Position numbers and translations under genes: made by a program
The notes under the pieces: generated by a model
Told to the model about the DNA's origin: nothing
What the model saw: the letters and a program-made list of their open reading frames with translations, nothing else
Database searches by the model: none
Source: Capsulimonas corticalis
Lineage (GTDB): Bacteria; Armatimonadota; Armatimonadia; Armatimonadales; Capsulimonadaceae
Length of the DNA: 64,000 nucleotides
Direction of reading: 5' to 3'
Assembly: GCF_003574315.2 (NCBI RefSeq)
Contig: NZ_AP025739.1
Coordinates: forward strand, 2,108,001-2,172,000
Shown: positions 1 through 64,000 of the stretch, piece by piece
Position numbering within the stretch: position 1 is the stretch's first letter
How the letters are laid out: each line of letters begins with the position of its first letter

Positions 1-512
1 CCGCTCCAGATAAAGGGGTCGATGGAGCCGTAGACCGTATTGTTATCGGAATAGACCACCATCCCCTGGTCGCTCCAGTTATAGCCGTCCGAGCTCGTGG
101 CGCAGCCGATGCAGCATGGCTTGGCGCCCAGCGAACAGGCATAGTACAGGAACCACTTGCCGCCCTGCCAGACAATTTCCGGCGCCCAGAAGAAGCCTTT
201 GAAGCCGGGAACATAGGTCTGGATCCAGCTCGGTCCATTGCCGCTGCCGAATACGGAGCCCACATCGGTCCATGTCACCATATCGGGGGATGTCTTGTGG
301 ATGATTCCCTGTCCGGTGCCCCAAATGTGATACAGGCTGCCGATTTTGACGATGGACGACGGATCGTGGATCCCATTAGCGCCGTTAGTGGCGCGCGCGG
401 GACTTCCCGCGAACGCCATCACCATCCACAGCAGAATGGCGAGCGTCAACCGGGCGAAAATGTGCAAGCGTGACGAAGTTTTGCGGTGACCGTGAAGAAT
501 GGAGACGTTCAT
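1..512 (-). CDS. Secreted GH43-type arabinanase-like glycosidase, N-terminal part
   Basis: The gene runs off the left edge, so only about 170 N-terminal residues are visible. The start ATG at 512 follows a good GGAAGGA ribosome site. An N-terminal hydrophobic stretch (residues about 22-36) ending in SPARA looks like a signal peptide. The mature part shows GH43 five-bladed-propeller hallmarks: an early HDPS with the candidate general-base Asp, FWAPEI near residue 98, and SIDPFIW near the visible end. GH43 members hydrolyse arabinan or arabinoxylan outside the cell. The exact substrate cannot be told from this part. A sigma70-like promoter lies 140 bp upstream. Family assignment is good; specificity is open. 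Confidence 0.8.
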   Translation of the reverse strand, partial: MNVSILHGHRKTSSRLHIFARLTLAILLWMVMAFAGSPARATNGANGIHDPSSIVKIGSLYHIWGTGQGIIHKTSPDMVTWTDVGSVFGSGNGPSWIQTYVPGFKGFFWAPEIVWQGGKWFLYYACSLGAKPCCIGCATSSDGYNWSDQGMVVYSDNNTVYGSIDPFIWS

Positions 513-649
513 TTTCCTTCCTTTCATTGAAGGCGAACTTGCAATGCGATTGCGCCACTCTCCATCATTCTCTCTATATAGCAATTAAATCTAAAAGAAC
601 AATTGAGGCGACGCTCCGTGCGGCCCGTTCATTGGGACCTGCGAGAGAC

Positions 650-678
650 AGTCTAACACACTTGTCTATTTGAGTCAA
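650..678 (-). promoter_or_regulatory. Sigma70-like promoter for the GH43 gene
   Basis: On the minus strand TTGACT (673-678) and TAGACT (650-655) are separated by exactly 17 bp. The predicted transcript start near 643 leaves a leader of about 130 nt before the ATG at 512. The LacI-like palindrome at 726-735 lies about 50 bp upstream of the -35 box. Confidence 0.55.
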
Positions 679-717
679 TACCAATTTAAAACATATTAAA
701 CCAATTATATTATTTGG

Positions 718-750
718 TTGACATGTGAGCGCTCAGTTTATTCCTATGAA
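718..750 (+). promoter_or_regulatory. Promoter-like site with LacI-type palindromic operator
   Basis: TTGACA at 718-723 is followed directly by the perfect palindrome TGAGCGCTCA (726-735), inside TGTGAGCGCTCAG. This closely resembles the core of the ideal lac operator and of other LacI/GalR-family sites. The -10 is weak (TTCCTA at 741 or TATGAA at 745). The site could control the rightward small gene, the leftward GH43 gene, or both. No LacI gene is visible in the window. Confidence 0.5.
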
Positions 751-895
751 ATAATTTTTGCAAAAGTGAAACAAGCGCGAACGTTTTGCGTCCTAAGAGA
801 TATCCCGCTGACGCGCCGGCGCCGCCACTCCTCTCGCTCACCGAGGCCGCGCAATCGCGCCGAGAATTTGAGTGAACGGAAAGGATTCCATTGCG

Positions 896-1162
896 ATGTA
901 TGCGACACCCATGCCCTACGAAGAGTTCGCCGGCGGCGGCTTCAGCTTTATGACCCAGATCCGCGTCTTCGGCTCCTGGACTGTCTGGTCCACGTCGCGC
1001 GATTTTCACTATCTCCTGTGTCTCGTCAACGACGACAGCCGCGAAGCGCTGCTTTGCGAGTACGAGGACAGCCACGAATGCTTCGCCGACATCAAACTCC
1101 TGCGCCGCATTCCCGCCAGCAGCGCAGAGAGTGAAGTGAGCCGGCGTCCGCATGCGTTTTGA
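896..1162 (+). CDS. Small hypothetical protein (88 aa)
   Basis: The protein is unrecognised. The composition is that of a real soluble protein, acidic and aromatic, starting MYATPMPYEEFAGGG and rich in Trp, Phe, Tyr, Asp and Glu. I chose the ATG at 896 because AAAGGA lies about 10 bp upstream; an in-frame GTG at 872 has no comparable site. It converges on the M60 peptidase gene with a 20-bp gap. An overlapping minus-strand reading frame (710-1153) is low-complexity and Arg/Ala-rich and was judged a shadow. No signal peptide or membrane segment is seen. Confidence 0.55.
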   Translation: MYATPMPYEEFAGGGFSFMTQIRVFGSWTVWSTSRDFHYLLCLVNDDSREALLCEYEDSHECFADIKLLRRIPASSAESEVSRRPHAF

Positions 1163-1182
1163 TCTCTGGCGCGATCAGATGG

Positions 1183-3462
1183 CTATTGCGCCGCCTCCTG
1201 ACGTTTCGGAAAGTCTGGCGGCATCCAGGCAGGCAGGTCACTGAGAGCGGCGCGCGCTTCGGGTGAGGTCGGCACGCCCCACGCCTGGAAGAAGGGAGCG
1301 AGATTTCGGCCTGCCGTCCGCGAGAAACGCGTCATCCACTGATCCCGCTTTTCCAGGTCCGTCTTGGGTCGGGCTGAGGAGGGCAGGGCGCGGTATTCCG
1401 CGAAGACCTTTTTATAAGCGTCCCACCCGAAGGCCTGCCTCAGTTCGATATACATCGTGAGGGCGATCCAGGGATCGTCCTTCCACTGGTTGAAATCGCT
1501 CCCCTCGTTGATATATTTCTGCAGCCGCTTTTGCATGACGTCCGGGTACAGGGCCGGATGCTGCGAGGAAGTGAGTCCGCAAACCGTCTCCATGATGTAC
1601 AGATCAAAGACGTTATTCGTAACTTCCCCGGTCCCGTCAAACGTCCAATCCGGTTCTTGATGGTTATGTCCCATCTCGTGAAAAAATCCCCATGACTTGC
1701 TTTTCCCTTCGCCATTGGTGAGGATCACGTGCGTACTGACGACATCGTTCGCAACATCCAGCCCCATCATGATGGGATAGCCGGAGTGCATATAACCCAG
1801 GCTAATTTGGCGGTCGACACAGTAACGCTCCGGACGCGGCCGATGATGGGGAATTCCCGCGAAGTCGGCGTAGCTATCCAGAATACGATCCCAGAGGGTC
1901 ATCAACGCTTGTGGGTCATCCAGAACGCGAACAGCCGCCGACGGAACGGTCAAGATCACATTGTCGCCCTGCAATTCCGCCCAGGGCGCAGGGTTATTGC
2001 GGATCGTGGCTCGCCATGCGGAAAGATCGGTCTTGCCTTTGACAAAGTATGGCGCTTCGATGGCGTGACCAATCGTGACAGTGACGCTGCCCAAGGCGCA
2101 GTTGTCGGGAACGACAATGTAGATCGCTCCGCCGAAGGCGTTCGCCGCGATGGTTTGAGCGGCGTCCAGAGGAAAAACGCGTGTGATTGCTGGAGCGCGC
2201 TCCCATTTATTCAGCGCCCACAAGGTATCCGTGTGCGCGCCAATACGGACCTGGAGGCCCTTCTGTACGGCGCTCGTTGGCGTGGTCACGGTGATCTGTT
2301 CGCCAGGAGCCGCGTACAAGCCGGTGCTATGCCACTCCGGGATGCTGGCGTCAATCGTGACGGCCTGGGTCACACGAGACGCGTTAGGCGGCGCCAGGCC
2401 GGGAAATGAGGCGGAGGCGGGGAGGATGTGGACCTGCGCGGCGGGCGCCTGCATCGCCTGCTGGACCTGGAGAGACAGAACGACGCGCTCGATCAGGTCG
2501 CGATCCATAAGCGGCGTTTCCAAACGGAGCGCAGGGTCATTTCCGTGCTGGGCTACCAGAGATTTCAGACGCGGCAGCAGGATTTTGTCATCTGGCGGCA
2601 GTGTGTTGACCGCCGTCAGCACCGTTTCCACGGCCTGCTTTGAGTCCGGAAGGACTGCCTTAGCGAGAGAAAGACCATTGGAATCCGATGAGGAACCCGA
2701 ATTGAGCACGAAGGTCAGAGCGTCAGACGCGTTGAGCATCGCGTCAGGAATCATTCCGGCCAGATAGCCTTGCGGCGCCGTGGTATTCAGTGTCCCATCG
2801 GCCCAGAGCAGACCGGCTGACGCCAGGAGGCGGTTGCCGCCATGCTGAGTCAGGGCCTTACCTGGGTTGGTCTGGAGCCAGCCCCATCCCAATTCCGCCG
2901 CGAGCACCCCGCCGCCCCGCCGCAGGTAGTGATCCAGGGCGTTAATTTCTTTTGGCGCGAGATCCGACAGCGGGCATGAAACGACGGAATCGTCCTTCAG
3001 ACGGTCGGTCCACTGCGCGCCGTCGAGTGTATCCACGGCGACGCCGTGCGTCCTTAAGTAGGCCGCAAGGTCGGGCCGCCGCCGGATACCGACTTGCACT
3101 GGCTGACCTGTGCGAGAGAGCCAGTGGACTGCATTCAGCACGAGCGTCCCGGTGTCCGCCGCGCTCAGGGCATCGGCCTCCAGATAGCCTGGGTGCCCGA
3201 ACACCACGACCCGCCCCGCCTTCAGACGAGAAGCGGCCACGACCGGCGCCGCCAAGCGATCGCCGATTTGCCCTGTGATCAGTGGAAATGCATCCTTCCC
3301 AAACACAGCAACAGGCCCCGGCAGCCCCGGCGCTGCGATTGTATGAACGCCGGTGAGCAGAACTATCTGATCGGCTTGATGGACTCCGTCCGCATAACAT
3401 ATGCCGCGCATCAAACAAAATGCCGCTGCAAGAGAGACGAGTAAGTGAAATTTCCTGATCAA
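1183..3462 (-). CDS. Secreted M60 (enhancin-like) metallopeptidase
   Basis: A protein of about 759 residues. The TTG at 3462 is preferred because GGGGAGG ends 6 bp before it; the longer reading from 3477 would overlap that site. The N-terminus (IRKFHLLVSLAAAFCLMRG) is a signal peptide. The first 250 residues look like a glutamine-amidotransferase-like or DUF4350-like fold (VVVFGHPGY, HYLRRGGGVL). The C-terminal half carries the gluzincin zinc site HEMGHNHQ near residue 595, followed by GEVTNN with the third ligand Glu. This is the M60 signature HExxH-x(8-28)-E. M60 enzymes attack mucin-type glycoproteins, but the natural target in a soil or plant-surface bacterium is unknown. The upstream region is AT-rich. 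Confidence 0.8.
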   Translation of the reverse strand: MIRKFHLLVSLAAAFCLMRGICYADGVHQADQIVLLTGVHTIAAPGLPGPVAVFGKDAFPLITGQIGDRLAAPVVAASRLKAGRVVVFGHPGYLEADALSAADTGTLVLNAVHWLSRTGQPVQVGIRRRPDLAAYLRTHGVAVDTLDGAQWTDRLKDDSVVSCPLSDLAPKEINALDHYLRRGGGVLAAELGWGWLQTNPGKALTQHGGNRLLASAGLLWADGTLNTTAPQGYLAGMIPDAMLNASDALTFVLNSGSSSDSNGLSLAKAVLPDSKQAVETVLTAVNTLPPDDKILLPRLKSLVAQHGNDPALRLETPLMDRDLIERVVLSLQVQQAMQAPAAQVHILPASASFPGLAPPNASRVTQAVTIDASIPEWHSTGLYAAPGEQITVTTPTSAVQKGLQVRIGAHTDTLWALNKWERAPAITRVFPLDAAQTIAANAFGGAIYIVVPDNCALGSVTVTIGHAIEAPYFVKGKTDLSAWRATIRNNPAPWAELQGDNVILTVPSAAVRVLDDPQALMTLWDRILDSYADFAGIPHHRPRPERYCVDRQISLGYMHSGYPIMMGLDVANDVVSTHVILTNGEGKSKSWGFFHEMGHNHQEPDWTFDGTGEVTNNVFDLYIMETVCGLTSSQHPALYPDVMQKRLQKYINEGSDFNQWKDDPWIALTMYIELRQAFGWDAYKKVFAEYRALPSSARPKTDLEKRDQWMTRFSRTAGRNLAPFFQAWGVPTSPEARAALSDLPAWMPPDFPKRQEAAQ

Positions 3463-3681
3463 AAACAGCCTCCCCAAAACCGCTCTATCGTGTCAGTGAA
3501 ATCATGGCGTTACGATTCGCATGGCATGATGTTATTATATGCTGGGAAGTTCAAATAGAGATCAATAAATATTTAATTTTATATAAAATTGCAAAGGGCA
3601 ACGAATAAAGCGACAAACACGTATTCTGATAAAGCGCAATTGATTTGCCGTATCGTGTTATCTCGGAGATTTACAATTTCT

Positions 3682-4017
3682 ATGCTGAAGCGTGTCGCCA
3701 ATAACATCGCCAATACCTTGCTCGGCGCCGCCGCAATCATTCCCATTTATTTCACTCTGCATTATCTGCTGTTCGATCGCCTGAAGCCGAACCCTAACTA
3801 TCCTAAAATGCAGGACGACCTTGGTCTCGTCTGTATATCTTTCCACACGCTTCTATTTCTCGTCTTTCTCCGTGTTGTTGTCGCGCGCAGTCTCTTCGTT
3901 GATCGTTTTGGCGGCGTTCGAGGCCATAATCTATGGTGCGGCGTCGCCATTGGGTTATTCGTCGGCTGGCTATTGGTCTTCATGCTGGGTACGGGCACTG
4001 ACGGTTTTCTCGACTAG
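3682..4017 (+). CDS. Small integral membrane protein (111 aa)
   Basis: The protein is unrecognised. Three hydrophobic segments are visible: TLLGAAAIIPIYFTLHYLLF (about residues 14-33), a second around LGLVCISFHTLLFLVFLRVVV, and a C-terminal one around GVAIGLFVGWLLVFMLG. The ATG at 3682 has CGGAG about 12 bp upstream. The reading frame is open further upstream to 3589, but that extension is hydrophilic and has no start with a ribosome site. It sits 58 bp before the next gene, which has its own promoter. Confidence 0.6.
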   Translation: MLKRVANNIANTLLGAAAIIPIYFTLHYLLFDRLKPNPNYPKMQDDLGLVCISFHTLLFLVFLRVVVARSLFVDRFGGVRGHNLWCGVAIGLFVGWLLVFMLGTGTDGFLD

Positions 4018-4060
4018 CGCTACTGACGCTGCTGGTTTTGCATTGCCCGACCGTACAATC

Positions 4061-4069
4061 TGCTATAAT
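4061..4069 (+). promoter_or_regulatory. Extended -10 promoter adjacent to a start codon
   Basis: TGCTATAAT is a perfect -10 (4064-4069) with a TGn extension. It ends only 6 bp before the ATG at 4076, so the expected transcript start falls on or next to the start codon. A possible -35 is TTGCCC at 4043 with a 15-bp spacer. Confidence 0.6.
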
Positions 4070-4075
4070 CCTCTC

Positions 4076-4507
4076 ATGTTCGTCACCATTATGAAAGCCT
4101 ATGGCTTTGTCAACAATCGCCACACCATTGCGCGGGTCAACAAACCCGATTGGGAAGATATCGAAGTCGCGATCCGGCGTATGGAAGGCAAGTTTTACAC
4201 CAGCGTTAATATCTCGAAGACGGCGGAGACGGAGAAGGATGAGATCTTTACGCTGACGATCGGCGGCGGTCGAAAAGACCAGTATACTGTTTCGGTGAAC
4301 TTCGAATCGAAGCACATCATCCATAATCTCGTGAACCCGATGCGCAGCATGCTGGAGGTGGTCGAAGTGCCGATCGGCGTGGAAGCGTTCCAGGTGCCGC
4401 TGCGCGAGATTGTGACGCTGGACGAAGCGCTCCAGGCGGCGCGCACGTATGCGGAGATCGGCGTGCTGGATTCGGCGCTGGTCTGGGATAAGACGCTGGT
4501 GATGTGA
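4076..4507 (+). CDS. Hypothetical protein, probably leaderless mRNA (143 aa)
   Basis: An unrecognised soluble alpha/beta protein. It starts MFVTIMKAYGFVNNRH and contains KFYTSVNISK, a glycine turn TIGGGRKDQYTVSV, and a C-terminal helical part (TLDEALQAARTYAEIG). No signal peptide or membrane segment is seen. There is no ribosome site before the ATG at 4076, and the -10 box lies 6 bp upstream, so translation of a leaderless message is likely. A second in-frame ATG at 4091 is the alternative start. Confidence 0.65.
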   Translation: MFVTIMKAYGFVNNRHTIARVNKPDWEDIEVAIRRMEGKFYTSVNISKTAETEKDEIFTLTIGGGRKDQYTVSVNFESKHIIHNLVNPMRSMLEVVEVPIGVEAFQVPLREIVTLDEALQAARTYAEIGVLDSALVWDKTLVM

Positions 4508-4584
4508 GGCTGTTGTCTCGGGAATGTGTCAGATGAGAGAAGTGCGCCGCGACAGATCATTACGATCTGCCGCGGCGTTTGTGT

Positions 4585-5271
4585 TTAGCGGGCGGCTGCT
4601 CGCAGCGAGCGGCGGCGCAGTCTCATGGTCAGCGCCAGACACCCGCCCAGAACGGCGAGCGCCAGGTTCGGAGACAATTCCGGAACTGGCGGAGGCGTCG
4701 TTTCATTGACGTCTGGGAATGCGGCTGGAGAGGCGGTCAGTGAGTAACGTGCAAAATCATCGTTGTTATAGTCGGTCTTTGTCAGATCGATCGTGGTGAT
4801 GACGAAGCCGGTATACGGATCGTTGGACGGCAGCGGCGCCCCGGCGGAGTCCAGAATGGCGAACGTGAAGGAGTCCGGATCGGGCGACCCGATCTTTGTT
4901 CGGCTCAGGTCCACGGTAAAGTCGAATTCACTGCCGGGCGTGAAATCCTGAGTGAATTCATTGACGAACCCGGTGTCTTTGAGCGCTACCGATCCGTTCG
5001 AATGCAGGAACGCGCCGCCGGTGAAGCTCTGCGCGCCCAGCACGCCGCCGTTCCCGGCGGACAACTGGGTGAGCGTAACCGTGCTTCCGGCCGATCCCGT
5101 CAAGCCGAAGTACGCGGTATAGTGATCGCCGGCCGCCAGCGCGGGCAGGCCGGTCGTATCCAGAGTCGTTTTATAGAGCGTCGCCGCGTGCGCCGTGACG
5201 CCGCCGAGGAAGAACGACGCTCCGGCCAGTAATATCATGCCGCTCTGGATGCGGCGTTTTGTCGAGATCAT
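4585..5271 (-). CDS. PEP-CTERM-like secreted protein (NF038129-like)
   Basis: 228 residues. A signal peptide (SGMILLAGASFFLGGVTAHA) is followed by a beta-rich body containing FDFTVDLSRTK and SFTFAILDSAG, as in small PEP-CTERM proteins. The C-terminus has the sorting-signal layout: PPPVPELSPN, a hydrophobic helix (LALAVLGGCLALTM) and the basic tail RLRRRSLRAAAR. PEP-CTERM proteins are processed by exosortase; no exosortase gene lies in the window. The motif reads PELSP rather than canonical PEP. It follows the HAF-repeat gene by 15 bp in the same direction, so the two are probably one transcript. Confidence 0.75.
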   Translation of the reverse strand: MISTKRRIQSGMILLAGASFFLGGVTAHAATLYKTTLDTTGLPALAAGDHYTAYFGLTGSAGSTVTLTQLSAGNGGVLGAQSFTGGAFLHSNGSVALKDTGFVNEFTQDFTPGSEFDFTVDLSRTKIGSPDPDSFTFAILDSAGAPLPSNDPYTGFVITTIDLTKTDYNNDDFARYSLTASPAAFPDVNETTPPPVPELSPNLALAVLGGCLALTMRLRRRSLRAAAR

Positions 5272-5286
5272 ATTCGAAGCCTTTCG

Positions 5287-7581
5287 TTATCGTGCGCCGG
5301 GACCGGCGAGGACGCGCGGGGTGTAGCTAATCGCGGCGAGCGTGGGATCGTTGAATTGCAGGGTAATGGAAATTTCCTGTCTTGGATACAGCAGGTTTAT
5401 GTCTTGATCGACATAAGGGGAGCCTGCCGGGGTGATGATCTCGGTAATGCCTGTGTCATTGGACAGAGTGGCGTTGTGTAACTTGTCCAGAACCAAACTG
5501 ATCGGCCCCCGAAATGCGTCTGCGCCGTTGTTGATCAGCCGCACCTGCTGTGTGAAAGTGGTAGAGCTGGGAGTTCGGATATAACCGCCTCGGATAATTG
5601 TATATTTGCTCGTAACATCTTGCGCGGCGGGCAGGATATTGATATAGATCACGCCTGGTGTTGCCCCGCCGTGTCCATCGCTGACAACGATTGTGAAGCT
5701 ATCTTGTAACGGAAATGGGATGCTGGCATTTGGCTGGTAGGAAAATGCGCCGTTCGATTTGAGCGTGAGCGTTCCAGTGGATGGCGGGACACTCAGCGAC
5801 ACCGTAAGCGGATCGCCATTTGCGTCACTTGCGAGCGACAGCAATCCAGGCGCTGCTTGCGAAAGCACTCGGCCCTGATAAGCGGTGAGTGTACATGGAG
5901 CGACGGTTGGAGGGACATTGACGAAGTTAATGGTCAGGGATACCGTCGCGACGTTCGAATATACGTTGCCGTCAAACGCCTTATACTGGAAACTATCAGA
6001 GCCGTAATAGTTTGGGTTCGGTACGTAGGTTAATTTTCCGGAGAGAGTCAGCAGTTGTCCATGAACTGGATTTTTCGTGATCGTATAGCTCAGCGCGTTC
6101 CCATCGACATCCGAGGCGTTCGGCGTGATCACGGCCAGCGTGTTCTCATTCAGTGTTTGCTGGCTATCGAATGCGACCGGTGGGTCGTTGACCGGAATTA
6201 CAGTGATATAGACTGTCGCCGGAGCGCTGTAAGAAACGCCGTCGAAGATCTGGAAATCGAACTTGTCCGTGCCGTTGAAGTTCGGCGCGGGAGTGTATAT
6301 GAACGAGCCGTTCGGGTTCAGCACGACGGAGCCATGGGCGACGGTGCTTTGGGGCGTGATTGCCAGAGATGGCTGAGCCGGAGTGTACAGCACGGCTGTC
6401 AGGTTGCTGATGTCCGAGTTTCCATCTCCGCCTCCACTTAACAATGGGCCTTTCGGGACAGAAAGCGCAGTATCCTCATACGTACTGTAAGAATGTGACC
6501 CGTTTCTAGGTACCCTATGCGGCGTGAGTACGATGAACCCATTGTTGTTTCGGTACAGCACTGGATCCCATTCAGCGCCTGTTCCAAGAATTACTCCCGA
6601 ATCATTGATTCGGTACAAGGTGCTTGCATACGCCATTGGATGCCCGACAGCAGTATATTGGATTTTTGTGGGCAAGCCGTCCAGTACAAAATTACCAATC
6701 GTGTCGGCGCTTCCGATAATTTCACCTTGGTTGTTGATGTCCGCTGCGTAGGAATTACTGCTGGATGATATTCCTAGCGTGGAGTTCAAATCCTGGATTG
6801 TTCCCGAGACAGTTGCCAGGAACGCGTGCGAGCTGGCGTTTCCCGTGGTTTCCGCGTTGCCGACTACCTGACCGCTATTGTTAATTGACGCTGCACGCGC
6901 ATAGTATCCGCCTAGGCCGCCTAGGTCGGTCGCTACTCCGGTATTGGGATTCCAGAGAAATGCATGTGAAACAGGGAAATTCCAGCCATTCACGAGCGCG
7001 GTCGCTCCCGTGTTCCAATAGCCGCAGACAAAGCCGGTATTGCTGATCCTCAAAGCGTCGCTGTCGCTGCTGGTCGTGAGCTGCTGGCCAATGTCCAAGG
7101 CTCCGGCCGCGGGATCCCAGCGCGCAGCGCGGAGATGCCCCGCGACGGTAATGTGGCCGGCGATCTGACTGCTAGTCGTCAGGATTTTCCCTGGGCTATA
7201 TGCAAATCCGCTGAGATTCAACCACTGGATTCCCCCGAGCGTGTCTCGAAAGAAATCTCCGAGCGGCGAGCTGGTTCCCAGTGTTTGCCCTTGCTCATTA
7301 AGCGCCAGCAGATTATTGTTGGCGGTTCCCTGCGGCGCAACATCGTGGAATCCTGTCTGAGCGTCCCATACAAAACCGTGATAAGTGTCTATGCCGGCAA
7401 TTCTGGCGTAATAATAATTGCCGCTGACTTGCCCCTGGTTGTTAAATCCCGTAAGGGTTAAGGCGGCGTTTCCCGGAGCGGCGACAAAATTTCGGATATA
7501 CTCCTGTGCGCAGGCCGGATGGATGCTGGAAGCCGCCATTCCTAGCGCTGCAATTCCGTACGCGATAACGCGTTTTTTCAT
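5287..7581 (-). CDS. Secreted HAF-repeat and cadherin/Ig-like tandem-domain protein
   Basis: 764 residues with a signal peptide ending ACAQ. Residues about 30-350 hold repeats of the HAF extracellular type (GFVWDAQTGFHD, AFLWNPNTGVATDLGGLGG, SINNSGQVVGNA). Residues about 400-670 hold three tandem cadherin-like/VCBS Ig-like domains (NFNGTDKFDFQIFDG, NYYGSDSFQYKAFDG, NDPPVAFDSQ). The C-terminal 90 residues form another beta domain. AAAGGA precedes the ATG with a 10-bp gap. It is likely an exported adhesion or matrix protein and the first gene of the unit with the PEP-CTERM gene. No catalytic motif is seen. Confidence 0.8.
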   Translation of the reverse strand: MKKRVIAYGIAALGMAASSIHPACAQEYIRNFVAAPGNAALTLTGFNNQGQVSGNYYYARIAGIDTYHGFVWDAQTGFHDVAPQGTANNNLLALNEQGQTLGTSSPLGDFFRDTLGGIQWLNLSGFAYSPGKILTTSSQIAGHITVAGHLRAARWDPAAGALDIGQQLTTSSDSDALRISNTGFVCGYWNTGATALVNGWNFPVSHAFLWNPNTGVATDLGGLGGYYARAASINNSGQVVGNAETTGNASSHAFLATVSGTIQDLNSTLGISSSSNSYAADINNQGEIIGSADTIGNFVLDGLPTKIQYTAVGHPMAYASTLYRINDSGVILGTGAEWDPVLYRNNNGFIVLTPHRVPRNGSHSYSTYEDTALSVPKGPLLSGGGDGNSDISNLTAVLYTPAQPSLAITPQSTVAHGSVVLNPNGSFIYTPAPNFNGTDKFDFQIFDGVSYSAPATVYITVIPVNDPPVAFDSQQTLNENTLAVITPNASDVDGNALSYTITKNPVHGQLLTLSGKLTYVPNPNYYGSDSFQYKAFDGNVYSNVATVSLTINFVNVPPTVAPCTLTAYQGRVLSQAAPGLLSLASDANGDPLTVSLSVPPSTGTLTLKSNGAFSYQPNASIPFPLQDSFTIVVSDGHGGATPGVIYINILPAAQDVTSKYTIIRGGYIRTPSSTTFTQQVRLINNGADAFRGPISLVLDKLHNATLSNDTGITEIITPAGSPYVDQDINLLYPRQEISITLQFNDPTLAAISYTPRVLAGPGAR

Positions 7582-7628
7582 GAAGACGTGTCCTTTAGCA
7601 TTGAGGATGCGGGCATTAAGTCCTGATC

Positions 7629-7634
7629 ATTATA
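7629..7634 (-). promoter_or_regulatory. Putative -10 box of the HAF-repeat gene
   Basis: TATAAT on the minus strand lies about 48 bp before the ATG at 7581. No clear -35 is seen at the right distance. A LacI-like half-palindrome, GTTAGCGCTCTC (7732-7743), lies about 100 bp upstream. Confidence 0.4.
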
Positions 7635-7752
7635 CAGGGATCTGTGACCTTGTTCGCCAGATTTGACTGTCGATTCGAAATCTTTACTTGTTCTTTGTCA
7701 TGCAATGAGAAATCCTTAATTTTCGTATTGTTGTTAGCGCTCTCTTGAGTGA

Positions 7753-7788
7753 CAAAAAAAGCCCAGCCGCCTGGATGGCGGCTGGGCT
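7753..7788 (-). terminator. Intrinsic terminator of glutamine synthetase
   Basis: A 12-bp GC-rich stem (7760-7771 with 7777-7788, loop TGGAT) is followed on the minus strand by a run of seven T. It begins 21 bp after the stop codon at 7809. Confidence 0.9.
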
Positions 7789-7808
7789 GGGGGGCTTTGA
7801 GCGGGGAC

Positions 7809-9989
7809 TTACTTGATGAACAGCATCTCCTGGAAGGTCGGGAGGGGCCAGAGTTCGTCGGCGACGACGCCTTCGAGGGCGTCGGCGGCGGTGCGGACTT
7901 TCAGCATGGCCGGGAGGACATGGTCGCGGAAGTGCGTGGCGTGGGCGAGGGTGTCGCCTTCGTTTTCGTGCGCCATAACCTCTTCCAGCGTGGCGATGCC
8001 CGCTTCGAGGGAATCCGTCAGGTCGATGACCTGATCGAGTAGGGTGGTGTTGGGAGTCTTGCCGATGTTCTTCAGGTTGATCGCCAGCGACGAGAGCTGC
8101 GACTGGTAGGTGAGGGCGGCCGGCAGGATCTTCGTTTTGGCGATCTCCAGGGCCAGCATGGATTCGGTGTTGATGTCCAGGCAGTACCGGTCCAGCCAGA
8201 TCTCGTAGCGGCTTTCGACTTCCCGCTCGGAGAGGACGCCGTACTTGCCGAGGACGGCGATGTTCGCGGGATCCGTCAGCGCCGGCAGGGCATCGATGGT
8301 GTTGCGCAGGTTCGGCAGACCGCGCTTGGCCGCCTCCTCATGCCAATCTTCCGAGTAGCCGTTGCCGCCGAACACGACCGCGCTGTGCTCGGTCGCGATG
8401 CCGGACAGGACCGTCTGGAGGGCGTCGTTGAACTTCTCAGGATCGCCGCCCATCTCCTTTTCGATCTCGGTCGCGACGAAGTCCAGGGAGTCGGCGACGA
8501 TGCAGTTCATCACCACGAGCGGCCAGGCGATGGACTGGTTGGAGCCGACCGCGCGGAACTCGAATCGATTGCCGGTGAAGGCGAAGGGGCTCGTGCGGTT
8601 GCGGTCGCCGGCATGGCGCGGGAGGGTCGGCAGGGTATCCACGCCGATCTTCAGCGTGCCCGAGGTCTTCGAGCTGCTCGCTTTGCCTTCCTTGAGCTGG
8701 TTGAAGATGTCTTCAAGCTGTTCGCCCAGGAAGATCGAGATGATGGCCGGCGGCGCTTCGTTCGCGCCAAGGCGGTGGTCGTTGCCGGCGGACGCGACGG
8801 AGGCGCGCAGCAGGGTGGAGTACTTGTGCACGGCCCGGATAGTGGCGAGGCAGAAGACTAAGAACTGCGCGTTGTCGTGCGGGTTCTCGCCCGGATCGAG
8901 CAGGTTGCCGAGCTTGCAGCCGAGCGACCAGTTGACATGCTTGCCCGAGCCGTTGATGCCGGCGAACGGCTTCTCATGCAGCAGGCAGGCCATGCCGTAC
9001 TTCGCCGCCATGCGCTGGAGAGTCAGCATGATGATGTGCTGGTGGTCGTGCCCCAGATTGGCGCTTTCGTAGACGGGCGCGATCTCAAACTGGCCGGGCG
9101 CGACCTCGTTGTGGCGGGTCTTGATCGGAATGCCCTGCTTGTAGAACTCGTGCTCGGCCTCCATCATGAACGCCAGAACGCGCTCCGGGATGGCTCCGAA
9201 GTAGTGATCCTCGAACTCCTGGCCCTTGGGCGGCTTCGCGCCGAACAGAGTCCGGCCGGCGTTCAGCAGGTCGGGGCGGGCGAAGTAGAAGTTGCGGTCG
9301 ATCAGGAAGTACTCCTGCTCGGGGCCGGCGGACGCCGTCACCATGCCGAAGTCCGAGTGGCCGAACAGCTTCAGGACGCGCGACGCCTGCTGGTTCAGCG
9401 CCTGCATGGAGCGCAGCAGCGGGGTCTTGTGGTCCAGCGCCTCGCCGGTCCACGACAAGAAGGCCGTCGGGATACAAAGCGTGTTGCCGTTGGGGTTCTC
9501 GTAGATGTAGGCCGGGCTGGTGACGTCCCACGCCGTGTAGCCGCGCGCTTCAAAGGTGCTGCGGATGCCGCCCGATGGGAACGAGGAGGCGTCCGGCTCG
9601 CCCTGGATCAGCGCGCTTCCGGCGAATTGGGCGATCGTGCCGCCGGCGCCGTCCGGATCGAAGAAGCTGTCATGCTTTTCCGCCGTCAGACTGGTGAGGG
9701 GGTAAAAAACGTGCGTGAAGTGCGTGGCGCCCTTCTCCAGCGCCCAGGTCTTCATCGCCGACGCCACTGCGTCGGCCAGGCTCGCGTCGAGCGTTTCGCC
9801 CTTTTCGATCGTCCGCTGCACCGCCTTGTAGACTGGCTTCGACAGCAGTTCGCGCATGACCTTATCGTTGAAGACGTTCGTACCGTAGAGGGACCGGGAT
9901 GTCTCCCCCTCCAAGTCGATCGCATTGACGAGCGGCTTGTAATTGATGACCGCGGATATGGCCTCTTGTCGGCCGGTTGTTGACTTCAC
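7809..9989 (-). CDS. glnN: Type III glutamine synthetase
   Basis: 726 residues, the usual length of the large hexameric GSIII family that makes glutamine from glutamate, ammonia and ATP in the cytoplasm. Active-site blocks are intact: PEQEYFLID near residue 223, [15 protein letters not shown] near 290, [15 protein letters not shown] near 345, [14 protein letters not shown] near 388, and [16 protein letters not shown] near 460. The GTG at 9989 is chosen because AAGGAG lies 11 bp upstream; the frame stays open to 10100, but that part lies in the structured leader and is not conserved in the family. It is monocistronic, with a terminator at 7753-7788. A riboswitch-like leader at 10029-10090 probably regulates it. 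Confidence 0.95.
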
Positions 9990-10028
9990 TGCTGAACATT
10001 CTCCTTGTTGTGGTCGACGCAAACAAAA

Positions 10029-10090
10029 AGCCACGCAATGGAGGAATCCATCCCACAAACGTCGGGGGACGGAGCTTCCAGTACGTGGCT
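10029..10090 (-). ncRNA. Riboswitch-like structured leader of the GSIII gene
   Basis: On the transcribed strand a 7-bp closing stem (AGCCACG at 10084-10090 with CGTGGCT at 10029-10035) encloses three possible hairpins: GGA-AGC-TCC, TCCC...GGGA, and ATGGA-TTCC-TCCAT. The closing stem is followed directly by TTTTTGTTT, as in an attenuator. It ends 40 nt before the GTG of glutamine synthetase. The known glutamine-aptamer motifs (glnA RNA, downstream-peptide) are not recognisable, so the ligand is unknown. The folding was done by eye. Confidence 0.5.
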
Positions 10091-10199
10091 GCAGAGCCAA
10101 AATCTAACAACGATGTCAGAGTGAATACTTGCCTATTATGGCGCAGAGCGGCGATTATGTCAACTCGCTTGTTTACAGAAGCTTCGCCGCATTCTGCAA

Positions 10200-10232
10200 A
10201 CGGCCAGACCCTCTAAGAGAGCGTCTGGCCGT
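10200..10232 (-). terminator. Hairpin terminator of the malectin-domain glycosidase operon
   Basis: A 10-bp stem (10200-10209 with 10223-10232) has a further CTCT/AGAG pairing in the loop. It lies 72 bp after the stop at 10304. The T-run is short, so termination may be weak or Rho-assisted. Confidence 0.55.
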
Positions 10233-10303
10233 CGAAGAAAGTTCCCAGAACGGTCAAAACGATGCTGATGGTCTCTCCCGTCGCCCAATTTACCGAGAGA
10301 AGC

Positions 10304-13300
10304 TCAGAGCTTTGCGATCACTACGGTCTGGTTCAAGGCGGGGGCGGTTGCCGGGAATCGCAGTGCGGTCGCTCCAGCGCCAGACTGCACATAATATTCC
10401 AGCGCCGGCGCGGCGCTCGGGGCCGGCGGCAGGGCCGCTTCGTACACAGACCGGGCGACGTGCGCCAGAGGGATGCGCTGGAATGCGCCGCGCCCCAGCC
10501 GCCGCCAGTAGAGAGCGCCGTTCTGGACGCCGCCCAGCAGGATCACTCGAACGTGGAGACGCTCGCCGGGCGCGGCCTGGCCGCGCAGGGTGGGGACGAT
10601 GATCCGCGCGCTTCCCCGATAGCTGGCGGAGGGACGTATGGAGCCGGGCAGCGCGCGGCCCAGCGCGGCGGCGAGGTCGGCGTCATGGATGTCCAGGAAA
10701 TGCGCGTGGCGCAGTGTATGCGTTTCTAAGTTGTCGATCGTGCCCAACGCGCCGGGCGTGTTGACTGTCGCCTCCTCAAGCGCGATCACTTGATCCCAGG
10801 CGCGGGCGAGCTGGATGCGCAGATCCAGCGCCTGCGCCGCCAGAGTCTTTTTCTTTTTGGGGTCAGCATTGGATTTGAGGGACTCCATGGCGGCGTCGAG
10901 TGCGCCGCGCACGCATCCGGCAATTTGCATGGCGCGGGCGGCTCGGTAGGAATTTCGCCAGAAGTCGAAGCGCTCTCGGTTGCCCGCGCCGATGATTTGG
11001 GGACGCAGGGCGGAGAACTGATCGACAAAGGCATAGCGTGTCTCGATCAATTTCCAGGGCTGGCGGTCAGGAGCGACATTGCCAGGACCGTCGAGCCAAC
11101 CGATGGGCTTGGGCATGTTCATGCCGTCTACCTTCGATAGGATCTTGCCGGCGCTTGCCGCGATTTCGGGGCCGAAGTTGGCGCGCGCGAAGTCGGTGTA
11201 GAAGGCCAGGGTGGGGGCCGTACGGTGGTCATCGCGCGCTGGGACGGGGGCGAGATCGGTTTCATAGCCCGCGACGGCAGGGCCGCCGCAGTTGATTCGT
11301 CGGACGAACCCCGCGCCGCCCGGATGATTGGGCGCCGCTGTGCTTTGAACCACGATTCCGGCGATGGCCGGCATCTCCACTTCGCGCGTGAAGGCGATTT
11401 TCAGACATCCATCGGTCACAAGGATCTTTGGATAATCGAAATCCAGCGCATGGTTCCGCCCAGCGCGGGCGAAGATGTCCAGATGCTCCAGGACTTGCTT
11501 TCCCTGAAGCTGAACGCCGAAGACGCGCTTGCCGGCCTCGCTGTAATGCGGCTCGTTGAACTTCAGCGTCACGGTGTATGCGCCGTTCAGAACGTGGAGG
11601 AAGTAGCCGTCCACATTGTAGCGCACGGATTGATAAACTGCCGGCGGATTCGCCCCAGCTACGGCTTCGGCGGACACGATCGTCCGCCCGCCGAGCACTC
11701 CTTCCGTTTGGCCGTTTGGAGCGCGGAAAAGCGAAGGCTTGGCATAAGACTGATCCCAGGCGGCGTCGGCGAGGGCGGAGACGTTCGCCGCTATCTCCTG
11801 AGTGCGCCAGTGGATGCCGATCAGGCCCGCGCAGCCCAGACGGCGGGCGTCGGCGGCGTCGTACATCATGCGGCCCACCCATGGCTGTGCGCCGGTCAGT
11901 TGGGGATCGTTCTCCAGCCAGGGGATCGCCCATGTTGGCCGATCCTTGATCCGCGCGTATCCGGCATCGACCGGATCGTTGCCGGTGCTGCGGTTGATGC
12001 TGCTCATGGGGACGTCTTTGGGCAGGAATCGGTCCAGCGCGGTCCGGTCGTTTTGTGGGCCCAGCACCCAGCCGCAGGTCGCGAGCTGAAACGGTTTGCC
12101 GAGCGCCGTGAGCGCATCTTCCGCCGCCTGAATGTCGTCGGTCGTTTTGGCGAACTGCGCGGGTGTGTTGCCGTTCCATGTCCAGTCTTCCGGCGTCCAC
12201 AGCCAGTAGTAATCCACGGGATAACGCGCGGCGATTCGCCGGAAGGCGCCTTCGTAAAGATCGCGTTTGACCTTGGGGTTCCCGGGATCCATGCCCTCGG
12301 CGCGCAGGCGCTCCTGAAGCGCGCTGGGCGCGATCATCGGAGTTTCGGTTCCGATGCATGTCTTTACGCCCAGCGCCTTTGCCTCTGCGAAGACATCATG
12401 GAGCAGGTCGCCCGTTTGATGGAAGAGCTGGACGGACTGCGCGGGCGTTTGCGTCCAGGGATCCAGTCCCCGCATGACATCGGAGCCGTAAATATCGGCG
12501 TCAAAGAGAGCGCCCGCGCCGCCGGAAAACTCCTTCGTTCGCGCCGCCGAATATCCCCAGGTCTCACGTGAATTCGTATACCAGGAGGCGGGATAGGCAA
12601 ATGAGGCGCGCCCCTGGGCGTCCACGTCTTTCGTTTGCCCCAGCCACACCAGCGGCTCGGCGTTCGGCCCGCCCTCTGGATAGGCATGCAGGCCGAGAAA
12701 GTTCATGCGCATCTTGGCGAGCTGGGAGATGTAGGTCAGATAATCATCCTTGCTCCACCAGTCCGGCCCTTCGGGGAAATCGTGAAACGGCTGAATGCCG
12801 CGAATCGCGAAGAGGGGCTTGCCGGTTTCATTGAGCGTGGGGATAGACCATGCGATCTTGCGGTCGGGCACAGTGTCGCCTTGCAGATAAAAGCGCACGC
12901 CCAGCCGCTCGGCGAATCGATACACGCCGTAAAGCGCGCCGATATCGCCGCCGCCCGCGATGACCAGAACGCGCCCGCCATGCGCGGACGTGATCGTCTT
13001 CAGCAGGTATTGCTCGGGCTTCAGCGCCAGAATCGCGCCCCGCGTCGCCGAATCTCGCATGGCCTGGCGCAGGATCGGGCTGTTTTTGGGGGCGATGACG
13101 ATCGCATTGCCGCCGGACGATGGCTCCTGCGCTCCCACCGACGCCAGACTGCCGGTGCGCAGATAAACATAGCGCAGCGCCTCATGCGCCGCCAGCGTTT
13201 CCAGCCGCGTCGGATTCGGGGGCGTGAGAATGATCGGAGGGGCGGCCGCGCCATGGGCCTGAGCGGCCGCAAGCAGAGCGAAGGCGGGAAACACCTGCCG

Positions 13301-13324
13301 CCAGCGCGAAGTTCGGATTGTCAT
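10304..13324 (-). CDS. Secreted glycoside-hydrolase-like protein with malectin domain
   Basis: 1006 residues with a signal peptide (FPAFALLAAAQAHGAAA). Residues about 25-190 resemble the N-terminal domain of alpha-glucuronidase or GH20-type enzymes (AAHEALRYVYLRTG, GDIGALYGVYRFAERLGVRF). The middle, to about residue 530, is barrel-like with many aromatics (YYWLWTPEDWTWNGN). Residues about 550-670 form a malectin-type sugar-binding domain (YTVTLKFNEPHYSEAGKRVF). A beta-rich tail follows. The exact GH family and catalytic residues are not identified. The start overlaps the stop of the sugar-binding protein gene by 4 bp (ATGA), so the two are translationally coupled and probably act on the same glycan. 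Confidence 0.7.
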   Translation of the reverse strand: MTIRTSRWRQVFPAFALLAAAQAHGAAAPPIILTPPNPTRLETLAAHEALRYVYLRTGSLASVGAQEPSSGGNAIVIAPKNSPILRQAMRDSATRGAILALKPEQYLLKTITSAHGGRVLVIAGGGDIGALYGVYRFAERLGVRFYLQGDTVPDRKIAWSIPTLNETGKPLFAIRGIQPFHDFPEGPDWWSKDDYLTYISQLAKMRMNFLGLHAYPEGGPNAEPLVWLGQTKDVDAQGRASFAYPASWYTNSRETWGYSAARTKEFSGGAGALFDADIYGSDVMRGLDPWTQTPAQSVQLFHQTGDLLHDVFAEAKALGVKTCIGTETPMIAPSALQERLRAEGMDPGNPKVKRDLYEGAFRRIAARYPVDYYWLWTPEDWTWNGNTPAQFAKTTDDIQAAEDALTALGKPFQLATCGWVLGPQNDRTALDRFLPKDVPMSSINRSTGNDPVDAGYARIKDRPTWAIPWLENDPQLTGAQPWVGRMMYDAADARRLGCAGLIGIHWRTQEIAANVSALADAAWDQSYAKPSLFRAPNGQTEGVLGGRTIVSAEAVAGANPPAVYQSVRYNVDGYFLHVLNGAYTVTLKFNEPHYSEAGKRVFGVQLQGKQVLEHLDIFARAGRNHALDFDYPKILVTDGCLKIAFTREVEMPAIAGIVVQSTAAPNHPGGAGFVRRINCGGPAVAGYETDLAPVPARDDHRTAPTLAFYTDFARANFGPEIAASAGKILSKVDGMNMPKPIGWLDGPGNVAPDRQPWKLIETRYAFVDQFSALRPQIIGAGNRERFDFWRNSYRAARAMQIAGCVRGALDAAMESLKSNADPKKKKTLAAQALDLRIQLARAWDQVIALEEATVNTPGALGTIDNLETHTLRHAHFLDIHDADLAAALGRALPGSIRPSASYRGSARIIVPTLRGQAAPGERLHVRVILLGGVQNGALYWRRLGRGAFQRIPLAHVARSVYEAALPPAPSAAPALEYYVQSGAGATALRFPATAPALNQTVVIAKL

Positions 13325-14313
13325 GAGCGTCCACGCATCGTCTGGAGTTTTTGAGCGAAATCATCCACGCTGTCCTTCTGAATGACCAGTGTCGGATAGA
13401 TGATCTTTTTGTCTGCGGGGATGACCGATTTGTCGCCCCCGAGATATTTCGCCATGATCGAAATGGCGTCGTGTGTGAAGGCGTACGGCTGCTGGACGAC
13501 CGTCGCGAAGATCGCGCCGCCTTTGACGCCCGCGAGTGTTTCCGGTTGTTCGTCGAAACAAACAATCGCGATTTTGCCCACCTTGCCGGCGTCCTGGACT
13601 GCGTTGAGGATTGCCGGGCCGTTGTAGCTCCAGAGGCCGACCATACCGGCGAGGTCCGGGTATTTGACCAGCCCATCGGCGGCGTTCGCCTTGGCTTTGG
13701 CGGTGTCGCCGCCGTCAGTGCGTACGTCCACAATCGTGATATTTGAACCTTGGACCGCATCTTTGAGGCCATTGAGCCGGTCCTGGGCGTTCTGGGCATC
13801 GATCACGCCAACAAAGCACAGAACTTTTCCGCCCTTCGGCATTGCTTTGAGAAGTGTTTTGCCGGCCTGGCGCCCCGCGTCCACATCATCAGTCCCGATA
13901 TAGCAGGCGCGCTTGCTCGCGGGCGCATCGGCGTCGAGGGTGACGAGCAACAGCTTTGCGGCGGCGCCGTCCAGCATCTCCTGCTGGTTCTTCTGGTCGA
14001 GCGGACTGATGGCGACGCCATCCACGCCGCGTGCGATCAAATCATCCACCACGCGCTTTTGTCCGGCGGCGGTCAGCTCATCGGGAATGCGAAAGTCCAG
14101 CGTGACATTCGGCAGCGACTTTAACGCCGCCTCCGCCCCGTCGCGCGCGACAGTCCAGAAATCCGAATTCCCGTTGGTGATGATGGCGAGCTGAATTGTC
14201 TTTCCTGCGGGGCTGGGCGCGCCGGCGGACAACGGACGGCGTCCGCATCCAGCCAGCCCGGCGACTGAGCCGGCGGCCAGCGTGAGACAGAACTCTCTTC
14301 GGTTGATCTTCAT
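13321..14313 (-). CDS. Sugar ABC transporter substrate-binding lipoprotein
   Basis: 330 residues. The N-terminus has a twin-arginine-like stretch (INRREFCLTL) and a lipobox LAGC, so it is probably anchored in the membrane after export. The body is a periplasmic-binding-protein type I fold of the ribose-binding/Peripla_BP_4 group: AIITNGNSDFWTVARDGAEA at the N-terminus, GVDGVAISPLD, YIGTDDVDAGRQAG and GLWSYNGPA. No ATPase or permease gene is adjacent, which is unusual. It lies between the PhyH-like gene and the malectin glycosidase, under a likely AraC regulator. Confidence 0.85.
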   Translation of the reverse strand: MKINRREFCLTLAAGSVAGLAGCGRRPLSAGAPSPAGKTIQLAIITNGNSDFWTVARDGAEAALKSLPNVTLDFRIPDELTAAGQKRVVDDLIARGVDGVAISPLDQKNQQEMLDGAAAKLLLVTLDADAPASKRACYIGTDDVDAGRQAGKTLLKAMPKGGKVLCFVGVIDAQNAQDRLNGLKDAVQGSNITIVDVRTDGGDTAKAKANAADGLVKYPDLAGMVGLWSYNGPAILNAVQDAGKVGKIAIVCFDEQPETLAGVKGGAIFATVVQQPYAFTHDAISIMAKYLGGDKSVIPADKKIIYPTLVIQKDSVDDFAQKLQTMRGRS

Positions 14314-14331
14314 AAGTGTTCTGAGAGAAGG

Positions 14332-14373
14332 TGTAGCCCGGTCCCCATCGGCTTCATTGGGGATCGGGCTACA
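14332..14373. repeat. Palindromic hairpin between PhyH and sugar-binding genes
   Basis: Two 16-nt arms (14332-14347 and 14358-14373; TGTAGCCCG...CGGGCTACA) pair with one mismatch around a 10-nt loop. It sits in the 64-bp gap between two co-directional genes. It may be a REP-like repeat that lowers read-through and reduces expression of the downstream pair. No T-run follows. Confidence 0.55.
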
Positions 14374-14377
14374 TTGC

Positions 14378-15496
14378 TTATTTGTCGTCGTGATCGTGGG
14401 CGGCGTACGGATCGGCGGGGGCGGCGCCCATCAGGCCGCTGTCCATATCCGCCATCATGGCAACGGCGTGATCGCTTTCGCGTCGGCGTTCGTCGGGAGA
14501 GAGCAGGGCGGCGCAGGGCGTGCCGAAGCGGGGGCGGGCGAAGGGAAGGTGGGTGTCGCCGCGCGCTAAGATATGCGAGCCGTTGGTCATCCCGGTAATC
14601 GGGTCCACAGGCTCAGCGCCCATCTGCGCGATATCCGGGTCCGCGCCCCACTGCGTGAAGGAGCGGGCGTTGCAGAAGTGGCCGACAAACGAACGCCGCA
14701 CGCGGTCGGTCGTCCAGTTTCGCTTGGAGCGGTGCAGGATATGGCCGCCGAAGAACACGACGTCGCCCGCCTTGGCCGAGACAAGAATGTTGTCGTATCC
14801 TTGAGCGACACGGCTCAGATCGTTCTTCTCGTCGTCGGGATCGCTGACGCCGGACACGGATTCGATGTCGCTGATGTGCGTGTCTCCGTAGCCGTAGCCT
14901 TCGCGCGGCGGGTAGACCGGCTCGGCGCTGCTGCCCTTCGCCATCCACATCGCGCCGTTGCGCTCATCAGCGTCGTCGATCGCGATCCAGGCGCCGCACA
15001 GCGTGTCGGGGTGGGTCGGGATATAGTAAGAGTCCTGATGCCAGCCCTGGCCGGGTTTGCCAGGCGGCTTGAGGAACAGCATGGACTGGAGCGCGAGCAG
15101 GTCCGGTCCGATCAGGGCTTCCAGCACATCCAGAACGCGCGGATGCAGCAGGTAGCGCTCGTGCAGCTCCAACTTGCGGTGCAGCATGTGAATGCGCAGA
15201 TAGTACTGGACCTTTTCCTCGGGGCTCAGATGCGCCGGCGGCGCCTCCAGGCCCTGCATGCTCACCGCGCTGTCGCTGCTGGTATCGCGTTCGGACATCT
15301 GCCGATTCTGCTCCGGCAGCCGGCCCTGCATCAGGTCCTCCGTGTGACGACGCAGCTCATCGATCTCCTCTGGTCCGACCAATCCCTGGACGACGAGAAA
15401 GCCATCCCGTCGGAAACGTGTATATTCCTCCATGCTGACCCGGTAGCGATCCGCGCGCTCCGGCGCCGTTTTCTCCGTCTCCAAATGTGTTGTCAT
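14378..15496 (-). CDS. Phytanoyl-CoA dioxygenase (PhyH) family oxygenase
   Basis: 372 residues of a non-haem Fe(II)/2-oxoglutarate oxygenase. The metal site is visible as WHQDSYY (about residues 151-157, the HxD pair) and the distal histidine in GDVVFFGGHILHRS (about 240-253); an Arg follows in TDRVRRSF. The substrate is unknown; the family hydroxylates lipids, amino acids and natural products. GAGAGGG lies before the ATG. The gene probably starts the transcript that includes the sugar-binding protein and the glycosidase, downstream of the AraC regulator. Confidence 0.85.
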   Translation of the reverse strand: MTTHLETEKTAPERADRYRVSMEEYTRFRRDGFLVVQGLVGPEEIDELRRHTEDLMQGRLPEQNRQMSERDTSSDSAVSMQGLEAPPAHLSPEEKVQYYLRIHMLHRKLELHERYLLHPRVLDVLEALIGPDLLALQSMLFLKPPGKPGQGWHQDSYYIPTHPDTLCGAWIAIDDADERNGAMWMAKGSSAEPVYPPREGYGYGDTHISDIESVSGVSDPDDEKNDLSRVAQGYDNILVSAKAGDVVFFGGHILHRSKRNWTTDRVRRSFVGHFCNARSFTQWGADPDIAQMGAEPVDPITGMTNGSHILARGDTHLPFARPRFGTPCAALLSPDERRRESDHAVAMMADMDSGLMGAAPADPYAAHDHDDK

Positions 15497-15549
15497 AATT
15501 GCCCTCTCCGCAGAAATCCCATTCCGCCGCGGCGATGATTGATGGTGCT

Positions 15550-15558
15550 ATTATAACA
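15550..15558 (-). promoter_or_regulatory. Extended -10 promoter before the PhyH-like gene
   Basis: TGTTATAAT on the minus strand is a perfect -10 with a TGn extension, 54 bp before the ATG at 15496. No clear -35 is seen, as expected for an activator-dependent or extended -10 promoter. Confidence 0.5.
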
Positions 15559-15640
15559 AGACGAGACGGGTGTGGGAATGTCCCTATTTGGCGAATTTTG
15601 GCTGATGAAAGATCAATTTTAGATATACGGAGAATCGCGC

Positions 15641-16516
15641 TCAGCGATGGGAATCGAGATGGTGAGTGTGCCAGAGGACGCGTGGGAGCGGCGGCGCTTC
15701 TCCCTCCCGCACGGCGCGGCGCAGTTCGGTGGCGGTATGGCCGAACGCTTCCCGGAACAGACGCGCGAAATGGAAGGGGTTAGCGAAGCCGGCCAGGGCG
15801 CTGATTTCGCCGACGGAGTAGTTCGTGCGCGAGAGCAGGCTGGCGGCGTAGTCGAGGCGCGCCAATCGGACCATGGCGGCGGGAGAGAGTCCGATGGAGG
15901 ATTTGAAGAGGCGGCACAGATGCTCGGGCGTCACATGCGCGGCGCCGGCGAGCTGCGTCAGCGTCAGCGGCTGTGCGGGATCCGCCTCCAGCGCCCGGGA
16001 TACGAAATTAAACGCCGCCTCCACCGCCGGCGGCCATTCCTCGCGTCCGAGCGCGCCGACCGCCATGGTATCCGTGAGGTATGCGTTGAGAATCTGCGTG
16101 ACCGTCAAGGCAAACTGCGCGTCGCCGGCGCGTCCGTGCCATGTCAGCAAGTGTCGAAAAAGCGGCCGGATAATATCATCCTCCGGCAGCGCGCGCACCA
16201 GCGGCCATGTATCGGGACTTGGGGCCTGGCCCGCTTGGGGCTCGATCAGAAAATGGACGTAGGCGTGCCGGGTCCGCCGGTGGCGGTCCCATTGAAAGAA
16301 ATCCGTCGCGCCGGGCCGGCACAGCACAAGGCTTCCGGCGGGCGCGTCGGCTTCCTGATCGCCCCATCGATACCGCGCGTCGCCCTCGATCGTCCAGACA
16401 AACTCATAGTCGCGCATCGCGCGCGGGCCGAAGCTTGCGCCGGGGGGGTAAATGGCGACGCCGCAGTCGGTGGGGCGGCAGATCGTGAGGGATGTTTCGC
16501 TGTGTGTGGACGTCAC
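15641..16516 (-). CDS. AraC-family transcriptional regulator
   Basis: 291 residues. The N-terminal cupin-like sensor domain (YRWGDQEADAPAGSLVLCRPG) is followed by the two-helix-turn-helix AraC DNA-binding domain at about residues 180-285 (LTQLAGAAHVTPEHLCRLFK, VGEISALAGFANPFHFARLF). Translation starts at GTG 16516 with AAGAAGG close upstream. It is followed on the same strand by the PhyH, sugar-binding and glycosidase genes, which it may regulate in response to a sugar. Confidence 0.9.
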   Translation of the reverse strand: MTSTHSETSLTICRPTDCGVAIYPPGASFGPRAMRDYEFVWTIEGDARYRWGDQEADAPAGSLVLCRPGATDFFQWDRHRRTRHAYVHFLIEPQAGQAPSPDTWPLVRALPEDDIIRPLFRHLLTWHGRAGDAQFALTVTQILNAYLTDTMAVGALGREEWPPAVEAAFNFVSRALEADPAQPLTLTQLAGAAHVTPEHLCRLFKSSIGLSPAAMVRLARLDYAASLLSRTNYSVGEISALAGFANPFHFARLFREAFGHTATELRRAVREGEAPPLPRVLWHTHHLDSHR

Positions 16517-16588
16517 GGCGCCTTCTTTGCAAATCGCGTCGCCGGGCGCACCGCCTCGGCGACACGATTATACCCGCGCCTGCGACGG

Positions 16589-17539
16589 TCAGGGACGCTC
16601 CAGGGTGATCTGCATCTCGCGCCAATTCCCATGGGCCGCCGTGACCATATTCGGCTTGGCGCCGTCCGCCTTCAGCAGCAAGGAGACGCCGTCCGTGGAT
16701 TCTTTCGGATCCAGCCCGAACGCCTCATTGCGATACATTCCGGTTTCCTTGATCTTGAGCGGCCCGCCATCCACGAGTTTGGCGGTCAGGTGGTACGGGG
16801 CGACGGGGATATTGTTGACGTAAAGGCTTTGAGCCCATCCGTCCCCCACCATTCTGCGCACCACGATCGTTCGCCCCTTTCGGCCATCGACCAGCGGTCC
16901 TTCCGGCGTGAACGTCAGCTCGATCTGTGAATTCGGCGGCAGGGCTTTGGAGTTCGAGTCGCCCGCGTCCGTATCGATCTGATAATTGACGATGACCGTG
17001 CCGCCGTAGTAGTTGCCGGAATATTGCGGGTTGTCCTGAACGCCCGCGCGGTCGGCGACGCCGAAGGGAACCAGAACCCAGTTCTTTACCGCCCCGTCCG
17101 CGGTCGCGAAGCCATCGATGTCGCCGTCCGCCGGGCATAGTCCCATCGCCGCAATCCCGTCGCCATACTCCACCGTGTAACCGGCGCAGTAAAAGCTGGC
17201 CGCTCCCCAAGGCGCCGCGACTTCATAATAACCCTTGGCGTCCGTCTTGCCCGCCGCGCCGGAATAGGCTCCGCCAATCGCCGATGACCGCACGCCGATC
17301 ACCGCGCCGCGCAGGGGATGTCCCTGGGAATCCCGAACATATCCCCGGACGATTCCCCGCTTGATCGCCAGAGGAATGTCCGCCGGCAGGCTCGGCTTCG
17401 CCTTCCCCATCACGTTGACGCAACGTGTGGACGCCGCAACTTCCACCACCAGCGGCTCTGCCGCAGTCGCTTCCGCATGAGATAAAACCGGCGCCGACAG
17501 CAGCATCGCCGCCGCGCAGGTTGTTAGAAATCGTTTCAT
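16589..17539 (-). CDS. Secreted carboxypeptidase-regulatory-like (Ig) domain protein
   Basis: 316 residues with a signal peptide (CAAAMLLSAPVLSHAEA). Residues about 60-115 form a carboxypeptidase D regulatory-like beta domain (GIVRGYVRDSQGHPLRGAVI, DAKGYYEVAAPWG). The remainder is beta-rich and contains ELTFTPEGPLVDGRKG. No catalytic residues are seen. GGAG lies before the ATG. The function is unknown; it is probably a surface or periplasmic binding protein. A 72-bp gap separates it from the AraC gene downstream. Confidence 0.7.
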   Translation of the reverse strand: MKRFLTTCAAAMLLSAPVLSHAEATAAEPLVVEVAASTRCVNVMGKAKPSLPADIPLAIKRGIVRGYVRDSQGHPLRGAVIGVRSSAIGGAYSGAAGKTDAKGYYEVAAPWGAASFYCAGYTVEYGDGIAAMGLCPADGDIDGFATADGAVKNWVLVPFGVADRAGVQDNPQYSGNYYGGTVIVNYQIDTDAGDSNSKALPPNSQIELTFTPEGPLVDGRKGRTIVVRRMVGDGWAQSLYVNNIPVAPYHLTAKLVDGGPLKIKETGMYRNEAFGLDPKESTDGVSLLLKADGAKPNMVTAAHGNWREMQITLERP

Positions 17540-17698
17540 TTTGCTTCTCCTGAAAATTTTGCGCCTCGAAATTCCTGAGGCGTGGGAGTGTTTTACCGGA
17601 GGAGCGTGTACAAAACGTGTACAGCAATGTGAAAAATTATTGTGCTTGCCGCCCCCTCGTTGGCCGCGCGTCCGAGCGGCGAACCTGCTTGGATTGGC

Positions 17699-17704
17699 TA
17701 TAAT
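17699..17704 (+). promoter_or_regulatory. -10 box adjacent to the start codon of the glycosylase gene
   Basis: A perfect TATAAT ends 5 bp before the ATG at 17710. No ribosome site fits between them, so the mRNA is predicted to be leaderless or nearly so. No convincing -35 is seen. Confidence 0.5.
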
Positions 17705-17709
17705 GATTC

Positions 17710-18591
17710 ATGCTGATTGAGATCCCTGTCGCCCCCGATTTTTCCTTTCACGAAACGGTTTCCTCCCACGGCTGGCGCCGCCTCGCTCCCTTCCATTGGG
17801 ATGAAGAACCGGCTGTCCTGGAGCGCATCGAAGCCCTGAACGACGGCTCCGTGGTTCACCTCAAGATCCAGTCCGAAGGCTCCACGGTGATCGTCGCCAC
17901 CACCAGCGAGGAGACCGACGGAGCCGAGATCGCGCGTCGCGTCCGCCGCATGCTCCAGCTCGACCTTCCCATCGACGAATTCCACGCCTACTGCGCTACG
18001 CGTCCCGAACTCGCGCACATTCCCGGGACCCTTCAAGGCCGAATGCTGCGCGGCTCCTCCCTGTTCGAAGATGTCTCAAAGGTGATCGCCACCTCCAACA
18101 CTACCTGGGCGCAAACCATCGCCATGACGGACCGCCTCGCCGCCCATTTCGGCTCGTCTCTTCCTAGCGACCCGGAGCGCCACGCCTTCCCCACGCCCCA
18201 GCAAATCGCCTCTGTTCCCTTCGCCGAATTCGCCGCCCTCGCCAAAATGGGCTACCGCAACGCCTACGTCCACAAGATCGCCACCGACATCGCCGCCGGC
18301 GCCCTCGACATCGAATCCTGGCAAACCGCCCCCCTCCCCGCCGACGCCCTGCGCAAACATCTCCTCTCCCTCCCCGGCGTCGGCCCCTACGGCGCCGCCT
18401 GCCTGATGCTCTATCTCGGCAAACCCGCCCACGTCAACGTCGACAGCTGGGCGCGCACGCTGCTTGGGAAAGAACTAGGGCGACCGGTGACGGACAAAGA
18501 GGTGTACGCGTACTTTGAGGGATACGGGGAGTGGCGGGGGCTGGTTTATAACTTCTATCCGTGGAAGAAGGATGAGGCGGCGGAAGCGTAG
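17710..18591 (+). CDS. HhH-GPD base-excision DNA glycosylase (AlkA/endonuclease III-like)
   Basis: 293 residues. The C-terminal half is an HhH-GPD glycosylase domain. The helix-hairpin-helix LLSLPGVGPYGAACLML lies at about residues 217-233, and the catalytic Asp is in HVNVDSW near 245. The N-terminal 110 residues resemble the AlkA-type beta domain. There is no iron-sulfur cysteine cluster at the C-terminus, so it is closer to 3-methyladenine glycosylases than to Nth. It removes damaged bases from DNA. The gene stands alone and appears to be translated from a nearly leaderless message. Confidence 0.85.
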   Translation: MLIEIPVAPDFSFHETVSSHGWRRLAPFHWDEEPAVLERIEALNDGSVVHLKIQSEGSTVIVATTSEETDGAEIARRVRRMLQLDLPIDEFHAYCATRPELAHIPGTLQGRMLRGSSLFEDVSKVIATSNTTWAQTIAMTDRLAAHFGSSLPSDPERHAFPTPQQIASVPFAEFAALAKMGYRNAYVHKIATDIAAGALDIESWQTAPLPADALRKHLLSLPGVGPYGAACLMLYLGKPAHVNVDSWARTLLGKELGRPVTDKEVYAYFEGYGEWRGLVYNFYPWKKDEAAEA

Positions 18592-18671
18592 GTCGATCTG
18601 CAAGACAAAGTGAAAACCAGACTGATTTGGCCTATTTGTGCAACGGCGTCAGAACGATATCAAGGTCAAGC

Positions 18672-19415
18672 ATGACAGACGAGAGTTCCAGGTTTAATGA
18701 GGCCATCCGGCTTCGTTCAGAAGGCAAACACCAAGAGACAATACGTATCCTGAGCGATCTGCTCGTGATTAATCCTTCCTATGCTCTCGCCCGTGTCGCT
18801 AGGGGAGTCACGCATCTGGTGGAAGGGCAATCAGAGCAGGCTCTGGAGGATCTTCTTGAGTATAGACGCAGATCTCGGCAAGTATCTCAGCAGTCCTGTG
18901 AATTCATTGGCGTGGCGCTATGGTGTACCGGAGAACGCGAGCGTGCGTGCTCCGACTGGGCGGACCAAATTCGCAAGACACGGTCCCAAGTGATCCTCTA
19001 CACGGATCCCGCCGGCGGTGTGGCTCCAGGGGGATTACTCTACTGGGCGTCTCTACATCCGGGTCTGTCACACTATTCTGAAATTGCTCGTGAATGGCTC
19101 TTGGAAATCTTAGCATCGCGCGAAGCGCGGCGCGAATGGCCGCGTCCAGTGGCTCAGTTCCTGATGGGGATAATCACGGAAGAGGATTTACTGTCGGCCA
19201 CACAATCGAAGTACGATGTGGTGCAGGGCCTTCGGCAAATTGAGGCTAGATTTTATATCGGCGCACAATCGCTGGAGCGGGGTGATTTCGGCTCCTATCA
19301 AAAGATCCTGGAGACGGTCGGGCCGGGGCCAATGGGACATATCGGATGTGAGTTCATACTTGCGAAGCATGAACTCGATAACGGCCAACCGCCCGTAGGC
19401 GGCATCGATTTTTAG
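18672..19415 (+). CDS. TPR-containing protein of unknown function
   Basis: 247 residues. The N-terminal 75 residues form tetratricopeptide-like helix pairs (RFNEAIRLRSEGKHQETIRI, NPSYALARVARGVTHLVEGQ). The rest is mostly helical, with a central ERACSDWADQIRKT. No signal peptide is seen. The ATG at 18672 is chosen because the N-terminal TPR begins there; the longer reading from 18627 adds an unrelated stretch. The reverse strand beyond the 3' end carries the PIN-domain remnant. Confidence 0.6.
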   Translation: MTDESSRFNEAIRLRSEGKHQETIRILSDLLVINPSYALARVARGVTHLVEGQSEQALEDLLEYRRRSRQVSQQSCEFIGVALWCTGERERACSDWADQIRKTRSQVILYTDPAGGVAPGGLLYWASLHPGLSHYSEIAREWLLEILASREARREWPRPVAQFLMGIITEEDLLSATQSKYDVVQGLRQIEARFYIGAQSLERGDFGSYQKILETVGPGPMGHIGCEFILAKHELDNGQPPVGGIDF

Positions 19416-19461
19416 TGGACGCCCAGCACACGGGTCTTGCGGATGATGATTTGGAGCGATG

Positions 19462-19760
19462 GGACTCTCAATAACAATTTCATGCCAGAGCTTCGATGGC
19501 GCTAAACGACTCAGGTGATTGATATTTTCGGTGGCTATGATGATCTCACTGGGCGGCGCTCCGAGCGTCAGTGTCTGAGCCGCGAGGATAACGTCGCCAT
19601 CTAGGGCCTTATCATGCGCCGTCGCTAGTCCCGACTGTCGGACTTGAGCCCAGAGCTCGGCTGCCCAGAGCATCGCCGGCGTCGTAATCGGTAAATATTC
19701 AAGGGCCGCTTTGATGCGATCCAGCCTCAGTAATCCATTTGCTTTGCCGGCGCGACCCGG
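19462..19760 (-). pseudogene. C-terminal remnant of a VapC-type PIN-domain toxin
   Basis: The minus-strand frame reads ANGLLRLDRIKAALEYLP, then AAELWAQVRQSGLATAHDKA, LDGDVILAAQTL, and IIATENINHLSRL. This is the second half of a VapC-like PIN RNase, with the conserved DxD-type acidic LDGDVILAA. The N-terminal half with the first catalytic Asp is missing, because the sequence just upstream is the end of the acyltransferase gene. No antitoxin is seen. The frame then runs past the usual PIN end into the antisense of the TPR gene. It is probably a decayed toxin-antitoxin locus. Confidence 0.6.
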
Positions 19761-19766
19761 ACATCT

Positions 19767-20630
19767 TTAAACCGTCGCGGCGCTGACCTTCGGCGCTGTT
19801 GCCTTCGGCGCATCGAATACCTCCGGAAACCGCTTTGGGTTCAAAAAGATCTTCTGGAACCTCCGCATCATCAGACCGCCGTGGACGCCGTCGGCGTAGC
19901 GGTGGTCGAAGGTGAAGCTGATGGTGACGCATTCGGCGACGACGACTTCGCCTTTGCGGACGATGGGCATGGGGCGGGGGCGGCCGACGCCGATGATGAG
20001 GGGGCAGCGGCAGTAGGGGGAGAGTGGGACGAGGGCGTTTTCGATGCCGAGGACGCCGAAGTTGCTGATCATGACGGAGCCGAAGCGGTCGTCGGGCATG
20101 CCGAACTGTTTGAGAGAAACGTTGACGGTGTAGTGGAAGAAGTCTTCGAGCCACATCGTGATCCGCAGCAGCCAGATGGGAAGGCGCTCGGTGATGGAAT
20201 CGATCTGCCGGGTTTCTTCGTCCGCGCCGGTTTTCAGACGGGTGAGAGCGTCTTCGGCGAGCTGGGCGACTTCGCCGAGGCTGTGATTGGGGACGTCGCG
20301 CAGGACGAAGCCGGAGAGGTCGCGGCCTTTGTCGGTGCTGAGGAGCGTGGTGATAAAGACGTCGGTGCGGGCGCGCCGGTAGAGCCGGTCCTGGCGTAGA
20401 AGATGGTTCAGCTCCGGGTGCTCCTCCAGGCAGTTCGCGACGATCTTGCCGATAAAATAGGTGAGCGACGGTTTGGGAGTGGACGGGTATGACTTGAGAA
20501 ACGCCTCGGCTTCCTCGATCGGCAGATCGAACCAACTGTAAGTGCTAGGATCGCGCGGATGCCGCCAACTGGCGATGGCGATCTTGCGATAGGTGGTGAG
20601 CGGTTGTGTCTTACCGAGAGGAATGTGCAT
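19767..20630 (-). CDS. Stand-alone 2-oxoacid dehydrogenase E2-type acyltransferase
   Basis: 287 residues covering only the catalytic domain of dihydrolipoamide acyltransferases, a CAT-like fold. The active-site motif DHRYADG lies at about residues 241-247, preceded by SVMISNFGVLGIENALVPL. The lipoyl and peripheral-subunit-binding domains of a true E2 are absent, and no E1 or E3 gene is near, so it probably acylates a different acceptor. No membrane segment or signal peptide is seen. An AAGGAAAA-like site precedes the ATG. Confidence 0.75.
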   Translation of the reverse strand: MHIPLGKTQPLTTYRKIAIASWRHPRDPSTYSWFDLPIEEAEAFLKSYPSTPKPSLTYFIGKIVANCLEEHPELNHLLRQDRLYRRARTDVFITTLLSTDKGRDLSGFVLRDVPNHSLGEVAQLAEDALTRLKTGADEETRQIDSITERLPIWLLRITMWLEDFFHYTVNVSLKQFGMPDDRFGSVMISNFGVLGIENALVPLSPYCRCPLIIGVGRPRPMPIVRKGEVVVAECVTISFTFDHRYADGVHGGLMMRRFQKIFLNPKRFPEVFDAPKATAPKVSAATV

Positions 20631-20754
20631 GATTCAGTTTTCCTTGAGTGGAGGCTCGCTCGTCTCCGCCAGTATATCACAATCCCCGCCCTGTTCCAGC
20701 GCATCAGGCTAGGTTTCCGCCGCGCAACGAAGTAAGAGGCTGTGGCGCTTATGA

Positions 20755-21135
20755 TTATCGGCTTACGATATTCCCCCGGGCGTCGAAAACCATCACCACG
20801 CATCCCTGGGCCTCTACGGGAGCCATTCCCGACCAGCCCCGAATCTGGACCCACAGCGGCTTCGCAAAACTGGCGATCTTCGCCGAAGTCGCGGCGTTCG
20901 CGGTATTGGCGCGAAACCCCATGATATAACCGTTCCCCCAGTCATAGCTGTCCTGCGTGATGGCCGCCGTCGGGAAATGCTGGCGCGTCAAATTGCCCAC
21001 CAGCTTGAAATTTTCCTCGAAACTGTTGCGGGGGCTGAGCTTCTGTGGCGGCGGGCGCATCGCTCTTTGTCTGTGGCAGCCGATGAGGCAGGCGCCTGCG
21101 GCCACAAGAAGCGCAATTCGGAATTTCTGGCTCAT
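20755..21135 (-). CDS. Small lipoprotein of unknown function
   Basis: 126 residues. The N-terminus KFRIALLVAAGACLIGC ends in a lipobox, with Cys the predicted first mature residue. A proline-rich linker follows, then a compact domain with NFKLVGNLTRQHFP and DSYDWGNGYIMGFR. The family is not recognised. It lies alone between the acyltransferase gene and the small membrane transporter gene, all on the minus strand but with gaps of 60-125 bp. Confidence 0.65.
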   Translation of the reverse strand: MSQKFRIALLVAAGACLIGCHRQRAMRPPPQKLSPRNSFEENFKLVGNLTRQHFPTAAITQDSYDWGNGYIMGFRANTANAATSAKIASFAKPLWVQIRGWSGMAPVEAQGCVVMVFDARGNIVSR

Positions 21136-21195
21136 AATAACGAGATTTTAGCGGATGACTGAGAAGTCCGCATGAGCAGAAAGACCTATTTTGCG

Positions 21196-21510
21196 TTATG
21201 GCTTCCAGAAGGTCATCAGCATTCCGCCGGAGATGATCAGCACGCCGCCGAGGATATTGGGCAGGGGAAGCCGTTCGTGGGACATCGTCACGCCGATGAT
21301 CTGCGAGATCACGAAGAAGATGGCGACATAGACCCCGAGCAGCCGCCCGAAATCCCAGCGCGGCGTGTTGACGACCACGCCGTAGGTGAACAGGACCGCT
21401 GCTCCCAGGACCAACCCTACAATGCGATGGCTGGTGATTCCCCATCGCACAATCGCGTCGCCGCCCACTTCCAGCAGGGCGGCGAGCGCCAGCAGCATGA
21501 TCGTCCGCAT
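21196..21510 (-). CDS. Small four-helix membrane transporter (YnfA/DMT-like)
   Basis: 104 residues. Four hydrophobic segments of the small-multidrug-resistance/YnfA size are visible: IMLLALAALLEVGGDA, VGLVLGAAVLFTYGVVV, YVAIFFVISQIIGVTM and ILGGVLIISGGMLMTF. The Glu in the first helix (LLEVGGDA) matches the conserved acidic position of the family. ATG 21510 is chosen for the GAGG about 9 bp upstream. The substrate is unknown. An EmrE-like relative is possible, but the family's usual helix-4 features are weak. Confidence 0.65.
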   Translation of the reverse strand: MRTIMLLALAALLEVGGDAIVRWGITSHRIVGLVLGAAVLFTYGVVVNTPRWDFGRLLGVYVAIFFVISQIIGVTMSHERLPLPNILGGVLIISGGMLMTFWKP

Positions 21511-21848
21511 TCGTTTATTCCTCTTTCGCGCGTCCGGGCGATGGGCGTCACGATGATCCCATTTCATCCTCGTTATACTCTCGAATCACTCGGATTTGCC
21601 TGGGGCCGGGAACAATCGGCGCCGCGAGGCGTCCATTAAGCATCCGCGGAACGACGCCGCGGCGGCCGCGCAAACCCGGGGCCGCTTTCCGATCACCGAC
21701 CGTCTCGCGATGTTTCAAGGACGCGCGATTACGGGTAATGACATAAAAGACGCGGCAAGCAAGCGGCCTGTCTCCGAAGACGGTTTCTTCCGCGAAGTTT
21801 TCGCACACTCGATTTTAGGACTCTGGGTTCGCCCAGGAAAGATTAAGG
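21511..21848. other. Intergenic region without a supported gene
   Basis: Both strands have open frames of about 86 codons here. Their composition is Arg/Ala-rich, they lack ribosome sites, and neither shows a recognisable domain. The region must contain the promoters of the two divergent neighbours; no clear -35/-10 pair stands out. Confidence 0.5.
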
Positions 21849-22637
21849 ATGAATAACATGTTTTACGGACTCAATTCGCATCGTCGTTTTCTGACGGCTC
21901 CTCTGGCGGCGATGGCCGCCATCACTCTCAGCGTGAGCGCACCGAGCGCTTTCGCGCAGTCGAACAAGCAGGTCGTGCTTCGCTCCGGCACCGTCATTCC
22001 CGTCAAGCTGAACACCGAGCTGTCGTCCAACAACTCGAACGTGGGCGATTCGTTCACCGCGAGCGTCGACAACAGCAAGCAGGCGTATGACGACATTCTG
22101 CACAACGCCACCGTCGAAGGCGTCGTGCAGGAAGCCACGCCCCAGGAAGGCAAAAATCCGGGAACGCTGAAGCTGGCGTTCAAGCGGCTTCGCCTCTCCG
22201 ACGGACGCACTTACTCCATCTCCGGAAAGCCGACCGGTCTGGACTCGAAGTCGGTTAAGACCGGCGATGACGGCGTTTTGCAGGCGAAACCCAACACGAA
22301 GAATAAGGACCTTACCTACGCCGGCTACGGCGCCGGCGCCGGCGTGCTGGCGAGCGTCCTGGGCGGCGGCAAGCTGAAGCTGGAGAATATCCTGATCGGC
22401 GCGGCGCTGGGCTACGGCGCCAGCCAGCTCACCAAGAGCCAGGATGTGCATGATGTGGATCTGAAGGAAGGGACCGCCGTGGGCGTGCTTCTCGACGACA
22501 GCGTGAAGTACTACCACCGTCGCACCGGTTCGACCACCCAGACGCCGAGCACGGGCAAAAGCGGCAAGTACTACACCTATCAAGGACACCCGTACTTCCT
22601 GAACTCTCGCACCGGCGAGCGCACTCGCCTCGACTAA
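21849..22637 (+). CDS. Secreted protein with glycine-rich segment
   Basis: 262 residues with a signal peptide ending SAFAQ. The first half (VVLRSGTVIPVKLNTELSS) resembles the N-terminus of TrbI/VirB10-like or surface beta domains that bind the envelope. A glycine-rich hydrophobic stretch at about 155-200 (YGAGAGVLASVLGGG, ILIGAALGYGASQL) resembles a glycine-zipper. The C-terminus is basic and Tyr-rich (SGKYYTYQGHPYF). Two starts are possible: ATG 21849 after AGGAAAG, or ATG 21858 after AAGGA. It ends before a strong bidirectional terminator. No specific function is known. Confidence 0.6.
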   Translation: MNNMFYGLNSHRRFLTAPLAAMAAITLSVSAPSAFAQSNKQVVLRSGTVIPVKLNTELSSNNSNVGDSFTASVDNSKQAYDDILHNATVEGVVQEATPQEGKNPGTLKLAFKRLRLSDGRTYSISGKPTGLDSKSVKTGDDGVLQAKPNTKNKDLTYAGYGAGAGVLASVLGGGKLKLENILIGAALGYGASQLTKSQDVHDVDLKEGTAVGVLLDDSVKYYHRRTGSTTQTPSTGKSGKYYTYQGHPYFLNSRTGERTRLD

Positions 22638-22660
22638 GCCACACGGCTTGATCCGAAACC

Positions 22661-22699
22661 AAAAGGCTCCTCCCGCGCATAGCGCGGGAGGAGCCTTTT
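22661..22699. terminator. Bidirectional intrinsic terminator
   Basis: A perfect 14-bp stem (22665-22678 with 22682-22695, 3-nt loop) is flanked by AAAA on one side and TTTT on the other. It serves the convergent genes ending at 22637 and 22724. Confidence 0.92.
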
Positions 22700-22723
22700 C
22701 TATTGGGGAGCGGCGGTGTGAGA

Positions 22724-25426
22724 TTAATCGTCGTCGCCGTCGTGTTTGCGGCTGGCGGCGTGGGCGCTCTTGGGAGCGGGCGCGGCGCTCAGGCCATGGC
22801 GGATGGCGGGCATTGTGGAGCCGGCGCCCTTGACGCTTTTCCAGAGGATCTCATTGAGCGTCTGCGCCGGCGCGCTGTCCGGGTGCGTGAAGTCCATCTT
22901 GCTGGACAGCGCCGCGAGGCGCGCCATCGTGGGGTTGGACTTCAGGGCGACGATCGACGGGTTGAGCTCGCCGATGATACTGGCGTCCGGCAGGATCGCC
23001 GTGTAAACATCGCCGTTGGTCGGGGCCGTGTCAAACGCCTGGATCGGGTCGGCGATGGCGTCGTACTGGCTCAGAGGCTTGAGGCCCAGGAGGCCCTCCA
23101 CGGTCTTCAGCACGCTGTCTGTATTATAGAACGTGTGGTCTACCGTGCTTTTTTTGATCCAGGGACTGATCACATAGCAGGTCGAGCGGTGCGCGTCCAC
23201 GTGATCTGGGCCATCCTGGGCGTCGTCCTCGATCACGAAGATCGCGGTGCTGTCCCAGATCGGGCTCTTGCTGACGGCCTCGACAAGCTGGCCGATGGCG
23301 TAGTCGTTATCGGCGACTTCGGAGCGCGGCGTGTGCTTGCCCGGCGAGGTTCCCTGCGTGTGATCCTTCATGAACCGCACGGTCTGGAAGGTCGGAACGG
23401 CCTTTCCGGTGGGATCCTTCGCCAGGAGCTGATTGAACTCGGTCTTCCATTCGGTGAAGCGGCTCGGCGCCTGGTGCTTGCCGTAGTTCGTGATCTTGTA
23501 GAGGAACGCCGGGTTGCCGGTCTGGTTGTAGTAGGTGATCGGCGCTTCGCTGTCGGCGTAATCGCTGTCGAAGCGGCGGAAGTCGTAGTCGCTGACGCCC
23601 GCGAGGTCGTGTCCCGGAGGCAGCAGGCCGCTGGCGGCGGGATAGTTGTCCGGCAGCAGGCTGCCGACGCCGAAGGAGTAGAAGAAGCCGTAGTTCCGGT
23701 AGGAAAGCTTCGCCTTCTTCACGGCGTCCCAGATGTGTCCGGCGGGGGCTTCGGTGACGTCGGGGATCCGGGGCAGGCCGCCCGGGAAGACCGGGGAGAG
23801 CGTCTTGCCGTCGGGATTGGCGGCCGGGAAGCCGCCGGTCAGGTAGCCGTTGTTCTGGCCCTCGAAATCATAGTTCCGGCCGCGTCCGCTGTAGTTGTAC
23901 GGCAGGTTCTTAATGACGTTCTCGGTCGCGATGCTCTGCGTGCTCCACGGCCAGCCGTCGCCGCTCGCCTCGCCGCAGTCGTAGAAGTTGTCCAGCAGCA
24001 CGAACCGCTGCGCGATCGCATGGAGGTTCGGCGTGACCGGCTGGCCGAAGATCGCCAGCGACGGCTGTCCGTTGCCCGTCGGCACATCGCCCAGAACCTG
24101 GTCGTAGGTGCGGTTTTCTTTGACGATATAGATCACGTGCTTGATCTTGCCTGCCTTCACGCCGATGCTCGAAACCGGGTTGACCGGGTTCGTGGTCGTG
24201 GGCGTGATGCGGTTGTTCGCCAGAGCCAGTTTGGTGTCCTGGGCCAGCAGGACCGAGTTCGGGACGGCGATCGTTTCGACGTTCCCTTCGATCAGGTTCA
24301 GGATATACTGGCCGTTCGGGTCCGTCAGATAGCCGGGGTTCGGATTGCGTGTCACGGTTCCCTTGGCGTTCGCGACCAGCAGCCTTTTGCTGTCGGTGGC
24401 GACCACGCCGGTCGGATACCAGCCCGCCGGGATGTACCCCTTCAGCGAATTGGAGGCCAGATCGACGACGCCGACCGCGTTGAAGTCGCCCAGGCTGACA
24501 TACAGCGTGTTCTCATCGGGCGAGAGCGCCAGGCCGTTAGGAGTGACGCCGGCCAGGCCATGCGCGCCGGTCGGCTGCAGCAGGATTGTGTCGACGATCG
24601 CATTTGTCGCCGTGTCGATCACGGAGACGGTGTCGCTGTGCGCATTGGAGACATACAGGCGGGTCTGCGTCTTGTTCAGCAGAAGTCCGTCCGGCTGCGC
24701 GCCGGTCGCGATCGACGTGATCAGCGCCGGGGCGGCGGGATTGGACGTATTCAGTACGTACACCGCGCCGTCGCGCTCGCTGGTCACGAACATCTTGCTT
24801 CCATCGGCCAGCGCCGCGACCGAGAGCGGGTAGTTCGGCGTGCCGTAAAACGACGCGCTGAAGCTGTAGCGGCCGACCGAAGCACCGGTCGCGGTGCTGT
24901 AAATGGCGATGCTGCTCGGCTGGAGCGGCGTCGCCGGGTCGTTGTTGGCGACATAAAGGTAGCCGCGCGAATCCGTGGCGACGCCGGCGGGGAAGTCGTG
25001 CGCCTGGGCCGCGATCGATCCGGTCTGCGTCAGTGTCCCATCGGCCGCGAGGGCCAGGACGGCGATGGAATCGTGCGCGCCCTGGGCTGCGTAGAGCTTG
25101 CCGTCGGGGCCGAACGCCAGGCCGTAGTAAAGTCCATTGGAGCCGTCGGCGTTGTTCGGGAAATCGACATGCGAGACGCCCGCGCCGGTTTTGGCGTCGA
25201 TGGACCAGAGCGACTGCCGAAATCCCATATCCGTGGAGACGGCGTATTTGCCGCTGGGGCTGAGCACGATATTCATCGGCAGGCTGCCGACATTTTGCAC
25301 GGCGCCGAGCGGCGGCAGCGTGATCTTCTTACCGGTGACGAGAACATCCTGCGCCTGAGCGGAGCCGCCCAAGATTGCTATTGCGGCAACAACTGTCGCC
25401 AGTTGTTTGGCTTTCTGGATCATCAT
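22724..25426 (-). CDS. Exported YncE-like beta-propeller / phosphoesterase protein (paralog 1)
   Basis: 900 residues with a signal peptide (LATVVAAIAILGGSAQAQ). Residues about 35-400 are a YncE-type seven-bladed propeller (SPSGKYAVSTD, DTATNAIVDTILLQPTGAHG, GWYPTGVVATD). Residues about 425-800 form a phosphoesterase domain (PF04185, phospholipase C/acid phosphatase-like) with VIYIVKENRTYDQVLGD, DNFYDCGEASGDGWPWS, and a metal-site region VIEDDAQDGPDHVDAHRS. It is probably an extracytoplasmic phosphatase. GGAG precedes the ATG. It is one of four paralogs here. Unlike the other three it has no visible PHO-box-like array upstream. Confidence 0.85.
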   Translation of the reverse strand: MMIQKAKQLATVVAAIAILGGSAQAQDVLVTGKKITLPPLGAVQNVGSLPMNIVLSPSGKYAVSTDMGFRQSLWSIDAKTGAGVSHVDFPNNADGSNGLYYGLAFGPDGKLYAAQGAHDSIAVLALAADGTLTQTGSIAAQAHDFPAGVATDSRGYLYVANNDPATPLQPSSIAIYSTATGASVGRYSFSASFYGTPNYPLSVAALADGSKMFVTSERDGAVYVLNTSNPAAPALITSIATGAQPDGLLLNKTQTRLYVSNAHSDTVSVIDTATNAIVDTILLQPTGAHGLAGVTPNGLALSPDENTLYVSLGDFNAVGVVDLASNSLKGYIPAGWYPTGVVATDSKRLLVANAKGTVTRNPNPGYLTDPNGQYILNLIEGNVETIAVPNSVLLAQDTKLALANNRITPTTTNPVNPVSSIGVKAGKIKHVIYIVKENRTYDQVLGDVPTGNGQPSLAIFGQPVTPNLHAIAQRFVLLDNFYDCGEASGDGWPWSTQSIATENVIKNLPYNYSGRGRNYDFEGQNNGYLTGGFPAANPDGKTLSPVFPGGLPRIPDVTEAPAGHIWDAVKKAKLSYRNYGFFYSFGVGSLLPDNYPAASGLLPPGHDLAGVSDYDFRRFDSDYADSEAPITYYNQTGNPAFLYKITNYGKHQAPSRFTEWKTEFNQLLAKDPTGKAVPTFQTVRFMKDHTQGTSPGKHTPRSEVADNDYAIGQLVEAVSKSPIWDSTAIFVIEDDAQDGPDHVDAHRSTCYVISPWIKKSTVDHTFYNTDSVLKTVEGLLGLKPLSQYDAIADPIQAFDTAPTNGDVYTAILPDASIIGELNPSIVALKSNPTMARLAALSSKMDFTHPDSAPAQTLNEILWKSVKGAGSTMPAIRHGLSAAPAPKSAHAASRKHDGDDD

Positions 25427-25578
25427 AGTCTCCTGTATCTGTTTGCTTGCTTCATGAAGAAATCAATATGGCTTTAGCCCCAGTGGGTAAATTTTTGTGT
25501 CTCGATATCGCCGGCATGCCACACGATGAAATTTCGCCGAACAAAAACCTAACCCTATGAATGGGACCCGGGGCCTTC

Positions 25579-25902
25579 TTACATCTTTCCGTGCATCGCG
25601 CGGCTCATCGCCGCGCTTTTGGGCAGGGATGAAAGACGGTGGACCGTCAGCGCGTCGCCGCCTTTATCGCGCATTCCGTGCGCTTTGGCGTAGGCGACGG
25701 AATAGAACTTCTTGTCTTTGGCGTCGTAAGCGACATCCCTGTCGCCGTGGGCCTGGAGATAGGCGCCAGCGGTAATGCGCGGCTCGGCGGGCTTGGGCGC
25801 AGGCGCCGCCGCGTGTGTGGCGCCTGCCCCGTAAAGCCCGAAGAGAAGTGCGGCGGTCATGGCGTTAGTGAGCTTCATCGTTTTTTTCATGGGGATCGCC
25901 AT
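25579..25902 (-). CDS. Small secreted protein of unknown function
   Basis: 107 residues with a signal peptide (AMTAALLFGLYGAGATHA). The mature part, AAPAPKPAEPRITAGAYLQA, continues with an alternating charged region containing DRDVAYDAKDKKFYSV and ends with Met/His-rich AAMSRAMHGKM. The family is not recognised. It lies 17 bp downstream of a prepilin gene on the same strand and 153 bp upstream of the paralog-1 phosphoesterase start, so co-transcription with the prepilin gene is likely. Confidence 0.6.
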   Translation of the reverse strand: MAIPMKKTMKLTNAMTAALLFGLYGAGATHAAAPAPKPAEPRITAGAYLQAHGDRDVAYDAKDKKFYSVAYAKAHGMRDKGGDALTVHRLSSLPKSAAMSRAMHGKM

Positions 25903-25919
25903 GCGTCTCGAACGCCTCT

Positions 25920-26723
25920 TTAATTGTAAACGAAGTGCGGCGCATTCGCGGGATCGCAGATATTCGGCTCGCCGGCCGCCGTGGAGACGCCGTTGTACGT
26001 CATTACGCCGACTACCGGGTAGTCGTGGATCAGGTTGCAGCCCGTAAGGTCCTTGCTTTCCTGGATATCGTCGGCGGTGAGCGCCTTCGCATGCCCGTCG
26101 AACATGACGCAGTTGATGCGTCCCTGGTGACGGTTGCCGGCCTTGAACATGTGCGTGCGGTCCGCGCCCGGGCCGTTATCGTAATCGAAGTCGCCGTTGA
26201 AGGGCTCGATCCAGCTGTCGGTCACCGCGCCGCCGGAGTTATGATCCCATTTGTCCATCAGAACGATAGTTTCCACCGGATCGGCCAGCTGCGCCAGCGT
26301 CAGCGCCTCGGCGGCGCGGCTCGCGATATAGGATCGCGGGATGACGAGGTTGCCGTTTACATCCGCGCCCATCGTCGGCTTGGGATCGCTCGGGCAGGTG
26401 AAGACGTTGTTGCTCTTGACATAGGGCATCAACACGTTCCACCAGCGCTCGGCGTTTTTGGCGGCGGGAGTGTTGGGAATGGCCTGACCGGTGCGCGAAG
26501 CCGTGGGGTCGATATTGGCGTAGAAGAAAAGACGCTCGTCATTGTCCTGCACGTACATCTGGACGCCCAGGCCAAGCTGCTTTGTGTTGGACAGACACGC
26601 GATGGCTCGCGCTTTTTCGCGCGCCTGCGCGAAGACCGGGAAAAGGATCGCGGCGAGGATCGAGATGATCGCGATCACGACGAGAAGCTCGATCAGTGTG
26701 AATCCGCTGCGTTGGTTCGCCAT
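25920..26723 (-). CDS. Prepilin-like protein with H-x9-DG motif
   Basis: 267 residues. The type IV prepilin leader ([18 protein letters not shown]) has the Gly-Phe peptidase site and Glu5, followed by [20 protein letters not shown]. The C-terminal globular part has [17 protein letters not shown], the H-x9-DG motif typical of the DUF1559-like pseudopilin family of Armatimonadota and Planctomycetota. It is probably processed by a prepilin peptidase and placed in a pseudopilus or at the surface; the function is unknown. It is co-directional with the small secreted gene and phosphoesterase paralog 1. Confidence 0.85.
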
Positions 26724-26884
26724 GGGAGGGAGTCCTTACTGTCAGATTTTCGATATTCTGAAACTTTAGATTTTCCGTGGAATGCCGGCGATGTTTTGAG
26801 ATCGCCGCCGTGTCATTGTATCGCATCCCCTCGGGAAATCCGCCGTTCTCGGCGTCAAAGATTAAAATTTTCCAATGGGGGCCT

Positions 26885-26915
26885 TCTCCGCGCCTTTGGG
26901 GGATCGGCGCGGAGA
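26885..26915 (-). terminator. Hairpin after the fused phosphoesterase gene
   Basis: A 10-bp GC-rich stem (26885-26894 with 26906-26915) begins 15 bp after the stop codon at 26930. No T-run follows, so it could slow or protect the transcript end rather than terminate by itself. Confidence 0.4.
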
Positions 26916-26929
26916 CGGCGGGGATGGGC

Positions 26930-29900
26930 TTAGTCGTCGGAGTCCTTGGGGGCAGGGCCGTTGACCAGCGTGAGGGCGGTTTGGTACAGTCGGGCCTGAA
27001 GCGCCTTATACGCGGCGCTGTGCAGGTGGTTCTTCTTGACGGCGGCGCTATGGACTTCGTCGGCCTTGACCGACATGCGGGCCAGCGCGCCGAGGCGGTG
27101 GCTATCGCGGTCCGGAGCGGAGGAGTCAAGCTTGGCGACCAGCGACCAGATCTTGCGGCCTTCGGGCGACGGCGTGTACTGGGCGGTGCGGGTCACCGGC
27201 ACGGAAGACGCCGTGATTCCGTTATAGGTCGGCTGGAACAGATCGCGAAGGTCGGTCGCGAAGAGGTCGCCCAGGTTGTTCGGCGGAAGGCCCAGCAGCA
27301 GCTCCTCGGTCTTGACGACGGACGCCGTGACATAGTGCTTCTTGGCGAGGTAGCCGGGCTTGGCGAACGGGCTGACGACCACCAGCGGCGTGCGGTGCTG
27401 CTGGATGTGGTCCAGCGAGGACTGCGCGTCGTCGTAGGTGATGAAGATCGCGCTGCCGGTGTCCGTGCTCGGGTCGTAGTACGCGGGGCTCTTCATGATA
27501 TGGTTCACGACCATGCCGAGGCCCGTGTCGCCGTCGCCGACCTGCTGGAGCGGGGAGGTTCCCACCGCGCCGGCGTTGGGCGCCTGGACGCCGCCGGTGT
27601 GGTCGTTGGGCTGGTAGAGATAGATGAACTGCGGCAGCGTGCCGTTCGCCAGCTGGCGGTCGAAGTCCTTGATGAACTCCTTCGCGCGGCGCTGATCCGA
27701 GATATTGAAGTTGTATCCCGGATAGTTCTTATCAAGACGCGCTTCTCCCGACGGGTTGCTCGTTCCCAGCACGCTCAGGATCGGCAGCGCCATGAAGTAC
27801 GCCTGGCCCAGGCCCTGCGTCGTGCTCTCGGTGTCGCCCGCGTTGACCAGCGGCGAGGTGATGTGGAAGGCGTCCGCTTGCAGCTGCGGGTAGCCGGCAA
27901 GGCCGCTTGCGGGATCGTCGATGGTCGTCGGAACGCTCGTTCCGGTGTCCGTGCCGACGATCCGGATCAAGGCGCCGTAGTCCTTGAAAGAAACGCCGTT
28001 GCGCGCCGCGTTATTGAAGATGTATCCGCCTTCGGGATAATCTTCCGGCTCGAAGTTCTTGTTCACCAGGAGGCCGCGGCCGGACTTTACCAGCAGGGTC
28101 TTTTCGGTATAGTCGGTGGCGGTGCCCGACGCGGAGAACTGATGGCCGGCGTCGCTCTCCTCGGAGTCCGAGTAGTAGTTGACGGCCGTGGCGAACGTCG
28201 TCGCCAACTGCTGCGTGTTCAGCGAAACGCCTGTGTACTGACCGTTCACGAACGGGCTTCCGTCCGGGTTGTTGTAGGTCAGGCTGGCGTAGGGACCGAA
28301 GTGGCCGTTCTGGTTACCGAGCATGGAGTCAAACGTCTTGTTCTCATGCAGGATGAAGAACACGTGCTTGATCTTGTTCGACGCCGCGCCGCCCGCCGGG
28401 ACGACGCTGGTGTCGGCCGGAGGATTGATCGCGTAGTTATACGACGGGACCTGTGTCTTATTCGGATGCGTCGCGGTCAAGTCCACCTTCTGCACTGTGC
28501 CGAAGATGTAGTTGCCGTCCGTGAAGGATTCAATCCCTGTCGGATTGTGTCCCGCGTTCACGGTGTTCGGGTTGATGTCCTCGCCGACGCCCTTGGCGTT
28601 GACGATATAGAGCGTTTTGCCGTCGGGGCTGACGCTCAGGCCCGTGGGATACCAGCCGGTAGGGATGCGGCCGATCAGTTTGGGCGCGGTCGGGACGGTG
28701 GTGTCGAGCACCGCGACGGAGTTGAGGCCGGCTTCGGCCACATATAGCCGGGTGTTGTCCGGAGAAACGGCCAGCGCGTTCGGGTAGGAGCCGTGGATTT
28801 TGTGGCCGTCGAGCAGCGTGACGCCGATCGGGGAGAGATCGAAGTCGGGCAGCTTGCGGTTGTTGCTGACCTGGATCAGGCCGAGGCTGTCGTCATTGGC
28901 CTTCGCCACATACAGCACTTCGACCGTTCCGCGCCGCACGGAGGCGAGCGCCGAGGGATGCGTGTCGCCGACCTGGTAAAGCTGGTCGAGCGGCGCGCCT
29001 TCGTAGATCGAGCCCAGCAGGCTGGCGCTCGCGCCGTTGGCGCCGGGAGCGGCCAGGATCGAGATCGAGGAGGTCTTCGGGTTCGAACCCGTCGTGCTGG
29101 TCACCGGGACATAGTAGCCGTCGGGCGCGTTGCCGGGGACCGGCGCGATCGACGTCAGGTTGCCCGCGCCGTCGTAGGCCGGGTTCTTGAACTTGTACTC
29201 GGTGGCGCCCCAGTTGGAGACCAGGATCTTGTTGCCTTCCTTGCTGACCGCAACGGCGTAGGGGAAGTATCCGACCGGGACCTGCTTGACGACCGTTTTG
29301 CTCGCCGTGTCGATGATCGCGACGCTGTTGTCGCCGTTACAGGCCACGTAGAGGAATTTGCCGTCGGGGCTCAGCGCGGATCCGGCGGGGAAGGTGATCT
29401 TCGCGCCGCTTTTGCTGTAGCCCGTGGGGGCCGAAGTCGTCGTGGCCGCCGCGCCGATGGGCGTGTAGTTGGAGACATATCCCGCGCTCTGCGGCGTGAT
29501 CGGCGCGATGGCGATGGAGCCGACCGGTCCGGCGATCGCGCCGGCGCTGGAGACGGTGAACAGCTTGATGCTGTTGTCGCCGCCGCTGGAGGCCCAGATC
29601 GTGTACGTGCCCGACCCCGTCGCCTGGAGGCCGACGAAGAGCTTGCCGGCGGTGTTGATCTGGCTGACGACGCTCAGCGTCGCCGTATCGATCACCGAGA
29701 TCGAGTAGCCGCCGCGGTTGATCGAGCTCTGCAGCGAGAACGAGCTGGCGCCGGAGCCGTCCCGCTCGTCGTCGTTGGTCGTGATCAGATATTTGCCGTC
29801 GGGCGTCAGGGCCGTTCCGAGCGGGTTCATGCCGATCTGCGCGCTGACGCCCGCCGGTCGGACGATCCGGCCGTTGGGCAGGACGCCGCTGAAGTACGAG

Positions 29901-30694
29901 CCGAACTGGTTTGGGCCGGTGAAGAGCTCGGCGCCGCTGTAGACGCCGCTCTGGGAGGAGCCATAAACGGGAGCGGTGACCGACGCCCAGTTGCCGGCGT
30001 CAATCGTCGCGGCCTTCACCGGGGGCTGCGGGACGCCGGCGGCGGCGACCACCGCAATCGCGACCACGGCGCCTTTGCGCGTGCGGCGAAAGAGAAAGCC
30101 CAGGAGCGCCAGGCCGGACGCCGCGAGCATGGCGACGAGGCCGGAGGGTTCCGGAACCGGGGTCGCCGTCAGGCCGAAGGTTCCCACGCCGTACTTTTCG
30201 CCCGTCTGCGCGTCGACGGCGTAGATGTTCGTGAAGACGTCGAAGAAGCTGTTGAACGATCCGGGCGTGAAGGACGCCGTGAAGGACGGGAATACATTCG
30301 CGCTGGAGAGGGGGCCGCCGAAGCTCTTCTCGATATCCAGGTTCGTCAGATCGAACGAACCGTTCAGCGTCGCCGAGGTGATCGCGCCATGACCCATGTC
30401 CGCGTACGAAAACGGATTGGTGTAAACCGAAAGGACGCCCGTGTCCAGTGTGTTTGTTTTGGAGTAGCTCGTCAGATCATAGAGGCTAAGGGTCTGCGTG
30501 GTCGAGTCCGCGAAAGTCTCGGTAAGATCCAGGTTCTGGAATGTGACGTCGCTGGCGACTGAGAACGTTGGGTCGCCGCCGGAAAGCGTGAAGTTCGTTA
30601 CCTGATATTGTACATGGGGGTGCGCGGCGTTGGCGCCCGGCGCGCAGATAGCAATGCTTGCGAATAGAAATGCAGCCAGCGGGGCTCGTTTCAT
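26930..30694 (-). CDS. PEP-CTERM domain fused to YncE-propeller/phosphoesterase (paralog 2)
   Basis: 1254 residues, about 390 longer than its paralogs. Residues 1-24 are a signal peptide. Residues 25-178 form a beta-rich PEP-CTERM-type protein that ends, in the middle of the chain, with the sorting-signal layout VPEPSGLVAML (180-190), a hydrophobic helix and RRTRKG (203-208). A second hydrophobic stretch follows at once (VVAIAVVAAAGVPQPPVKAA, about 210-229), resembling a signal peptide. A YncE-like propeller (about 240-800) and a phosphoesterase domain (VFFILHENKTFDSMLG; metal region ITYDDAQSSLDHIQQHR) complete it. AAGGAG precedes the ATG. A PHO-box-like array lies upstream. The layout looks like two genes joined without a stop. 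Confidence 0.85.
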   Translation of the reverse strand: MKRAPLAAFLFASIAICAPGANAAHPHVQYQVTNFTLSGGDPTFSVASDVTFQNLDLTETFADSTTQTLSLYDLTSYSKTNTLDTGVLSVYTNPFSYADMGHGAITSATLNGSFDLTNLDIEKSFGGPLSSANVFPSFTASFTPGSFNSFFDVFTNIYAVDAQTGEKYGVGTFGLTATPVPEPSGLVAMLAASGLALLGFLFRRTRKGAVVAIAVVAAAGVPQPPVKAATIDAGNWASVTAPVYGSSQSGVYSGAELFTGPNQFGSYFSGVLPNGRIVRPAGVSAQIGMNPLGTALTPDGKYLITTNDDERDGSGASSFSLQSSINRGGYSISVIDTATLSVVSQINTAGKLFVGLQATGSGTYTIWASSGGDNSIKLFTVSSAGAIAGPVGSIAIAPITPQSAGYVSNYTPIGAAATTTSAPTGYSKSGAKITFPAGSALSPDGKFLYVACNGDNSVAIIDTASKTVVKQVPVGYFPYAVAVSKEGNKILVSNWGATEYKFKNPAYDGAGNLTSIAPVPGNAPDGYYVPVTSTTGSNPKTSSISILAAPGANGASASLLGSIYEGAPLDQLYQVGDTHPSALASVRRGTVEVLYVAKANDDSLGLIQVSNNRKLPDFDLSPIGVTLLDGHKIHGSYPNALAVSPDNTRLYVAEAGLNSVAVLDTTVPTAPKLIGRIPTGWYPTGLSVSPDGKTLYIVNAKGVGEDINPNTVNAGHNPTGIESFTDGNYIFGTVQKVDLTATHPNKTQVPSYNYAINPPADTSVVPAGGAASNKIKHVFFILHENKTFDSMLGNQNGHFGPYASLTYNNPDGSPFVNGQYTGVSLNTQQLATTFATAVNYYSDSEESDAGHQFSASGTATDYTEKTLLVKSGRGLLVNKNFEPEDYPEGGYIFNNAARNGVSFKDYGALIRIVGTDTGTSVPTTIDDPASGLAGYPQLQADAFHITSPLVNAGDTESTTQGLGQAYFMALPILSVLGTSNPSGEARLDKNYPGYNFNISDQRRAKEFIKDFDRQLANGTLPQFIYLYQPNDHTGGVQAPNAGAVGTSPLQQVGDGDTGLGMVVNHIMKSPAYYDPSTDTGSAIFITYDDAQSSLDHIQQHRTPLVVVSPFAKPGYLAKKHYVTASVVKTEELLLGLPPNNLGDLFATDLRDLFQPTYNGITASSVPVTRTAQYTPSPEGRKIWSLVAKLDSSAPDRDSHRLGALARMSVKADEVHSAAVKKNHLHSAAYKALQARLYQTALTLVNGPAPKDSDD

Positions 30695-30756
30695 CGTGCG
30701 CTCCTTCGTGGAATATGGGAAAAAGCAAATGGCGAAAAATCTCGTCTTGCCGCAAC

Positions 30757-30811
30757 ATAGTACCCACCGATTTTGGCCGCAATGTTAAGTCAATGTTAAG
30801 TTTATATTAGA
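30757..30811 (-). promoter_or_regulatory. PHO-box-like array of the fused phosphoesterase gene
   Basis: Read on the minus strand, TCTAATAT (30804-30811), CTTAACAT (30793-30800) and CTTAACAT (30782-30789) are spaced exactly 11 bp apart. A TACTAT -10 candidate (30757-30762) lies 19 bp after the last box, that is 8 bp plus one 11-bp turn. The boxes resemble the cyanobacterial PHO box. The transcript would start about 55 bp before the ATG at 30694. Confidence 0.6.
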
Positions 30812-30950
30812 ATTCATTAATAGTGGTCTTGTGCAGAATTGCAATTTTGTACTAATGTAAATATGTACATAATGAGAAGCAACGAGAGTAATTTTGCGTT
30901 TGTTTGCTTGTCGTGGTTTCCAATTCCTGAGTTCTGGATATAGATTTTCC

Positions 30951-31202
30951 ATGAAAGACAACCAGGCGGAGGCGCTCGCGCAGTTTATCAAGGATCACGA
31001 CAAGCGATACGAAGCGAAAGCGCATCGGGAGGACACGGATAGCTCTGTTGTCCTCACAGCCGTCGTCGATGGAGTTCCGCTGGAGCCCATCACGCGGATC
31101 GAGCAGTATCGAGTCCAGCAGATCGAAGAAAACGATCCCGGCCCGACCGTCCGCGCCGCCTGGGAAACCTGGTCCTCATCCGAGGCGGCGCGCGATGAGT
31201 GA
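30951..31202 (+). CDS. Small acidic hypothetical protein (83 aa)
   Basis: A soluble charged protein starting MKDNQAEALAQFIKDHDKRY and containing DSSVVLTAVVDGVPLEPITR. The family is not recognised. The ATG at 30951 is chosen because the start upstream at 30894 adds only a short hydrophobic stretch without a ribosome site. Its last 8 bp overlap the start of the DUF72 gene (ATGAGTGA), so translation is coupled and the two are one operon. It is divergent from the fused phosphoesterase gene. Confidence 0.6.
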   Translation: MKDNQAEALAQFIKDHDKRYEAKAHREDTDSSVVLTAVVDGVPLEPITRIEQYRVQQIEENDPGPTVRAAWETWSSSEAARDE

Positions 31203-31932
31203 CGCCAGTGCGCCGCCCATGCGGATCGGCTGCGCCGGCTGGAGTATTCCGAAGGGGTGCGCCGCCGCGTTTCCGGCTGAAGGCAGTCATTTGGAGCGTT
31301 ACGCCGCGCGCCTGCGCGCGGTCGAGATCAACTCTTCCTTCTATCGCCTGCACCGGCCCGCGACTTACGAGCGCTGGGCGGCGTCCGTTCCCGATGGTTT
31401 CCAATTCTCCGTCAAAATCCCGCGCGAGATCACGCATACGCGAAAGCTGACGGAGTTTGCCGAGCCCATGGACCAATTTCTGAGCGAATGCGGACATTTG
31501 GGAGATAAGCTTGGCCCGCTGCTCGTCCAGCTGCCCCCAAGCCTCGCATTCGATCCAGAGATCGCCGCCGCCTTTTTCGACGCGCTGCGCGCGCGGCATT
31601 CCGGCGGGATCGCCTGCGAGCCGCGCCACGCCAGCTGGTTCACGCCGGAAGCTGAGGCGCTGCTCGTCGGATGCCAAGCAGCCCGCGTCGCCGCCGACCC
31701 CGCCGTCTGTTCCGAAGCCGCGCGGCCCGGCGGCTGGCCTGGGCTGACCTACTTTCGCCTCCATGGCTCGCCCCGCATCTACTACTCCGACTATTCCCCC
31801 GAGTATCTGGAGACGCTCGCGGCGGCGCTGGCGCCCGGCTCCTGGTGCGTCTTCGACAACACCGCCGCCGGAGCGGCGATGGGCGATGCGCTGGCGCTCT
31901 CCACGGGGATCGGCGCCTGCATCGGCGCTTAA
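31195..31932 (+). CDS. DUF72 (YecE-like) family protein
   Basis: 245 residues of a DUF72 TIM-barrel protein. The family signature is clear: IGCAGWSIPKG at the start, LRAVEINSSFYRLHRPATYERWA, FSVKIPREITHTRKL, GPLLVQLPPSLAFD, CEPRHASWF and YFRLHGSPRIYY. The biochemical function of the family is unsettled. Translation starts at ATG 31195, overlapping the previous gene by 8 bp. Its last codons overlap the first PHO-box-like repeat of the following phosphoesterase promoter. Confidence 0.9.
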   Translation: MSDASAPPMRIGCAGWSIPKGCAAAFPAEGSHLERYAARLRAVEINSSFYRLHRPATYERWAASVPDGFQFSVKIPREITHTRKLTEFAEPMDQFLSECGHLGDKLGPLLVQLPPSLAFDPEIAAAFFDALRARHSGGIACEPRHASWFTPEAEALLVGCQAARVAADPAVCSEAARPGGWPGLTYFRLHGSPRIYYSDYSPEYLETLAAALAPGSWCVFDNTAAGAAMGDALALSTGIGACIGA

Positions 31933-31960
31933 CGCCTTCTTAACCTATCTTGGGTAAACT
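31928..31960 (+). promoter_or_regulatory. PHO-box-like promoter of phosphoesterase paralog 3
   Basis: CTTAACGC (31928-31935) and CTTAACCT (31939-31946) are 11 bp apart. TAAACT (31955-31960) follows the last box after exactly 8 bp. The first box contains the stop codon of the DUF72 gene. Only two good boxes are seen here, against three or four in the sister promoters. Confidence 0.65.
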
Positions 31961-32018
31961 TGCGGCGGTTCGCGCACTTTTGCGCGCCGTGGTATCTGTC
32001 CAAGGAAATCATCGAACG

Positions 32019-34595
32019 ATGCGAATGCAATGGATCGCGGCGGCTGCCTTAATCGCCGCCACGGCGGCCGTGATGGCGGCGCCGAAGACGCCCGCTCCCA
32101 CACCCGCCAATCTCCCACTGGTCACCGGTAAGACGCTGACGCCGGAAGGCGCGCAGACCAATGTCGGCAGCTTTCCCGCGAACCTCGCGCTGTCGCCGGA
32201 CGGAAAGTATATTCTGGTCACGACCGCCGGCATGCGCGAGTATCTGTCCGTGCTGCGCGTCGCCGACGGCCGGCTAATCAGCCGCCTCGACTTCAACAAA
32301 CACAGCACGGTAGTGGATAACAAGCAGGCGCTTTACTACGGCCTCGTTTGCGGCAAAACCGAGAACGGCGTGACGACGGTGTACGCCTCGCGCGGCGGCG
32401 AGGGCATGGTGAGCGTCCTGTCGCTGGACGCCGAGGGCGCGCTGACGGATACCGGCAAAACGCTGACGCTGACGCCGGAGCCGGGCGGCGATCTCGCTTA
32501 CACGGCGGGCCTCGCCGTGAGTGGGGACGGCGCGCATCTCTACGCCGCCGACAACAGCGGGGTTCCCAAGGCCGGCATGCGCGGATCCCTGCGAATCTTC
32601 GACACCGCGTCCGTGAGGGAAACGGCAAATGTGGATCTGCCCGGCTACCCCTACGCCGTCGCCGCCGTGACGGCGGGCGCGGAGGCTGGCCATAAAGTCT
32701 ATGTCACCAGCGAACAGCGCGCCAATGTCTCGGTCGTGGACCCTGTCGCCGGAAAGTCCGTGCGTGAGATCGCGACGGGAACCCAGCCCATCGGCTTGCT
32801 GCTGGACAAGGCGCAGGCGCGCCTGTTCGTGGCGAACGCCGGCGGCGACACGGTGAGCATTATCGACACCCGCACGGACAAGGTGACCCGAACCGTCTTG
32901 ATGCGTCCCGACAACATGCGCGGCCTGCCCGGCTCGACGCCGACGGGCCTGGCGCTCTCTCCCGATGAGAAGACGCTGTATGTGACGCTCGGAGACATGA
33001 ACGCGGTCGCCGTCGTGAACCTGCCCGACGCCAAGCTCATAGGATATCTGCCCGCCGGCTGGTATCCCACGGGGGCAGTCGTCTCGCCCGACGGACAGCG
33101 TCTCTTTATCGCCAACGCCAAGGGGGTGGCTGCGCGTAACCCCAACGATACGCCCAGCCGCACTCTGACCGAGCGGCCACAGTATATCCAGAACATTATC
33201 GAGGGCACGGTCACGACGATCGATCTGGCGGCGCTTCCGACGCTGAAGACGCTGACGGCGAGAGTGCTGGCGAACAATCAGGGGGTTCTTGGAAGGAAAC
33301 CAAAGTTTCAGAACCCGGGCGTCAAACACGTTTTTTATATCATCAAAGAAAATCGGACCTACGATCAGGTGCTCGGCGATCTGCCGCAGGGCGACGGGGA
33401 TCCGTCTCTGGTCCTCTATGGCCGCGACATCACCCCGAATCTGCACGCGCTGGCCGAGCGGTTTGTGCTGCTCGACAACTTTTACTGCTGCGCCGAAGTC
33501 TCCGGGGACGGCTGGAACTGGTCCACCGGCGCGATGGCGTCGGAGTTCAACGCGCGCAACGTCGCGCACAACTATGGAGGGCGTCGTCGTCCGTACGATT
33601 TTGAAGGCAGCAACAACGGAATCGCCGTGGATCGTCTGGATATCCCCGACGCCAATCGTCCGCCCGGGGGCTACCTCTGGGATCTGTGCGCCGCCCACGG
33701 TGTCTCGTTCCGCGATTACGGCTTCTTTATGGACGATTTCGACGTTCCGCGCAAAACGCCGGAGCGTGGGACCGAAGGGCTGGAGAACAGTCCGACCATG
33801 AAGACGCTGCTTGGCAAAACCTGCGCCGAGTTTCGTGAGTTCGACACCAACTACGCCGATAGCGACGCCTGGATCGACGCCAAGTTCGCTCCCGCGCCCC
33901 GTCAGCTCAAGACCTATGGCAAGTACGACGCCCCTTCTCGTGTGTCCGCCTGGAAGCGCGAGTTCGCCGAGTACGTGAAAACCGGCGCCTTGCCGCGCTT
34001 TACGATGCTGCGCCTCGGACGCGATCACACCGCGGGCACCTGGGATGGGTGCTCGACGCCGAACGCCATGGTCGCGGACAACGACTACGCTGTCGGTCAG
34101 GTCGTCGATATTATCAGCCACAGCCCCTACTGGAAATCGTCCGTCATCGTTGTGGTGGAGGACGACGCCCAGCACGGCTACGACCATGTGGACGCGCACC
34201 GGTCCACCGCCTACGTGATCAGCCCGTTCATCGAAAAGGCGACCCACGACAGCCATTTCTACAACACCGACAGCGCCCTGCGCACGATCGAACAACTGCT
34301 CGGCCTGCCGCCGATGACCCAGTACGACGCCATCGCCCCGCCCATCGACGTCTTCCAAAAAAACGCGGTCAACGCCGAACCCTACCGCGCGGTGCTTCCC
34401 GCCCGCAGCATCCTGGCGGCGGTAAACACCAAGGAAGCCTATCGCGCCGCCGACAGCGCCCGCCTGCTCAATACGCTTCGGGAAGAATCCGGACCCGACG
34501 AAGAACTCAACGACATCCTCTGGCGCTCAGCCAAGGGAACGCCGCCCCCGCCAAGGCGATATTCGCTCTCACTGGCGCGGGTGGGGGACGATTAA
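32019..34595 (+). CDS. Exported YncE-like propeller / phosphoesterase protein (paralog 3)
   Basis: 858 residues. ATG 32019 is chosen for the AAGGAA 11 bp upstream and because paralog 4 starts at the matching place; the frame is open to 31950. A signal peptide (WIAAAALIAATAAVMAAP) is followed by a YncE-type propeller (about 30-390) and a phosphoesterase domain (VFYIIKENRTYDQVLGDLPQ near 440, NFYCCAEVSGDGWNWSTGAM, VVEDDAQHGYDHVDAHRST near 715). The predicted role is extracytoplasmic phosphate-ester hydrolysis. It is 96-97% identical in DNA to paralog 4 over sharp blocks. A PHO-box-like promoter precedes it. Confidence 0.88.
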   Translation: MRMQWIAAAALIAATAAVMAAPKTPAPTPANLPLVTGKTLTPEGAQTNVGSFPANLALSPDGKYILVTTAGMREYLSVLRVADGRLISRLDFNKHSTVVDNKQALYYGLVCGKTENGVTTVYASRGGEGMVSVLSLDAEGALTDTGKTLTLTPEPGGDLAYTAGLAVSGDGAHLYAADNSGVPKAGMRGSLRIFDTASVRETANVDLPGYPYAVAAVTAGAEAGHKVYVTSEQRANVSVVDPVAGKSVREIATGTQPIGLLLDKAQARLFVANAGGDTVSIIDTRTDKVTRTVLMRPDNMRGLPGSTPTGLALSPDEKTLYVTLGDMNAVAVVNLPDAKLIGYLPAGWYPTGAVVSPDGQRLFIANAKGVAARNPNDTPSRTLTERPQYIQNIIEGTVTTIDLAALPTLKTLTARVLANNQGVLGRKPKFQNPGVKHVFYIIKENRTYDQVLGDLPQGDGDPSLVLYGRDITPNLHALAERFVLLDNFYCCAEVSGDGWNWSTGAMASEFNARNVAHNYGGRRRPYDFEGSNNGIAVDRLDIPDANRPPGGYLWDLCAAHGVSFRDYGFFMDDFDVPRKTPERGTEGLENSPTMKTLLGKTCAEFREFDTNYADSDAWIDAKFAPAPRQLKTYGKYDAPSRVSAWKREFAEYVKTGALPRFTMLRLGRDHTAGTWDGCSTPNAMVADNDYAVGQVVDIISHSPYWKSSVIVVVEDDAQHGYDHVDAHRSTAYVISPFIEKATHDSHFYNTDSALRTIEQLLGLPPMTQYDAIAPPIDVFQKNAVNAEPYRAVLPARSILAAVNTKEAYRAADSARLLNTLREESGPDEELNDILWRSAKGTPPPPRRYSLSLARVGDD

Positions 34596-34611
34596 ATCGG
34601 CATGGAACGTT

Positions 34612-34637
34612 GTGCGGACGACGGCCGTCGTCCGCAC
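34612..34637. terminator. Perfect GC-rich palindrome after phosphoesterase paralog 3
   Basis: A 26-bp perfect inverted repeat (GTGCGGACGACGG and its complement), 17 bp after the stop codon. No T-run follows. It is a likely transcription boundary before the next PHO-box-like promoter. Confidence 0.55.
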
Positions 34638-34715
34638 GCCCCTCTCCATATTGAATTCCTCTGGCTCCATCTCTGGACGATCCTCCGCTCTTGAAGAACC
34701 AAACCTTGACAAGAA

Positions 34716-34770
34716 TTTAACATTTTCATAACACTCATCTAATTTTCTCTTAACAATCCGGCGGTAAACT
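34716..34770 (+). promoter_or_regulatory. PHO-box-like promoter of a prepilin gene
   Basis: Four 8-bp boxes have exact 11-bp spacing: TTTAACAT (34716), CATAACAC (34727), TCTAATTT (34738) and CTTAACAA (34749-34756). Eight bp later comes TAAACT (34765-34770). The geometry equals that of the promoters at 31928 and 36258. The transcript start would be near 34777, about 70 bp before the ATG at 34845. Confidence 0.72.
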
Positions 34771-34844
34771 CCTGATCGTTTGCACAATCGTATGCGCCGC
34801 CGCCGGATTCGGAACCGGCGCTTATTATCGACAGGAAACTCAAC

Positions 34845-35822
34845 ATGGAACAACTTCCCAGCGCGCGTTCTTCGCGCGCCGCCGCCGGTTTTACTCTGAT
34901 TGAACTGCTCGTCGTCATCGCCATTATAGCGATTCTCGCAGCAATACTCTTTCCGGTCTTCGCCAAAGCGCGTGAGAAGGCGCGTCAGACCTCCTGCGCC
35001 AGCAACGAGAAGCAGATCGCGCTGGCCAACCTTCAATATATCGGCGATTACGACGATCGTGAACCGATGGTCGACTATTTTGTCTATCCCGCCGGTGGAA
35101 CAAAACAACTGATCACCTGGACAATCGCTCTCCAGCCTTATACCAAATCCTGGTCGGTGTTCCGCTGCCCCAGCGACTCGAGTGCCCTCGCCACCAAGTT
35201 CACCCGGTTCCAGGGCGACACGATCTCCTTCTCGGATCCCAATTACCTTCAGGCCGTCAACTCCAGCTACGCGATCAACGCGGATTATATGAATCCCGAG
35301 CCCGGCTGCGACCAGACAACGAAAACCGCCTACAGCGATCCGCCGAGTGAGGCGGGCGAAGGACATCAGGGCATTCCGGTCCAGCAGAGCCAGATGGAGG
35401 CGCCTTCGGAGACGGTCTTTGCCGTCGACGCCAAGCCGCTGTTCTACGACGCCAGCACCGCGTGGATGTATCGATATTGGACCGGCGCTCCGGCGACCTG
35501 GAACGCTCCGATCGCATGCACCTCCTGGAGCTGGGGCAGCCATCAAGGCTGGGATCAGGCCGCGACCGCCGGGTCCGGCGGTCCGGGCTCCTTCGGCGTG
35601 TCCGGCGACGAGCCCGGCAACACCAATACGGACCGCGTCTCCGTGCGCCACACCGGCGGTACGAACGTCATGTTCTGCGATGGCCATGTCAAGTGGCTGA
35701 CGCCGGGCAATCTGGCGGCAGGCACCAACTGGAATACGGGCGCGGATCGGGGGAGCATTTTCATCCTCGATTTCAGCAAGTATCTCTGGTCGCTGAAAAA
35801 GTCCGGCGATACCGATATGTAG
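34845..35822 (+). CDS. Prepilin-like protein with H-x9-DG motif
   Basis: 325 residues. After 13 short basic and Ala-rich residues comes the prepilin leader [17 protein letters not shown], then [20 protein letters not shown]. The C-terminal head contains [18 protein letters not shown], the H-x9-DG motif of the DUF1559-like family, and several Cys that may form disulfides. AGGAAA precedes the ATG. It is first in a short operon with the small membrane protein at 35845 and is driven by a four-box PHO-like promoter, so it may be made under phosphate limitation. Confidence 0.87.
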
Positions 35823-35844
35823 TCCTGAGGGAGAAGTGAGAGAA

Positions 35845-36123
35845 ATGGCGAATCCCGCAGCCGCGCACGCGAAAAAGAAGATCCCCGTGAACACATGGCT
35901 GATCGCCGGACTGGGCGTCCTAATCGTCATCGCGATCGTATTCGCGATTTCGAACAAGAGAGAGTCCGTGGACCCGACGCTCACGGCCGCACCGCCGATT
36001 GTCGCGACGCCGGGGCATCCAATCGTTCTGCATACGAAATCTCCGGAAGCCATGGCGAAGCAGATGCAGCAGGCGGGGATCGCGCCTCCCGCAGACGCGT
36101 CTGGACAGCCGTCGGCGAAGTAG
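35845..36123 (+). CDS. Small single-span membrane protein (92 aa)
   Basis: An Ala/Lys-rich N-terminus (ANPAAAHAKKK) is followed by one membrane helix (TWLIAGLGVLIVIAIVFAI, about residues 17-35) and a proline- and alanine-rich outer tail. ATG 35845 is preferred to GTG 35836, because GGAG lies only 2 bp from the GTG. It lies 22 bp downstream of the prepilin gene and is probably co-transcribed. It may assist pilin export or anchoring, but this rests only on context. Confidence 0.6.
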   Translation: MANPAAAHAKKKIPVNTWLIAGLGVLIVIAIVFAISNKRESVDPTLTAAPPIVATPGHPIVLHTKSPEAMAKQMQQAGIAPPADASGQPSAK

Positions 36124-36206
36124 TAAAGCCGCAGTCACGCAGAACCATCAAGAAATATTGCGGTCGATGCAAAGTGCAGGCGCTTTGCGTTGATTGTGAA
36201 TCTCCA

Positions 36207-36235
36207 GACGGCGAGGGGCCTTGCCCCTCGCCGTC
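36207..36235 (+). terminator. Hairpin terminator after the prepilin/small-membrane-protein operon
   Basis: A perfect 13-bp stem (GACGGCGAGGGGC at 36207-36219 with 36223-36235) and a 3-nt loop. The T-run is poor. It lies just before the next PHO-box-like promoter and insulates it. Confidence 0.6.
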
Positions 36236-36257
36236 CATTCATGAAAATTTTCTAAGA

Positions 36258-36312
36258 TTTAATCTTCCCATAACCTTCGCTTAACCTTCACTTAATCGAT
36301 GGCTGGTAAACT
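36258..36312 (+). promoter_or_regulatory. PHO-box-like promoter of the prepilin-phosphoesterase operon
   Basis: Four boxes at exact 11-bp spacing: TTTAATCT (36258), CATAACCT (36269), CTTAACCT (36280) and CTTAATCG (36291-36298). TAAACT (36307-36312) follows after 8 bp. CTTAACCT is the cyanobacterial PHO-box consensus. The transcript would cover the prepilin gene at 36397 and possibly phosphoesterase paralog 4. Confidence 0.75.
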
Positions 36313-36396
36313 CCTAGTCGCTTGAGCAAACGCTTAGGCATTCTTCTACGCCACATTACGCCATCTTATATTCATATCGTTACATAGGAAATACCA

Positions 36397-37263
36397 ATGC
36401 AAATCTCTCGCTCTAAACACACGTCCGGTTTTACGTTGATAGAATTACTCGTCGTCATCGCAATAATCGCGATTCTTGCCGCCATTCTGTTCCCGGTCTT
36501 TGCCCAGGCGCGCGAAAAGGCTCGCCAAGCGGCGTGTCTGAGCAACATGCGTCAGATTGGCACCGGAATGCTCATGTATACGCAGGACTACGATGAGGCC
36601 ATCGTGCCGTCGTCGAACTCTGCTTCGTGGCCGACGATGATTTATTCCTATATTAAAAACGCCCAGGTATTCGTGTGCCCAAGCGCCAACGACACGCTGA
36701 CTGGCGGCGATACGAAGTATGTGCCCGGCACAAACAAGTTTACCGGCGTTGCGGTGACTGTCGGAACGACCGCCGGCGATGGAAGCCCGACGTCGATTTC
36801 TCTCGTCCCGCGATTGTCTTACGCTCGAAACTTGATCCCCACTACGAACGGTACGCCGGATCCGTGGCATAACATTATTGCGCTTCGCCCATGCAGCAAC
36901 GGCAAAACCTATCCTGGATTTGTCGACTATGTCAGCAATTTGAAATCTGGATGGGTGGGAAAAGGAACGACGTTTACCCGCACGATGGCGGACATCGCGG
37001 ATCCTGCTGGCACGATCCACATTGTGGACGGAATGGTTTCCCCGCTAGCGCTATCTCCGACGACCTTCAATCAGGGACCCTCGATGCGCGGCTTGCAGTA
37101 CGATAACCGCACGGACATGTTCAATGATGCGACGTACTCCAAAGTCGCCTATCGTCACACCGGCGGTTTCGTCGTACTTTACGGCGATGGTCACTCGGGA
37201 TACAAGAAGTGGGGAACGACCACACCTTGTATGTGGACGATCCAGGACGATCAGTGTAATTAA
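36397..37263 (+). CDS. Prepilin-like protein with H-x9-DG motif
   Basis: 288 residues. The leader ([17 protein letters not shown]) and [20 protein letters not shown] are almost identical to those of the sister prepilins. The head domain contains [20 protein letters not shown] with the H-x9-DG motif and ends with Cys-containing [19 protein letters not shown] lies about 10 bp before the ATG. Phosphoesterase paralog 4 starts 88 bp downstream, with a hairpin but no obvious promoter between, so the two probably share the PHO-like promoter at 36258. Confidence 0.87.
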
Positions 37264-37284
37264 ACGGCGCGATCTTGGGCGAAT

Positions 37285-37310
37285 GGCCGGCGAGAATGTT
37301 CTCGCCGGCC
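37285..37310 (+). terminator. Attenuator-like hairpin between prepilin and phosphoesterase genes
   Basis: A perfect inverted repeat (GGCCGGCGAGAA, 37285-37296, and its complement to 37310) is followed by ACGTTGTTTT. It lies within the 88-bp gap and may partly terminate or stabilise the upstream message, giving more prepilin than phosphoesterase. Confidence 0.5.
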
Positions 37311-37351
37311 ACGTTGTTTTCGGAAATACCCGGCAAGGAATCGATCGAACG

Positions 37352-39949
37352 ATGCGAATGAAATATCTCCCGGCGGCGGCGCTCGCGGCCGTGGGCGCCG
37401 CCGCGATGGCGGCGGCTCCGAATACCCCCGTTATCTCCTCGGAAACCAACCCTCCGCTGGTCACCGGCAAGCAGATCACTCCCGAAGGCAAGCAGACGAA
37501 TGTCGGGAGCTTCCCCTCGAACCTCGCGCTTTCACCCGATGGCAAGTATATCCTCGTCACCAACTCCGGTTACCGCGAATATCTTTCGGTGCTGCGCGTG
37601 AGCGATGGCGCAATGGTGAGCCAGCTCGATTTCAACGGCCCCAGTACGGTCATTAAGAAGAAAAAACAGGCGCTTTACTACGGCCTCGCCTGCGGCAAAA
37701 CCGAGAACGGCGTGACGACGGTGTACGCCTCGCGCGGCGGCGAAGGCATCGTAGGGATTTACTCGCTGGACGGAGACGGGAAACTGACGGACACCGGCAA
37801 GACGCTGACGCTGGCGCCGGAGGCAAACGGCGCGCTCGCCCATGTCGCGGGCCTGGCGGTGAGCGGCGACGGCGCCGCGATTTACGCCGCCGACAACAGC
37901 GTGGACCCCAAACACGATCTGCGGGGATCCCTGCGGATTTTTGACACGGCGAGCGGAGCCGAGAAGGCAAATGTGGATCTGCCCGGCTACCCCTACGCCG
38001 TCGCCGCCGTGACGGCGGGCGCGGAGGCCGGCCATAAAGTCTATGTCACCAGCGAGCAGCGGGCCAATGTCTCGGTCGTGGACCCCATCGCTGGAAAGTC
38101 CGTGCGTGAGATCGCGACGGGAACACAGCCCATCGGCTTGCTGTTGGACAAGGCGCAGGCGCGCCTGTTCGTGGCGAACGCCGGCGGCGACACGGTGAGC
38201 GTCATCGACACCCGCACGGACAAGGTGACCCGGACCGTCTTGATGCGTCCCGACAATATGCGCGGCCTGCCCGGCTCGACGCCGACGGGCCTGGCGCTCT
38301 CTCCCGATGAGAAGACGCTGTATGTGACGCTTGGAGACATGAATGCGGTCGCCGTCGTGAACCTGCCCGACGCCAAGCTCGCCGGATATCTGCCCGCCGG
38401 CTGGTATCCCACGGGGGCAGTCGTCTCGCCCGACGGACAGCGTCTCTTTATCGCGAACGCCAAGGGGGTGGCTGCGCGTAACCCCAACGATACGCCCAGC
38501 CGCACTCTGACCGAGCGGCCACAGTATATCCAGAATATCATTGAGGGAACGGTGACGACCGTGGACCTGAGCAGCCTGCCGCCGCTGAAAGAGACAACGG
38601 CGCGCGTCCTCGCGAACAACCAGGGCGCCATGAGGAAAAGGGCGAAGTTCCACAACCCCGGCGTCAAGCATGTGTTCTATCTGATCAAGGAAAATCGGAC
38701 CTACGATCAGGTGCTCGGCGATCTGCCGCAGGGCGACGGCGATCCGTCGATCGTCCTGTTCGGGCGCGACGTCACCCCGAATCTGCACGCGCTGGCCGAG
38801 CGGTTTGTGCTGCTCGACAACTTCTACTGCTGCGCCGAGGTCTCCGGGGACGGCTGGAACTGGTCCACCGGCGCGATGGCGTCGGAGTACACCGCGCGCA
38901 ATGTTCCGCACAACTACTCCAGCCGGCAGCGCCCTTACGACTTTGAGGGAACCAACAACGGTGTCGCCGTGGACCGCATCGACGCCCCTGACGCCGCCCG
39001 TCCGCCCGGCGGCTACCTCTGGGACCTTTGCGCCGGCCACAGGGTGTCGTTCCGCAACTACGGCTTCTTCACCGACGACCTGGAGATTCCGCGCAAGACG
39101 GCGGAGCAGGGGACCGAGGGGCTGGAGAACAGTCCGACCAAAAAGACGCTTCTCGGCAAGAGCTGCGCCGAGTTCCGGCAGTTCGATACGTCCTACGCCG
39201 ACAGCGAAGCGTGGCTGAACGCCAAGATCGATCCCGCGCCCAAGCAGATGGTGAGCTATGGAAAATACAAAGATCCGTCCCGCGTGACCGCCTGGAAACG
39301 GGAGTTCGTTGAGTACGTCAAGAACGGAAATCTGCCCAGCTTCTCCATGATCCGCGTGATGCGCGACCACACGGCGGGCACCTCGGCCGGATCCTCCTCC
39401 GCGCGCGCCATGGTGGCGGACAACGACTACGCCGTCGGCCAGATCGTGGACACGATCAGCCACAGTCCTTATTGGAAATCATCGGCGATCGTGATTGTCG
39501 AAGACGACGCGCAGAACGGCTATGACCATGTGGACGCGCACCGTTCCACCGCCTACGTGATCAGCCCGTTCATCGAAAAGGCGACCCACGACAGCCATTT
39601 CTACAACACCGACAGCGCCCTGCGCACGATCGAGCTGCTGCTCGGCCTGCCGCCGATGACCCAGTACGACGCCATCGCCCCGCCCATCGATATCTTCCAA
39701 AAAAACGCGGTCAACGCCGATCCCTACGACGCCCTTCTGCCGTCGAAAGAGATCCTCGCCGAAGTGAACACCAAAAAGGCGTATCGCGCCCAGGACAGCT
39801 CCCGCCTGCTCAACCCACGCCGGGAAGAATCCGCGCCCGACGAGCAGCTCAACGACATCCTCTGGCGATCCATCAAGGGAACCACGCCGCCCGCGCGGCG
39901 CTACGCGCTGTCAGTGGCGCAGGTGAAGGAGAAGGACGGGGATGATTAG
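37352..39949 (+). CDS. Exported YncE-like propeller / phosphoesterase protein (paralog 4)
   Basis: 865 residues. ATG 37352 is chosen because it has AAGGAA upstream and matches the start of paralog 3; the frame is open to 37124, but that part is antisense-like. A signal peptide (LPAAALAAVGAAAMAAAP) precedes the YncE-like propeller and the phosphoesterase domain (VFYLIKENRTYDQVLGDLPQ, VIVEDDAQNGYDHVDAHRST). It shares sharply bounded near-identical DNA blocks with paralog 3. It probably hydrolyses phosphate esters outside the cytoplasm and is co-regulated with the prepilin upstream. Confidence 0.88.
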   Translation: MRMKYLPAAALAAVGAAAMAAAPNTPVISSETNPPLVTGKQITPEGKQTNVGSFPSNLALSPDGKYILVTNSGYREYLSVLRVSDGAMVSQLDFNGPSTVIKKKKQALYYGLACGKTENGVTTVYASRGGEGIVGIYSLDGDGKLTDTGKTLTLAPEANGALAHVAGLAVSGDGAAIYAADNSVDPKHDLRGSLRIFDTASGAEKANVDLPGYPYAVAAVTAGAEAGHKVYVTSEQRANVSVVDPIAGKSVREIATGTQPIGLLLDKAQARLFVANAGGDTVSVIDTRTDKVTRTVLMRPDNMRGLPGSTPTGLALSPDEKTLYVTLGDMNAVAVVNLPDAKLAGYLPAGWYPTGAVVSPDGQRLFIANAKGVAARNPNDTPSRTLTERPQYIQNIIEGTVTTVDLSSLPPLKETTARVLANNQGAMRKRAKFHNPGVKHVFYLIKENRTYDQVLGDLPQGDGDPSIVLFGRDVTPNLHALAERFVLLDNFYCCAEVSGDGWNWSTGAMASEYTARNVPHNYSSRQRPYDFEGTNNGVAVDRIDAPDAARPPGGYLWDLCAGHRVSFRNYGFFTDDLEIPRKTAEQGTEGLENSPTKKTLLGKSCAEFRQFDTSYADSEAWLNAKIDPAPKQMVSYGKYKDPSRVTAWKREFVEYVKNGNLPSFSMIRVMRDHTAGTSAGSSSARAMVADNDYAVGQIVDTISHSPYWKSSAIVIVEDDAQNGYDHVDAHRSTAYVISPFIEKATHDSHFYNTDSALRTIELLLGLPPMTQYDAIAPPIDIFQKNAVNADPYDALLPSKEILAEVNTKKAYRAQDSSRLLNPRREESAPDEQLNDILWRSIKGTTPPARRYALSVAQVKEKDGDD

Positions 39950-39956
39950 AGGAGGG

Positions 39957-40096
39957 GGCCCTCACCCCCCGGCCCCCTCTCCCAATTCTGGGAGAGGGGG
40001 AGTCAGAGGGAGTTTTGTTTGGATCAAAGATCCAAAAATCTTACTCTTAATCCTCTCCCCGAATGAAGAGAGTTGGCGAAGGGCCGGGTGAGGGCC
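39957..40096. repeat. Palindromic intergenic repeat
   Basis: A 140-bp element fills the gap between convergent genes. Outer arms GGCCCTCACCC and GGGTGAGGGCC pair. An inner hairpin CCCTCTCCCAATTCTGGGAG follows the left arm, and the right half has CCTCTCCCC. This type of CCCTCACCC/CTCTCCC repeat recurs between genes in many bacterial genomes. It may also terminate transcription from both sides. Confidence 0.6.
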
Positions 40097-40104
40097 GCGT
40101 TCGC

Positions 40105-41052
40105 CTACCCGCTCGCCGCGTCCAGGCGCACGATGTCCGCCGTGTCCAGCACCAGTTTGGTCGACTCGATCAAATCGGTCAATTGATCTAAACTGGTGGC
40201 GCTGGCGATGGGGGCGGTGACGCTGGGCCGGGCGATCAGCCAGGCGATGGCGACGCGGGCGGGCGTGGAGCCGTGCTTGGCGGAGATTTCGTCCAGCGCC
40301 TTTAAGATGGCGAAGCCGCGGTCGTTGAGATACTTCTTGTTGCCCTGGCCGCGCTTGCTCTTGGTCAGGTCTTCTTCAGAACGGTACTTGCCGGTCAAAA
40401 AGCCGCTCGCCAATGCGAAGTAGTTGATCACGCCGATATTGTGCTTGAGGACCAGCGGCTCCAGCTCCGCCTCGAAGCCGGCGCGCTCGTAGAGATTGTA
40501 TTCGGGCTGAAGCGTCTCATAACGCGGAAGGCCGTGTTTCTCGCTGACCTCCAGCGCCTCGGCGAGGCGGGCCGCCGAGTAGTTGGATGCGCCGATGGCG
40601 CGCACCTTGCCCTGCTGGATCAGCGTGGCGTAGGCGGACAGCGTCTCCTCCAGAGGCGTCTCCGCATCGTCCCGGTGCGACTGATACAGGTCGATATAAT
40701 CCGTCTGGAGCCGCGTCAGCGAGTCCTCGACCGCCCGGAAGATATATTCTTTCGAAAGTCCTTTTTTGTCTGGAGCCAGCTCCATCCCGACCTTGGTCGC
40801 GATCACGACCTTGTCCCGGTTGCCCCGGCTCTTGACCCAGTTGCCGACGATCGATTCCGATTCCCCGCCCTTGTTGCCGGGCGCCCACGCCGAATAGACG
40901 TCCGCCGTATCGATCAAGTTGAATCCAGCCGCCGTAAAGCCGTCCAGCAATTCAAACGAACGCGCTTCGTCGATCGTCCATCCAAACACATTGCCGCCGA
41001 ACGCCAGCGGCGCGACTTCGATGCCGGAATTTCCCAGTGTGCGATTTGCCAT
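40105..41052 (-). CDS. Aldo/keto reductase
   Basis: 315 residues of an NADPH-dependent aldo/keto reductase, YajO/YghZ-like group. The catalytic tetrad is present: DTADVYSAW (Asp, Tyr), VVIATKVG (Lys) and LYQSHRDD (His). Other markers are ALRFGIGN-type GNSGIEVAPLAFGGNVFG at the start and GVINYFALASGFLTGKY. ATG 41052 is chosen for GAAGGTG about 6 bp upstream; the frame is open to 41121. The substrate is unknown. It is divergent from the FCD-domain gene. Confidence 0.92.
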   Translation of the reverse strand: MANRTLGNSGIEVAPLAFGGNVFGWTIDEARSFELLDGFTAAGFNLIDTADVYSAWAPGNKGGESESIVGNWVKSRGNRDKVVIATKVGMELAPDKKGLSKEYIFRAVEDSLTRLQTDYIDLYQSHRDDAETPLEETLSAYATLIQQGKVRAIGASNYSAARLAEALEVSEKHGLPRYETLQPEYNLYERAGFEAELEPLVLKHNIGVINYFALASGFLTGKYRSEEDLTKSKRGQGNKKYLNDRGFAILKALDEISAKHGSTPARVAIAWLIARPSVTAPIASATSLDQLTDLIESTKLVLDTADIVRLDAASG

Positions 41053-41191
41053 AGTGTCACCTTCTGCTGTGATTTTCGTCGCTCTGCGATGAGAGTATGC
41101 CCAATTTTCGAACTCGGCCATCCGCTGAATCGTTCCCCAAACTGTCCTGGCGACTTTCGCGCAATTTCATTCGACAGCTTCATGAGAAGAC

Positions 41192-41659
41192 ATGGTATAT
41201 AACGTTATGGACACAGGAAACTTCGCGGCGCGTTTTCCGAACGCCGATTTGCGTGAGCTGATGGAAGTGCGGCGCGGCCTGGAGCTGGAGGCCGTGCGGC
41301 TGGCGGCGCTGCGTCGCACGGACGAGGAGCTTGAACAACTGACCCAGCTGCTCGCGCAGCAGCGTCAGGCCGCTCAGGAGGGCGAAAGCTGGCGCTTCCT
41401 GGAAGCCGACATCGCCTTCCACCTCGGCGTGGCCGCCGCCGCGCACAACCCGATCTTACTGGCGCTCTACGAAGACTTCGAAACGCCACTGCGCAGCCTC
41501 GTTGTCGCCAATATGGAAAAGTACCCGCTGGCGACTCATTGCGACATCCACGAAGAGCTATTGAACGCGATCCAGTCCCAGGACACAGCGCTCGCGGCGC
41601 AAGTCGCGGAGCGGTTTTTGACGACGCTGGAGGAGCAGTTGGAGACGCCTCATGGCTAA
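41192..41659 (+). CDS. FCD-domain protein lacking the GntR DNA-binding domain
   Basis: 155 residues equal to the C-terminal ligand domain of FadR/GntR regulators: ADLRELMEVRRGLELEAVRL, ADIAFHLGVAAAAHNPILLA and HCDIHEELLNAI. The metal/ligand-site residues (Asp and His in ADIAFH, and the later His) are present. The N-terminal winged helix is absent, and a stop lies in frame just upstream of 41192. It could be a truncated regulator or a ligand-binding relic. A palindrome ATAACGTTAT (41199-41208) overlaps the start. Confidence 0.7.
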   Translation: MVYNVMDTGNFAARFPNADLRELMEVRRGLELEAVRLAALRRTDEELEQLTQLLAQQRQAAQEGESWRFLEADIAFHLGVAAAAHNPILLALYEDFETPLRSLVVANMEKYPLATHCDIHEELLNAIQSQDTALAAQVAERFLTTLEEQLETPHG

Positions 41660-41752
41660 ATGTTGTGGACGCTGCGAATAGATAAATCGGCCAAAAGGCC
41701 GGTGGTTAATGAGTGTTGCCGATTTGGTGACGCAATCCCTACGGAAGAGGCT

Positions 41753-41917
41753 GGCGGTTAAAACCGCGCCTCCGAGAGCGCAAAAGCCCGCCTGCGCGGA
41801 CTACATTCTCCTTAACGATACCGCCGAATGTGAACGTCTTATTAGGCGGTATCGTGGCTGAATATGTAACCCACGCAGGTGGGTTTCTGCGCTCTCGGAG
41901 GCGCGGTTTTAACTGCC
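41753..41917. repeat. Nested imperfect palindrome, MITE-like
   Basis: Two 44-bp arms (41753-41796 and 41874-41917) are about 91% complementary, differing by four mismatches that look like transitions. Inside them lies a perfect 11-bp stem, ACGATACCGCC (41815-41825) with its complement (41845-41855). There is no open frame. It fills the 320-bp gap between the convergent FCD and MFS genes. The function is unknown. Confidence 0.7.
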
Positions 41918-41979
41918 GGCGCATCACTTTGCCGTCATTGTTATGAGCGACTACGACCAGTCGATAGCTATCTCATTAC

Positions 41980-43200
41980 TCAAACCCGCCCCAGCTTCTC
42001 CTCCACCGCCTCCATCTCCTCTTCCTCTCCGCTCACCCGCCCGGACGGCGGCGGTCCTGTCGGCAGCCAGCGCATGGCGAGGAGGGAGACGGCGGCGATG
42101 GCGACGCCGATCCAGAAGGGGAGCTGGTAGTTGTGGAAGCGCTGCCAGAGCCACGCGCCGCCGATGGGGACGGTGACGGCGGCGACGTGGTTCATGGTCA
42201 GGCCCATGGCGACGCAGGGTGTGAGCTCGCCCTTGCGGACGATCCGGTTCAGATAGGTGGTGAAGCCGACGCCGAAGGTGAACAGGATGTTGTCGAGCAA
42301 AAAGAGCGCGTACAGAGCGCCGACGGTTTTCGTGGTGGCGTAGCCGAGGAAGACGACGATCAGGCCGATGCTGTAGAAGGTCAGCGGGCCGCGTTCGCCT
42401 TTGCGATCGACAAGTTTACCGATGTAGGGCGCGGTCACGGCGATCAGGATCGAATTGATCAACTGGAGCGCCAGCATGTGCGCGAGCGGCACATGGTAGA
42501 CTAGGATCAGGGCGAACGAGGCGAAGATGGAGAAGATCTGCCGCCGGCACCCTTCGAGAAAGGTCAGCAGGTAGAACAGTCCATATTCGCGGCGCAGGAT
42601 CAGGCGCGCCCGGGAGCCTTCCGAAGCCGAGTGGTGGCCAAGCATCATGCAGAGGACGCCGCCGGCGAAGATCGCCGCGCCCGCCAGATAGAAGAAGGTG
42701 TTGTAGGGAACGGCTTCGAAGAGCTGCTTGATCAGCCAGGCGATCCCAAGCCCCGCCAGAGTCGCCACCGAGCCGACCGCCGCCATACGGCCCAGATGCC
42801 GCCCGCCCTCCTGGCCCTTCGCGAGCGTCAAGGTGATCGCCGAGGACATTGAGGCGTAGAGGTGGAAGCCGATCGACCAGAAGACCGTGATCGCGACCAG
42901 CGGCGCGAAGCTGTGCATATGCCCGGTCGCGCCGATACCGATTCCGGTGATCAAAAGCCCAAGACCGGCGACGCGCGATTCCGCGAGCGCGATCAGCGTT
43001 CCCGCCATAATCGCTGTCAAGAAGCCAGGGATCTCGCGCATGGACTCCAGGCTGCCCAGCTGAAGCGGCCCCGCGTGGAGCTCATCGCGCAGGAAGTTTT
43101 GGAAGACGCCGCTATAAACAGCGAAGCCGAAGGAAAACAAAAACGTCAGGGCGGTAAACAAGTTCCAATCGCGGCGCAGTGCGCGAGCGTCATCGCTCAT
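41980..43200 (-). CDS. MFS-type transporter
   Basis: 406 residues with about twelve membrane segments, such as NLFTALTFLFSFGFAVYSGV, FLTAIMAGTLIALAESRVAG, and a late half with FYSIGLIVVFLGYATTKTVG. The layout is that of the major facilitator superfamily; the substrate is not evident. ATG 43200 is chosen for CGGGAG 10 bp upstream. The C-terminus is Glu-rich (GEEEEMEAVEEK). It stands alone, convergent to the FCD gene across the palindromic repeat. Confidence 0.85.
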   Translation of the reverse strand: MSDDARALRRDWNLFTALTFLFSFGFAVYSGVFQNFLRDELHAGPLQLGSLESMREIPGFLTAIMAGTLIALAESRVAGLGLLITGIGIGATGHMHSFAPLVAITVFWSIGFHLYASMSSAITLTLAKGQEGGRHLGRMAAVGSVATLAGLGIAWLIKQLFEAVPYNTFFYLAGAAIFAGGVLCMMLGHHSASEGSRARLILRREYGLFYLLTFLEGCRRQIFSIFASFALILVYHVPLAHMLALQLINSILIAVTAPYIGKLVDRKGERGPLTFYSIGLIVVFLGYATTKTVGALYALFLLDNILFTFGVGFTTYLNRIVRKGELTPCVAMGLTMNHVAAVTVPIGGAWLWQRFHNYQLPFWIGVAIAAVSLLAMRWLPTGPPPSGRVSGEEEEMEAVEEKLGRV

Positions 43201-43453
43201 AAAAGACAAACTCCCGGACCGTCGATGCCGCCGGCGCGAGCTCTTTTGCCCCGGCGTCGTTCAAGGTCAATAGCGGGATTATACCCGGCGCCCGACCGGC
43301 GCGGCTGTTCGGGGACACGGCATGGGTTCCGGGAAGGACGAAACGAAAAAATTTTTGCAACGTTCTATGTAACACTATTGTCATATTGTATAACGCGAGT
43401 GCGGCGCGGGCTTTACGGCGGAATATTTGTCAAACCGGACGAGGGGGATACTT

Positions 43454-44134
43454 ATGAGGCGTATCGGCGGATTTACCTTGATCGAGCTGCTTGTCGTCAT
43501 CGCGGTTATCTCGATTATCGCCGCGCTCTTGTTTCCCGTCTTCGCCAAAGTGCGGGAAAAGGCGCGCCAGACCACCTGCGCCTCGAACCAGCGGCAGATC
43601 GCGCTGGCGACGCTGCAATACCTTCAGGACAACGACGATATCCTGCCTGGCGCTTCTGACGGAGCCGCCGGCGTGAATGTCACGGGCGGATGGATGTTCT
43701 ACACCTCCTTCGCCATCACGCCCGGCGCGGTTTCCCAGATGGACCCCACGCGCGGCAGCCTCTACCCCTACATCCACAGCGCCGACGTGTTTCTTTGTCC
43801 CAGCGACTCGATCCGTAAAAGCCCGGGCAACTCTTATGCGATCAACTCCTGTGTTGAGGATCCGGTCGTCGTGAATGGGTTCCGGCCCGGCCGGGCGCTG
43901 GCGGTGTTTGACGCGCCTTCGTCGCTGATGCTCTTCAGCGAGGAGACCACGGTGACCGCGAGCACGACGAACGACGCGTTTATGAACCTGAGCTTCGCCG
44001 ACGCCTTTGCGGGACGCCATCAGGGAGGCTGCTGCATCACGTTTTTGGACGGGCACGTCCACTGGCTCCCGATTTCCACGGTTCATACACGCGGCGTCCA
44101 GACCGGCGTTCCGGGAGATCTGGCCTGCCCATGA
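43454..44134 (+). CDS. Prepilin-like protein with H-x9-DG motif
   Basis: 226 residues, the shortest of the four prepilins here. The leader ([17 protein letters not shown]) and [20 protein letters not shown] are followed by a head with [19 protein letters not shown] (H-x9-DG). GAGGGGG lies before ATG 43454; the longer frame from 43427 has no leader logic. Its stop overlaps the start of the GH16-GT2 gene by 4 bp (ATGA), so the two are translationally coupled. A role in positioning or exporting the glucan made by that enzyme is possible but is inference. Confidence 0.87.
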
Positions 44135-46710
44135 AGACGCTCCGCGCGTTCTTAATCGTCTTGATCTTGACCTTGCTGTCGGCGTCGTTTTCGACGCGGG
44201 CCCAGGCGCGCCATCGCGCCCAGAAGTCTTCGGCGCCGCGCTGGGTGATGACCTTCGACGATGAGTTCAGCGCCCCTTCCCTGGACACGTCGAAATGGAC
44301 GACCAGCCGCGGCCCAATGAATATCCACGAGCAGCCTGTTCAGAGCTTCCGGCCCGAGGACGTCCGGCTGGAGAAGGGCGCCCTGTCGATTCTCAGCGAG
44401 CGCCGCGAGGCCGATGGCTGTGAGTTTACGTCCGGCGAGATCAGCACGCTCAACAAATTCGCCCAGCGTTATGGACGCATCGTTTTCCGGTGCCGGTTCT
44501 CCGCGCTTCCGGGAATCTGGTCGGCGATCTATTTGCTGCCGGCCTCGGGCGATTGGCCGCCGGAAATCGACCTCACCGAGTACCGGGGATCCGTCCCGGA
44601 CACCATCTGCATCACCAACCATTGGCGCGACGAAAACGGCCACCAGATGGAGCACATGGATTATGTGAATCCGGCGGTGGACTGGACCCAGTGGCACACC
44701 TACGAAGTCGTCTGGGAGCCGGGATTTGTCCGGTGGTCAATCGACGGTCATGTCCGGGCGAAGTCCGTGCAGGGAGTCTCCTCGGTTCCCATGTATCTGC
44801 GCATCAACACCGCGATCGGCGGCGTCTTCGCCGGCGAGCCTGCGGAAAACGGCTGGCCGAAGACGTTCGACATCGACTATATTCACGTCTATCGCCGCTC
44901 GGATCAGCCCGCGCCGATCCTTGGCGTCACATATGTTCCGCCGGCGCCGGCGCCAAATTTGAACGGCGCGGCGGCCGGCGTCTCCGGCGGGGGCGACGCG
45001 CCGGCGTGGAGCTTCGGGGACGCCGTGCTGGTCGCGGCGTTACTGGCGCTATGGAGCGCGGCGGCGTTCGCGCGAACGGACCGGCGACGGATGACAATGG
45101 CGCTCGGCGTCCTCGTCGGCGCCTCGGCCCCGTGGTATCTTCTGTGGCGAATCTCTTTCATCAATGGGAGCTTCTGGTGGATCGCGCTGCCCCTGTTCGC
45201 CGCCGAGCTGTTCGGTGCGGCGCAGATCCTCGGGTTCCATTACACGATCTGGCCGCGTCCCGAGCCGGCGGCCGCGCCGGGCGACGCGCGCCCGCGCCCG
45301 ATCTTCATTCTGATCCCGACGGTCGATGAAGGGCGCGGGGTCGTGGAGCCCACGGCGCTGGGCGCGCTGGCGGCGCGCGAGGCTTACCAAAAGGCGCACC
45401 CACAAGCCGAGGTCACCATCGCGCTCTGCAACGACGGCTATGTTGCGGGCAGTCCCGATTGGCGCGACATGGAGCATCTTGCCGACGAACTGGGGATCCT
45501 CTGCGTGACCCGGCGGGAAGGCGGCGGCGCCAAGGCGGGGAACCTCGAATACGCGCGCCAGTTCCTCGGGGCGACCGGGGAGGCGCTGATCGTCATTTTC
45601 GACGCCGACATGGCCGCGCGCCCCGAATTTCTTCTTCGCACGATACCGCCCTTCGGGGATTCCCGGATCGGCTGGGTGCAGACGGGGCAGTACTATCGAA
45701 ACCTCGAAAGCCCGGTGGCGCGCTGGGCGCAGGACCAGCAGATGGTCTTTTTTGAGACGATCTGTCCGGGCAAATCCCGCCTCAACTCCGCGTTCATCTG
45801 CGGCACCAACGTGGTGATCCGCGCGTCGGCGCTGGATGAGATCGGTGGGCTGCCGCAGGAGTCGCTGACCGAGGACTTCGCCGCCTCAATCCTGCTGCAC
45901 GCCCGCTGGCGCTCGGTCTATCTCCCCGAGATCCTGGCGGAGGGACTGGGGCCGGAAGATCTGTCTTCCTATTTCAGCCAGCAGCGGCGCTGGGCGGCGG
46001 GAACGCTGGGCGTCCTGCGGCGCGAATGGCGGCGCATCGTCCTTCCCGCGAGCGACGGTTTGACTGGCCCGCAGCGCGCGCAATACGCGCTGAGCGGCAC
46101 GCACTATCTCTGCGGACTGAGCCAGCTGATCTTTTTCGCTGCTCCGCTGCTTTACCTTCTGGCCGGCGTCCAGGCAATGAACTCCGTCAGCCTGCTGGAG
46201 TTTTTGCGGCATTTCGCTCCCTACTGGGCGGTGACGCAGATCGCGCACTGGTATGCCTGCGGGCGGCGATGGCGCTGGCGGGGAGCGATCCTGGGCTTCG
46301 CCGCCGCCCCGGTGCTCGCCGCCGCATTCGTCTCCGTGCTGCTGCGTCGCCCGGGCCGGTTTGTCGTCACCGCAAAGGCGCGCCGGTCGGGCCGCGCCGG
46401 GCGCAGCCTGAGGCCGCACTTCTGGGGTCTCGCGGTGAGCGTGCTCGCCCTCATCGTCGCCGCCGGCGACCCCGAACGCAGCGCCCTGGGCGCCGTCAGC
46501 GTCTTCTGGACGCTTTACAGCGCCGCTGTGCTCTGCTGCATCATCTGGCTCGCCGTGGAGGCCCGCGCGCAGGCGTCGGAAAGCGCCAAAGCCACGCGCG
46601 CGCTTCTGGAGCGCCCCGCGCTGCCCGCCGACTGGAGCCTCGGCGAATACGTCTACCGCCGCCGCCAGGCGCGTGAGGATGAGCGCTCCGACGAAACCCT
46701 GCGCCCTTGA
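44131..46710 (+). CDS. GH16 glucanase - GT2 polysaccharide synthase fusion
   Basis: 859 residues. A signal peptide or signal anchor (1-28) leads into a GH16 domain (about 38-265) with the catalytic motif EIDLTEY near 147 and [16 protein letters not shown] before it. After a Pro/Ala linker come two membrane helices (about 290-350). A GT2 synthase domain follows (about 390-640) with [10 protein letters not shown], the metal motif FDADMA near 490, SLTEDFA and QQRRW near 617. The C-terminal 180 residues hold several membrane helices. The fused enzyme could make a beta-glucan inside and trim or transglycosylate it outside. It is coupled to the prepilin gene by a 4-bp overlap. Confidence 0.85.
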
Positions 46711-46757
46711 GATTGCCCCTCGAATTTCCTTTCACCCTGCCCACCAGTAAATGTTTC

Positions 46758-46814
46758 TTGACACATGTAATCTACCATGGTAAACTGTTCTTGCAATCTA
46801 CCACGGTAGATTAC
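46758..46814 (+). promoter_or_regulatory. BlaI-type promoter with two operators
   Basis: TTGACA (46758-46763) and TAAACT (46781-46786) are 17 bp apart. One palindrome-like operator (AATCTACCATGGTAAACT, 46769-46786) covers the spacer and the -10. A second, perfect one (AATCTACC and GGTAGATT, 46795-46812) lies just downstream of the transcript start. The layout matches autorepression by BlaI/MecI-family proteins. Confidence 0.78.
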
Positions 46815-46842
46815 AAGGGATGGGGTACGGAGGCAGAGTTTT

Positions 46843-47232
46843 ATGCAGAAATCTGGACCGCGTTTAGGGAAAATGGAGCTGAGGATCATGCAGGAGCTGT
46901 GGAGCCAGCCGGAGCTGACCGCGCGTCAGATGACCGCGCGGCTGTCTCGGCTTGCTCCGACCGCGCACAGCACCGTGCAGACGATGCTGCGCAAGATGGA
47001 GGCGAAGGGGCTGGTTACGCACGAAGACCGCGAGGGGACGTTTGTCTTCACCGCGCTTTATCGGCAGTCGGAAGTCAGCGGGGCGCTGGCGACCGATATT
47101 TTGGACCGGGTATTTCACGGCTCCATCTCCAGCCTCGTGTCGCATCTGCTTTCGGAGGGGCGCACGTCGCCGGATGAGCTGCGGCGTCTGCGCGCGCTCG
47201 TCGACGCGCTGCCGGAAGAGGAGCGGTCTTAA
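46843..47232 (+). CDS. BlaI/MecI/CopY-family repressor
   Basis: 129 residues with the penicillinase-repressor winged helix: GPRLGKMELRIMQELWSQPE, TAHSTVQTMLRKMEAKGLVT and a dimerisation tail. It is expected to bind the two palindromes upstream. The cleavable region between the two domains of BlaI is present in length. The next gene, starting 1 bp downstream, encodes an M56 membrane peptidase of the BlaR1 type that normally inactivates such a repressor. The signal that triggers the pair is unknown; no beta-lactamase gene is near. Confidence 0.92.
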   Translation: MQKSGPRLGKMELRIMQELWSQPELTARQMTARLSRLAPTAHSTVQTMLRKMEAKGLVTHEDREGTFVFTALYRQSEVSGALATDILDRVFHGSISSLVSHLLSEGRTSPDELRRLRALVDALPEEERS

Positions 47233-49665
47233 ATGGAGCGCTTCGAGCTGTGCCGGCATTTCCTGGAACTGGGGATCGGAGTCCTGATCCAAAGCACCTG
47301 TTTGATCGTTCTGGGGCTTATCGCGGGGCGGCTGCTGCGCCGGCGCGGCCCGTTTTTCGAGCTGGCGGCGTACCGGGCCACGCTGGCCTGTGTGGTTGTC
47401 AGCGCGCTGATGGCGGCGTCGATGGCCGGCCGCGTTCAGCCGCTTTGGAGCGTCTCGATCGCCGCGCCGCCGCCTGCTGCGGTGATGTCAACGGCGCTCC
47501 CCAATATTGCCAAAGCATCACCTCGGATTCGGCGGCGCTCCCATGTTGGCGTCGCCGCGCCGGTTTCGCCTCTCGCTGAAATAGGCGCGCCGTCTTCTCC
47601 ATCCAAACTGCCTGGGCTTTACGCTGCTCTCACCGCTGTCTGGCTGTTGGGCGTGGCCGTTCATCTTCTGTGGCTTTTCGTCTGCGGGATCACGCTGCGC
47701 CGGTTTATGGCGCGGGGGGAGCGCGTGACATCTGGGCCGGTCGCGCTGCTGCTCGCGGAAATCGCCGAGCGGACAGGAGCGCAAACGCCGAATCTTATTC
47801 TTCATCCCGACGTGCGCAGCCCGTTTCTGGCGGGCGCGCTGCGTCCGACGGTTGTCATGCCGGACGACGCCGTGGAGCGTTACGGAGAGGCGGGGGCGCG
47901 CGCCGTGCTGGCGCATGAACTTTCCCATTTTCTTCAGCGCGACTGCGCCTGGAACCTCGGATTTCGTCTGGCGGCCGCGCTGCTCTGGCCGCAGGCGCTC
48001 CTGCTGGCGCTGCACCGCCGCTGGCAGGAAGCAGCGGAGTATGCTTGCGACCAGTGGGTGCTGGCGCACGCCTGCCCGCCGCGCTCCTACGCCGACTGTC
48101 TGCTGAGTATCGCGGAAAACCGGTCCGTATCCCGGTCGCAGCGCGTGCTGGCCATCGGCGTCACCCCGTTCCGATCCATGATTGGTAAACGCCTCGCCCG
48201 TATCGTCGATTGGAGCGGCGGTCAGCTGCGAATGCTGTCCCGCGCCGGACGGATCATGGTCGGCGGCGTCGCCTTCGTCGCCGCCGGAGGCGTGCTCTTT
48301 CTCGTATCCGCCAACGCTGGCGCGCGGCCGGCCGCCAAAACCGCGCATCGTTTGATTGCATCCGCACATATCGTCCGCACGGAAAAACCACTGTCTGGAG
48401 GACCTGTCATGCTCAAGAAACATACGGCGATGTCTGCGCTGATCGCCCTGGCGAGCGGCGCCGTACATGTCAGTCTGCCGGCTGCCGCCGCGCCGATTCC
48501 AGCCAAGCCGGCGGCGCCCATAAAGCTGATCTCCGCAAGCGTCGCGCCGACAATCGCCGCCATTCCGCACTCCAGTCCGGCTGTCACAAGACCGGCAAGC
48601 ACGATTCCAGCGCGGAACGCCGTTACTGCGACTCCAGAGGTTGCGCTCGTACAGCCGGCTCCGGCAAATCCCGATGCCGCCGCCACGTCGTCATCGCCGA
48701 GCGCCGTCAGTCTCAATTTCACCGATGCGCCCGTGAAAGATGTGCTCAAGCAGCTGTTCACGCAGACAGGGTTGAACTATGTGATTGGTCCCGAGGTGAC
48801 GGGGACAATCACTGTGCGTCTTTCCAGTGTGTCGCCGGAAGACGCGTTGCGGACAATCTTGAAAACCAGCAGGCCAGCTTTGAGTTATGAGCTCGCGAGC
48901 GGCATTTACCATATTCGCCTTAAAGACTCGGAAGCGTCCATGGCCCAGCTGCAGACTGTGGAAGAAGCGGTCGCCCAGCAGCAGCGCCGACACTATAAAC
49001 TGCCAATCGATTATTGTGACGCTTCGGAACTTCTCAAGTCGCTCGTCAGCGCTGAGGCTAACGGACAGGGAGTCGCGCCGGCGTATTATGCGCGCGTGTC
49101 CGCGGCGCCTAACGAGAACGCGTTGCTGGCCGATACGACGCCCATGGAATATGAGAAACTGCGCGACGCCGTGCGCATTCTCGATGTCGAGCCGAGCCGC
49201 TGTCAGGTGCATGTGCAGATCGTGGAGGCGTCCCGTGATGCGCTTGCTCGTCTGGGAATCGATCCCCAGACGCTGACAAACGCGAAAGAAGATTCGCCGG
49301 ATCTTAAAGGTCAGGCGCTGCTGGACGCGGTCCAGCATGGAAAGCTGCCGACACTGGCGTCTCCCACGGTCGTCACGGTGAGCGGCGTCAGCGCCGTCGT
49401 GACGGTGAAAAGGGCCGCCTCGTCGATTGCCATGACGGCGACGCCTTCCGTGCGCCCGAACAATGACATCCATCTCACGCTGAGCCTGGAAATTACCAAC
49501 GGCGATCAGTCGCAGTCGCTGAAGCTGTCCAATCTGCTCTTTGACAGCGCGCCCACGTTCTGCGGGACCATTCCCGACCCTGCTCACCCAGATCGCTCCC
49601 TGCTGGTGTTCGCCACGGCGGCAAGCGTTCTCACGAAACGCTCCGGAATTCTGGGAACGCCATAA
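47233..49665 (+). CDS. BlaR1-like M56 peptidase continuing into a secretin-like domain
   Basis: 810 residues. The first 390 form a BlaR1/MecR1-type M56 membrane metallopeptidase: several membrane helices, the zinc motif AHELSHFLQRD near 231-241 and EAAEYACDQWVL as the third-ligand region. Instead of the penicillin-binding sensor domain of BlaR1, the frame continues through a second signal-like stretch (MLKKHTAMSALIALASGAVH, from 393), a Pro/Ala linker, an STN/secretin N0 domain (about 490-560, LNFTDAPVKDVLKQLF), an N1-like part (YKLPIDYCDASELLKSLV) and a short secretin-type C-terminus. An internal start (48409) has a strong GGAGG site, so two products are likely. Confidence 0.82.
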   Translation: MERFELCRHFLELGIGVLIQSTCLIVLGLIAGRLLRRRGPFFELAAYRATLACVVVSALMAASMAGRVQPLWSVSIAAPPPAAVMSTALPNIAKASPRIRRRSHVGVAAPVSPLAEIGAPSSPSKLPGLYAALTAVWLLGVAVHLLWLFVCGITLRRFMARGERVTSGPVALLLAEIAERTGAQTPNLILHPDVRSPFLAGALRPTVVMPDDAVERYGEAGARAVLAHELSHFLQRDCAWNLGFRLAAALLWPQALLLALHRRWQEAAEYACDQWVLAHACPPRSYADCLLSIAENRSVSRSQRVLAIGVTPFRSMIGKRLARIVDWSGGQLRMLSRAGRIMVGGVAFVAAGGVLFLVSANAGARPAAKTAHRLIASAHIVRTEKPLSGGPVMLKKHTAMSALIALASGAVHVSLPAAAAPIPAKPAAPIKLISASVAPTIAAIPHSSPAVTRPASTIPARNAVTATPEVALVQPAPANPDAAATSSSPSAVSLNFTDAPVKDVLKQLFTQTGLNYVIGPEVTGTITVRLSSVSPEDALRTILKTSRPALSYELASGIYHIRLKDSEASMAQLQTVEEAVAQQQRRHYKLPIDYCDASELLKSLVSAEANGQGVAPAYYARVSAAPNENALLADTTPMEYEKLRDAVRILDVEPSRCQVHVQIVEASRDALARLGIDPQTLTNAKEDSPDLKGQALLDAVQHGKLPTLASPTVVTVSGVSAVVTVKRAASSIAMTATPSVRPNNDIHLTLSLEITNGDQSQSLKLSNLLFDSAPTFCGTIPDPAHPDRSLLVFATAASVLTKRSGILGTP
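48397..48411 (+). promoter_or_regulatory. Strong internal ribosome site and ATG within the M56-secretin ORF
   Basis: GGAGG (48397-48401) lies 7 bp before an in-frame ATG (48409). The codons that follow encode a typical signal peptide (MLKKHTAMSALIALASGAVH) ending in Ala-rich AAAAP. Separate synthesis of an exported 418-residue secretin-like protein is expected from this site. Confidence 0.65.
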
Positions 49666-49689
49666 CGGCGCCCAGTCTGGTTCCGTTCG

Positions 49690-49715
49690 GGGCGGCATGA
49701 ATAATCATGCCGCCC
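49690..49715 (+). terminator. Intrinsic terminator of the BlaI-M56 operon
   Basis: An 11-bp stem (GGGCGGCATGA with its complement, loop ATAA) is followed by TGTTTT. It lies 25 bp after the stop. Confidence 0.8.
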
Positions 49716-49779
49716 TGTTTTGGGATTCTCAGGAACCAAATTTCATTTGCCACTATTGTGATAGTAATTAGTCGTTCCG

Positions 49780-49788
49780 TGGTATGAT
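49780..49788 (+). promoter_or_regulatory. Extended -10 promoter of the TauE/SafE gene
   Basis: TGGTATGAT is a TGn-extended -10, 53 bp before the ATG at 49842. No -35 of good quality is seen at 16-18 bp. Confidence 0.45.
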
Positions 49789-49841
49789 AGAAGTCGCGGC
49801 GTTCACCCTACAAAGACGAGGCGCCGTGGTTTGAGCGAAAC

Positions 49842-50615
49842 ATGAATTATCACAATGCAGTGGCCGGACTTTGTGTCGGTTTGATTGTCGGCGCGACCGG
49901 AATGGGCGGAGCGTCGCTGATGGCGCCGATTCTGATCTACCTGTTCCATTTCAAGGCGAAGTACGCCATTGGTTCGGACCTGGCTTATGCGGCCATCGCC
50001 AAGATCTTTGGCTCGTGGCAGCAGAAGCGGGCGGGCAATGTCAATCTCAAATTAGTTTTTCAGATGTCGCTGGGCAGTATCCCATCGTCGCTGCTGGGCG
50101 TTTGGGCGCTGCACACGATCGACAAGCGCAGCGGCGGCGAGGCCGAGCGCCTGATCACGCATATTCTCGGCGCCGTGCTGGTGCTGGTGGCGGTAGTCGT
50201 GCTGTCGCGCTCCATGCCGCGCGTCGAGGCGTGGTTTGAGCGCCGGCGCGGCCGCGAGGTCCACCATGGTTTCTTCTGGGCGGTCCTGGTCGGAGCCATC
50301 GGCGGATTCCTCGTCGGTCTGACCTCGGTCGGCGCCGGCACGCTGTTCGGAGTCGCGCTGATCTTTATCTTCGGCTTGGGCGCACGCGAAGTTGTCGGGA
50401 CGGATATCTACCATGGCTGCCTGCTCTCGGCGGCGGCGGCGCTGGGGCATGTTTGGGCGGGGGATGTCGATTACGGCCTCGTCGCCAGCCTTCTGATCGG
50501 CGCGATCCCCGGCGTCCTGCTCGGCGGCATGCTTTCCTCTCGCTTGCCGGAGCGCGCCCTGCGCCCAACGCTCGGAACGGTCCTGCTGCTGTCCGGCCTC
50601 AAGATCCTCTCGTAA
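49842..50615 (+). CDS. TauE/SafE-family membrane permease
   Basis: 257 residues with about eight membrane segments in two repeats: AVAGLCVGLIVGATGMGGAS with the family's glycine-rich first helix, and the related second repeat GAIGGFLVGLTSVGAGTLFG. The family exports sulfite, sulfoacetate or related anions, and also includes uncharacterised permeases. An adjacent 186-residue membrane protein gene starts 6 bp downstream. The substrate is not evident from the neighbours. Confidence 0.87.
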   Translation: MNYHNAVAGLCVGLIVGATGMGGASLMAPILIYLFHFKAKYAIGSDLAYAAIAKIFGSWQQKRAGNVNLKLVFQMSLGSIPSSLLGVWALHTIDKRSGGEAERLITHILGAVLVLVAVVVLSRSMPRVEAWFERRRGREVHHGFFWAVLVGAIGGFLVGLTSVGAGTLFGVALIFIFGLGAREVVGTDIYHGCLLSAAAALGHVWAGDVDYGLVASLLIGAIPGVLLGGMLSSRLPERALRPTLGTVLLLSGLKILS

Positions 50616-50621
50616 TCTCTT

Positions 50622-51182
50622 ATGTCCATCGAAAATCGACTGCTTCACCGGCCCGGCGGCGCGCTGGCGTTTTATCCCAGCCCCGTCGGCCAGATCGCCA
50701 TTCTGGCCCTGGCCGTTCTGATGGTCGGCGTCACTCCCGGCATGCTCTTCCCGCACGGCCGCCCGACAACCGATCCCGTGGACACCCTGCTCGCTCTATT
50801 CGGTATCTTCGGCGGCCTTTATCTGGCGGGCCTCTCCGGCCCACAGCGTCTCACGATCCAAACCCAAGATCGCACGTATCGTTACTCCGACTACCGAAAA
50901 CTCCCACTGACCCGGTTCGCGAACGCCGTTTCGCCCCCACGCATCCCCTTTCTCCTCGACCGGCGCGAAGGCGCCCTCGACGCCGACGCCCAGGGCGTCG
51001 CCCTCCGAACGCTCAAAGGCAACAAGCCCGGCGCCGTCTACTGCTGGATCTTATTGATTTGGAAAGACGAATCACGCCTTCCCGTCCTCCTGGCCTTCAC
51101 CCGAAAGTCCGAAGACGCCCAAACGCTCCTGTCCGAGACCACCGAGCTCCTCAATCTCCCCATCGTCGAAAAGCAGTTCTGA
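50622..51182 (+). CDS. Membrane protein of unknown function
   Basis: 186 residues. Two membrane helices near the N-terminus (VGQIAILALAVLMVGVTPGM and TLLALFGIFGGLYLAGLSG) are followed by a cytoplasmic or periplasmic domain of about 110 residues with a basic beta-rich start (RLTIQTQDRTYRYSDYRKLP) and a helical C-terminus. The family is not recognised. It lies 6 bp after the TauE/SafE gene and is probably in the same operon. Confidence 0.6.
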   Translation: MSIENRLLHRPGGALAFYPSPVGQIAILALAVLMVGVTPGMLFPHGRPTTDPVDTLLALFGIFGGLYLAGLSGPQRLTIQTQDRTYRYSDYRKLPLTRFANAVSPPRIPFLLDRREGALDADAQGVALRTLKGNKPGAVYCWILLIWKDESRLPVLLAFTRKSEDAQTLLSETTELLNLPIVEKQF

Positions 51183-51334
51183 CTTTTGTCCCCAAACTCT
51201 AAAACCTCTCCCGTGGCTTGCGGATTTTCTGGCATGGTTGACGCACCGCTTGCCTGGGCACAATTCTATCAGAGCGTCCGACATGTCACGCCTCGCGTGT
51301 GATTGGGCGCAAAATAGGATTTGAGGCGAACACG

Positions 51335-52369
51335 ATGGACAAACGAACACGCTCGATACTTGCGGTCGCTGGCGGCGCGGCGGTCGCGCTCGCGGCGGGA
51401 CAGGCGGTGCGATCGGCGCGGGCTTACGATCTGAAGGGCAAGGTCGTGCTGGTGACGGGCGGCTCGCGCGGTCTGGGTTATGTGCTGTGCCGGGAGCTTG
51501 CGCGGCGCGGCGCTCTGGTGGCGGCGTGCGCGCGAGATGGCGAGGAGCTGAAGGCGGCGGAACGGAAGCTGGCGGCGGAGGGCGTGACACTCTTCACGGT
51601 TTCCTGCGATGTGAAGCATGAAAGCGAAGTGAACGATCTGATCGAGATCGTCACCCAGCGCTTCGGGCGCATTGATGTCCTGGTGAACAACGCGGGGGTG
51701 ATCGAGGTGTCTCCCGAGGAAGACCTGACGCTGGACGATTACCGTGAGGCGATCGATACGCACTTCTGGGGACCGCTCTATGGCATGCAGGCGGTGCTGC
51801 CGCAGATGAAGGCGCGCGGCGAGGGGCGAATCGTCAACATCTCGTCCGTCGGCGGTAAGATCCCCGTTCCGCATCTGGCGCCGTATTCGGCGAGTAAGTT
51901 CGCGCTGGTGGGCCTCTCCGGATCGCTGCGCGCGGAGCTGATGGAGGACGGCGTGGTCGTCACGACCGTCTGCCCCGGCCTGATGCGCACCGGCAGCCCG
52001 GACAACGCGATCTTCAAGGGACAAAATGCGAAAGAGTACGCCTGGTTCAGCATCGGCGATTCGCTGCCGGGCCTGACGATCAGCGCCGAAACCGCCGCGA
52101 ATCAGATCATCGACGCGCTGCGCCACGGCAAGGCGGAAGCCGTGCTCTCACTGCCCGCCCAGATCGGCGCGAAACTGTACGGCCTATCCCCCAACTTCCT
52201 CTCCATCGCCCTCCGAATCGCTGGCGCCGTCCTCCCTGAGCCGGGCGGCATCGGGACGGCGCGCGCCAAGGGAAGCGAAAGCCACTCACCGCTCGCGCCG
52301 TCGCCGATCACGGCGCTGACACAGGAAGCGGCGGCGGCGAATAACGAGAATGTAGCGGCGGCCCAGTGA
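51335..52369 (+). CDS. Short-chain dehydrogenase/reductase
   Basis: 344 residues, longer than the 250-residue classical SDRs because of an N-terminal hydrophobic stretch (SILAVAGGAAVALAAGQAVR) and a C-terminal Ala-rich tail. The nucleotide site is VTGGSRGLGY (about 38-47). NNAGV is near 115, Ser is in NISSVGG near 170, and the catalytic YSASK lies at 184-188. ATG 51335 is chosen for GAGGCG upstream. The N-terminal helix suggests membrane association. The substrate is unknown. The gene ends just before the palindromic repeat that carries the insertion elements. Confidence 0.88.
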   Translation: MDKRTRSILAVAGGAAVALAAGQAVRSARAYDLKGKVVLVTGGSRGLGYVLCRELARRGALVAACARDGEELKAAERKLAAEGVTLFTVSCDVKHESEVNDLIEIVTQRFGRIDVLVNNAGVIEVSPEEDLTLDDYREAIDTHFWGPLYGMQAVLPQMKARGEGRIVNISSVGGKIPVPHLAPYSASKFALVGLSGSLRAELMEDGVVVTTVCPGLMRTGSPDNAIFKGQNAKEYAWFSIGDSLPGLTISAETAANQIIDALRHGKAEAVLSLPAQIGAKLYGLSPNFLSIALRIAGAVLPEPGGIGTARAKGSESHSPLAPSPITALTQEAAAANNENVAAAQ

Positions 52370-52401
52370 CCTAAACCCGGCGTTTCGCATTGCCATCCTC
52401 T

Positions 52402-52516
52402 GGTCCTACCTACCCCCGGCCTTCGCGCACTCCCCGGCAAACCCACCCTCGGCCTTCGGGCGTCCTCTCCGTGGCAAACCCACCCCGGCGCTTCGCGCCA
52501 CCCCTCCCGCCGACGG
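52402..52516. repeat. Left arm of a palindromic repeat disrupted by IS elements
   Basis: The host sequence before the IS4-type element is rich in CCCCGGCCTTCGCGC and GGCAAACCCACC units and ends in CCACCCCTCCCG. Its reverse complement reappears after the elements: GGGAGGGGTGGCGCG at 54076-54090 and GGGTTTGCCGGGTAGCGCGA within 55574-55593. Without the elements the region would be one large cruciform-forming repeat. Confidence 0.7.
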
Positions 52517-52592
52517 CTAAGCTTGTATCACATCTTTTGGGTGTGTACGAAATTGACGCAGAATATGGGATCCTAATATCGGAGGAACAACG

Positions 52593-54068
52593 ATGTTAGG
52601 ATCCGGGTGGGCCGAAAACGAAATTCAGGGGACAAAGTTTGGCGATGAGCGCTTCCGCCGTGTCATGGGGGAGACACTGGAAGCAAAGTTTTCTCAACCC
52701 AACGTCAGCTTTTCCACGATGTGCGGCAATGCTTTGAGACAATCGGCGGGACGTCTATTACGCCACCCAGAAACCAATGCGACGGATCTCCTGGAGGGAC
52801 ACCGGCAAGCAACTCTGCAGCGATGCCTGGGAGAGAAAACCATTGTCGTAGCCCAGGACACCAGTTCCTACAATTATTCCACCCACTACGCCACCGAAGG
52901 GCTGGGGCCGATCAATGACTCGAAAAAGGCGATGGGCATTCATCAGCATTCCGCGCTGGCGATGACACCCGACAGACTTCCGCTGGGAGTGGTGGAGGCT
53001 CACTTTTGGGCGCGCCCCCTGGAGAAGCAAGCGGCGGCGCAGCGACGCAAAAAGCCCATTGAGGAGAAGGAAAGCCATCGCTGGCTGCGAACGGCGAAAC
53101 ATGTGGAGCAGCTCTTTGAACCCCACCTTCGCCAAGGAGGAGAGGTGGTCGTGGTCGCGGACCGGGAAGCGGATATCTTCGACCTGCTAGCACAAGAGCG
53201 TGCTTCGGGACTGGAACTGATTATCCGCGCCGCTCACCCCCGCACTGTTAAAGTGATGGATGGGGAGGTGATGGATGGGGAGGTGATGGATGGGGAGGTG
53301 ATGGATGGGGAGGTGGTGGACCGTTCGGAGGGCGCCACGAAAGAACCGGCCTATTGTTCTCTTCTGGTAGCGGCTCAGCAGGGAAACGTCCTGGGCCACT
53401 ATACGCTTCGTGTTCCTGGACGGACCCAGGCTCAAGATCGTGACGCCACGATGGAGATGCGCCATTGCCGTGTGGAGGTTCAGCCGCCCAAAGCCGGTGT
53501 GGGACATGAGGAGAAAGCCGTTCCGATCCAAGTGGTAAGCGCTCGGGAGATCGTCCCTGAGGGAGATCCCCATGCCCCTTTGGAATGGATCATGATCACC
53601 ACTGTGAATGTGATCGATATGGCGTCGGCGCGGCGTGTCCTGGATCTTTATACGTGTCGTTGGGAGATTGAGCGATTTCATTTTACGCTCAAATCGGGCT
53701 GCCAAGCCGAGCGTCTTCAGATGGACGATCTAGATACTCTTTGCAATACGCTCTCGCTTTACCTGGTGGTTGCCTGGCGATTGTTATATGTGACGCATTT
53801 GGCGCGTGTGATGCCCGAAATCCGCGCCGACCAGATTATGGATACAACAGAGCTTGCCATTCTCAATCAGCAGAGCCGTACTCCGATCACGACAATTTCG
53901 CAGGTGGTGACGGCCATCGCGCAGCTTGGGGGCTTTGAGCCCTACAAAGGCGGCCCGCTACCTGGGGTAAAAGTGCTCTGGAATGGGCTCAGAAAGCTCG
54001 ACTCCATGGCGGCTGGATGGAGGCTCGCCATGGAGTCGATCAGAACCCAAAATGTGATACAAGCTTAG
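52593..54068 (+). CDS. IS4-family transposase
   Basis: 491 residues resembling Tn5/IS50 transposase. The N-terminal DNA-binding part WAENEIQGTKFGDERFRRVM is followed by catalytic Asp in VVAQDTSSYNY, Asp in VVVADREADIFDLL, and Glu in WEIERFHFTLKSGCQAERLQ. All three acidic residues are present, so it is probably active. GGAGGAAC lies just before the ATG. An unusual insert of four MDGEV-type units at about 220-240 comes from a 15-bp DNA repeat. The frame ends in the right terminal repeat. Confidence 0.93.
   Translation: MLGSGWAENEIQGTKFGDERFRRVMGETLEAKFSQPNVSFSTMCGNALRQSAGRLLRHPETNATDLLEGHRQATLQRCLGEKTIVVAQDTSSYNYSTHYATEGLGPINDSKKAMGIHQHSALAMTPDRLPLGVVEAHFWARPLEKQAAAQRRKKPIEEKESHRWLRTAKHVEQLFEPHLRQGGEVVVVADREADIFDLLAQERASGLELIIRAAHPRTVKVMDGEVMDGEVMDGEVMDGEVVDRSEGATKEPAYCSLLVAAQQGNVLGHYTLRVPGRTQAQDRDATMEMRHCRVEVQPPKAGVGHEEKAVPIQVVSAREIVPEGDPHAPLEWIMITTVNVIDMASARRVLDLYTCRWEIERFHFTLKSGCQAERLQMDDLDTLCNTLSLYLVVAWRLLYVTHLARVMPEIRADQIMDTTELAILNQQSRTPITTISQVVTAIAQLGGFEPYKGGPLPGVKVLWNGLRKLDSMAAGWRLAMESIRTQNVIQA
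53253..53312 (+). repeat. 15-bp tandem repeat (4 copies) inside the IS4 transposase
   Basis: GTGATGGATGGGGAG is repeated four times without change and keeps the reading frame, adding VMDGE units. It lies between the second catalytic Asp and the Glu of the transposase, where Tn5-like enzymes have a variable insertion domain. Confidence 0.9.
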
Positions 54069-54090
54069 CGCCGACGGGAGGGGTGGCGCG

Positions 54091-55553
54091 TGTGCAAACT
54101 AGGGACATCGTTTACACTTTAGACCAGCGACATCCTTTACACTTTGAGTATGCTTGGTTGGAGGTTTTCCACCTTGCCATTCAAAGAATCGTCTCCGACA
54201 GACCAACGTCTCGCTTTTCTTCAACTTCTGGAGGGCGGCATGTCTCATTCTGAGGCATGTCGCTACTTCGGGATCAGTCGGCCAACCGGCTATAAAATCC
54301 TCGGACGCTATCAGAAAGAAGGCGTTCAAGGATTACTCGATCAATCCCGCGCTCCTCACCACAGTCCACAAACAACATCGCAAACCGTCATCGATCAAAT
54401 CCTCGAACTTAAGGCTAAACACCCATATTGGGGCCCCAAAAAGCTCAAAGCAGTTCATCAGACAAGGACAACAGGAATGGGGTGCGAACCCTGGCCTTCC
54501 CTGACTACCATCGGAACCATTCTCAAAACCAGAGGGCTTGTCAAATCCAGAACCCGACGGGGAAGCTGTCCAGCTATCAACACGCCACTCTCTGGATTAA
54601 CCCAACCCCACTGTCCAAATCATGTCTGGTCCGTCGATTACAAAGGACATTTCTCGCTGGGTGATGGGAACATCTGCTATCCGCTGACCATGACGGATAA
54701 CGAAACGCGATTTCTGCTGCGTTGCCAAGCATTGCCCGATGTTACATATGAGAGAGCTTGGCCCTATTTCGTGGGAGCTTTTCGCGAGTTTGGACTGCCA
54801 CAAGTAATCCGCAGTGATAATGGCGCTCCATTTGCGGCCAATTCCATCACTGGCGTTAGCCGACTTTCTCTCAATTTACTTAAGCTTGGCATCCTACCAG
54901 AACGGATTGCGCCCGGCAAGCCCCAACAGAACGGTCGTCATGAGCGAATGCACCGGACACTTAAGGCAGAGACGACCATTCCTCCCAGGTATGAAATGAG
55001 TGCTCAGCAACGCCGCTTTGATGCTTGGCGTCAAGAGTACAACGAGATCCGTCCCCATGAAGGGATTGCCATGGCTACTCCCGCCAGTCTCTTTACTGTG
55101 TCTCCTCGGTGCTATCCCTCGCGTCCTCCCGAACTCGAATATCCCGGTGGAATGAAGGTGATGCGTGTGCGTCCCAACGGCTGCATTCGCTGGAAAGGGA
55201 ATGAGCTTTATCTAGGCGAGGTCCTTTGCGGTGAGCCTGTGGGGATCGATCATTACGCTGCCCAATACCAAGCGATCTATGTCGGCCAACTCCCGATTGC
55301 CCTGATCATAGAAGAAACTGGGATACTGGCGTCTCGTACAAAAACACACGACCAATTGCGGCTTCTGCGTGTTCCGGCAAGCGACTAACAGGTTTTAGAT
55401 ACAGTCTTTATTTGAGTTCGTCTGCTTCAGAATGATAAGACTTCTGTGAGGTGATTGCGACTTGAGACTTCTCTTTCTCAAAATAAGCAATACACCTCAC
55501 GGAGTGTAAAGGATGTCGCTGGTTTAAAGTGTAAACTATCTCCCGGTCATACA
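54091..55553 (+). mobile_element. IS481-family insertion sequence, about 1463 bp
   Basis: Both ends start with TGT (54091, and the complement at 55553). Inside them lie 33-bp inverted repeats (54111-54143 and 55503-55535, TTTACACTTTA...CATCCTTTACACT) with one mismatch. One transposase gene fills the element. No clear target duplication is seen next to the ends, so the outer limits are less certain than the inner repeats. It lies in the right arm of the same host palindrome, 13 bp after the IS4-type element's target repeat. Confidence 0.82.
54150..55388 (+). CDS. IS481-family transposase
   Basis: 412 residues. The N-terminal helix-turn-helix (SHSEACRYFGISRPTGYKIL) is followed by an integrase core with catalytic Asp in WSVDYKGHF, Asp in IRSDNGAPF and Glu in QNGRHERMHRTLK. 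The DDE triad is complete. ATG 54150 is chosen; no ribosome site precedes it, since the start sits just after the left inverted repeat. It is probably functional. Confidence 0.92.
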   Translation: MLGWRFSTLPFKESSPTDQRLAFLQLLEGGMSHSEACRYFGISRPTGYKILGRYQKEGVQGLLDQSRAPHHSPQTTSQTVIDQILELKAKHPYWGPKKLKAVHQTRTTGMGCEPWPSLTTIGTILKTRGLVKSRTRRGSCPAINTPLSGLTQPHCPNHVWSVDYKGHFSLGDGNICYPLTMTDNETRFLLRCQALPDVTYERAWPYFVGAFREFGLPQVIRSDNGAPFAANSITGVSRLSLNLLKLGILPERIAPGKPQQNGRHERMHRTLKAETTIPPRYEMSAQQRRFDAWRQEYNEIRPHEGIAMATPASLFTVSPRCYPSRPPELEYPGGMKVMRVRPNGCIRWKGNELYLGEVLCGEPVGIDHYAAQYQAIYVGQLPIALIIEETGILASRTKTHDQLRLLRVPASD

Positions 55554-55609
55554 CCGAAGGGCCGGGGGTGGGTTTGCCGGGTAGCGCGAAGGCCGGGGGT
55601 AGGTAGGAC
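55554..55609. repeat. Right arm of the palindromic repeat
   Basis: CCGAAGGGCCGGGGGTGGGT followed by TTGCCGGG, GCGCGAAGGCCGGGGG and TAGGTAGGACCAG is the reverse complement of the outer part of 52402-52450. Compared with the left arm, about 40-50 bp are missing at the IS481 insertion point. Confidence 0.7.
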
Positions 55610-55670
55610 CAGAGGGGTGGCGCTACGGGAGCCCCTGAACCGCCGGTGTGGGGCACTCACGCGCCCGTCC

Positions 55671-56657
55671 CTAAACCCCCTCCTGCGCCTCAATCAGCCG
55701 GTCGATGCGCGCATCCAGCGCCTCGTCCACCACGCGGCGGGCCGGGTCGGCGTCGTACCAATCCATGACTTCCTGAGCGCCCCACGAGAGCGGGATGGTG
55801 GCGGCGAAGTCGGGGACAAGGCGCTTGACCTTTGTGTTGTCGAAGATTACGCTGTGCGTGCGGTCGCCGATATAGCCGTCTTTCCACTCGGGGAAGTTTT
55901 TGCCGATCGTCGCCGACGGGACATGGACGATGTCGGTTTTGGCGCCGGCGGCGTGGGCGAAGATCTCGTAGATCTGGTTCCAGGTGAGCGCCTCGTCGCT
56001 GGTGATATGAATGGCGTCGCCGATCGTTCGGGGGTTGCCGAGCAGTCCCAAAAATCCCTTCGCGAAATCTTTGTGATGCGTCATCACCCACAGCGACGTT
56101 CCGTCGCCATGGACCAGGGTCTTCTTTCCCCGACGCATTCGGTCGATCTCCGTGTAGCCGCCCATGAACGGGAGGCAGCGCTGATCGTAAGTGTGGGAGG
56201 GGCGGACGATGGTGGCGGGGAAGCCGTTCTCGCGATAAGCGCGTACGAGAAGCTCCTCGCAGGCGATCTTGTTGCGCGAGTACTCCCAGTAAGGGTTCGC
56301 GAGCACGGTGGATTCCGTGATTGGCTGGCTGGCGACCGGCTTCTGATAAGCGCTCGCCGAGCTGATAAAGACATACTGGCCGGTGCGTCCCGTAAACAGA
56401 TCGACGCCGCCCTGGACATGGTCGGTGGAGAAGGCGATCCAGTCGACGACGGAGTCAAAGTTCAGGCCCTGGATCGCGGAGCGCACTGATTCGGGATCGC
56501 GGATGTCTCCCTTGAGGACGCGCGCGCCTTCGGGAACCGGCCGCGAGCTTTGCCCGCGATTGAGCAGATAGAGCTCGACGCCGCGCTCGACCGCGAGCTG
56601 TGAGCAGGCCGAGCTGATGATTCCGGTGCCGCCGATGAACAAAACTTTTTGAGGCAT
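55671..56657 (-). CDS. NAD-dependent epimerase/dehydratase-like protein (extended SDR)
   Basis: 328 residues. The N-terminal Rossmann motif VLFIGGTGIISSACSQLAVE resembles GxxGxxG of extended SDRs, followed by LYLLNRGQSS, VVDWIAF, FISSASAYQKP and a YSRNK catalytic pair near 150. The C-terminal part has VHVPSATIGKNFPEW and SVIFDNTKVKRLVPDF, like plastid/cyanobacterial CSP41-type and NmrA-like members. The substrate is unknown. Its 3' end lies next to the palindromic repeat with the IS elements. Confidence 0.87.
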   Translation of the reverse strand: MPQKVLFIGGTGIISSACSQLAVERGVELYLLNRGQSSRPVPEGARVLKGDIRDPESVRSAIQGLNFDSVVDWIAFSTDHVQGGVDLFTGRTGQYVFISSASAYQKPVASQPITESTVLANPYWEYSRNKIACEELLVRAYRENGFPATIVRPSHTYDQRCLPFMGGYTEIDRMRRGKKTLVHGDGTSLWVMTHHKDFAKGFLGLLGNPRTIGDAIHITSDEALTWNQIYEIFAHAAGAKTDIVHVPSATIGKNFPEWKDGYIGDRTHSVIFDNTKVKRLVPDFAATIPLSWGAQEVMDWYDADPARRVVDEALDARIDRLIEAQEGV

Positions 56658-56810
56658 GGTGATGCTTTCTCACTGGGAGCCGTATTTTTTTGCCGGCGGC
56701 CTCGTCAGGCGCGCCGGCATGGTCTAATACGGCGACAGACTCGTTAAGTCCTTCGCGCATCGGCTTATCAGACCGATAACTCTTTCGATTCACGGAATCG
56801 ATCCCCGCCA

Positions 56811-57113
56811 TTATTGCGCGGCGACGGGCTTTCGGCCCAGAGCCGCCACCAGGACGCCGGTCGCCGCCGCGACGAACGCCATCGGCGGCCACGCTCTGGC
56901 CCAGTCAACGCCCTCGCTCCCAGCGGGCGGCGCGAACAGAAATCCATACTGCACCAGCGGCTGCGGTTGGGGCGCCGGCGCGCCGACCAGTCCCGCGAAC
57001 TGCGATTTCAGAAACTCGCCCAGGTTCGGCGTCATCGCAAAGGGCGGAAACAAAAGCAGCGCCCCCAAGATCGCCACCCCCGCGCATAACACTCCCAGCT
57101 GTCTTCCGTTCAT
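56811..57113 (-). CDS. Small membrane protein (100 aa)
   Basis: Two membrane segments (GVLCAGVAILGALLLFPPFA and PPMAFVAAATGVLVAALG) flank a central Pro-rich loop containing APAPQPQPLVQYGFLF. ATG 57113 is chosen for GAGGAGAAG 6 bp upstream; the frame from 57161 adds an acidic stretch before it. The family is not recognised. It lies 153 bp upstream of the epimerase gene on the same strand. Confidence 0.65.
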   Translation of the reverse strand: MNGRQLGVLCAGVAILGALLLFPPFAMTPNLGEFLKSQFAGLVGAPAPQPQPLVQYGFLFAPPAGSEGVDWARAWPPMAFVAAATGVLVAALGRKPVAAQ

Positions 57114-57257
57114 TGGATTCTTCTCCTCGCCCGTTTGATCGTCGTCCGAGAAAATAGACACGGCGCGCGGGATTTAGTTGCGTTGGCGAAGAAACAGGAA
57201 ATCGCCGATGGGGCGGAGAATTTTAAAGTCTGTTCGGTATTAAGAGTCTATATAATA

Positions 57258-57287
57258 TTGACTTTTAGAACATTTGTTTGGTATAAT
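57258..57287 (+). promoter_or_regulatory. Sigma70-like promoter of the sedolisin gene
   Basis: TTGACT (57258-57263) and a perfect TATAAT (57282-57287) are separated by 18 bp. The transcript would have a leader of about 175 nt before the ATG at 57471. Confidence 0.75.
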
Positions 57288-57470
57288 GTTTCTGTTGTTC
57301 GGCCTCGTGTTTCACCTCGTTTGTCCTTCCCCGCAAGACCCATGCCTCGGCGCTGGGAGTTTTTCGGCCGCCGCCAAAGACGGCGCCGCGCTGCTCCCTC
57401 GCGATGGGTGTTCAGTTCGAAATCGCCAACTGCTGTCACTCTTTCTGACTGAAGGGTTTGAGGATCTCTC

Positions 57471-60400
57471 ATGAACAATGCTGTTGTTTTACGACGGAAC
57501 GGCCTCGCCATGACGGCGTGGTCTCTCGCCGCCGTGCTGGCGTCCGCGCATTGCGCGAACGCCCAGCGCGCGCGGATCTTTTCTCGGCAGGCGCCGGCGG
57601 TCAGCGCCATGGCGCTGGGCCGTCTCGCGGCGTCCGCTCCGGTGCGGCTGACGTTTACGCTGCCGCTGCGAAACGAAGCGGAGCTCGACGCGTATCTGAA
57701 GCGGATCGCCGATCCCAAAGATCCGCTCTACGGGCGCTATCTGTCCCCGCAGGAGTTTCTGGAGCAGTATGGCCCCACGCAAGCCGATTATGACGCCGTC
57801 GCGGCTTACGCCGCCGGACAGGGATTTACGGTGCTAAAGCGTCACGCGAATCGCCTCGTACTCGATGTCGCGGCCCCGTCCGCGACGGTGGAGCGCGCCT
57901 TTTCCGTTCGGCTTTTGCAGTATCGCGATCGCGCCGGCGCGGCGTTCCATGCGCCCGATGCGGCGCCGGCGGTCCCGGCCGCCGTGGCGGCGCGGCTCTC
58001 CGGAGTTGTCGGCCTGAATAGCCAGCGCGTGCTGACGCCGCAGGCGCAGCCGCTGCGAAACGGCGTTGCTTCGATCGGACGCAATAATCAGATCGGCACG
58101 GGGCCGTATAACGGCTTGGCGCCGGCGGACATCAAGGCCGCGTACAATCTGACATCCATCGCGGCGAACGGCGCAGGCCAGACGCTGGGGCTGTTCGAGC
58201 TGGACGGTTACAACGCTTCGGATGTGCAGGCTTACGAGACGTACTTCGGCCTGCCCTTTGTCCCGCTGCAAAACGTCCTGATCGACGGCTTCAGCGGCGC
58301 GGCGGGCGGAAACGCGGACGAGGTCACGCTGGATATCGAACTCCAGGCGGCGATCGCTCCTTCGGCGTCCAAAATCGTCGTTTACGAAGGACCGAACTCC
58401 TCTTACGGTCTGGTCGATACGTTCAACCAGATGGCGGTCGACAACCAGGCCAAGTCCATCAGCGTCTCCTGGGGATCGTCGGAACAGTTCGTCTCCGGCG
58501 ACGAGATCGGCGCGGAGAACGCGATCTTCAAGCAGATGGCCGCGCAGGGGCAGTCGGTCTATGTCGCCTCGGGTGATCGGGGCGCGCAGGACTGGGGGCA
58601 GGGGCCGACCGTCTACGACCCGGCCTCACAGCCGTTTGTGGTGTCGGTCGGCGGCACGACGCTTTCGACGGCCGGCGCGGGCGGCGCCTGGCTCAATGAG
58701 AACACCTGGAATAACGGAAACGGCAACGCCACCGGCGGCGGCGTCAGCAAGGTTTGGGCGATCCCATCCTGGCAAAGCGGCGCGGGATCCACGGCGGGCA
58801 TGACATCGACGACGAATCGCAACGTGCCCGACGTCGCGCTGGACGCCGATCCGTATACCGGCTACGCGATCTTTTACAACGGCGCCTGGAATCTCTACGG
58901 CGGCACGAGCTGCGCCGCGCCGGTCTGGGCCGCATTTAATGCGCTGGTGAATCAGCAGCGCGCGTCGGCGGGGAAGACGCCGCTTGGCTTCGCCGCTCCC
59001 GCGATCTACACGGCCGCGCGGGGCGCGAACGGCGGGATCGACTTCCATGACATTGCGGACGGCGTCACGAACGAGCTGTATCCCGCCGTCGCCGGTTACG
59101 ACAATGTGACGGGGTGGGGAAGCCTGAACGGCGTGAACCTGTTTCACGATCTCTCCGGAGCGGCGGCGTACACGCCGCCCTCGACGACGACCGTGACGTC
59201 CTCTCCCCTGGCCGACGCCAATGTCCACGACGGCTCCTACGCCAAAAACAACTTTGGCTCGCAGACAGCGCTGCATGTGCAGACCTCTGCCAAGGCCGGC
59301 TCCAATGAGATCGCATATCTCAAGTTCGATCTGACGGCGCTGCCCGCCACGATTTCTTCGGCGACGCTTCGCCTGTACGGCTCCAATCCAACCAGCGGGT
59401 ACAGCGGCGCCGCGACGGCGTCCGGTGTCTCGAACAACTCCTGGACCGAAAGCGGCGTAACCTGGAACAACCGGCCGGCGGTCGGCTCGGCGCTGAGCTC
59501 CGCGACCGTCACGCACACGGCCGCCTGGACACAGTGGGATGTGACCTCGTTTGTCCAGGCGCAAAAGGCGGCGGGCCAGACGCAGGTTAGCCTTGCGGTG
59601 ACGATGGGTAGTTCGGCGGCCAATGCGGACGCGTTCAACTCTCGGGAAAGCGCGTCGAACAAGCCGCAGCTCGTCGTGACCAGCGCCGCGCCTCCGCTGG
59701 CGCCGTTCAGCGTGACGGCGTATCCGCATAACGCCAGCATCACGGTGAACTGGATCGGCTCGGGGGACGCGACCAGCTTCTCCGTTTACCGGGCGACCAG
59801 CGCGTCGGGACCCTATTCGCTGCTCAGCGCGTCCGTCGTCGGGTCTCCCTATCAGGACGCCTCCGCCGTCAACGGCGTCCCATACTGGTATTACGTGAAG
59901 GCCGCGAACTCGGTCGGCTCCAGCGCGGCGTCGAGCGCCGTCACCGAGACCGCGTCGATCGATGCGGTGGGAGACGCCACCTTCGTACAGTCCGGCTCGC
60001 TGCTTTACGCCTACAGCGGCGGCGGCGCTTACCAGGCGGCTTCCCTGATCTCCGTGGACTCCCTGGGCAGCGAGGCGCTGCGGCAGTCGTACATGTACAC
60101 GGCGGGATACGGCTCGTTCGCGGCGCCGATCGCCGATCTGAGCGGCAATCTGTATGTGGCCGGGCAGAACGGCGGCCCGCTCACCGACGGCGGCCTGGGA
60201 ACGGTGCTGAAGATCGACTCGGCATATAATCCCACCGTCCTGCACGCCTTTGAGAACTTCGCGCCAGACCAGACCAATACGACCGGAGCGTTCCCTTCCT
60301 GCGCGTTGGCTCAGGCGGCGGACGGCTCTCTCTACGGAACGGCGATCATGGGCGGCGCGTACGGCGCGGGCACGCTGTATCGCGTGGGGCTGGACGGAAG

Positions 60401-61073
60401 CTATGTGAAGCTCCACGACTTCAATGCTCCCACCGATGGCGGATCGCCGTATGCGGGCGTGACGCTTGGTCCCGACGGCAATTACTACGGGGTCGCCTGG
60501 AACCGGGGACCGTCCGGCGCGGGAACGCTTTACTCGATCACTCCCGCCGGCGTCTTCCGGGTCGTACATGCCTTCACCGGATCTGAGGGAAGCTATCCCC
60601 GCACGCAGCTGGTCATTGGACCGGATGGATACTTCTACGGCGCTTGCGGCGCCGGCGGCGCGAACGGGACGGGCACGGTCTACAAGGCCGACTTGTCAGG
60701 CAATATCACCGTGCTGCATAACTTCGGCCCGATGGACAATAAGTATCGCGGGCCGGACGGAGTCGATCCGGACGGCGAGATCGCCGTCGGCTCCGATGGG
60801 ACGATCTACGGCTCCACGATCCTGGGCGGACCGAACGGCACCGGAACGATCTACAAGATCGACTCCGCCGGAAACGAAACGCTGCTGCATGTCTTCAGCG
60901 CCGACACATACGGAACCAACACTGACGGCGCCTACAACTGGACCGGCCTGATGCGCGCCGCCGACGGCAACCTCTACGGCGTCAACTACCGGGGCGGAAA
61001 GTACAGCTACGGCGTGGCGTACCAGTGCACGCCGGCCGGCGTGTTCCGCACGCTCCATAGCTTCCACTTCTAG
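57471..61073 (+). CDS. Sedolisin (S53) peptidase with DNRLRE, Fn3 and GloVer repeats
   Basis: 1200 residues with a signal peptide (LAAVLASAHCANA). Residues about 45-190 are the pro-kumamolisin activation domain (RYLSPQEFLEQYGP). The S53 domain follows to about 560, with E284-x3-D288 (DEVTLDIEL) and the nucleophile Ser480 in GGTSCAAPVW. Then come a DNRLRE-type beta domain (about 575-745, AYLKFDLTALPATIS), a fibronectin III domain (about 750-835), and GloVer-like tandem repeats to the end (YGTAIMGGAYGAGTLYRV, GTVYKADLSGNITVLHNF). It is a secreted acid-type serine-carboxyl peptidase with surface-attachment modules. Confidence 0.92.
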   Translation: MNNAVVLRRNGLAMTAWSLAAVLASAHCANAQRARIFSRQAPAVSAMALGRLAASAPVRLTFTLPLRNEAELDAYLKRIADPKDPLYGRYLSPQEFLEQYGPTQADYDAVAAYAAGQGFTVLKRHANRLVLDVAAPSATVERAFSVRLLQYRDRAGAAFHAPDAAPAVPAAVAARLSGVVGLNSQRVLTPQAQPLRNGVASIGRNNQIGTGPYNGLAPADIKAAYNLTSIAANGAGQTLGLFELDGYNASDVQAYETYFGLPFVPLQNVLIDGFSGAAGGNADEVTLDIELQAAIAPSASKIVVYEGPNSSYGLVDTFNQMAVDNQAKSISVSWGSSEQFVSGDEIGAENAIFKQMAAQGQSVYVASGDRGAQDWGQGPTVYDPASQPFVVSVGGTTLSTAGAGGAWLNENTWNNGNGNATGGGVSKVWAIPSWQSGAGSTAGMTSTTNRNVPDVALDADPYTGYAIFYNGAWNLYGGTSCAAPVWAAFNALVNQQRASAGKTPLGFAAPAIYTAARGANGGIDFHDIADGVTNELYPAVAGYDNVTGWGSLNGVNLFHDLSGAAAYTPPSTTTVTSSPLADANVHDGSYAKNNFGSQTALHVQTSAKAGSNEIAYLKFDLTALPATISSATLRLYGSNPTSGYSGAATASGVSNNSWTESGVTWNNRPAVGSALSSATVTHTAAWTQWDVTSFVQAQKAAGQTQVSLAVTMGSSAANADAFNSRESASNKPQLVVTSAAPPLAPFSVTAYPHNASITVNWIGSGDATSFSVYRATSASGPYSLLSASVVGSPYQDASAVNGVPYWYYVKAANSVGSSAASSAVTETASIDAVGDATFVQSGSLLYAYSGGGAYQAASLISVDSLGSEALRQSYMYTAGYGSFAAPIADLSGNLYVAGQNGGPLTDGGLGTVLKIDSAYNPTVLHAFENFAPDQTNTTGAFPSCALAQAADGSLYGTAIMGGAYGAGTLYRVGLDGSYVKLHDFNAPTDGGSPYAGVTLGPDGNYYGVAWNRGPSGAGTLYSITPAGVFRVVHAFTGSEGSYPRTQLVIGPDGYFYGACGAGGANGTGTVYKADLSGNITVLHNFGPMDNKYRGPDGVDPDGEIAVGSDGTIYGSTILGGPNGTGTIYKIDSAGNETLLHVFSADTYGTNTDGAYNWTGLMRAADGNLYGVNYRGGKYSYGVAYQCTPAGVFRTLHSFHF

Positions 61074-61101
61074 TTCTCCGGCGCGCGGCCCGGACTCGTA
61101 C

Positions 61102-61139
61102 AAAACGCCCGGCCTCCATCCATGGAGGCCGGGCGTTTT
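61102..61139. terminator. Bidirectional intrinsic terminator
   Basis: AAAACGCCCGGCCTCCAT and its complement ending in TTTT form a stem of 12-14 bp. It lies about 30 bp after the stop of the sedolisin gene. Confidence 0.9.
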
Positions 61140-61443
61140 GCAATATATATAAACGCACTCGCACTTTCGGAAACGTGGCGGCCATGCCGGCCTTCCTAAA
61201 GGAAGCTCGGTTTAGGTCCATCGCTTTGCGTCCTCCCCTTTCAGAGAGTTTGCCTTTGTCGAGTAACGATTGGTGGGTTACGTGATATTATTATAGGCGT
61301 TTCGCGGAAATTACTCCCCCCAAATTTTGCCGGGTTTCATGATTGCCTTTGATTATTTGCTCCTTGCGCGATAGTTTTCCTTGTCTTCCGCGAACTAACC
61401 TTGGAAGTGAATGCTGAGGTATCTTGAGAGAGGGAGAATTTTG
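61140..61443. other. Intergenic region upstream of the sigma factor
   Basis: No gene is supported on either strand. The part from 61280 is AT-rich (GATATTATTATAGG) and must hold the sigma-factor promoter, but no clear -35/-10 pair or repeated ECF-type element was found. Confidence 0.5.
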
Positions 61444-62043
61444 ATGGACTGGTTGACCCTCAGCCGCGGGGCGCCGCTGCGGACGGCGCGGCGCGGCGCC
61501 GAAAGATCCGTGGTTCCGACGGCGCATGAGCTTTATACATGTCACCTTGACGCCGTGTATGGATATGTCGTGCGGCGTGTTCCGCATCGCCAGGACGCGG
61601 AGGATATTACGGGAGACGTTTTTGCGGCGGCGCTGCTGGCGCTGCCGAAGTTTCGGGGCGGATGCCGCCCAGTCGTCTGGCTGATCGGCATCGCCCGCCG
61701 CAAGATCGCCGATTCCCAGCGCGGCGTAAATCGGCGCCGCGAGACGCTGGAAACGGACATCCCCGCCGAGCTTGCCGAATGGGCCGGCTCGGTCAGCGGT
61801 CCGGAGTGCGCGGCGCAGCGCGCCGAGGCGGTGGCGGAGATACGGCGGCTAGTTCTGGCGCTGAAAGCCGACCAGCAGGAAGCGCTGTTGCTGCAATACG
61901 TCGATGGACTCACGATCGCCGAGATTGGATATGTGATGAAGCGCACGCCGGCCGCCGTAAACGGTCTCTTGCAGCGCGCCCGCCAGGCGGTTTTTCAGAA
62001 TGGGCGGGCTTACTTTCACGAGGAACAGGAGGCGGCCCAATGA
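61444..62043 (+). CDS. ECF-type RNA polymerase sigma factor
   Basis: 199 residues. Region 2 (ELYTCHLDAVYGYVVRRVPH, with DAEDITGDVFAAAL) and region 4 (LLLQYVDGLTIAEIGYVM, followed by the recognition helix KRTPAAVNGLLQRARQ) are both clear; there is no region 3 or 1. ATG 61444 is chosen for GGGAG 7 bp upstream. The start of the next gene overlaps its stop (ATGA), typical for a sigma factor and its membrane partner. Confidence 0.92.
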   Translation: MDWLTLSRGAPLRTARRGAERSVVPTAHELYTCHLDAVYGYVVRRVPHRQDAEDITGDVFAAALLALPKFRGGCRPVVWLIGIARRKIADSQRGVNRRRETLETDIPAELAEWAGSVSGPECAAQRAEAVAEIRRLVLALKADQQEALLLQYVDGLTIAEIGYVMKRTPAAVNGLLQRARQAVFQNGRAYFHEEQEAAQ

Positions 62044-63731
62044 CCACCCCGCAAGAACAGCGCTTGCAGTCATTTCTGTCCGATGCGTTCCCGGCGGCTC
62101 CGGCGCCCGATGCGCTGAAAGCGCGAGTCGCGGCGCTGGCCGCGCAACGCGAGCGCCGCGACTCCCGAGATTCTTCTCGAGCCCGGCGCCTGAGACTTGG
62201 CTTCGCCGGCGCCGCGTTCTGCGCCGCCGTGGCGGCCATTGTGTCGATCCAGCCCCAATGGAGCGCCGCGCAGGCGCTGCGGCGCATGGACGCCGCTATG
62301 GCCGGAGCGCGCAGCTGTCAGTCGACGTTCTGGATCAGCCGTCCCGACGGGACGCCCTACGATAAAGGCCGCACATGGAGCCAGGATGGAAAGTGGAGAA
62401 ACGAAAGCCTTCTGCGAACGCCAGAAATAGAGATCTACGCCAATGGCCGCGTTTGGCGATATCATCGCTCCGAGAATATCGTACGCGTTCGGAAGGCGGA
62501 CGGCCCGGCGGAGCATAACGCCAGTGGTTTCACGATCCAATCCATGACGCATGATTACGCGCTGATGGGCCTTCATGAGACGATCCGCCTGGGCTCGAAA
62601 TCCACGGTCGCGGGCCGGCCTGTGCACACTGTATTTCTCGAAACGGACCGCGCCGATCAGCCTGAGCGACAGGAATTCCTGGTGGACACCGCCACCGATC
62701 TGCCGGTTTCCGAGTGCCTTTATGTGAAGCAAAACGAGAAATGGATCCTTTGCGGCGCGGGGACAATGGTGTATAACCAGACCCTCCCCGCGTCCCTCTT
62801 CACCCCTGTATTCCCGACGGGGACTCGCGTTCTCGACGTGGACCAAAGCCGTGAAGAGTTGAGACGGCGCCTGGCGAAGGGAATCGAGACCAAAACCGTG
62901 GCCGACCGGAAGATCGTCATTCGCGACCTCCAGGTCAACAAGAACGGGGATGTCTTTCTGCTCTACAGCGCCGGCAAACACCCCGGCGATCTGTTTCAAT
63001 GCCACAACCGTTACGCGGGCCGCGATTGGAAGATAGCGCTGACGGACGATCGGGGAGTGCGTTACTTGCCGCAGGGGTATCTGGGGCCGCTGGACGATCC
63101 GAATGCGGAACATCGGGAGATGTTCGTGTATGACGCAGAGCGACTGGAGGGGGATTGGTGGATCCCGGAGACGCCGCAAGCGCCCTGGAAGCCGCGCCGA
63201 TTCACCCTGACCTTCCATGTCAATTCCGTCAACCTGCACGGCGGCGAAAATAGTCCGAAGAAAACGGCGGATTACGCCGCGACCACCTCGTTCACGCTCG
63301 CGGCGGCGCGGCCTGAGGTCCAGGGCCTCCCGGAATATTTCACGGATCTTTCGCTGAACGACATCTCCGTGGATAGCGCGGAGTCCCAGGCGCGGCTGCG
63401 GAACGCCTGGGATCGCGCTTATACTGAGGCGGACGACGCCGAGCATCGCGCGCACGACTATCCCAGAGCGCTGGCGAAGTATCAGCAGGCAATCGTGCTG
63501 CAAGCGCAATTGGAGCGCTCCGAAGGCCGCAGTTATGGAACGAACAGTTGGATGTGGCTCGGAGTCTACCGCGTTCAATCCGCAATGCATCATCGCCCCG
63601 AAGCGCTCGCCGCCCTGCGCCACGCCGAAGAAGAGGCGTTGCGCGGGGCGGAAGCGATGAACTCCGATCCCGCTAAAGACTATCAAGTGAAGCGGGTGCG
63701 GGCGCTGATGAAGCAGGAGGGGATTGCGTAA
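62040..63731 (+). CDS. Membrane-anchored partner of the sigma factor (LolA/RseB-like)
   Basis: 563 residues. A cytoplasmic N-terminus of about 55 residues with a basic end precedes one membrane helix (LGFAGAAFCAAVAAIVSI, about 58-75). The large outer part begins with a LolA/MucB-like beta domain (about 85-250, TWSQDGKWRNESLL, QEFLVDTATDLPVSECLYV). The C-terminus has a tetratricopeptide-like stretch (YPRALAKYQQAIVLQAQLER). No zinc-type anti-sigma motif is seen in the N-terminus, so it may sense or transmit an envelope signal to the ECF sigma factor. The 4-bp overlap shows coupling. Confidence 0.7.
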   Translation: MTTPQEQRLQSFLSDAFPAAPAPDALKARVAALAAQRERRDSRDSSRARRLRLGFAGAAFCAAVAAIVSIQPQWSAAQALRRMDAAMAGARSCQSTFWISRPDGTPYDKGRTWSQDGKWRNESLLRTPEIEIYANGRVWRYHRSENIVRVRKADGPAEHNASGFTIQSMTHDYALMGLHETIRLGSKSTVAGRPVHTVFLETDRADQPERQEFLVDTATDLPVSECLYVKQNEKWILCGAGTMVYNQTLPASLFTPVFPTGTRVLDVDQSREELRRRLAKGIETKTVADRKIVIRDLQVNKNGDVFLLYSAGKHPGDLFQCHNRYAGRDWKIALTDDRGVRYLPQGYLGPLDDPNAEHREMFVYDAERLEGDWWIPETPQAPWKPRRFTLTFHVNSVNLHGGENSPKKTADYAATTSFTLAAARPEVQGLPEYFTDLSLNDISVDSAESQARLRNAWDRAYTEADDAEHRAHDYPRALAKYQQAIVLQAQLERSEGRSYGTNSWMWLGVYRVQSAMHHRPEALAALRHAEEEALRGAEAMNSDPAKDYQVKRVRALMKQEGIA

Positions 63732-63745
63732 ATCGAGAGAACGAA

Positions 63746-63769
63746 GGCGCGGGCTGTGAAGCCCGCGCC
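63746..63769 (+). terminator. GC-rich hairpin after the sigma-factor operon
   Basis: A 10-bp stem (GGCGCGGGCT with its complement, 4-nt loop) lies 15 bp after the stop at 63731. It has no T-run and may be part of the palindromic repeat region up to 63890. Confidence 0.55.
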
Positions 63770-63853
63770 GAATGTGTATTCAAGCCCGGATTACAAATCC
63801 ACGTTTTTCACGTGCGATTTCAAGATTTCCCGGTTATGAAACCCGGGCCTGGG

Positions 63854-63888
63854 AGCGGCAAGAGCCGCTAACCGTCCGTGCCGGACGG
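63854..63888. repeat. REP-like hairpin pair next to a transposase gene
   Basis: AGCGGC-AAGA-GCCGCT (63854-63869) and CCGTCCG-TGC-CGGACGG (63872-63888) are short adjacent hairpins at the 3' end of the RAYT gene, which is the usual relation of REP sequences to these enzymes. Confidence 0.6.
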
Positions 63889-64000
63889 AGGAGAAGATGT
63901 GGACGGTGGGGTGGTGATTTCTACGGAGGGCCAGAGTGTCTTTTGTTCGTGGTGCTGCTTTTGGTTTTTGATGTAATTGATGACTTTATCGCACTGTGTT
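63868..64000 (-). CDS. REP-associated tyrosine transposase (RAYT), C-terminal part
   Basis: The gene enters from the right edge, so only the last 43 residues are visible. The frame reads TQCDKVINYIKNQKQHHEQK and then TLWPSVEI before a Pro/Ser tail and the stop at 63868. The element YIxNQxxHH is the conserved C-terminal end of the IS200-like REP-associated transposases, which act on REP hairpins rather than on a classical IS. Such hairpins lie at 63854-63888. The catalytic HUH and Tyr are outside the window. Confidence 0.7.
   Translation of the reverse strand, partial: TQCDKVINYIKNQKQHHEQKTLWPSVEITTPPSTSSPPSGTDG

Follow-up and report, generated by a model that had tools for sequence, protein, structure and literature searches.

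An intact PEP-CTERM signal in mid-chain of a predicted exported phosphoesterase of Capsulimonas corticalis, probably the product of an in-frame gene fusion

In Capsulimonas corticalis, a complete PEP-CTERM-type protein (TIGR02595) continues without a stop codon into a propeller/phosphoesterase (PF10282 and PF04185) within one frame of 1254 codons, as an earlier note on this DNA had proposed. We regard the fusion as very probably real and the processing of its product into two proteins as likely, the most likely course, judged from the sequence, being a separation of the chain by signal peptidase, by exosortase or by both. The gene is a new arrangement of known parts and not a new system.

The gene lies in the window, meaning the whole 64,000-nucleotide stretch that was analysed, and its features are collected in Table 1. 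On the minus strand, 30694-26930 is a single uninterrupted frame with no internal stops, opening with an ATG at 30694 that is preceded at a spacing of 6 nt by a strong Shine-Dalgarno sequence, and closing with a stop codon that ends at 26930. GC3 is 0.85-0.90 along the frame, junction included, and the codon log-odds are positive for frame 0 at every step across the junction and strongly negative for the two other frames. Very long antisense frames (up to 924 aa), whose translations are rich in arginine, lie opposite the phosphoesterase genes (22703-25477, 26777-28747 and 28793-30562, all on the plus strand) and are probably a by-product of the high GC3.

Table 1. Features of the fused gene (window coordinates; res, residues of the translated chain; a slash marks the predicted cleavage site).
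Feature	Position	Strand	Basis
Whole fused gene, 1254 codons, ATG to stop	26930..30694	-	continuous frame and Shine-Dalgarno GAAGGAG
First signal peptide MKRAPLAAFLFASIAICAPGANA/A (res 1-~24) and first residues beyond	30617..30694	-	hydropathy; A-x-A site inferred from sequence
N-terminal passenger domain, beta-rich, res ~27-179	30158..30616	-	homology to G004 PEP-CTERM gene; low-confidence model, mostly strands
Internal PEP-CTERM signal VPEPSGLVAMLAASGLALLGFLFRRTRKGA, res 180-209, 30 residues	30068..30157	-	TIGR02595 / PF07589
Second signal-peptide-like segment RRTRKG-AVVAIAVVAAAGV-PQPPVKA/A, res 203-229	30008..30088	-	hydropathy, charge, orthologue leader position
Mature propeller (YncE/lactonase-like) and phosphoesterase (PF04185), res ~230-1254	26933..30007	-	PF04185 3.5e-14, PF10282 9.3e-11

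The chain begins with a signal peptide recognised by hydropathy and sequence (MKR, hydrophobic residues 4-21 and an A-x-A site). The N-terminal half matches a separate PEP-CTERM protein of G004, a genome of the same family, at 31% identity over 123 aa (E 2e-7), and across 291 Armatimonadota genomes convincing homologues of this half were found in C. corticalis (G000) and G004 alone. A structure model of the first domain, built from a two-sequence alignment, consists mostly of strands and, with a pLDDT of 38, is too poor to use.

The three parts of the internal signal, namely the VPEPSG motif, the hydrophobic helix and the basic RRTRKG cluster, are all intact. TIGR02595 gave it 14.2 bits with the full chain as query and 17.2 bits, above the 16-bit cut-off, when the N-terminal half was scanned alone, while PF07589 gave 16.2 bits, below its cut-off of 20.7. 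In a genome-wide search it scored 15.2-17.1 bits, with weak non-PEP matches at 13.4 bits or less; it is thus weaker than most PEP-CTERMs of this genome, which reach 31.5 bits, and several truly C-terminal signals score below it. The single-contig genome of 7.645 Mb contains 26 recognised PEP-CTERM-type signals, and the expectation that they are otherwise C-terminal holds for the 25 others, whose chains stop 27-34 residues past the motif, a span into which the 30-residue internal signal fits. The fused gene is the sole exception, with more than 1000 residues (about 1045) beyond its signal in place of the extreme C-terminal position usual for PEP-CTERM proteins. No further internal PEP-CTERM was found among the best 150 matches, from 121 Armatimonadota genomes; the only frame longer than 468 aa among these, one of 1094 aa in G056, carries its signal at the C-terminus. 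Haft et al. 2006 (PMC1569441) described PEP-CTERM as lying near C-termini virtually without exception, with under ten residues past the model in 87%, and suspected the few matches at atypical positions of being non-functional. Neither internal PEP-CTERM signals nor PEP-CTERM fusions were described in the literature that we searched.

After VPEPSGLVAMLAASGLALLGFLFRRTRKGA comes VVAIAVVAAAGVPQPPVKAA, a second signal-peptide-like stretch. The second helix read there previously was confirmed as a hydrophobic stretch at residues 209-222, with a 13-residue hydropathy peak of 2.76 and, at 13-14 residues, as short as cleavable leaders are. Its n-region, which is common to the PEP-CTERM tail, carries a charge of +4, the segment aligns in position with the leaders of phosphoesterase orthologues, and a V-x-A site is its predicted cleavage site. 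Beyond it, PF04185 and PF10282 both score above their curated cut-offs (53.2 and 41.9 bits). The proposed homology to neighbours in the window stands insofar as three stand-alone proteins there are related (33-34% identity for the two measured); the closest relatives, at 56-70%, are found elsewhere. These stand-alone paralogues surround the fused gene at 22724-25426 (minus strand), 31950-34595 and 37124-39949 (both plus strand); the last two look closely alike, suggesting a local duplication, and have prepilin-like genes between them. Type IV pilin-like N-termini are carried by three proteins (25920-26723, minus strand; 34845-35822 and 36397-37263, plus strand) that appear DUF1559-like by eye and whose genes are interleaved with the phosphoesterase genes.

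Orthologues of the phosphoesterase half, at 56-70% identity, occur in two other Armatimonadota, in many Acidobacteriota and in MAGs labelled cyanobacterium and Verrucomicrobiota; the value is 65% for G020 and 61% for G004. About 17 other orthologues, mostly from Acidobacteriota, stand alone, and every orthologue with a readable N-terminus begins with its own leader. The closest one (70%; L063 5001-8078) comes from a MAG labelled uncultured cyanobacterium and surpasses that of G004, which points to either transfer or a binning error. G004 carries the homologues of both halves as two separate adjacent genes (L035/L073/L108): the PEP-CTERM gene, ending in a stop codon, comes first and, after 28 nt with a Shine-Dalgarno sequence, the orthologous phosphoesterase gene follows; each has its own leader. 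A further PEP-CTERM gene (L073 3603-4148; 181 aa, VPEPGPLALLLAGV) is located directly upstream of the homologue of the fused N-terminal half. The distance between VPEP and the conserved phosphoesterase NW is 165 nt in the fusion and 250 nt in G004, making the fusion 85 nt shorter.

Because the pair is separate in G004 and the orthologues stand alone with their own leaders, the gene pair is most likely the older state, from which an in-frame, lineage-specific fusion was derived. The phosphoesterase tree does not resolve a sister relation between the C. corticalis and G004 genes, and we therefore infer shared inheritance of the pair from adjacency and the homology of both halves. Separate genes in relatives, which the earlier note would have taken as refutation, do exist in G004 and in Acidobacteriota; they reveal the ancestral state and do not refute the fusion. 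The suggestion to look for the same fusion in related genomes was not rewarded: the fused form was seen in one genome only, and no conservation across genomes thus speaks for selection on the fusion or on its internal signal.

That processing at the junction would yield two exported proteins is supported by the presence of the enzymes. The genome encodes one exosortase (PF09721 6.1e-51; TIGR02602 127 bits, cut-off 105.55) in which the C, R and H motifs were read by eye, an EpsI gene that overlaps the exosortase gene and whose match is above cut-off, and several signal peptidase homologues (family PF10502). An in-frame fusion of adjacent genes giving two separate products through signal peptidase I and exosortase has, in our estimation, an even chance of being correct. 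Such an event would have removed the stop, the spacer and the start along with a portion of the second leader, and the basic PEP-CTERM tail would now also supply the second signal peptide with its positively charged n-region. The whole chain would be made as one polypeptide and its first domain exported by the Sec signal, after which the PEP-CTERM helix would run inward through the membrane and the short second h-region back out, RRTRKG forming the cytoplasmic loop and both passenger and phosphoesterase lying outside. Signal peptidase I would cut after ...PPVKA and release the phosphoesterase, and exosortase would cut at VPEP and sort the first domain. We propose that signal peptidase acts first, whereupon the first product would end about 20 residues past the usual tail and exosortase would meet a nearly normal PEP-CTERM C-terminus, an order that would explain how it copes with an internal signal. 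We infer the topology, both cleavages and the separate fates of the products. Action of exosortase on the internal signal has an even or slightly lower chance, and the complete picture, a polyprotein in which back-to-back PEP-CTERM and signal peptide share a basic loop and are cut by exosortase and signal peptidase, is put forward tentatively.

The gene shares with PEP-CTERM/exosortase sorting (TIGR02595, TIGR02602; PMC1569441) the signal peptide, passenger, VPEP, transmembrane helix, basic cluster and exosortase with EpsI, whereas the usual signal is C-terminal and this one lies within the chain, with about 1045 residues and another export signal behind it. With the exported PF10282 + PF04185 phosphoesterases (YncE-propeller/alkaline-phosphatase-superfamily) it has domains, domain order and 56-70% identity in common, although the others open with their own short leader and not with a complete PEP-CTERM protein. 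The nearest working analogue known to us would be the Bradyrhizobium fbcH cytochrome b/c1 precursor, in which one chain reportedly yields two exported or membrane products separated by an internal signal peptide, processing being said to have been demonstrated by Thoeny-Meyer et al. The likeness would consist in two products in one chain with an internal leader, which in our case is recognised by hydropathy, charge and orthologue alignment. The first product of fbcH, in contrast, is not known to have a C-terminal sorting signal or to involve an exosortase, whereas the fused gene has such a signal and its cleavage is predicted.

The fusion might also be real while signal peptidase I alone, or nothing, separates the halves; the internal PEP-CTERM would then be a relic, with the first domain anchored by its helix or the entire chain membrane-bound through a helical hairpin. 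The comparatively low score of the internal signal fits this reading, as do the description of exosortase substrates as C-terminal and the possible non-functionality of atypically placed PEP-CTERMs (Haft et al. 2006, PMC1569441). Decay would, however, be expected to blur VPEP, helix and basic cluster, all of which are intact, and lower scores are found among genuinely C-terminal signals of the same genome. We consider a relic unlikely.

Two proteins could alternatively arise from the one frame by internal initiation (e.g., at GTG 30067 or ATG 30130), some or all of the phosphoesterase then being made separately. GTG 30067 does mark the beginning of the second hydrophobic stretch and has AAAGG four bases before it, a spacing too short for normal initiation, and a stem resembling a terminator overlaps the sequence that codes for the helix, though near shuffle expectation. 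A leader from this GTG would lack a basic n-region, and no promoter-like site was found between 30476 and the junction. Internal initiation is quite improbable.

An assembly or consensus error, with two genes in the living cell, draws on the facts that the frame is known from the assembled sequence alone, that one genome has the fusion and that G004 has two genes. Against it, the genome is a single 7.6-Mb contig, the difference of 85 nt from G004 is beyond the reach of a point error, and codon use stays in frame 0 throughout, the other frames meeting stops only well past the join. An indel was rejected on this codon signal, the first stops in frames 1 and 2 lying at 30018 and 30002. Also rejected was a GTGA overlap (30019; frame 1 stop and in-frame GTG), as it would deprive the phosphoesterase of its leader and read the first protein's tail in a frame whose codon scores are strongly negative. 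Between VPEP and NW, only four codons could become a stop by a single substitution, and only a change of residue 207 from AAA to TAA would end the chain at a natural PEP-CTERM tail. This would leave GTG 30067 as the sole nearby start, with neither proper Shine-Dalgarno spacing nor a charged n-region, and a point error therefore restores no two normal genes. The slip hiding two normal genes against which the earlier note had cautioned was thus not found, neither an indel nor a single substitution restoring the pair; a simple sequencing slip is unlikely, and an error of any such kind very improbable.

A real fusion whose product is likely processed into two proteins bears on how far cells tolerate the merging of two exported proteins. 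As one case in one genome, it will carry wider weight to the extent that processing is demonstrated. As a natural substrate, a chain with an intact signal in its middle would test the need of exosortase for a free C-terminal tail and, if our proposal is true, exosortase would need no free C-terminus beside its signal.

Follow-up and report, generated by a model that had tools for sequence, protein, structure and literature searches.

The closest described counterparts of the operon reported here are the BlaR1/MecR1 receptors and BlaI/MecI repressors of staphylococci and Bacillus licheniformis. In these systems BlaI acts as a repressor, a sensor event activates the M56 peptidase, and BlaI is cleaved (PMC7593790, PMC9834060). 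Almost all that is known of BlaR1-type signalling comes from beta-lactam resistance. A second point of comparison is provided by secretins such as PilQ and GspD. All structurally characterised secretins possess an amphipathic helical loop, which is thought to start outer membrane contact or insertion (PMC6532946).

The present operon shares with BlaR1/MecR1 systems a BlaI-type repressor gene adjoining an M56 receptor gene, four predicted transmembrane helices, the HEXXH...EXXXD motifs with conserved D, Y and R residues, operator dyads at the promoter, and an ectodomain predicted to lie outside the cytoplasm. However, the ectodomain is secretin-derived (N0-N1) instead of being a penicillin-binding or class-D-like sensor, the operon contains no beta-lactamase or other target gene, and the receptor gene has a candidate internal start. 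In our judgement, the product is probably a BlaR1-type receptor, acting within a BlaI-controlled loop, in which a secretin-derived N0-N1 protein from a type IV pilus system has taken the place of the original ectodomain. BlaR1-type modules with a secretin-derived sensor were found in three phyla, and the literature searched, which covers the field in part, contains no description of an M56-secretin fusion. The locus could be used to test whether a BlaI system can report on envelope machinery instead of an antibiotic, and whether the sensor of such a receptor may also be released as a separate protein.

Operon layout and the M56 half

The window is a stretch of 64,000 nucleotides, positions 2108001-2172000 of a single-contig 7.65-Mb genome (G000). 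The features of the operon lie on its forward strand, apart from the operator dyads, which carry no strand. The receptor gene (47233-49665; 810 aa, ATG to TAA) joins an M56 receptor to a secretin-like ectodomain. A stop codon between the two parts was looked for and none was found in 47233-49665, such that both halves occupy one open frame. The frame starts exactly where the gene of a 129-aa repressor ends (46843-47232; ribosome-binding site GGAGG at 46829-46833). This repressor matches Penicillinase_R (PF03965, E 5e-25) and its stop abuts the M56 ATG, in agreement with the BlaI-type repressor named in the initial annotation. Downstream, a terminator-like hairpin (49688-49717; 77-nt fold of -38 kcal/mol, z -5.0) marks the end of the operon. 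The genome has three such loci, namely this operon, an orphan M56 gene and a second blaI-M56 pair (L018), and no co-directional adjacent output gene was seen at any of them. A plasmid search gave zero matches.

The first half was described as an M56 BlaR1 peptidase, and this description holds. The Peptidase_M56 domain (47287-48141) is found at residues 19-303 with a Pfam E of 4e-26, or 9e-27 when the first 391 residues are searched separately, and both zinc motifs are intact (HELSH at 47914-47928, EYACD at 48037-48051). Residues H228, E229, H232, D237, E269, D273, Y286 and R320 are invariant across nine aligned sequences and match those described for S. aureus BlaR1 (PMC9834060). The M56 domain is normal and probably active. 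The generic BlaR1 model of NCBIfam matches the first half at 8e-16, far below its curated cut-off. Four hydrophobic helices are predicted in this half, the last of which (TM4, residues 338-360; 48244-48312) has a hydropathy peak of 2.29 and an insertion estimate of +0.35 kcal/mol. In the alignment of relatives, homology stops at TM4.

Neither Pfam nor NCBIfam finds a penicillin-binding (transpeptidase or class-D-like) sensor domain, and N0-N1 stands in its place. The protein is therefore an M56 receptor that does not sense beta-lactams in the manner of BlaR1, and the reading as a beta-lactam sensor was rejected.

Domains of the second half

Beyond TM4, a signal-peptide-like segment (discussed below) is followed by an Ala/Pro-rich linker (48493-48684), an N0 (STN) domain (48685-48906), an N1 (Secretin_N) domain (49018-49197) and a shortened secretin-core-like region (49318-49662; LLDAVQHGKLPTLASPTVVTVSG...). 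Pfam STN is matched above its cut-off at residues 491-519 (E 5e-10 with the whole protein, 1.4e-10 with the second half alone), and the N0 assignment is supported by a match to an N0-N1 protein of the type IV pilus in the same genome. The GspD N0 family matches below its cut-off (E 1.5e-5). N1 (residues 596-655, Pfam E 0.001-0.007; local secretin HMM on a single target, 4e-7) is below cut-off, yet PilQ models and matches in the PDB lend it support. Among NCBIfam models, PilQ TIGR02515 fits the second half best (2e-25, far below its curated cut-off), and the best PDB match, which spans N0-N1, is a PilQ-family secretin (3e-11). Secretin homology is thus present by HMM search, as the initial annotation had supposed. 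AlphaFold prediction without an alignment gave a pLDDT of 41-42, too poor for use.

The core is less complete. The Pfam Secretin domain (PF00263) is matched at E 0.002-0.009 with 16-18 bits against a cut-off of 27.5, covering 38-90 of its 169 positions, and a local HMM on a single target gives 9e-5. About 115 residues follow the core start, and at the position where PilQ-like proteins carry LLGDLPFFGKLF the chain terminates with ILGTP. The PilQ-like motif LGdIPxLGxLF, which we take to be the amphipathic helical loop, is absent from the second half. Thus, the protein resembles PilQ and GspD in N0, N1 and the start of the core, but differs from them in its shortened core, its missing loop and its failure to reach the family cut-offs. 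Owing to the partial core and a C-terminus that ends at the position of the loop, the second half is unlikely to form a pore and would be a secretin-derived periplasmic domain instead of a full secretin. Of the signal peptide, STN/N0 and secretin-like segments originally proposed, a signal-like segment, STN/N0 and N1 are therefore retained, and a full secretin is not. The suggestion that the gene couples a repressor to the state of an outer membrane secretin finds no support in a second half with an incomplete core that stops where the loop is expected.

Among everything searched, the second half is closest to an N0-N1 protein of 248 aa from the same genome (L045 3246-3992; 36% identity, E 4e-22). 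Its gene belongs to a type IV pilus cluster, in which a PilQ-like secretin gene follows directly downstream; the cluster is named from PilQ and gene order, its two upstream genes having no Pfam match. The 248-aa protein has a signal peptide, linker, N0 and N1 in the same order as the second half of the window protein. It differs in standing alone, without an M56 domain, and in carrying a Gly/Ser-rich tail in place of the core remnant. STN proteins of 220-290 aa that resemble it were found across the phylum.

Promoter, operators and the proposed circuit

Upstream of blaI lies a sigma-70-type promoter (46758-46786; TTGACA-17 nt-TAAACT, 10/12 consensus, with TG before the -10). Two sequence dyads form putative BlaI operators: box 1 (TCTACC-AT-GGTAAA, 46771-46784) overlaps the -10, and box 2 (TCTACC-AC-GGTAGA, 46797-46810) lies 26 bp from it. 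The same -35/-10 form occurs upstream of the orphan M56 gene, the L018 blaI and blaI in three further genomes (G006, G014 and G017), and operator boxes are conserved upstream of the blaI genes of relatives. In the same-genus genome G001, a promoter variant is found on contig C441 and a single box on contig C335, whose BlaI is 76% identical to that of the window. A stray operator-like site with no blaI beside it was observed in G013.

The pattern TYTACCNNGGTARA occurs at exactly six sites in the 7.6-Mb genome, two at each of three promoters (the reversed pattern, used as a control, gave three matches per strand). These promoters belong to this operon, to the orphan M56 gene, which lies 120 kb away and has no blaI, and to the L018 blaI-M56 pair, and all three drive M56 receptors; in this genome the operator set thus reaches receptor genes only. 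Because the TCTACC half-site is restricted among them to this operon and the orphan promoter, the window BlaI would be expected to control the orphan receptor as well. Cross-control with the second (L018) BlaI is possible. Since the operator is found only at the three M56 promoters, the BlaI circuit looks like a closed loop without a separate output gene, its predicted targets being the receptor of the operon plus at most two of its sisters, although this prediction reaches only matching boxes and would miss diverged ones.

The orphan receptor gene (L012, G000:C1:2274921-2276050) has two BlaI boxes that reach up to its start codon, and a gene divergent to it encodes a prepilin-type N-terminus (FTLIELLVV). 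Phe is almost invariant at P1' of the BlaI cleavage site (PMC9834060). At the presumed cleavage site, the window BlaI reads SHL where its same-genus orthologue reads SHF.

By analogy with BlaR1, the M56 domain would sit in the inner membrane with its zinc site facing the cytoplasm and N0-N1 and the core in the periplasm. BlaI dimers on the two promoter boxes would keep the operon, and probably the sister receptor 120 kb away, nearly silent. A periplasmic partner that binds or leaves N0-N1, perhaps a pilus or secretin component or peptidoglycan, would activate M56, which would cleave BlaI and so induce the receptors themselves. Because the N0 domains of secretins and TonB transducers have proteins as binding partners, a pilus or secretin component is the first candidate for the ligand. 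N0 could possibly sense a separate secretin. A free periplasmic N0-N1 protein from ATG 48409 may be a second product. Release of an ectodomain has precedent by another route, since in S. aureus the sensor is also shed through the action of signal peptidase (PMC9834060).

Related receptors, the candidate internal start and competing readings

The two sister receptors of the genome (orphan, G000:C1 2274921-2275976; L018, 1381021-1382115, with its own BlaI) resemble the window protein in their M56 halves (37-39% identity) and share its promoter and paired operator boxes, 25-26 bp apart. However, these sisters and G001:C441 have one ectodomain family in common (E 4e-36 to 9e-53) that is missing from the window protein, which points to ectodomain replacement here. 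The best M56 relatives carry other C-terminal parts, and the branching of a tree of M56 halves was not resolved.

Recurrence of the fusion among relatives, raised in the initial annotation, was found at a distance and not nearby. The same fusion is absent from 18 other genomes of the order, which counts against the replaced-ectodomain receptor, and from 60 relatives in a protein search and about 290 phylum genomes searched with the second half; a scan of genome contigs with the whole protein also found nothing. In G001 the contig breaks inside the orthologous blaI, so that the fused frame is readable in one genome only. No other M56 frame in the 19 genomes of the order has a Pfam-level STN. 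A stretch resembling STN (VSINAEGVPLAELLPLVSSKTGVSF), uncalled by Pfam, was noted by eye right after TM4 of an M56 receptor of the same order (L048 2126-4792, G018).

A first M56 alignment was too diverse, and a narrower one gave 80 diverse M56 loci, two of which are further M56-secretin fusions. In Planctomycetota (L151, JAMCWO010000113.1), BlaI is followed by M56, STN and three Secretin matches (1e-47). In Verrucomicrobiota (L137, JANXMD010000676.1), BlaI lies upstream and the Secretin domain is complete (6.5e-19). Both resemble the window gene in having BlaI upstream and M56 followed by secretin-type C-terminal domains in one frame, with Pfam STN/N0 in L151 only, but their cores are complete (repeated in L151) and neither has an internal signal peptide. 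Their neighbours differ from those of the window gene, so the fusions are probably independent, and the M56-secretin pairing has probably arisen more than once as a true fusion. Since both lack an internal signal peptide, the main product is more likely to be the read-through receptor. The L151 protein (2155-7171) is a giant receptor that also contains a carboxypeptidase-regulatory-like domain.

The claim of a GGAGG site 7 bp before an in-frame ATG at 48409 proved accurate (48397-48401), and the start opens a signal-peptide-like segment (48409-48492; MLKKHTAMSALIALASGAVHVSLPAAAA). The matching anti-Shine-Dalgarno sequence GGATCACCTCCTTTC is present at the 16S 3' end in three places in the genome. 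A sample of 551 kb of this genome contained 1160 in-frame internal ATGs; 35 of them had such a Shine-Dalgarno site, 22 were signal-peptide-like and one, 48409, had both. Under independence, 0.66 such coincidences would be expected in the sample and about 6e-4 at any one position; it is therefore the coincidence with the domain border, and not uniqueness, that carries the argument. The hydrophobicity of the segment is weak (an estimated +2.9 kcal/mol, against +0.6 for the type IV pilus paralogue). When internal to the full-length protein it probably forms no membrane helix, and the second half is thus predicted to be periplasmic in both possible products. Retention of the Shine-Dalgarno site, ATG and signal-like segment suggests that the second half was formerly, and perhaps still is, a separate gene, which counts against a purely fused receptor.

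These features bear on a reading that overlaps the favoured one, in which the gene yields both a read-through receptor and a free secreted N0-N1 protein from 48409, the soluble ectodomain being the induced output. We place this somewhat short of an even chance. The strong site and signal-like start fall exactly at the domain border, the anti-Shine-Dalgarno is present, signal peptide, linker and N0 succeed one another in the pilus paralogue as they do here, no other operator-controlled gene was found genome-wide, and BlaZ, by analogy, is a secreted relative of the BlaR1 sensor. A Planctomycetaceae M56 frame (L082 3971-6589, JABURQ010000011.1) has AAGGA followed by a clear signal peptide (MKHPIMTLAVLVGLTAPQNSEA) directly beyond TM4, and is possibly a second M56 gene with an internal secreted product. 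However, this is one case against about 0.2 expected at the same rates, and of 374 ATGs in M56 tails two were signal-peptide-like, one of them with a Shine-Dalgarno site, which is no enrichment above chance. The chance expectation for 48409, its weak h-region and the missing internal start in the other M56-secretin fusions weigh on the same side. An extended version, in which one gene supplies a protease-receptor and, by internal initiation ahead of a signal peptide, the same ectodomain in soluble form, and in which the closed BlaI loop around it targets M56 receptors only, is doubtful; it would amount to a sensor plus secreted decoy or effector tied to type IV pilus or secretin assembly, with L082 as a possible Planctomycete analogue.

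The halves might also be two proteins in effect, an M56 protein without an ectodomain and a separate secreted N0-N1 protein, joined accidentally, either because the M56 stop was recently lost or through an error in sequencing or assembly. In the +1 frame, TM4 is followed by a TGA some 60 nt ahead of 48409, so that one indel would part two genes; M56 homology ends at TM4, and some M56 proteins have hardly any ectodomain. Given that the genome is a single 7.6-Mb contig, that the junction has no long homopolymer and that M56-secretin fusions recur in other phyla, such an accident is rather unlikely. A true outer membrane secretin, tethered to the inner membrane via M56, is very improbable: PilQ and GspD models do match N0-N1 and the core motif LASPTVVTVSG is kept, but the sub-threshold Secretin match, the absent LGdIPxLGxLF motif and the short stretch after the core start led to its rejection. 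The replaced-ectodomain receptor remains the preferred reading.

Other features of the window were noted. An ORF at 44131-46710 combines a GH16 glycosyl hydrolase domain with a membrane GT2 glycosyltransferase, and a Tn5-type transposase at 52593-54068 contains a short in-frame repeat (VMDGEVMDGEVMDGEVMDGEVVD). A 186-aa gene (50622-51182) has a 66% identical homologue adjoining the orthologous blaI on G001 contig C335 in a different order, which indicates local rearrangement around the operon.
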